23,241 nt of DNA, taken from a virus. The notes under the pieces are model-generated. The model had not been told where the DNA came from and did not search any database. It was given only the letters and a program-made list of their open reading frames with translations. Positions 1 through 23,241 of the stretch are shown piece after piece; the first letter of the stretch is position 1, and the number at the start of each line of letters is the position of its first letter. Both the position numbers and the translations under genes were made by a program. The stretch is taken from the IMG/VR virus record IMGVR_UViG_3300018019_000171, positions 1 to 23,241 of that record, one strand, 5' to 3'.

Positions 1-99
1 GCAAGGGGCGGTGGAATCAATAGCGCACCGCGAATTGGAACGCCTCCACAGTTCCGCGATTTGCTGATTTCCATCGCAAATAGTCAGGCACCGTCGTGA
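1..99 (+). CDS. C-terminal fragment of an upstream gene, product unknown
   Basis: The window opens inside a reading frame that runs 32 codons without a stop to TGA at 97-99 (ending ...LLISIANSQAPS). The stop overlaps the GTG start of the next gene in a GTGA arrangement, the usual sign of translational coupling. The same overlap style recurs at 1663 and 17527, which supports the frame being real. The fragment is too short to name. It has no recognisable domain, and nothing here shows whether it is a terminase, tail or other phage gene. Confidence 0.55.
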   Translation, partial: ARGGGINSAPRIGTPPQFRDLLISIANSQAPS

Positions 100-479
100 T
101 AGGGACTCAAGTACGTAAATCCCTTATGTTTCTATTCGCGCTTCTAACGCCCGTCATGCACTCGCAGGTTGAGATGCTTGCGCTGCAGCCCACTGAAGCC
201 CTCCAGGCGCGATACAATGCATTGCAAGATGCGTACTGGAAAACGAACGATCTAGCGACACTGAAGAGCATACTGGCCGAAGAGGATCCGATCAGCAATG
301 AACTCATTCGCCGAGACATCGCGCAGATCAGAGAGAATACGATTGAACTGCAAGAAGGATACCCGTGCTTAGTGGTAGACGCCATTACAGCGGCGGCTCA
401 GGCTCAGGTAAAATGGTGCCATCACACGTTCCGAGACTGGCTGCTTAGGTATCATGAGCCAGATTGGTGCTGGAAATAA
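96..479 (+). CDS. hypothetical small protein, possibly secreted
   Basis: This 127-aa product is not a family I recognise. The GTG start at 96 overlaps the preceding stop (GTGA). A second possible start, ATG at 126 (M11), would give an N-terminus MFLFALLTPVMHSQ that reads like a short signal peptide, so export is possible. The rest is mostly helical, rich in Gln/Glu/Leu (about residues 30-88), with a C-terminal part holding three cysteines (C91, C108, C125) and several Trp residues, which could form disulfides outside the cytoplasm. It lies at the head of a small-gene cluster that ends with an endolysin, so a lysis-related role (such as a spanin-like component) is conceivable. No motif proves it. 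Confidence 0.6.
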   Translation: MIGTQVRKSLMFLFALLTPVMHSQVEMLALQPTEALQARYNALQDAYWKTNDLATLKSILAEEDPISNELIRRDIAQIRENTIELQEGYPCLVVDAITAAAQAQVKWCHHTFRDWLLRYHEPDWCWK

Positions 480-505
480 CGCGCCACAACCGATTCAAGG
501 AGTGC
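477..505 (+). repeat. leader/RBS direct repeat, copy 1
   Basis: A 29-bp block running from the TAA stop of the previous gene through a strong AAGGAG Shine-Dalgarno. It recurs at 757-785 with a single mismatch (position 483 G, 763 A). It sits directly in front of the ATG at 507. Confidence 0.85.
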
Positions 506-506
506 C

Positions 507-689
507 ATGCCTGATAAACCAGCAGTCCAGCCAGAGCCGAAGAAGGAGAGTTTAGGTAAGAAAATCATCAACGGCCTAGAAGATGTGGGCGAGGTTGCCG
601 CCGCAATAGGCGCTGGGGTGGTTGATTGTGGAAAGGGTGTGATACTAGCCGCCGAAGAAATCTTGGAAAAACACGGAAGCGAAGAGTGA
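507..689 (+). CDS. hypothetical 60-aa protein
   Basis: A 60-residue protein with a strong AAGGAG ribosome binding site four bases before its ATG. The N-terminus (residues 1-20) is Pro/Lys-rich and hydrophilic. Residues 22-52 could form a weakly hydrophobic amphipathic helix (EVAAAIGAGVVDCGKGVILA) with one Cys at 41, and the end is acidic. The central stretch is interrupted by Asp and Lys, so a classical membrane span is unlikely. I recognise no family. It shares its leader sequence with the next gene, the candidate membrane lipoprotein at 789, so the two may be expressed at matched levels or derive from a local duplication. Confidence 0.6.
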   Translation: MPDKPAVQPEPKKESLGKKIINGLEDVGEVAAAIGAGVVDCGKGVILAAEEILEKHGSEE

Positions 690-693
690 ACTA

Positions 694-713
694 CCCACGA
701 CTAAAGTAGTGGG
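694..713 (+). other. hairpin resembling IS200/IS605-type ends
   Basis: CCCAC at 694-698 pairs with GTGGG at 709-713. One G/A mismatch follows, then AC/GT pairs around a TAAA loop. It starts four bases after a stop codon and is followed by GCTTCGTGCTTC rather than a T tract, so it is not a good intrinsic terminator. The shape and sequence recall the subterminal hairpins of IS200/IS605 elements, but no transposase is nearby. It may simply be an mRNA stem-loop. Confidence 0.4.
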
Positions 714-756
714 CTTCGTGCTTCAACGGCTTCAGCAAGATCTCACTGCTATCAGG

Positions 757-785
757 TAACGCACCACAACCGATTCAAGGAGTGC
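757..785 (+). repeat. leader/RBS direct repeat, copy 2
   Basis: Second copy of the 29-bp block found at 477-505 (one mismatch), again carrying AAGGAG and standing just before a start codon (ATG 789). The 280-bp offset spans the whole 60-aa gene and its downstream hairpin. Confidence 0.85.
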
Positions 786-788
786 ATC

Positions 789-1412
789 ATGAAGAACATT
801 CAGAAGTTCACCGCCCGCTGGCATCGCGCTTTCACCTGCCTCGGACTGTTTCTCGGCGTCCTTACCATCTGCCAGCTTACCGCTGGTTGCGACCTTCCTG
901 CTTGGATTCAGACGGCCAACAGCATTATCCCTGTTCTAGTCACAAGCGCCGGATCTGTGCTCAGCCTTCTGGCTGGCCTAACAGGCAATGCCGCTCTCGC
1001 CTCCGTGGTGATTTTGCTGACCGGATGGGCTGCTAAACTTCAGGCCGGGATGCAGAACATTGAATCCCTTGTATCTGAATATCAGTCCAACCCAAGCGAT
1101 ACTCTGCTGGAGAATATCGAGGCCGCTGCTCAGGCTGTGATCTCCGATATTCCTTCCTTTGCACAGGTCGAGGGTATCCCTGCTTCACTGTCGGGCGTCA
1201 TTCAGTCGTTTGCGCAACTGATCCTGACGCAGCTTGAGGCTTGGACTTCTCTTCTTCCGGCCCTCAAGAAGTCGCTTGCCGCTGGCGAGAAGATCACCCT
1301 CACCGTGCCCATGAGCAACAAGGCATTCAAGGCGCAGTGGAACTCAGTGCTGGCGGTACAGACTGGCGATTTGGTGATTGACGCTGCTCTGGCTAAGGCG
1401 AAGAGGCTGTAA
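789..1412 (+). CDS. putative membrane lipoprotein (holin candidate)
   Basis: A 207-aa protein with a basic N-terminus, a hydrophobic stretch (residues 17-30) and a near-lipobox TAG-C with Cys34, so it may be lipidated, although Thr at -3 is not the usual Leu. Two more hydrophobic segments follow (about 46-66 and 68-83). The remainder is helical and moderately hydrophobic. Its start has a strong AAGGAG within the repeated leader. The stop overlaps the next ATG (TAATG). Position shortly before an endolysin makes a holin or other membrane lysis factor possible, but the length exceeds typical holins. Similar proteins of unknown role are, from memory, common in Acidobacteriota. The functional assignment is inference; the exported/membrane nature is better supported. 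Confidence 0.6.
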   Translation: MKNIQKFTARWHRAFTCLGLFLGVLTICQLTAGCDLPAWIQTANSIIPVLVTSAGSVLSLLAGLTGNAALASVVILLTGWAAKLQAGMQNIESLVSEYQSNPSDTLLENIEAAAQAVISDIPSFAQVEGIPASLSGVIQSFAQLILTQLEAWTSLLPALKKSLAAGEKITLTVPMSNKAFKAQWNSVLAVQTGDLVIDAALAKAKRL

Positions 1413-1666
1413 TGGCCAACAAAACTCAAACATGGCAGAACGTGACTCCAGCGCAATACACCGCGCTGGAGTCTGATGTCAAGACGGCGACAGGACTTGC
1501 CATCTCCGGGGATCATGGTACGGCGGAATACAAAGGGGTGCAAGTGGCGTGGGAATACGCTAATCCCAGCCTCGGCATTACCGTCCTATCAGCACCTCCA
1601 TTTTGTACGGGTGTGGCTGAGAAGAAGATTGCCGCCGCCGTCGATAAGGCACTTGGGAGGGCATGA
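1412..1666 (+). CDS. hypothetical 84-aa protein
   Basis: A small soluble-looking protein with the pattern WxNVTPAQYxALxxDVKT near the N-terminus, a central beta-like stretch (TAEYKGVQVAWEYANPSLGITVLSAPPF) and a C-terminal helix. It resembles short proteins of unknown function seen in phage-associated regions of environmental bacteria, but I cannot name a domain. It is translationally coupled on both sides: its ATG overlaps the previous TAA, and its TGA overlaps the next ATG in an ATGA. This ties it to the lipoprotein upstream and the alpha-hairpin protein downstream. Confidence 0.6.
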   Translation: MANKTQTWQNVTPAQYTALESDVKTATGLAISGDHGTAEYKGVQVAWEYANPSLGITVLSAPPFCTGVAEKKIAAAVDKALGRA

Positions 1667-1914
1667 TGCCACTTGAAGATTATCCCGGTCAGTGCGGAGA
1701 GCCTGACCAGCGCCAGTACACGCCGGAGTTTCAGCAGCGCGTAGTCGATGAGAAGGTGGAACTCGACGCCAAGCGAGAAAAACTCTGCTATTTCATGGCG
1801 GGGCAGATTTTCGCTTCACTGCCGGAAAATGAGCGGATGCTCTTAGCCCAGCAGGACATCTACATGAAGAAGTATTCGGATGTTCTTGGTGAGCGACTCG
1901 CGGCGTATTGGTAA
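1663..1914 (+). CDS. Acb2/Tad1-type alpha-hairpin protein, candidate cyclic-nucleotide sponge (anti-CBASS/anti-Thoeris)
   Basis: An 83-aa protein whose core matches my memory of the Acb2/Tad1 hairpin family: FQQRVVDEKVELDAKREKL (residues 23-41), a short linker with F50 and LPENER, then LLAQQDIYMKKYSDVLGERL (60-79). The two helices with RVV-E-K-x-x-L-x-x-K and Q-x-x-x-M-x-x-Y-S-x-(I/V)-L-x-x-R form an antiparallel hairpin. Known members are phage proteins that oligomerise and sequester immune signalling nucleotides (cyclic di- and trinucleotides of CBASS, gcADPR of Thoeris). This protein has Phe23 where I expect the ligand-stacking aromatic and lysines at 31 and 37. The first 20 residues are an extra tail. 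ATG 1663 overlaps the previous stop (ATGA), but GGGAGG at 1655-1660 is better spaced for the adjacent ATG 1666. Family membership is fairly likely; ligand and activity are unknown. Confidence 0.65.
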   Translation: MMPLEDYPGQCGEPDQRQYTPEFQQRVVDEKVELDAKREKLCYFMAGQIFASLPENERMLLAQQDIYMKKYSDVLGERLAAYW

Positions 1915-1923
1915 AGGAGAATC

Positions 1924-2418
1924 GTGGCCAGCTTTGACGTATGTTTATCCTGGGTACTCGACAGTGAGGACAGAAACCGCACCTGGGCATCCAATCCCGA
2001 CTTGCCTCCGGGCGCTAGAGCTATCGCGGGAGTAAACTCTCACGTCTTCCCATCTGAGTACGCGGCCATCGCTGCCAAACTTCAGGCTGAGCGCGGCCCG
2101 GCCGTTTACAGCTTTTACCGGACACACTTCTGGAATGGGTGGTACGGGCAACTGACCTCGACGGAAGTGGCCAAGCGTGTACTCGACAGCGCCGTGAATC
2201 AAGGCCCAGGGACGGCTGTGAAGCTGCTTCAAGAGGCTATCGCCAACCTGTCAGGCATCATCGCCGTGGACGGCCTCTGGGGCGTACTGACGGTGCAACG
2301 TGCGAACCTCTTGGATGCAGACCGCCTAGTGGAAGCCTTCAAAACCGTCCGCATCGCGGCCTACAAGGCTATCGGCGGCCCGGACTTGAAGGACTGGCTG
2401 GCGCGGGCGGCGCGGTAA
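1924..2418 (+). CDS. endolysin, glycoside hydrolase family 108-type muramidase with C-terminal peptidoglycan-binding part
   Basis: A 164-aa protein with the layout of GH108 lysozyme-like phage endolysins, which cleave the glycan strand of peptidoglycan at the end of infection. The N-terminal helix carries the probable catalytic Glu15 (VLDSEDR, in place of the commoner EGG), followed by a loop PDLPPGARAIAGVN that corresponds to the usual DxGGxTxxGI. The second half shows family hallmarks: FYRTHFWNGW (62-71), LDSAVNQGPGTAVKLLQEA (87-105), then DGLWGVLTVQRAN (115-127) and a final Arg/Tyr helix, as in the PG_binding_3 region. There is no signal peptide, so release would need a holin, for which the 789 gene is the local candidate. 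The start is GTG with AAAGGAG four bases upstream. It is the last gene before a strong terminator. Confidence 0.85.
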   Translation: MASFDVCLSWVLDSEDRNRTWASNPDLPPGARAIAGVNSHVFPSEYAAIAAKLQAERGPAVYSFYRTHFWNGWYGQLTSTEVAKRVLDSAVNQGPGTAVKLLQEAIANLSGIIAVDGLWGVLTVQRANLLDADRLVEAFKTVRIAAYKAIGGPDLKDWLARAAR

Positions 2419-2470
2419 TCCCCTCGTGCTCCATGTGCCAGGGGTCGGCGCAGTCCCGCGAACGGACACA

Positions 2471-2497
2471 GGGCATGGCTTAGGTCATGCCCTTTTT
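2471..2497 (+). terminator. Rho-independent terminator after the endolysin
   Basis: Perfect 7-bp stem GGGCATG (2471-2477) / CATGCCC (2486-2492) with an 8-nt loop, followed at once by five T residues (2493-2497). It separates the small-gene/lysis region from the head module, whose first ribosome binding site lies just downstream. Confidence 0.9.
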
Positions 2498-2520
2498 GTT
2501 GAGGAGAAAAGGAGTAAATC

Positions 2521-2760
2521 ATGGCGAGACTCACATCGAAGATGCGCAACGCTCTGAAGCCGAGCACCTTTGCGCTACCGGACAAACGCGCGTATCCTTT
2601 GCCCGACGCTTCTCACGCCAGGAATGCGCTGGCGCGGGCCTCGCAGAACGCCACTCCGGCAGAGCAGGCCACCATCAAGAGCAAGGTGGCGGCCAAGTTT
2701 CCCGGCATAAAGCAAGAGCGCGCCGGCAAGCGCATCACTAAGATGAAAGGCGGCAAATAG
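2521..2760 (+). CDS. DUF6582-like small phage protein
   Basis: A 79-aa basic protein with the signature FALPDKRAYPLPDASHARNA (residues 18-37) followed by LARASQ and a C-terminal KVAAKFPGI. This matches the DUF6582-type motif (FALP-x-x-R-x-YP-x-x-D-x-x-HARNALAR) that I know from short phage proteins and from regions attached to head or maturation proteins. Its molecular role is not established. The N-terminus and the C-terminal tail (KRITKMKGGK) are strongly basic, so nucleic-acid contact is possible. AAAAGGAG lies ahead of the ATG, and the stop abuts the next start (TAG-ATG). It is the first gene after the terminator and so heads the structural operon. Confidence 0.7.
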   Translation: MARLTSKMRNALKPSTFALPDKRAYPLPDASHARNALARASQNATPAEQATIKSKVAAKFPGIKQERAGKRITKMKGGK

Positions 2761-3183
2761 ATGCCCCAGGGATTTGCAGGAGTCAAAAGGATCGTCGACC
2801 TCAACGCCAACACTGGCGCGTTCATTGCAATTCTCGCCACCACCACTTCTCGCCGCGTAATCATCGACGAGAGCCAGATCACGGCCGAGGGCGCCGCCAA
2901 TCCGCCGCAAGGCGTGATCGACTACGAGATTCCGAACGATGGCTCAACCCTTGGATTCACGACGGTATTCCGGGCGGTGGCGGGCAATGGCGACATCATC
3001 GGTTGCGGGAACCTGCCGATCGTTATTGGCAACCCGATGGCCGGGCACGAGGCTTTGGGCGAACTCGTGGGCCAGGTCGGACAGCCCATCATCGGCGTAG
3101 GGACGCAGGCCGCCACGACAATCATCAAACTCCGGTCAGGCAGTGCGACCGCCACCAGCGTCGTCATCACCGAGTTTAATTAA
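2761..3183 (+). CDS. hypothetical head-module protein, beta-rich
   Basis: A 140-aa protein beginning at the ATG directly after the preceding TAG. The sequence alternates short hydrophobic beta-like stretches (GAFIAILATTTSRRVIIDESQ, STLGFTTVFRAVAG, TIIKLRSG, SVVITEFN) with glycine-rich turns (NGDIIGCGNLPIVIGNP, GQVGQPIIGVG). There are no long helices, no signal peptide and no catalytic motif. This composition and its place two genes before the portal suggest a small capsid-associated protein, for example a decoration or head-fibre component. I do not recognise a family and the role is inference. Confidence 0.6.
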   Translation: MPQGFAGVKRIVDLNANTGAFIAILATTTSRRVIIDESQITAEGAANPPQGVIDYEIPNDGSTLGFTTVFRAVAGNGDIIGCGNLPIVIGNPMAGHEALGELVGQVGQPIIGVGTQAATTIIKLRSGSATATSVVITEFN

Positions 3184-3186
3184 GCC

Positions 3187-3510
3187 ATGAAACTACCATG
3201 GGTATCGAGAGAGAGATTTGATGAGGAGCGAGAACGTAACCAGAAGCTCGAAGCCGAACTCAACCGGCTCCGCGAGCTACTGATTCCACAACTGCGCACC
3301 GCTCCGGCTGCGTCTGCTGAGTCGATCATCGGCATGGACACGGACCTCTCGAAGATTCAGCCCATAGCCGGAAAGGTTACGCTCTCCATGGTCACATCCG
3401 CCGCCAACCGGGAAGCCTACAAGCGGTCGCAAACCGCTGGAGCAAAGAGCGTGGCCGAAGAACTGACTGAGAACGCGCAGAAGACGCGGAGGGTATCACA
3501 TGGCCAGTAG
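3187..3510 (+). CDS. hypothetical coiled-coil protein upstream of portal
   Basis: A 107-aa protein with an N-terminal coiled coil (about residues 7-37, heptad-like ERFDEERERNQKLEAELNRL) followed by a polar region with a short segment SKIQPIAGKVTLSMVTSAANREAYKRS and a basic tail. No strong Shine-Dalgarno precedes its ATG, so translation may depend on the upstream gene. Its last 11 bases overlap the portal start. No family is recognised. A role in head assembly follows only from position. Confidence 0.6.
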   Translation: MKLPWVSRERFDEERERNQKLEAELNRLRELLIPQLRTAPAASAESIIGMDTDLSKIQPIAGKVTLSMVTSAANREAYKRSQTAGAKSVAEELTENAQKTRRVSHGQ

Positions 3511-6091
3511 CCCGCTCACGATGCCCCCGCAGGGCGCTCTGACCCCTCCCATGGCAGCCGGAGCACAGAACCAGCCCGATGAGGCAGTCAACGCCGAGAA
3601 AACGTCACAGAACCCCCTCCGCGGCGACAAGCAGGAGCAGGAGCGCAAGTCGGGACTGACCAGCGAGCAAGAGGAGCGCATCGTCCACGAGATCATTCAA
3701 CCATTCCGTACTCAGTGGGCCACCGATCGCATTATGAAGATGCCGAACTGGCTCAAGAATACCGAGTACGACAAGGGCAAGCAGATACTCGGGTGGGATC
3801 CGATCAGCCGAACCTATTTTGATGCGGTTGCCTGGTATCGCCAGAATAATCAGGAATCGGATTACAGCTACCTGGAGAAGTACGTCAACAACATCACTCA
3901 GACCTGCCGGCGCAACTTCACCGCTGCGGTCGCGCGCGCCGTGCCGCCTGTGGTGATCCGCCCCGAGAACGCGGAGAACCTGGCCGACATGACCACGGCC
4001 AAGGCTGGCCAGCAGGCCATCAGCATCATCGAAGAGGCTAACAAAGTCAAAGGGCTGCTGGGGCTGGAGTCGCAATACCTTTTTCTCTATGGCGTCTATT
4101 TCAAGTGGACGCGCTTTGTGATTGATGGCGTGTGGCTCTCATTTACCGAACAACCCGTTTACGGCAATATCGACGCCAAAATCTCAGAGGACCACTTCCA
4201 TTGCCCGAACTGCGGCACGGATTCGACAGAGCAGGAGATCGCGCAGACTGGGAAGATGTCTTGCCCGAAGTGTGGCGCCATGCTGAGCCCCGCCGACTTC
4301 CAGCCGGGCGAGACGGCCAGCGTCGTCGGTAAGGTGGGAACCAAGAAGCGGCCCAACGGTCTGCCGAAGTGGTCCATCTACTCCCCGCTGCAGGTCGATA
4401 CCGACCCGACCAAAGAGTACATCGAGGATGTTCCGCTGCTGGCCCTGGAGTGGGAAGTCGACGCCTGCGAGATTCGCGCCACCTTTCCTGAGATGGCCGA
4501 CGAGATCACCGAAGGCATCGAGAGCGCCACCAACGATAATGCGAGCTACGAGCGCCTGGTGCGAACGATGGTCTACTCGTCATCGTTCTCGGTCACGGCC
4601 GACATCTTCGCTGCGCGCGGCACGTTCTCGCTGGTATGGGTGCAGCCGAACTCCTACTACCGCATCCAGCACGATGACGACTTTGTAGGCCTGCTGAAGC
4701 AGCTCTACCCGGAAGGCATGAAGGTAACGATGTGGGGGCCGCTGGTGCTCCAGATCGAAAAGGCCGTTCTGCCGAAGGAGTGGAGTGCGTGTAAGTTGCA
4801 CCGCGGCTACGGGCTGTATCCGCCGAGCGTGGCTGACAACGTGGTGCCGTTTAATGAGCGGTTCAACGCCATCAACAACATCCTCGATGATTACATGGAG
4901 CGGTGCTCGACCGGCATAACCCTGGCCGACCCGCGGCGCATCGACATCCGCGAGATGAGCGGCAAGCCAATGACCGGCGGCGTGCTCAACCCGACCCCAT
5001 CCATCGGTGAGGGCGTGTCGCAGCCGCTCAGCAATTCCATCTATCATTTCCAATTCCAGATGGACCCAGGCCTGATGTCCTACCTCGACCGGCTCTGGAA
5101 CTACTGCCAGATCATTTCCGGCATCCCGCCGCAGGTGAGCGGCACCGGCACAACCCCAGGCGTGGAGACGGGCAAGGGCCAGAAGCAGATGCTAGACCAG
5201 GCCATGGGGCCATTGGGCGACATCTACGACGCCATGAAAGAGGAGCATGCCGCCGCTGGACAGAACGCCATCGAGTGCCTCCAGCAGAACATGAGCTACA
5301 CCGGCTCGCTCTGGCAGGTGATCGAGGAGAACGGCTCCGAGTTCCGCAACAATTACGTCCACCTCGATGAGATGCAGGGGCGCGTCCGGGTGATGGCCAA
5401 CACCGATGAGGGACTGCCCATGACGCCGGAGCAAAAGCGCGCATGGTGCCAGTCGATCATGGAGATGGCCGAGAAGCAGAACCCGGCCGCCCTGGCGTGG
5501 CTGGACGAGACGGCAAATCAGCAGTTGCTCAATGACTATTGGGGCCTGCCCGGCTCGGTTGCGCCCGGCGCCGCTCAGCGGTCTAAGACACTGCAGGACA
5601 TCCGCCAGCTGCTCCAGACGCCGCCCACGCCGCAGATTGGCCCCAATGGCCAGCAGGCAACAGACCCGGCCGACGGTACGCCGATCTTCAAGCCCTCGAT
5701 CGCGCCGAACAAGTGGGTTGAGGATTACAGCATCATGCTGCCGACCATCGACCAATTCTGCTCCGAGAACTGTGATGTGAAGGATCAGAACCCGATGGGC
5801 TGGGCCAACGTTATCGCCTTCAAGCGGCTGGCTCTGGATTACCAGGCGCAGGTCCAGGGGTACATGGCGAAGTTAAAGATGCAATCACAGAAGGAGGGAC
5901 AACCGCCGCCGCCCGCGCCGAACCCTGCGATTCAGGCGATGGAGGCTAAACTACTCGGGCAGGCTGCCGATGCCGCAGATATGCTCCACCGGAACGCACA
6001 AGTCCCGATCACCATACCGCATTTGTCGCAACCGCCCGTGGCCGCAGCAAAAGAAATTATTGACACCGTAACGAAAGTAATGGGGAAATAA
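3500..6091 (+). CDS. portal protein with embedded zinc ribbon
   Basis: An 863-aa protein read as the dodecameric portal through which DNA enters and leaves the head. Supporting signs are its size, its place before scaffold and capsid genes, and portal-like segments: an N-terminal helical region with RTQWATDRIMKMPNWLKN (70-87), a long central mixed region, PFNERFNAINNILDDYMERC (453-472) and SGIPPQVSGTGTTPGVETGK (539-558), the conformation-changing stretch seen in podovirus-type portals, then a helical C-terminus with a Pro/Gln-rich part. Unusually, residues 235-258 carry CPNCG and CPKCG (C235, C238, C255, C258), a typical zinc ribbon. The ATG has GGAGGG at 3488-3493. The C-terminal region (from about 700) is low in order and rich in Pro and Gln, as in barrel/tail extensions of long portals. 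Confidence 0.82.
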   Translation: MASSPLTMPPQGALTPPMAAGAQNQPDEAVNAEKTSQNPLRGDKQEQERKSGLTSEQEERIVHEIIQPFRTQWATDRIMKMPNWLKNTEYDKGKQILGWDPISRTYFDAVAWYRQNNQESDYSYLEKYVNNITQTCRRNFTAAVARAVPPVVIRPENAENLADMTTAKAGQQAISIIEEANKVKGLLGLESQYLFLYGVYFKWTRFVIDGVWLSFTEQPVYGNIDAKISEDHFHCPNCGTDSTEQEIAQTGKMSCPKCGAMLSPADFQPGETASVVGKVGTKKRPNGLPKWSIYSPLQVDTDPTKEYIEDVPLLALEWEVDACEIRATFPEMADEITEGIESATNDNASYERLVRTMVYSSSFSVTADIFAARGTFSLVWVQPNSYYRIQHDDDFVGLLKQLYPEGMKVTMWGPLVLQIEKAVLPKEWSACKLHRGYGLYPPSVADNVVPFNERFNAINNILDDYMERCSTGITLADPRRIDIREMSGKPMTGGVLNPTPSIGEGVSQPLSNSIYHFQFQMDPGLMSYLDRLWNYCQIISGIPPQVSGTGTTPGVETGKGQKQMLDQAMGPLGDIYDAMKEEHAAAGQNAIECLQQNMSYTGSLWQVIEENGSEFRNNYVHLDEMQGRVRVMANTDEGLPMTPEQKRAWCQSIMEMAEKQNPAALAWLDETANQQLLNDYWGLPGSVAPGAAQRSKTLQDIRQLLQTPPTPQIGPNGQQATDPADGTPIFKPSIAPNKWVEDYSIMLPTIDQFCSENCDVKDQNPMGWANVIAFKRLALDYQAQVQGYMAKLKMQSQKEGQPPPPAPNPAIQAMEAKLLGQAADAADMLHRNAQVPITIPHLSQPPVAAAKEIIDTVTKVMGK

Positions 6092-6102
6092 GGAGAATTC
6101 AC

Positions 6103-6579
6103 ATGCCCAGACAGTACATTGATCCGCAGCCGTTCAAGGACGAGATCGACGCGCTCAAAGCGAAAGTCGCCGAACTCGAAGCGAAACTTGAGTCGCTCAA
6201 CGCCGTGCCGCCGCCGCTGTGTGAGGGAAAGCCGCCAGCAATCACCCATGAAGATGCCGTGAAGCTGATCGACGAGGCCATTAAGCTGGAAGAGGAGAAG
6301 GCTGGAGACGAGGCCATCAAACTGGTCGATGAGGTCTTCGGCCCGGTCGAACCAGGCGCGCCGGAGTCGCCACACGCGATTCCCGGCGGAGTCGAGTCAG
6401 ACGCTCCTCCGTATGAAGTCAAAACGTACTCGGATGGCACAGTGGTAAGCGGCCCCGGACCGATGCCGGACCTATCGCCTGCGCAGCAGGACGCGGCAGA
6501 ATTGGTCCAGATCGAAGCAGCGCAGAATCAACCGGATGCGCCGGAAGTGGACCAGACCGGCGAGAATGCTCAGAAATAG
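6103..6579 (+). CDS. hypothetical acidic coiled-coil protein between portal and scaffold
   Basis: A 158-aa acidic protein. Residues 10-35 form a clear coiled coil (EIDALKAKVAELEAKLESL). A second charged helix (about 48-78, with the near-repeat IDEAIKLEEE / DEAIKLVDEV) follows, then a Pro/Asp/Gln-rich disordered C-terminus. A strong AAGGAG precedes the ATG. It is wedged between portal and scaffold candidate, so a scaffold accessory or assembly-chaperone role is plausible. No family is recognised. Confidence 0.6.
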   Translation: MPRQYIDPQPFKDEIDALKAKVAELEAKLESLNAVPPPLCEGKPPAITHEDAVKLIDEAIKLEEEKAGDEAIKLVDEVFGPVEPGAPESPHAIPGGVESDAPPYEVKTYSDGTVVSGPGPMPDLSPAQQDAAELVQIEAAQNQPDAPEVDQTGENAQK

Positions 6580-6617
6580 CCCACTCTCTTGATTGCAAAA
6601 GAAAGTGAACAGCACCG

Positions 6618-6659
6618 GGGCGGCCACAAGCCGCCCTGCTCAACCTGACGGGGCAGGTT
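6618..6659 (+). promoter_or_regulatory. tandem hairpins in the scaffold leader
   Basis: The 104-bp gap before the scaffold gene holds two neighbouring stem-loops. GGGCGGC (6618-6624) pairs perfectly with GCCGCCC (6630-6636) around CACAA. AACCTG (6642-6647) pairs with CAGGTT (6654-6659) around six bases. Neither is followed by a T run, so they look like mRNA structure (processing, stability or attenuation) rather than a terminator. The scaffold ribosome binding site AAGGAG follows. Confidence 0.6.
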
Positions 6660-6683
6660 CCCGCAGAACAAGGAGCGATACTC

Positions 6684-8432
6684 ATGGCAACACCAGGATC
6701 CCCGATCTCAGTCGTGCCCAGCGCCCCCGCCGTGTCCGCACCGGCACCAGCGCCAGCGGCATCTCCGGTCCCCGCAGCACAGTCCGCACCAGTAATTCCC
6801 TCCCCCTCAGCGCCTGCCGCACCAACAGCAACACCCGCGGCAGGCGCCCCGCCATCAGGAGCAACCGGGCCGCAGCCGCCGTCGAAGCTGAACCCGTCCG
6901 AGTTCGGCAATGCGGTGGACTCCTACCAGGCCGAGGTCCAATGGCGGCAGGAGCTAGAAGCGTTCAAGGCTGAGAACCCCACCGTCACAGTCGACGATGA
7001 ATCCCCCTGGCCTGTTGAGCGAACCGAGACAGAAGCGGAGACACCCGCAGCCGAGACGGCTACTGAGACACCCGCGGAAGAGAAAACGGCAGAAGAAGCA
7101 ACCAAACCCGATGCGGAGAAGACTGAAGAGACGCCGGCCGAGCCGGAGGAATCCTATTCGCTGGCCGATGATCCGGTTCTGACGCCCCAGGCACTCAATG
7201 ACCTGCTGAAAGGCGACGAAGCACTCAAGGCCGCCGTCGAGGCTAACCCGGCCGCCAAGGGCGCGCTGTTCAAGATGGCGCGCGAACACGCGGAACTCTC
7301 GCAGCTCAAGGGAATCTTCGCATCGCCCGACTCGGCCAATTTCGCCAAGGAGACATCGAACCGGGTCATTGCGATGCGCGCGAAGTTTCAGGACTTCGAG
7401 AGTCCCGACGGCATCGCCAAGGCATTCGACTCCTTTGCCCAAGAATTCGCTATTGTCGGAGCCGACGGCAAGCAGGTAATCGATGATCAGGGCCAGCCGG
7501 TCTATGGCGAGGATCTCTACGCTTTCGGAGAGCACATCGTCGACCGCTACGCTGACAGCTCGCTGGCCGAGGTCGAGGAGCGGATAGCCGCCAACCAGTA
7601 CACCAGCGAATCCGACCGCGAGCGCGATAATGATCTGAAACTGGCCCTCTCGATCATCAAAGACGACTTGCACCCGAAGGGAAAAGAGGCAAAGGGCGAC
7701 CCTGACCTGTCCAGCCTATCCCCCGATGTGCGCGCCGAGGTCCAGGCCCGGCTCGATGAGGCCAAGCGCATCGAGTCAGCCAATGCGGCCAAGGATGCGG
7801 GCGCGGGCAAAAAGGGCCGGGAGCAGGTCCGGCAAGAAGGGACGCAGAAGTTCTTTGTCGAGGCTGGTACTCGCACTTTCCAGCAAGTTGACAAGATCAT
7901 CGACGGGCTGCGCAAGGCGGGTGCGGTGATTCCCGACTGGCAGCTCAATACCCCGCTGCCGGGGTCGAATATCAGCGCCTTCAAGAATGCGGTTGGCAAT
8001 GAGATCGAGAGCTACATCAAGGCCGACCCCTACGAGTTCAACAAGCAGCTCGAGTTGGAAGTCCAGTACCTCGCCAATCCCACGACGGAGAACATGCAGT
8101 CGCGCATCAAGGCGTTCGATTCCATACTTCAGTCGCGGGACCAAACCGGCAAGAGCCTGCTCAACCGCATCGTCACAAAGCTGGTGCGCAAGTATGGTGC
8201 CGACGTTCAGGGAGCAACAGGGGGTGGCCGTACCGACACCGCGCCGACGGCCAGCAAGGAGCCTACGCAGGGAGCGCCGGTACGGCCGCACCAGATGACA
8301 GGCGACGAGGCATGGAAGGCCGCAGAAGGCCAACTTGCCAAAGAGAACTCGCAATGGCATAATCTGAGCGATAGCGAACGATTGGCCGAGACGTTCAGCC
8401 GGCAACGGCAACTGCTTACGACCAAGAGGTAA
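6684..8432 (+). CDS. candidate scaffolding protein
   Basis: A 582-aa protein immediately before the capsid gene, the usual place of the scaffold that templates procapsid assembly and then leaves. The first 75 residues are almost entirely Pro/Ala/Ser. Residues 105-160 are a Glu/Thr/Pro-rich acidic linker. The rest is a highly charged, largely helical region (about 165-460), and the C-terminus (540-582) is a charged helix ending in QRQLLTTKR, similar to scaffold C-termini that contact the coat protein. There are no enzymatic motifs and no prohead-protease signature. AAGGAG stands before the ATG. The identification rests on composition and synteny, not on a recognised domain. Confidence 0.6.
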   Translation: MATPGSPISVVPSAPAVSAPAPAPAASPVPAAQSAPVIPSPSAPAAPTATPAAGAPPSGATGPQPPSKLNPSEFGNAVDSYQAEVQWRQELEAFKAENPTVTVDDESPWPVERTETEAETPAAETATETPAEEKTAEEATKPDAEKTEETPAEPEESYSLADDPVLTPQALNDLLKGDEALKAAVEANPAAKGALFKMAREHAELSQLKGIFASPDSANFAKETSNRVIAMRAKFQDFESPDGIAKAFDSFAQEFAIVGADGKQVIDDQGQPVYGEDLYAFGEHIVDRYADSSLAEVEERIAANQYTSESDRERDNDLKLALSIIKDDLHPKGKEAKGDPDLSSLSPDVRAEVQARLDEAKRIESANAAKDAGAGKKGREQVRQEGTQKFFVEAGTRTFQQVDKIIDGLRKAGAVIPDWQLNTPLPGSNISAFKNAVGNEIESYIKADPYEFNKQLELEVQYLANPTTENMQSRIKAFDSILQSRDQTGKSLLNRIVTKLVRKYGADVQGATGGGRTDTAPTASKEPTQGAPVRPHQMTGDEAWKAAEGQLAKENSQWHNLSDSERLAETFSRQRQLLTTKR

Positions 8433-8709
8433 AAGATACCCCGGGGAGCGACCCCAAAAAGCAAAGGCGGGTGAGAATCCCGCCACTTATTTGAAGTACC
8501 GAGCGAAAGCTGAAGTATCGAGACGTGGCCTCCTGAAGATGCTGTACCGGGTATCGGCTCCGGTTAGGGATGGAACCTCAAGAGAAAAGCAGACCGCTCA
8601 CCGCACTCATCCGCACCGGCCGCCGGCCGCCCGCGCACCCTCTCCGACAGATAGCCGATAGTCAAGTGCACTCGATCTCCTCGTGAGATCGTGCGCGGGA
8701 GAATACTAT
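8433..8709 (+). ncRNA. structured non-coding leader upstream of the capsid gene
   Basis: A 277-bp interval with no plausible gene but several stem-loops. GGGG 8443-8446 pairs with CCCC 8452-8455. GGCGGG 8466-8471 pairs with CCCGCC 8479-8484. GTAC 8496-8499 pairs with GTAT 8515-8518, enclosing AGC-GAAA-GCT (8502-8511, a GNRA loop). ACCGG 8546-8550 pairs with CCGGT 8560-8564. A strong hairpin, GATCTC 8674-8679 with GAGATC 8685-8690 extended by GCAC/GTGC, sits just before the capsid ribosome binding site. GCCAC (8482-8486) could alternatively pair with GTGGC (8525-8529), competing with the second hairpin. Phrases such as GGGTGAGAATCCC recall domain I of group II introns, but no domain V or reverse transcriptase is present. 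It could be a processed leader, a cis-regulator or an independent RNA. Confidence 0.5.
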
Positions 8710-10017
8710 ATGCCAGCCCCAAACTTTACGACCGCATCCGCTGATTCGGTCCTCATGCTCCAGACCTACACGCCGCCCAAGGAAGTCATCGAGAACATGG
8801 AGTCCGAACTGGACCGCCGGTTCTCGACCATGGGCCCGCAGACCATGACCTCGCTCCAGGAATTCCGCGTCATGCTGCAGTACGAGTACGGCGGCAGCTT
8901 TGGCGCCGGCTCGACCGATGGCGGCAACTATCCGACCGGCACCGGCGGCGCTTACAACGAGGGAATTATGACCCCCGTGGAAATCCTGCTGGCCATCACC
9001 GCGACGGATCTCCAGAAGCGCATCGGCGGCAGCGGCAAAACCGTGATCGCCGTCAACCCCGTGGACAAACTGGTGGCCGACGCGCACACCAAGATGCCCA
9101 AGAAGCGCAACCAGAGCCTCCAGGGCTTCAATACGGGCCAGATCGCCACGGTCTCCGCGACCTATGCTGGCGGCGGCGCCAATCCCATCTCCCTGGCCAC
9201 CACGCCGTTTGGCTCTCGTCTCATCGACATCCAGGACACAATTCAGTTCATGTCCGGTGATGGCAATTACACCCTCCGTGGCTCTGCCGTCGTCATCGAT
9301 GCCCCCAAGAACGGCATCGGCGCCGGCAACCAGGTAACAGTTGACACCGTGCCTCCCGGTGTCATAGCCGGCGACTACGTAATGGTTAACAACGTGGCCG
9401 CCGGTTCGCCTCTGTTCTTCAACGGCATCCAGTACATCGTCAGCCCGAATACCACTGGCGAGTATCTGGGCATGGACCGCTCGCTCTCTTACGTGCAGAG
9501 CCCGTCCTACAATGCCAACTCGTCGCTGCTCACCCTGGGCATCGTCGAGACGTTCCTGGCTCGTATGCAGCAGGCCATGGGCAACACGACCTACAACCGC
9601 GACCGCCCCAAGAACTTCTGGTACGGCCACAATGCACAGCGCGCCTCGTGGAACCAGTTGGGATTTGCCATCCAGCAGATCACCATGCCGACGGGCAAGG
9701 CTCCCAAGTTCGATGGCGTGCCTGACACGTTCACCGCGGAGACCATCGCTGGCGTGGAGTGGCTGCTGGACACCGTTGCTGCGGTGGACAAGCTCTACTT
9801 CATGGACCGCTCCAGCATGATCCGCTGCCGCTTCAACAACGCTCCTCAGTTTGTCCCCGGTCAGATCGAGGGCATCTGGTTCCAGCGCCCGAGCGGCAAC
9901 AACACGTCCAGCTACAAGGACGCATGGCTCTACGACGCTGTCAATTATGCGAGTAGAAACAATTGGACGAGCGGCGTTTGCTATGGCTTGTCGATTGAAA
10001 CCAGTTTTTCCAACTAG
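8710..10017 (+). CDS. major capsid protein
   Basis: A 435-aa protein read as the major coat subunit. It follows the scaffold candidate, has the expected size, and shows a capsid-like pattern: an N-terminal helical arm (LQTYTPPKEVIENMESELDRRFS), a Gly-rich loop, beta-strand-rich middle regions (NGIGAGNQVTVDTVPPGVIAGDYVMV) and a helix with LGIVETFLARMQQAMG. I take it to be an HK97-fold coat of the podovirus kind, although the fold is inferred. I chose ATG 8710 (MPAPNFTTASADS) because GGGAGAA at 8697-8703 is well placed. A GTG at 8683 would add nine residues but lies inside the leader hairpin. Long structured intergenic regions flank the gene on both sides, suggesting separate control of its mRNA. 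Confidence 0.82.
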   Translation: MPAPNFTTASADSVLMLQTYTPPKEVIENMESELDRRFSTMGPQTMTSLQEFRVMLQYEYGGSFGAGSTDGGNYPTGTGGAYNEGIMTPVEILLAITATDLQKRIGGSGKTVIAVNPVDKLVADAHTKMPKKRNQSLQGFNTGQIATVSATYAGGGANPISLATTPFGSRLIDIQDTIQFMSGDGNYTLRGSAVVIDAPKNGIGAGNQVTVDTVPPGVIAGDYVMVNNVAAGSPLFFNGIQYIVSPNTTGEYLGMDRSLSYVQSPSYNANSSLLTLGIVETFLARMQQAMGNTTYNRDRPKNFWYGHNAQRASWNQLGFAIQQITMPTGKAPKFDGVPDTFTAETIAGVEWLLDTVAAVDKLYFMDRSSMIRCRFNNAPQFVPGQIEGIWFQRPSGNNTSSYKDAWLYDAVNYASRNNWTSGVCYGLSIETSFSN

Positions 10018-10084
10018 CAGAATCAACGGTTTAGGCTAGAGATTTCGATTCGCCTCCGATTTTTCTAGCCTAGACGTTGAATTC
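10018..10084 (+). promoter_or_regulatory. long near-perfect inverted repeat just after the capsid gene
   Basis: Two 21-nt arms, 10020-10040 and 10064-10084, pair almost completely: GAAT/ATTC, CAACG/CGTTG with one bulge, then a 9-bp perfect TAGGCTAGA/TCTAGCCTA, around a 23-nt loop. It starts three bases after the capsid stop and is not followed by a T tract. Such a stem suits an RNase processing site or a 3' stability barrier for capsid mRNA; Rho-independent termination is less likely. Confidence 0.75.
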
Positions 10085-10109
10085 AGACAAATGCTTCGCA
10101 CACTCTCAA

Positions 10110-10185
10110 GGATTCGATCCAGTTCCATTTGCTGAGTATCAAAATAGCGGGAAGAGCTCGATTCGAGTGAACTGACGGAAGTTCA
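10110..10185 (+). other. cluster of short inverted repeats
   Basis: Between the capsid and the next gene lie three further small inverted repeats: GGAT-TCG-ATCC (10110-10120), CTCGA-T-TCGAG (10157-10167) and TGAACT/AGTTCA (10168-10173/10180-10185). The motif GATTCG recurs several times across 10045-10165. They could be protein-binding sites or RNA stems. No convincing sigma-70 promoter is visible among them. Confidence 0.45.
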
Positions 10186-10196
10186 ACATCAACCCG

Positions 10197-10226
10197 GCGG
10201 GCGGCTTCGGCTGCCCGCTCCATTTT
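10197..10226 (+). terminator. UUCG-capped hairpin (terminator or attenuator) before the 10236 gene
   Basis: GCGGGCGGC (10197-10205) pairs with GCTGCCCGC (10210-10218), nine pairs including one G-U, around a TTCG tetraloop closed by C-G, an exceptionally stable type. It is followed by TCCATTTT, a weak U tract, and then directly by the GGAGG ribosome binding site of the next gene. It may terminate part of the capsid transcript and thereby reduce downstream expression. Confidence 0.65.
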
Positions 10227-10235
10227 GGAGGCAAC

Positions 10236-10931
10236 TTGCTTGACCCTCTACGCGACACCCCGCGCGAAGTGCGAGAGTTTTTATTTCGCTGCGGCGGGAA
10301 AAACGAGTACGGCGACCCGAACTGGAGAATCATCCTGTCTCAGAACCATCTTGTCCAGCGCGCCGGAATGTGGACTGAGTTTGCCGATGATACGGAGCAG
10401 GTCCGTTTTGAGGAGCGCAAGCACGACGTAGCGTACCAGACGCGACAGATTGCCCCGGACGCTATCCGCATCGGGATGTTTTGGGTTCCGCTCTACCCCT
10501 GCGATGGCTGGATTCTGGAGCGGTGGTTTCCAGCGTCGGCCTACGGCAGCAAGGAGCAATGGGAGTCAGCTCTATCCCAGGACGGCGAGACCCCGATGAT
10601 GGGGCCCTATCCTGAGCGCGGCGGCTACTTCATGCTGTCCGGCGGTGGCCCATGGCCGGAGATTCCCCAGCTTGAGGATGTGCGCGCGTCGATTGCGCAA
10701 TGGGAGAACTCGGCCCACTGCCATGGCGTCGTCGACGAGAAAGCAGTGGCGCGGGCAATGCGCCTGGACATGGAAGAGGCCGACGAGCGCGAGCAGGCGC
10801 AGTATGATGCGTTCCTCGCGGAAGTGACCTACCAGCGATTGAGCCACCTCGAATTTCTCAAGGGGGATCCTGAACTCAGAGGATTCCGCAACCGACTCGT
10901 CAACCAGCAAGGGCTGATGAGCCACATCTAA
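10236..10931 (+). CDS. hypothetical connector-module protein
   Basis: A 231-aa protein starting at TTG 10236, with GGAGG at 10227-10231. No ATG is available near the 5' end in this frame. The first half is rich in aromatic residues and Pro/Gly (WRIILSQNHLVQRAGMWTEF, MFWVPLYPCDGWILERWFPA). Residues about 145-215 are a charged helical region, possibly coiled. No family or catalytic motif is recognised. It is the first gene downstream of the capsid, where head-completion or connector proteins are often found, but nothing in the sequence proves that role. Confidence 0.6.
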   Translation: MLDPLRDTPREVREFLFRCGGKNEYGDPNWRIILSQNHLVQRAGMWTEFADDTEQVRFEERKHDVAYQTRQIAPDAIRIGMFWVPLYPCDGWILERWFPASAYGSKEQWESALSQDGETPMMGPYPERGGYFMLSGGGPWPEIPQLEDVRASIAQWENSAHCHGVVDEKAVARAMRLDMEEADEREQAQYDAFLAEVTYQRLSHLEFLKGDPELRGFRNRLVNQQGLMSHI

Positions 10932-10978
10932 ACTCGCGGGACAAGTTCTCGGAGCGCAGCACCAAGGAGCGTATCACC

Positions 10979-11893
10979 ATGCCAGAAATCCTCGATCAGC
11001 CCATATTGCCCAGCGTAGTACAACAGAATCTCGGAATGTCCGCATCTGCGCGCGTCCAGATGAGGCTCGATAAGATTTACGAGTTGGAACTCCGAGGTGA
11101 AATCAAGCCAGCCACGATCATCAACCGCTCTCCGTTTGAACTCAAGGTCGAAACGGGGTATTGGGATTACAGCGTTCCGCCGCGGCCGTCCGGTAAGCCC
11201 TTCTCCAGCCTGACCGTCACGGGGACTCGCGCCTTTTTCCCGTATCGGGGGAAAGAGGAGATGAGCGACCATAGCACCCACGACCGATTCGATTGCGGCA
11301 TCCTTCTCCCTGTTCATCAGTTGATGGAGTTCAAGACTTGCTATGTCGGCCTGAACGATGGAGACAAGAATTTCAAGCAGGGTGGCGTGATTGTTTTTGA
11401 GGGAGATTTAGAAGGCATTACGCCAAAATCCACAGTGCGCGATCCGTCGTGGGTGTTCAAAGGGAAGAAGAGATTCCTCAAGTTCAGCGACCGCATCCTC
11501 GGGGATCTGATCGAAGAGGCCGACGCCCAGATGAAGCACCGATGCATGGTCATTCTCGACCAGGCGGACCACTGGGCCGATGACCCGAAGACGCGCGCGA
11601 ACATCCAGCGGCCGGAGCGCGTGTGGGCCGACTTCGCTTTCGAGCAGAAGTGGATCACGGCACCGAAGGCCTGGCGTAACACCGTAACCCGGCCCGAGGA
11701 TTCCTGCCCGCGGTGCGGCGCGCAGTACGTCTCGAAGACGGGGATGTGCAAATGCAGCTACGTCGTCGATCCTCTGCTGGCTTTCTTGTCTGGGGAAATC
11801 CTGGTCGATCACGTCCGGCTCCAGACACTCAAGGCTGAGGACTGGAAAAAGATCAACGCTGAGCAGGAACGGCGCAACAAGGCTAGGAGCTAA
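10979..11893 (+). CDS. hypothetical virion-module protein with C-terminal zinc ribbon
   Basis: A 304-aa protein with AAGGAG ahead of its ATG. An N-terminal helical segment (residues 22-40) is followed by a beta-rich middle (ELKVETGYWDYSVPP, PFSSLTVTGTRAFFPY, GVIVFEGDLEGI). A helical part comes next, and near the C-terminus CPRCG...CKC (C243, C246, C257, C259) can bind zinc. I do not recognise the fold. The order after the capsid gene suggests a connector or minor structural protein, but the zinc ribbon is also compatible with nucleic-acid contact. Together with the portal it forms a theme of metal-binding modules in this phage's structural genes. Confidence 0.6.
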   Translation: MPEILDQPILPSVVQQNLGMSASARVQMRLDKIYELELRGEIKPATIINRSPFELKVETGYWDYSVPPRPSGKPFSSLTVTGTRAFFPYRGKEEMSDHSTHDRFDCGILLPVHQLMEFKTCYVGLNDGDKNFKQGGVIVFEGDLEGITPKSTVRDPSWVFKGKKRFLKFSDRILGDLIEEADAQMKHRCMVILDQADHWADDPKTRANIQRPERVWADFAFEQKWITAPKAWRNTVTRPEDSCPRCGAQYVSKTGMCKCSYVVDPLLAFLSGEILVDHVRLQTLKAEDWKKINAEQERRNKARS

Positions 11894-11897
11894 GCAC

Positions 11898-12605
11898 ATG
11901 CAGACGCGGAAAGATGTTTATGGCAAGGTGGCCGGGCTTGTTGGGGACAGCTATTTCGACTGGCTTACCCCAGAGTACTTCTCGCCGCTCTGCGAGACAG
12001 CCTACGAGATGTCTATCTCGTACCTCAATGGAACGTGCGCCCCTTTTATCGAAAAGGTGGTCACGGTTCCTGGCGTGTCCATCGGGGTGGATGAATCAGA
12101 CCTGGTGGCATCTGCCATTTCCGATAACGTCTATCCGCTGAAGTATCTGATAAAGCCGCGCTACGTGGACTTCAAGCCGGTGGGCGCACCTGCCAATCAG
12201 TACAAGCCGGTCTCGGAATTCCAGATTCTTCCCGATACGCCCTCGCAAGCCCAGGCGGGCGCGTTCGATATTCGCGTGCGCGGCGACTTCCGGCCTCAAC
12301 CGCTGCTCACCGAAGATACGGTGGTGGAAATCGCACCGCTCGCTGGTCATGCACTGGCATTGTCCATCGCGGCTCTGATCGGGATAGAGCGTCCGAACCA
12401 GGGATGGGTGGACAACTACGGCAAGATGGCGCAGAACGCATGGGACGAGATCGCAGCAGACCTCATGCGCCAGCAGCAGCATCTGACGGCTCGCCTGGGC
12501 TCCCCAAACCGTAACAATCAGCGGCGCGGCGGCTGGGCATATCCGCTCCAAGGCAACATGGGATGGGAATGGCGCGGCTTTGGCTTATTCCTGAAACTCA
12601 TCTAA
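11898..12605 (+). CDS. putative head-tail adaptor protein
   Basis: A 235-aa protein with TAGGAG before the ATG. The layout is an N-terminal helical part (KDVYGKVAGLVGD, FSPLCETAYEMSISYLNGT), a central beta region (residues 50-150, with KYLIKPRYVDFKPV and FDIRVRGDFRPQPLLTEDTVVEI) and a C-terminal helical part (HALALSIAALIGIERPNQ, then KMAQNAWDEIAADLMRQQQHL). This helix-beta-helix pattern, the size and the position before a very large tail protein match short-tail adaptors of the P22 gp4 / T7 gp11 kind, which sit between portal and nozzle. The call is by architecture and synteny only. Confidence 0.5.
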   Translation: MQTRKDVYGKVAGLVGDSYFDWLTPEYFSPLCETAYEMSISYLNGTCAPFIEKVVTVPGVSIGVDESDLVASAISDNVYPLKYLIKPRYVDFKPVGAPANQYKPVSEFQILPDTPSQAQAGAFDIRVRGDFRPQPLLTEDTVVEIAPLAGHALALSIAALIGIERPNQGWVDNYGKMAQNAWDEIAADLMRQQQHLTARLGSPNRNNQRRGGWAYPLQGNMGWEWRGFGLFLKLI

Positions 12606-12632
12606 CCAACATCGACCAAAGGAGTTATCACA

Positions 12633-12983
12633 ATGGCAAATGCAGTCACCATCGCCTACCAGAAGCGCGGCGCAAACTTCAAGACAACCGTCTTCAACAT
12701 CGCGCTCAGCGGAAACTATGCCGCGCCCGAGGTTGTCACTTTAGACAGCGCGGCATCGAACCCGAAGGCGCAGACCATGACTGGGCCTGCCGGTGCCGCG
12801 GCATTTGGCGCTGTACCTACTTTTGGAGGAGTCCCAGGATACACTGCATCCCTGACTCCGACAGCGACCGCAGGGCAGTACAATCTGACGTTCGCCTATG
12901 GAGCCACCGCTCTTAATGGGGCCTATCCTGGCGGTACGCAGACTCTCGGCGTCGAAGTTGACCACGATATGCAGGGTCTGTAG
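12633..12983 (+). CDS. hypothetical small beta-rich virion protein
   Basis: A 116-aa Ala/Gly/Thr-rich protein with AAAGGAG ahead of the ATG. Alternating short strands (VTIAYQKRGANFKTTVFNIALSG, GYTASLTPTATAGQYNLTFAYG) suggest a single beta-sandwich domain with no enzymatic motif. It lies between the adaptor candidate and the large hub/nozzle-like gene, so it may be a minor tail or decoration protein. No family is recognised. Confidence 0.55.
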   Translation: MANAVTIAYQKRGANFKTTVFNIALSGNYAAPEVVTLDSAASNPKAQTMTGPAGAAAFGAVPTFGGVPGYTASLTPTATAGQYNLTFAYGATALNGAYPGGTQTLGVEVDHDMQGL

Positions 12984-12990
12984 GGCATAG

Positions 12991-15900
12991 ATGGCCAATT
13001 ACGGCGATAGTACAAAGGTCGAATTTACCCGGTGGCTCGGTCTGGTTGACGAGGATGACCCGACAAACATCCCCATGGGATGCGCTGCGCTCGCGCAGAA
13101 CTGTCGTTTCAGCCTCACCGAAGTAGAGACTCGCTTCGGCATCCAGACCACCATTCAGGGGAAGAACAGGAGTCCTGTCACTGGGCTTCTAGGGGGTGCC
13201 TTTACCCCGGAGACGGCGACTCAGAGCTACTTCCAGGCCATCTTGCTATTCGACTATGCCGGTGCGCTCCAGATCGAGAACCCTACCGGCACGGGCCGCA
13301 CGTCCTCGATCACGGGGCCACTGGTAACGCTTCCCACTCAATCGCACATGATCGGTTCCCAGGCCTACAACCGCGCCTGGATGTCGTTTTCCGATCTCCT
13401 CACGCCGACGGCAAATCCTGCCGTCTATGATCTGGCGACACAGAACCTCTACCCCTACGGAATGAAGCCACTCGGGTTCGGCTGGTACGCCGGCGCTCAG
13501 GTTCTCGTAGGCGAGTGCTGCACCTCGTCGCAGATCCAGTACGGCGCGACCGTAGCGGTCGGCAATGGCCACCTCTACATCTGCACCGTGGCCGGAGCTT
13601 GCGGCGACACACAGCCCGTATGGCCTCTCACGGAGGGCGGCACGGTAGTAGATGGCGACGTCACATGGAAAGAGCAGACGCCAGTACTAGCCAATAGGCT
13701 GCCCCTTCCGTCCGCGCCGACGTTGACGCGAGTTAGTGGAGCCGGGGCGCTTGCCGCGGGGCTCGATGTCTATATCGAGATCACCTTCGTCAACGCTCAG
13801 GGCGAGACTATCGGCTCACTGCCCAGTTTCATCCCCAGCACCGTCCTCAACGACAAGATCAATGTCACCATCCCGACGCTCGCCTCGCTGCCGGGTTGGG
13901 TGCAGAGTCTTCCTAACTACTACATCCCCACCGGGGCGCAAATCTATGTTGCTGGCGTCATAGCGACTACGGGGGCTCCCCCCGTCGGCGCCTACAATCA
14001 ATTGGCTGGCGGCCCGTTCGCGCTTGGGTCAACAGTCCCGATTACCGTATTGCCCATCGAATCCCCTGCCATCAATCCTCCATCGAGCAATTCCGCGCGC
14101 GTCACGAACGGCATGATCCCGGTGCCGGATGTCGAGCCAATCATCACCGAACTGGGCGGAAACTACGGCGCATTTCCTGCCGGAAGAGATATTTACGTCG
14201 TTCAGACCTACTCCAGCGCAGGAGGAGAGACGACCCCAGGCCCGGCGAATTCCATCATAAACACGCAACTGGACGACGCATTTTCAGGGACTGCCGAGTT
14301 TCCTGCCGGCTACCCCGTTGTGTACGTCAACATCTACGAGTGCGACGTGCCGACCGGAACGACGTTCGGCGGAGCGGATTTCCCGCCATTCGCACAATTC
14401 AGCTATGTCGGATCGTTCGTCAACAATGAGCTTTACACCGTCTCACAATCAGCGACCGGCCCCGCCCCACCTACGGTCAACTTATCGGGGGCGGTTGGGA
14501 ATATCCAGTGCGACTTGCCGCAAGGTGGCCCTAATGGCACCCAGGGGCTGCGGTGGGCAATCCTCGCGTATGAGGATATGTTCGACACCGTATCGGGCAT
14601 TCAAGAGGCCGCCGCCTTCAGCTACGACGTGGACGCGAATGGTTATGAGATTGGCGTCTTCAACCTGCCCACCGGGCCGAGCTACATCCAGAACGTGATT
14701 GTCGGCTTCGCGGTGGCGGACGGGCTCAGCTCCGGCCCGTTCTTTTATCTCCCACTAGCGGATACCTCGGACGGTATCCCGGTGACGGCAACAATCCTGC
14801 CGAATGGGACGTACTCTGCCAACTTCAATTTCACCGACGAATTCCTGGAAGGCTCTATTTCCATCACTGACCGGCTGCGCTGCATCCAGCCGCAGCAGTG
14901 CGTGGACCTCTACTACTCGCCCTCGGTAGACCGCATCTTTCAAACAGGCGTGCCTGGCTACTATTCCGGGCACTGGGTTTCTCTGGCGGCCGACCCTGAG
15001 AGCTATTACGGCGATACGAGCGTGATCGTGGTAGGCAACGACGACGGAGAGCGCGCCTGGTGCGTCCGAGAGTTCCGCGGCACGGTCTATTCCTTGCGCG
15101 AGCGTTCGGCGTTCGAGCTACAGCCATCGACCGCGGACCCATCAACCTGGTCAGTGACGCAACGCTGGATCAAGGTGGGCCCGTGCGGGCCGCGCGCCGT
15201 GGATGTGTGCGGTCAGTTCATGGTTTTTGTCCACTCCAGCGGCATCTACAAGTACGAGAACGACTATCCAGAGCTGGTATCGAAGGAACTCCCGCGCTGG
15301 TGGAACACGATCAACTGGAAGGCTCAGCATACGATCTGGTGCGCGATCGACATTGAGCAGCACGAGGTCCGTATGGGCTTCCCGGTTGGGGCAAGCACCG
15401 TGCCGAATGTGGTCCTGACTCTGAATTATGAGGAGGGATGGAACAACCCACTCCTGTTCTCGCGCTACTCTGGCAAGGAAATCACCATCGAGCAATGCCG
15501 CAAATACTCGGTGGACACCATCGCAGCATACATCGGGGCGCGCCTCTACCGGACAATTGCTGGCGAGCCGGACCCCGTGGAGGGCCCCGTCGACACCACG
15601 GAGGAGATCGAGCGGCAGTACATCTCGCAGTTTGTCTTTGCCTCATCGGCCCCGGATGGGACCGTTCAGGCTGTCACCCCAGGCGTCTATAACGACAATG
15701 GGGCTGGGATCGATTGTCAGTATGAGACGGTTGCTTCGCAGGAGGCGATGACGCTGTGCAAGCTCGTCGGCATCAACATGAACGCTCGCGGCAATGGAAG
15801 CCTGTTCGTGTCCTTCCTCCCCGGCGCATACCGCGTGGAGGATTTCACGGGCGAGAATAACCAGAAGAATCTAGAGGTCCGGGTGCGCCCCTTCCAGCTT

Positions 15901-16071
15901 GACCTGAATCCGGTGGCGGGATTGTCGCGCGGACTGCCCGGCCGGCTCAGTGAGCGGTGGCGCACGAGGTTCACCAATGGAGCGATTCCCGATGCGTGGT
16001 TCTCCATGAAGTATTCGTGCCTGTTTATCAATCCCATGTTCGGAGCGCGTGAGTCCGGGGAGAACCACTAG
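12991..16071 (+). CDS. large tail hub/nozzle-like structural protein
   Basis: A 1026-aa protein. The N-terminus (FTRWLGLVDEDDPTNIPMGC, then ALAQNCRFSLTEVETRFGIQ) resembles short-tail nozzle/stabilisation proteins, which begin with a similar 'collect the Asn-Cys/Arg-Phe-Gly' motif and form the distal tail plug. Residues about 240-345 and 380-480 look like two related FN3-like beta repeats (GLDVYIEITFVNAQGETIGS versus GRDIYVVQTYSSAGGETTPG). The second half (600-900) has propeller-like strands (WVSLAADPESYYGDTSVIVV, WIKVGPCGPRAVDVCGQFMV, TIWCAIDIEQHEVRMGFPVG). There is no catalytic motif. It starts at ATG 12991 with only a weak Shine-Dalgarno. Its size and position fit a nozzle or receptor-facing tail protein; which of these is uncertain. 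Confidence 0.6.
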   Translation: MANYGDSTKVEFTRWLGLVDEDDPTNIPMGCAALAQNCRFSLTEVETRFGIQTTIQGKNRSPVTGLLGGAFTPETATQSYFQAILLFDYAGALQIENPTGTGRTSSITGPLVTLPTQSHMIGSQAYNRAWMSFSDLLTPTANPAVYDLATQNLYPYGMKPLGFGWYAGAQVLVGECCTSSQIQYGATVAVGNGHLYICTVAGACGDTQPVWPLTEGGTVVDGDVTWKEQTPVLANRLPLPSAPTLTRVSGAGALAAGLDVYIEITFVNAQGETIGSLPSFIPSTVLNDKINVTIPTLASLPGWVQSLPNYYIPTGAQIYVAGVIATTGAPPVGAYNQLAGGPFALGSTVPITVLPIESPAINPPSSNSARVTNGMIPVPDVEPIITELGGNYGAFPAGRDIYVVQTYSSAGGETTPGPANSIINTQLDDAFSGTAEFPAGYPVVYVNIYECDVPTGTTFGGADFPPFAQFSYVGSFVNNELYTVSQSATGPAPPTVNLSGAVGNIQCDLPQGGPNGTQGLRWAILAYEDMFDTVSGIQEAAAFSYDVDANGYEIGVFNLPTGPSYIQNVIVGFAVADGLSSGPFFYLPLADTSDGIPVTATILPNGTYSANFNFTDEFLEGSISITDRLRCIQPQQCVDLYYSPSVDRIFQTGVPGYYSGHWVSLAADPESYYGDTSVIVVGNDDGERAWCVREFRGTVYSLRERSAFELQPSTADPSTWSVTQRWIKVGPCGPRAVDVCGQFMVFVHSSGIYKYENDYPELVSKELPRWWNTINWKAQHTIWCAIDIEQHEVRMGFPVGASTVPNVVLTLNYEEGWNNPLLFSRYSGKEITIEQCRKYSVDTIAAYIGARLYRTIAGEPDPVEGPVDTTEEIERQYISQFVFASSAPDGTVQAVTPGVYNDNGAGIDCQYETVASQEAMTLCKLVGINMNARGNGSLFVSFLPGAYRVEDFTGENNQKNLEVRVRPFQLDLNPVAGLSRGLPGRLSERWRTRFTNGAIPDAWFSMKYSCLFINPMFGARESGENH

Positions 16072-16073
16072 AC

Positions 16074-17159
16074 ATGCCGCCACTCAGCCGCGCACAGATC
16101 AACGGGATCAAAGACTTCAGCCTCCGCACCGTCCTTCTGTCCGTTCACGACCAGCTAACGCTGCTCAATCTGGCGACGGGAACGAACTGGCTGGAGCCGA
16201 CCAACTCGCCGCAGCATCCGGCCATCGCGCCGCCACCGAGGGCAGGTTTCTCCGTCGTCGGCGCCAATGGAGCATTCAACGTCCAGATCGCCAACGCCGC
16301 CCAGTCCGCCAACAAGCCGCTGTACCACGAATTAAGCTATTCACCTTCTCCCAGCTTCACCTCGGACGTGACCACGCTGCCGGCCTCAACAGCCACACAG
16401 CAGACGGTCCCATCGCCGGGGATAACGGCACATTGGCGCTTGCGCTCGAGCTACGACCTGAGCAACTGGAACGAGTACCAGCTTCATCCGGGGGGGACGG
16501 TAGCGGCCGGGCTGCAATCGTCGGCCGCCTCTGAATCGGCGCTGCCCCTGAACCAGACGAACTTCGCCAGCATTGACTCGTTCTCGACAGGGCTGGCGGT
16601 AAACATCAGAATCTATGGCCGAGCAGGGCCGACATCGCAGTACGCAGCGGTCAAGGGGGGAACACAAACTCTTCTCCCGTCAGCCTCAATCATCAACGCG
16701 AAGCCAAACTCGACGCAGGTGGTAGGTTACGATGGGTCGAATTACATGGTGCGCAACACGATGCCTGCCGTCCTGGCTGACGGCATCATACCAACCGGCA
16801 ATGTGTCAGTCGTTGGACTTCCTGCGCCGACGCCCCCGACAATCCATCCGATTCTCCAAAGTGGATACATCGTCGGCTATGAGATTGTAGACGGAGGGGC
16901 GGGCGCAACTGGGCCTTATGACCTTAATCTAGGGAGTGTGGGCGGCGGTAAGAACGCAGCCCCTGGGGCTCAAACCATCAAGAACGGAGTGCTCGTAGCC
17001 ATCGCGCCGGGAAACCCCGGCAACGGCTCATACTCGGGAGGAACGAATGTGTCGGTCCAAGGTGGGGTTTTGAATACGCCTTCGGGTGGAGGCCGGAATA
17101 TCGGTGGCAACGGCGGACGTCTCGTAACGAACGATGGAACGACAGGATCATCGACATGA
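16074..17159 (+). CDS. putative tail fibre-like protein with FN3-like domain
   Basis: A 361-aa protein. Residues about 58-155 read as a fibronectin type III-like beta domain (GAFNVQIANA, HELSYSPSPSFTSDVTTL, AHWRLRSSYDLSNWNEYQL). Residues 180-260 are further beta-rich, and the last 100 residues are glycine/asparagine-rich (GGAGATGPYDLNLGSVGGG, GNGSYSGGTNVSVQGG), a composition common in fibre shafts or tips. The ATG abuts the preceding TAG, and the stop overlaps the next gene in ATGA. Attachment to the tail or host surface is inferred from composition and position. Confidence 0.6.
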   Translation: MPPLSRAQINGIKDFSLRTVLLSVHDQLTLLNLATGTNWLEPTNSPQHPAIAPPPRAGFSVVGANGAFNVQIANAAQSANKPLYHELSYSPSPSFTSDVTTLPASTATQQTVPSPGITAHWRLRSSYDLSNWNEYQLHPGGTVAAGLQSSAASESALPLNQTNFASIDSFSTGLAVNIRIYGRAGPTSQYAAVKGGTQTLLPSASIINAKPNSTQVVGYDGSNYMVRNTMPAVLADGIIPTGNVSVVGLPAPTPPTIHPILQSGYIVGYEIVDGGAGATGPYDLNLGSVGGGKNAAPGAQTIKNGVLVAIAPGNPGNGSYSGGTNVSVQGGVLNTPSGGGRNIGGNGGRLVTNDGTTGSST

Positions 17160-17530
17160 ACTGGATTGTGAGAGAAGGACCGGAGCACAACAGCATCGAC
17201 GGGCGGACGCACGTTCACCACGTCCATTTGGTGAACAAGGTCACGGGCGGCGAGCACAACATCGATCTACTGCTCAGTGCGCATAGCTGCCCGGAATGCC
17301 AGCGCCCATACACGCAAAACGATCTTGGGCACCTCGACCCGGCCAAGGAGATCAAAGCCGCGCTGGAGACGCTGGAGGCAAACCACGCCGCCATCATGGC
17401 CTACGCGCAGCGGCACGGCGTCCCGGTGGTGCTCGGGCCTCTGGCGTCGCTGCTTCCCGCGGGGCATCGGATCACCACGCACGGCAACCTGCGGCTGCTT
17501 CACCTGCCAAGGGGAGGCGCGACCAGGTGA
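17156..17530 (+). CDS. hypothetical protein with CxxC and His cluster
   Basis: A 124-aa protein coupled to both neighbours (ATGA with the fibre-like gene, GTGA with the GNAT-like gene). The N-terminus has a His cluster HVHHVH (residues 19-24), followed by a single CPEC (C45, C48), so a mixed Cys/His metal site is possible. The C-terminal half is helical (KEIKAALETLEANHAAIMAYAQRHG) with an Ala/Leu/Pro-rich end. No family is recognised. Its operon position suggests a minor structural or assembly protein. Confidence 0.6.
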   Translation: MNWIVREGPEHNSIDGRTHVHHVHLVNKVTGGEHNIDLLLSAHSCPECQRPYTQNDLGHLDPAKEIKAALETLEANHAAIMAYAQRHGVPVVLGPLASLLPAGHRITTHGNLRLLHLPRGGATR

Positions 17531-17955
17531 CGCCCATCAACCTCTATCCGGCGAGACCGGAGGATCTGGTGGCTATCCGCCGCTTCCACCGCGAGCAGAA
17601 CGAGCGCGACGGCACGAGCTACCCACTCCCGCGCTTCTTCAACAAGGACGGCAACCCATCGATGGCGGTCCCTGTGTCGCTGGTTGGCAAAGAGGACGGA
17701 TCGAGCGAACCGCTTCAGGCTATATGGGTTGAGCGGCGCGCCGAGCTGATGTTTGCTGGCTGTGATCCCAGGGCTACGGCGTTCGCACGGAGGGACATTG
17801 AGAGCCTGGCAGCGGTCCTCTCGTGGCTTGGATACAACGGCGTTCACTGCGATGTTCCGATTGCGCTGGCCGAGACCATCGGTAAGCCGCTCATCAAATC
17901 AGGGTTTGAAAGAAACGATAACCGTCTGGCCCACTTCTACAGAGATACGAGGTAA
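17527..17955 (+). CDS. GNAT-like protein of the internal-virion module
   Basis: A 142-aa protein with the opening of a GNAT acetyltransferase fold (INLYPARPEDLVAIRRFHRE), a middle strand region (QAIWVERRAELMFAGCDP) and a C-terminal part (DVPIALAETIGKPLIKSGFERNDNRLAHFYRD) like the last GNAT strands. I see no clear acetyl-CoA-binding loop (Q/R-x-x-G-x-G/A), so catalysis is doubtful. The GTG start at 17527 overlaps the preceding stop (GTGA) and has GGGGAGG nine bases upstream. An upstream in-frame extension to 17296 would overlap the preceding gene and is rejected. GNAT-like proteins are known among internal virion genes of some podophages, which fits this neighbourhood. Confidence 0.55.
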   Translation: MTPINLYPARPEDLVAIRRFHREQNERDGTSYPLPRFFNKDGNPSMAVPVSLVGKEDGSSEPLQAIWVERRAELMFAGCDPRATAFARRDIESLAAVLSWLGYNGVHCDVPIALAETIGKPLIKSGFERNDNRLAHFYRDTR

Positions 17956-17957
17956 AA

Positions 17958-18764
17958 ATGTCAAGAGCCGCTCAGCAGGACGTAATGGACACCGCATCCA
18001 GTGAATCAGCGACAAATGAGGCAGCCGCACAGAAATCAGAGCAAGCCACTGAGGCTGACATCGGCCAGCAGCAATCCGCTCTCGCCAAGTTTGCCTCCCA
18101 AAATCCCTATGTCCAGGGCGGCCAGGCTCAAGTTGTGACCAATCAGCAAGTGGCAGGGACGGCTGATGCTACGGCGGCTGCGGCTCAGGCAAAGAACCAG
18201 CAGCAGGCGCAGAGAACCGGACAGAACGCGGCAGCGGGTGTCGCAGCTGGAGAGGCTGAGCAGCAGGCTGCCCAGCGGACGATGGGCACAGAGGAGGCCG
18301 GGGCCACGCAAAGCAGACTGGCAGCCGGGGCGGCTTACGGCCAAGCGGTTCAGCAGGCCGGCGCGGGCATCACTGACCAGCAGGCGAAACTGGCTGGGAT
18401 ACAGCAAGGAGCATCTCAGGGCGAGTTGGGCGTTGAGGAGCAGGCCGCGCAGACGCCGAGTTGGACTGACATGGGAGGGACTCTCTTACTTGGAGGATCG
18501 TCGGGTATCTGCTGGGTAGCGGCTGCGACATTTGGGGGCTGGTACGAACCCCGGACGGTCCTTGTCAGGGAATGGATGTTCGGACCGTTCCGGGCATCCT
18601 GGTACGGGAGATTCCTCACCGATCTCTACAAGAAATACGGAGAACGGGCCGCCGCTCTGATGGGGAAAAATCGGCTCATTCGGTGGGTGCTTATGAGGCT
18701 GATGGAAAGCGCACTCTACCAGGCCAGAAAAGATCAGGAAAGGGGTAAAGGTGGTAATCCGTAG
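17958..18764 (+). CDS. internal virion protein candidate with CFI-box-like C-terminal domain
   Basis: A 268-aa protein in two parts. Residues 1-165 are Ala/Gln/Glu-rich and helical with low complexity (AAAAQAKNQQQAQRTGQNAA), as in T7 gp14-like ejection proteins. Residues about 178-260 form a distinct domain: GICWVAAATFGGW with Cys185, then RTVLVREWMFGPFRASWYGR, a helix FLTDLYKKYGERAAALM, and IRWVLMRLMESALYQA. This order (Cys-aromatic-x-A-x-A-x-G, then VRE-aromatic, then Y-x-x-G-x-x-A) matches my memory of the CFI-box C-terminal domain. Its function is not known, but membrane association is plausible. It lies between two GNAT-like genes, and its 3' end overlaps the next start by 14 bases. Confidence 0.6.
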   Translation: MSRAAQQDVMDTASSESATNEAAAQKSEQATEADIGQQQSALAKFASQNPYVQGGQAQVVTNQQVAGTADATAAAAQAKNQQQAQRTGQNAAAGVAAGEAEQQAAQRTMGTEEAGATQSRLAAGAAYGQAVQQAGAGITDQQAKLAGIQQGASQGELGVEEQAAQTPSWTDMGGTLLLGGSSGICWVAAATFGGWYEPRTVLVREWMFGPFRASWYGRFLTDLYKKYGERAAALMGKNRLIRWVLMRLMESALYQARKDQERGKGGNP

Positions 18765-19149
18765 GCTGGAAAAGCGCGACATCCCGAAATTGGAAGAAAT
18801 CTACCTGCGAGCGCCTGTGAAGTATGTTTTGCCGGCGCTCGACAGCCCCGAACTGTTTGAGGCTCTGGTGGCCGTAGACGAAAATGATGAACCTCATTTG
18901 ATGGTTTCAGCCTTGATGGTTGCAGAAATGATTCTGGTTATTGACCACAACTGGGAAACACCAGCATTGCGCGCCGAGGCTTTCGTCAGTCTATTTGTGG
19001 AGATGAAGTCTCGCCTGGAAGCGATGGGGGTAACAGATGCTTACGCTTTTATGGGTCCAAAAGTTCCGAGGGGCTTTGACCGGCTGCTGTATAAACTCGG
19101 CGCAATAGCTTCTGAATGTCGTCTAGTGAAATGGATTAAGGAGAGGTAA
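18751..19149 (+). CDS. second GNAT-like protein of the internal-virion module
   Basis: A 132-aa protein that opens MVIRRLEKRDIPKLEEIYLR, the classic first strand and helix of GNAT folds, then has two acidic-flanked strands (LVAVDENDEPHLMVSALMVA, EMILVIDHN) and a C-terminal part (DAYAFMGPKVPRGFDRLLYKLGA) like a late GNAT helix and strand. No convincing acetyl-CoA P-loop is visible. The GTG start overlaps the preceding gene by 14 bases, with AGGAAAGGGG upstream. It is similar in size and layout to the GNAT-like protein at 17527, though not an obvious duplicate at the sequence level. A structural or virion-associated role is inferred. Confidence 0.55.
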   Translation: MVIRRLEKRDIPKLEEIYLRAPVKYVLPALDSPELFEALVAVDENDEPHLMVSALMVAEMILVIDHNWETPALRAEAFVSLFVEMKSRLEAMGVTDAYAFMGPKVPRGFDRLLYKLGAIASECRLVKWIKER

Positions 19150-19152
19150 CGT

Positions 19153-19575
19153 ATGGGATTTCTGGCAGCGGGAGCAGGAGCGGCAGGTGGCGCGGCGGCG
19201 GGAGCAGGCGCGGGCGCGGGCGCAGCGGGGGCTGCAGGTGCAGCTGGAGCTGGCGCAGGAGCAGCCACAGCGGCGGGAGCAGCAGCGGCACCAGCACTAG
19301 CTTCGACGGCGGCGCCAGCACTGGCGGCACCCTCTTTCGGCACTCAAGCGTTAGGGGCGCTCAAGCAGGCGGGGCTGAATAAAATCAAGTCGCTTGGAAG
19401 TGGGGGTTCGCAGCAGCAGCCACAACAGGGTGGTGGGGGATTCCAAAGCATGGTGCCGTCCCTGTCTCCCATGTCGAGTGCGAGTATGGCACCGCCCGCG
19501 ACATCACGCTTTGCCTCCGGGCAAGACGAGGACGAGTTGCAGGGTAAGATTGCTGGGCCGCCCCGCCTTAACTAG
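19153..19575 (+). CDS. Ala/Gly-rich low-complexity protein of the internal-virion module
   Basis: A 140-aa protein. Residues 1-60 are nearly only Ala and Gly with a few Pro/Thr (for example GAGAGAGAAGAAGAAGAGAG), a glycine-zipper-like composition that could pack as membrane helices. Residues 62-80 (FGTQALGALKQAGLNKIKSL) could be an amphipathic helix, and the rest is Gln/Gly/Ser/Pro-rich and disordered. The DNA under residues 5-50 is a GC-rich, repetitive run. Such proteins may insert into the cell envelope during DNA ejection; that is inference from composition and neighbours. AAGGAGAGG lies before the ATG. Confidence 0.6.
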   Translation: MGFLAAGAGAAGGAAAGAGAGAGAAGAAGAAGAGAGAATAAGAAAAPALASTAAPALAAPSFGTQALGALKQAGLNKIKSLGSGGSQQQPQQGGGGFQSMVPSLSPMSSASMAPPATSRFASGQDEDELQGKIAGPPRLN

Positions 19576-19615
19576 CTGATCGGCGCGAAATACAACGCAA
19601 AAAAGGAGTTACCCC

Positions 19616-21301
19616 TTGGCTTTCTTTGATGATTCTGGTAAATCCGCACTGGCGCCTCTCGCGTCCTCTGGGCAAGATATTGAGGCGTATCTCGCCAGTC
19701 TAGGCAACGGCACTGGCGGCAATGTGCTCCCGTGGCCGGTACAGGGAGGCCCCCCAGCAGCGGCTGCACCAGTTCCCGTGGTACAGAGCCAGCTCGCCGC
19801 CCAGGCCGCCAGGCCGGCGCCCACGGTCACGCCGGCCGCCGCTACTGTCCAGCCGCAACCGCAGGCGCAACCCGCGCCCGTCTCTGCTGCCAATCTCCCA
19901 GCCCCGGCAGGAACCGCCGCTGCGCAGCCGCAGGGAACCGGCGCCGCGCCCGATTACCGGACCTCTGGGTTCGGGTTGAACTTCGGTGACAATCTGGCGA
20001 AGGGTGGCGCCCAGTCTGACGCTGGCCAGGGCGGAAACACTTACGCCATCACTGCCGCCCCGAACAGCCTGATGGATAAAGTTGCCTCGCATCTCGCTTC
20101 CAGCGGTGCGCAGCCCGCGGCTCCGGCGGCCACCGACTCAACAGGCGCGCCAACCGTCCCGGCGAGCGTGACACCATCGGGCGATGCCCAGACGGGGGCG
20201 GTCGACGAGAACCAGGCCGGGATACAGCGCGCCGGGCAGATGGCCGAGAAGTATTCGACGCAGCTCCAGGGTGATCCTACACTGCAGGCCACCCTGGCGC
20301 CCATTGAGGAGGCGCGCATGAAAGCCTCCACGCCGATCAATCCCAACGACTACAAACCGTCAGCCGGACGGCGCATCCTTCGTGGCCTCGAGGGGGCTGG
20401 TGTTGGATTCTCCAAACGCGGAATCTTCGGCGCTCTTGGAGGCGCAATTTCCCCGAAGAGTGAGGGCGTATCAGACTACAATGATCCGACTCGCCAGTTT
20501 GGGATTGCACAAACGATGCAGACTGGACGAGTGAACGCTCTCGGACAGCAGGAGGCGGAGGCGGAGAAAGTCTACACGGCGGATACCGGCCGCGCCAAAG
20601 ATGTCATCACGTCGATCAACGACCTCGGAAAGAACTACGCCGCTGGCGCCCAAGCCGGGACCAAAGAGGAACTGGCAAAGTCGCAGGCCGAGCGCGCCCA
20701 GGTGTACGGTCAGCTTGCCGACATCAAGCAGGAGGTCGCCGACTACCAATCGAACGGGAAGATGCCGACGACTTATGAGGGAACTGTTGCCGCCGCGCAT
20801 CTTGAAACCGACCCAGTGCGTAGAGCCGCGCTGGAGAGTGCCGCTCAGGAAATGGCAGCCACGGAAATCAAGAAGTTTCAGGGCAGTGCCCCTGGCGCCA
20901 AGCCACTCACAGCCGCTCAACAGGCGACAGCGATCAACGAGAAGAACAACGCTCTTGCGAAGGCTAAGGCCGTACTCGACAAGGCCGGGTATCCTCCTGA
21001 CCCGGATGATATTGCGGTAGCTCAAGAGGCCTACCAAGCCGCGCAGGACAGCTTCGAGCAGAAGCTGGGGGTCAGCACGGACGACCCTGGGCACATGGTA
21101 GTAGGAAGTGATCTGGCATGGCACCGCTCAGATGGCGGCGCGGCGGCGGCAGGGAGTTCAGCAAAGCCATCGGCAAAGAGGGCCGCGCCTCCGAAGGCCA
21201 CCGCCCCGGCGCCGAAGGGAGCCGCCGACATGGCACTCGGCTCCGATGGACAATACCATTACCGTGACGCAGGGAAGCACGATCTTGGGGTGGTGAAATA
21301 A
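19616..21301 (+). CDS. large internal virion (ejection) protein candidate
   Basis: A 561-aa protein starting at TTG 19616, chosen because AAAAGGAG (19601-19608) is ideally spaced and no ATG is nearby. Residues 1-20 (MAFFDDSGKSALAPLASSGQ) lead into a Pro/Ala/Gln-rich disordered region (about 45-125). Residues 200-300 are mixed, with an amphipathic segment RRILRGLEGAGVGFSKRGIF, and 300-500 are long helices, partly coiled-coil. The C-terminus is again Ala/Pro/Lys-rich and contains a near-repeat (MVVGSDLAWHRSDGG / MALGSDGQYHYRDAG). There is no catalytic motif. The composition and position before an SLT-domain gene fit the ejection-protein series of short-tailed phages. Confidence 0.55.
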   Translation: MAFFDDSGKSALAPLASSGQDIEAYLASLGNGTGGNVLPWPVQGGPPAAAAPVPVVQSQLAAQAARPAPTVTPAAATVQPQPQAQPAPVSAANLPAPAGTAAAQPQGTGAAPDYRTSGFGLNFGDNLAKGGAQSDAGQGGNTYAITAAPNSLMDKVASHLASSGAQPAAPAATDSTGAPTVPASVTPSGDAQTGAVDENQAGIQRAGQMAEKYSTQLQGDPTLQATLAPIEEARMKASTPINPNDYKPSAGRRILRGLEGAGVGFSKRGIFGALGGAISPKSEGVSDYNDPTRQFGIAQTMQTGRVNALGQQEAEAEKVYTADTGRAKDVITSINDLGKNYAAGAQAGTKEELAKSQAERAQVYGQLADIKQEVADYQSNGKMPTTYEGTVAAAHLETDPVRRAALESAAQEMAATEIKKFQGSAPGAKPLTAAQQATAINEKNNALAKAKAVLDKAGYPPDPDDIAVAQEAYQAAQDSFEQKLGVSTDDPGHMVVGSDLAWHRSDGGAAAAGSSAKPSAKRAAPPKATAPAPKGAADMALGSDGQYHYRDAGKHDLGVVK

Positions 21302-23241
21302 ATGCCAACGGCCCCGGTCCAGTTCGACGAAACGACTGCGGTCCCGCTTGGTGGTGGTGGCGGTGTTCAGTTCGACGAGAGCACCGCTACGCCTCTGTCC
21401 CAGGCCGCTCCGGCACCCGCCCCCGCCGCGCCCACCTGGAGCCAGCGCGCGCGGGCTGGCTGGCAGGGTCTGGAGTCTGGAGGGTTGAAGGGCGCAGCGA
21501 CCGGGCTGGAGACTGGCAACGCGCTACCTGCGCCGCAAGCAGCCGCCCAGGCCCCGCCGCAAGCACAACCAGCGCCACAACCCCAGCAACTCCCCAATGG
21601 CACCATGCAGGCCGCTCCTCCGCTCACATGGAGCCAGCGTGCGCGCGATGCCGTGGCGAATAGCGTCATTGGCCGCACACTGGAAAGCAGCGCTCCCGCT
21701 GTTGCCTCAAAGCTCGGCCTTGATCCCTCGCTCAGATCCGGCACGGAAGAGTATCGTCAGGCCACGACTTCACTTCCCGCCGAATCCGGCGTACTCCCGC
21801 AATGGGCGCAGACGCCGCTACTGCCCAAAGTCGAGCAGGGGTACCAAGCGGTATCGCACGCGCTGGACCCACGCTACATGACAGCCGCAGGGCGCGCCGT
21901 CCAGGCGCAGCAAGAAGCGCAGCAGGCACAGCAACTCGCGGCCTCCGATGCGGCAAGTCCAATTCAGGCCGGAGTCGCTAAGGGTATTCAGTCATTTGGC
22001 GAAGGAATGAGCACGCCCGCCAATCTGGCGCTACTCGCCGCTGCTCCTGAATTGAAGCCGTTGGCTGCGATATTCTCCGTCCAAGCGGCTAAAGGCGCTT
22101 ACGATAATGCAGAGCAGGCTTATCAGGCATTCCGCCGAGGGAAGAACGCTGAAGCCGCGCAATTCGCCACTGGAGCCGGGCTGAATGCCGTCATTGCAGG
22201 TCTAGCCGGATACGGCGCTCTGCGCGGTGCGTTCCCGGTGGACACCGGCCGCCCGGCAGTCAGCGAACCGCTGGCCGAGGGCGGCTTTACACAGCGCGCC
22301 CTCCCCGCGCCGCCGAGCACGGACCTCGCCACGACAGGTGGCCGCCCCGCCGCCACGGTTGAGTTCGCAAACGATACCCCTTCATTCCCCATCACGACCG
22401 AGCAGCGCGCTCTACCCGCCACCACCGGTGGGCCTGCGCCCAACCTGAATGCGCCGCCGCCGGTCAACCCCGAGACCGCCCGCACTCGCATCGCCCCCGC
22501 CCAGTTCGCGCCGCGCCCGGAGATCCCTGCCGACCGAGGCGTGATCGTGGACGCTCAGGGCAATGCGCTCGTGAACCGCCCCGGACTTCCCCCACCAGGG
22601 GAAACGGCTACACGCAAGACGCCGATCATCCCCAAGGTGGTAGCGCCGCCCGCGCCCGTCCAAACCGCGCCCGCTCCGCAACTGGCATCCTCCGCCGTGA
22701 TGGTGCCGCCACAGGCCAAGGCCGCCCCCGGCACCCCTTCCGGCTTGCAGGAAATCCTTAAACAAGCTGGGGATCAGCACGGACTGGACCCCGACCTGCT
22801 CGCCAGCGTAGTGCAGGCCGAGAGCAGCGGCAACGCGCGCGCAGTCAGTCCCAAGGGAGCCAGTGGGCTGATGCAATTGATGCCGGCTACAGCCAGGGGG
22901 CTCGGAGTGAAAGACGTATTCGACCCCGAACAGAATGTACGCGGCGGAGCTGCCTACCTGTCCAAGCTAGTCTCTCGCTACAATGGCGACCTGAGCCTGG
23001 CTCTGGCCGCCTATAACGCCGGACCCGGCACCGTAGACAAGTACCATGGAATCCCGCCATTTCACGAGACACAGGCCTATGTGGCTCGCGTCATGGATGA
23101 TTTCAACCGCCGTGTGCAGGCTCGTGGTGGGAAAGCTCCGGCTACCAGTGCGCCATCAGGTCCGACAGTTCCCAAGATCGCAGAGCAGCGCCCGGTATTC
23201 CAAGCCAGCGCCAACCCAATTGAGGTGCGCGACTCCGCCCA
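21302..23241 (+). CDS. lytic transglycosylase-domain internal virion protein, truncated by window end
   Basis: The frame opens at ATG 21302, directly after the preceding TAA, and stays open to the window end (646 codons plus two bases), so the C-terminus is missing. The first 480 residues are mostly Pro/Ala-rich and disordered, with duplicated short motifs (VQFDETTAVPL/VQFDESTATPL; TWSQRAR twice). A helical patch (about 215-300) contains hydrophobic stretches (PANLALLAAAPELKPLAAIF). Residues about 483-600 form an SLT lytic transglycosylase domain: catalytic Glu507 in AESSGNARAVSPKGASGLMQ, the GLMQLMP motif (522-528) and AYNAG (570-574). Such enzymes locally open peptidoglycan during DNA entry, as the T7 gp16 N-terminal domain does. 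The SLT call is firm; the ejection role is inferred from the module. Confidence 0.85.
   Translation, partial: MPTAPVQFDETTAVPLGGGGGVQFDESTATPLSQAAPAPAPAAPTWSQRARAGWQGLESGGLKGAATGLETGNALPAPQAAAQAPPQAQPAPQPQQLPNGTMQAAPPLTWSQRARDAVANSVIGRTLESSAPAVASKLGLDPSLRSGTEEYRQATTSLPAESGVLPQWAQTPLLPKVEQGYQAVSHALDPRYMTAAGRAVQAQQEAQQAQQLAASDAASPIQAGVAKGIQSFGEGMSTPANLALLAAAPELKPLAAIFSVQAAKGAYDNAEQAYQAFRRGKNAEAAQFATGAGLNAVIAGLAGYGALRGAFPVDTGRPAVSEPLAEGGFTQRALPAPPSTDLATTGGRPAATVEFANDTPSFPITTEQRALPATTGGPAPNLNAPPPVNPETARTRIAPAQFAPRPEIPADRGVIVDAQGNALVNRPGLPPPGETATRKTPIIPKVVAPPAPVQTAPAPQLASSAVMVPPQAKAAPGTPSGLQEILKQAGDQHGLDPDLLASVVQAESSGNARAVSPKGASGLMQLMPATARGLGVKDVFDPEQNVRGGAAYLSKLVSRYNGDLSLALAAYNAGPGTVDKYHGIPPFHETQAYVARVMDDFNRRVQARGGKAPATSAPSGPTVPKIAEQRPVFQASANPIEVRDSA

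Follow-up and report, generated by a model that had tools for sequence, protein, structure and literature searches.

PF21825 (crAss001_48) phage proteins as a candidate nucleotide-sponge family, with a stand-alone helical hairpin encoded beside an endolysin gene

Our analysis identifies an 83-aa phage protein as a stand-alone member of Pfam family PF21825 (crAss001_48), predicted to fold as an antiparallel helical hairpin and showing no sequence relation to Acb2/Tad1 that we could detect. The protein is encoded in an IMG/VR virus record of 23,241 bases, the whole of which we refer to as the window. We judge the chances to be about even that it is a counter-defence sponge from a distinct helical-hairpin family, one that probably binds an immune nucleotide on its own. 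The initial annotation had proposed an Acb2/Tad1-type sponge for immune nucleotides at this position. The hairpin it observed is confirmed and its family call is wrong; its functional guess is plausible and is now better supported, indirectly, by the repeated fusion or adjacency of PF21825 to Acb4-family and Tad2-like domains.

The gene, its neighbourhood and its family

The 83-aa open reading frame lies exactly at the positions first annotated (Table 1). It is a genuine phage gene: its product matches PF21825 above the family cut-off and has relatives in many cultured phages. A megablast search of cultured phages with window positions 1-12000 found no close relative. As first annotated, the gene sits beside an endolysin: an endolysin-like ORF (GH108 and PG_binding_3 below cut-off in Pfam; PHROG endolysin, E 1e-12) lies directly downstream, starting shortly after the hairpin gene's stop codon. 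Beyond it, a stem-loop may mark the end of the operon, in a region where the count of terminator-like sites is at chance level. The window holds no further sponge domain of the tested types, and these domains were absent from the flanks of all ten distant endolysin relatives.

Table 1. Features at the hairpin gene and its neighbours (window coordinates)
Feature	Position	Strand	Basis
84-aa gene, function unassigned	1412..1666	+	TGA overlaps hairpin-gene ATG (ATGA, 1663-1666)
Ribosome-binding site GGGAGG, directly 5' of hairpin-gene ATG	1655..1660	+	sequence
PF21825 (crAss001_48) protein, 83 aa	1663..1914	+	Pfam E 6.4e-16, AlphaFold2 hairpin
N-terminal extension, ~20 residues, low-confidence model	1663..1722	+	pLDDT ~60, alignment
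PF21825 domain itself (residues 21-80), a pair of antiparallel helices	1723..1902	+	Pfam, AlphaFold2, alignment
Endolysin-like gene, 164 aa, GTG start, GH108/PG_binding_3 type	1924..2418	+	Pfam, PHROG
Terminator-like stem-loop 3' of endolysin	2470..2493	+	10-pair stem and T run

The initial annotation also placed the hairpin gene in a coupled block with the 84-aa gene upstream. The physical coupling is real, as the two genes overlap, but it is not a conserved partnership: the 84-aa gene recurs in unrelated phages without this neighbour. A conserved pair of the two genes is ruled out by two otherwise unrelated contigs in which other genes follow the 84-aa gene. Window positions 1407-1667, comprising the 84-aa gene alone, share 87-89% nucleotide identity with contigs L298 and L299, with edges at the gene ends; there, genes for a small membrane protein and a terminase-like product come after it. 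The 84-aa gene looks like a single-gene mobile cassette. Elsewhere in the window, a 25-base element, GCRCCACAACCGATTCAAGGAGTGC, with a ribosome-binding site at its end, occurs twice (481-505 and 761-785), upstream of a 60-aa gene and a 207-aa gene, where chance would predict no such repeat.

PF21825 is the sole Pfam match of the window protein, over profile positions 1-60 of 61 (58.4 bits against a cut-off of 24.8); PF13876 and PF11195 were not matched. The family corresponds to crAss001 gp48 and PHROG 774. PHROG matches of the window protein are to groups of unknown function, and PADLOC and NCBIfam gave no match. PDB searches found no solved structure of any family member. The open-access papers searched named neither PF21825 nor crAss001_48 and gave no function, though the newest sponge papers lie beyond that scope and an earlier description is possible. 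Relatives were collected with natural sequences as tblastn queries; a made-up consensus query returned almost no matches, probably through low-complexity masking. The family is found in crAss-like, N4-like, T4-like and jumbo phages and in many environmental phages.

We aligned 108 relatives and found eight almost invariant residues (R26, E30, L41, F44, Q64, M68, L75 and R78), all of which are kept in the window protein. Two other positions set it apart. The initial annotation described Phe in place of Tyr at a presumed base-stacking site; the Phe is there (F23), but Tyr is not the family residue, as 99 of 106 relatives have His, five Phe and two Tyr. At the position of Y82, all 103 relatives compared have Phe. 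With these two substitutions, the specificity of the window copy could differ from that of its relatives. The N-terminal extension is likewise a feature of this copy, since many stand-alone relatives begin only a few residues ahead of the domain.

AlphaFold2, supplied with an alignment of 53 relatives, predicts helices at residues 21-46, 48-52 and 55-82, with a pLDDT of about 91-99 in the hairpin and a mean of 87.7. The two-helix signature noted at the outset thus appears as a high-confidence antiparallel hairpin. In a Foldseek search of viral models, crAss001 gp48 was the second-best match. Against the PDB, Foldseek returned weak matches to generic hairpins (E ≥ 0.97), including dimerisation coiled coils, and neither Acb2 nor Tad1 was among the 50 matches listed. 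T4 Acb2 (Vs.4) belongs to PF24729 in Pfam, which the window protein did not match at E ≤ 10. In hhalign, the crAss001_48 profile compared with 74 PaP2-like Acb2 sequences reached a probability of 0.8% across 12 columns, on a par with the reversed controls. T4 Acb2 scored 94% (E 1e-7) against the same 74-sequence profile, so the test has power. On the strength of Pfam, a PDB sequence search, profile-profile comparison and the 50 listed fold matches, we reject the assignment of the window protein to Acb2/Tad1.

Association with Acb4-family and Tad2-like domains

The CBASS sponge Acb4 belongs to PF13876 (PMC11722364). We ran Pfam on 53 extended PF21825 proteins, drawn from IMG/VR loci and from genome and cultured-phage loci, and found 12 with a one-ORF fusion to PF13876 and 3 with one to PF11195 (Tad2-like); both assignments are family names, and a name does not prove nucleotide binding by each member. 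Rhizobium phage RHph_X3_15 encodes a 252-aa protein combining PF13876, a short module that we call domain A, and crAss001_48; Vibrio phage 1.205.O encodes a 170-aa protein combining crAss001_48 with a Tad2-like domain. Klebsiella phages KP8 and Kpn16-P2 have a stand-alone crAss001_48 gene after a PF13876 gene and a Tad2-like gene, and in KP8 the three are near neighbours.

Because the cultured-phage examples were chosen partly for matching both domains, we tested the link on loci fetched by crAss001_48 similarity only. Among 80 such IMG/VR loci, a few of them near-duplicates, PF13876 lay in the same ORF in 10 and a Tad2-like domain in 3. PF13876 was nearby, not fused, in 5 more (15/80 in total), compared with 0/80 for control loci centred on Acb2 (p 3e-5; Tad2-like in 2). 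Flanks of 3 kb in the control and 4 kb in the crAss001_48 set introduce a small bias that leaves the in-ORF fusions unaffected.

Whole records gave the same association. PF13876 was present in 12 of 50 viral records with crAss001_48; in most of the 50, no known sponge gene was found. Its copies lay within 400 bp of crAss001_48 in 10 of these 12 (P ~2e-14 under random placement) and in the crAss001_48 ORF itself in 7 (P ~7e-11). PF11195 occurred in two of the 50 records, both copies fused to crAss001_48, and PF24729 in one. RyR-domain anti-Thoeris proteins had no match in the 50 records, in a search that matched nowhere and is hence uninformative. On a tree of 108 PF21825 domains, the 14 tips fused to PF13876 require at least 13 changes, although a tree from 60 residues is noisy. 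Tad2-like/crAss001_48 fusions occur in both domain orders. Together, the differing orders and the number of changes indicate that the joining of crAss001_48 to PF13876 and Tad2-like domains has recurred.

Several orphan modules recur around these proteins. Domain A (PMTRGEYNxxRGW..GYxSWSPK), domain B (PGDWIIRGVKGExYPCKPDIF) and a WMPYQKGQA module (found at L009:3755-3967, L001:5686-5955 and the N-termini of L035 and L044) are shuffled among proteins of the crAss001_48, Tad2-like and Acb4 families; they may be ligand-binding domains too. Domain A precedes crAss001_48 in CSP3, phi1 and BF1-TP2, a Tad2-like domain in N4 gp49, KP8 and Vibrio phage 44E38.1, and PF13876 in Carjivirus gp41.

A further helical domain of ~60 aa, which we call HLP (KYFAYEHLPxHLQ..EKSAGMRKLLEAKDCFVRA; 508 IMG/VR matches, for example L050:3776-4207, L139:2989-3555 and L022:3283-3474), occurs as a fusion with crAss001_48 in 16 of the 80 loci, with domain A in a single phage and, in L139, with an RyR domain (PF02026), whose family includes anti-Thoeris proteins (PMC13232231). 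These fusions make HLP a candidate counter-defence module. Its AlphaFold2 model shows a short helix and a hairpin. One HLP member has a sub-threshold PF24729 match (E 0.21); hhalign and a PDB search gave no support for an Acb2-like hairpin.

In N4, KP8, Carjivirus and crAss001 (L012, L015, L023 and L011), PF13876, Tad2-like or crAss001_48 genes lie next to or near giant virion RNA polymerase genes, possibly a shared slot for genes of these families. At L038:2588-3490, an ABC/AAA-type ATPase has crAss001_48 as a C-terminal fusion, and the same contig carries an Acb2/Tad1 hairpin gene ~1.2 kb upstream of this fusion.

What the hairpin may do

The best reading of these data, held at even confidence, is that the phage sponge toolkit includes PF21825 as a distinct hairpin family. 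In the mechanism we envisage, the hairpin would self-assemble through its helices into an oligomer and bind a host immune nucleotide, either a cyclic oligonucleotide of CBASS or an ADP-ribose derivative of Thoeris. Putative pockets would be lined with the near-invariant polar residues R26, E30, Q64 and R78, and the signal would be kept from its effector, giving the window copy a role in counter-defence. We infer this site by analogy: charged and amide side chains so strictly conserved on a small hairpin would be consistent with ligand binding where the subunits of an oligomer meet, as in known sponges. Stand-alone copies account for about half of the distinct PF21825 domains (52/108), and the hairpin must therefore act by itself. 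Somewhat more tentatively, PF21825 may add another family, with a structure of its own, to the phage nucleotide sponges; it would serve both by itself, as here, and as a plug-in with Acb4-family or Tad2-like domains to build multi-specific sponges, possibly for a signal that other families miss. Several points count against the sponge reading, which relies on guilt by association. PF21825 resembled no known sponge in sequence (hhalign) or, among the 50 PDB matches listed, in fold; most of the 50 records yielded no known sponge gene; and the window copy has a lysis neighbourhood and no second sponge domain of the tested types in its window.

An unlikely alternative, though the strongest, is that crAss001_48 serves as an accessory hairpin for oligomerisation or tethering, multimerising its fusion partners, sponges included, and binding no ligand itself. 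Its simple helical-hairpin build would suit such a role, as would the dimerisation coiled coils among its PDB neighbours and its wide choice of partners (domains A and B, HLP, the WMPYQ module, Acb4-family and Tad2-like domains and, once, the ABC/AAA ATPase). However, the stand-alone copies, that of the window among them, have nothing to multimerise, and the charge and amide conservation at R26, E30, Q64 and R78 exceeds what a coiled coil needs. In addition, the Acb4 tetramer is made by its own domain (PMC11722364).

We give a lower probability still to a counter-defence protein that blocks a host defence protein (an effector, TIR or cyclase) instead of a nucleotide. Small helical proteins often act as inhibitors of other proteins, and clustering and fusion with anti-defence genes would be equally expected of one. 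The identified fusion partners, however, belong to nucleotide-binding types (the Acb4 family and Tad2-like), and the conserved core is kept in phages of hosts as different as Bacteroides, Klebsiella and Rhizobium. Such breadth is easier to reconcile with one shared small ligand than with a host protein that varies.

A lysis-related, structural or other housekeeping role is improbable. The window copy lies directly upstream of an endolysin gene and a family member in Bacteroides phage BF1-TP2 adjoins one, but members elsewhere occupy many unrelated places, with nrdD, RNA polymerase, capsid or NinG genes as neighbours. Vibrio phage 44E38.1 has a Tad2-like gene close to its endolysin; taken with the BF1-TP2 case, this indicates that a lysis-side location is not unique to the window. 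In crAss001, gp47 and gp49 are reported as virion proteins and gp48, which they flank, is unmentioned (PMC10172136), although a 63-aa protein is easily missed. Finally, a true but highly diverged Acb2/Tad1 hairpin is very improbable: both groups are short phage proteins of antiparallel helices (PF24729 is named 'Acb2/Tad1, hairpin domain'), but HMM and profile-profile similarity are absent where the positive control works, the 50 best PDB fold matches listed include neither protein, and hairpins that look alike by eye should not be filed under Acb2/Tad1 on looks.

The repeated fusions of PF21825 to Acb4-family and Tad2-like domains suggest that phages build multi-domain sponges. PF21825 is a large orphan family, and these fusions offer a concrete and cheap functional test.

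Relation to known families

The window protein resembles the rest of the crAss001_48 family in its full-length domain match, its near-invariant residues and its predicted hairpin, and differs in its 20-residue extension and in having F23 and Y82 where the family has His and Phe. With Acb2/Tad1 (PF24729), it shares small size, a phage origin, antiparallel helices and, for PF21825 as a whole, the proposed sponge job; we detected no sequence, profile or fold relation between the two, the last among the 50 PDB matches listed. Tad2-like proteins (PF11195) are fused to crAss001_48 in both orders and share domain A with it as an N-terminal partner, but theirs is a separate domain that does not resemble the hairpin (hhalign 0.4%). 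The Acb4 family (PF13876, represented by SPO1 Acb4) often shares a polypeptide or operon with PF21825 in other phages, and the job proposed for the two is alike. The folds differ: Acb4 has a beta-sheet core with flanking helices and forms a tetramer (PMC11722364), whereas the PF21825 hairpin shows no similarity to it (hhalign 0.45%).
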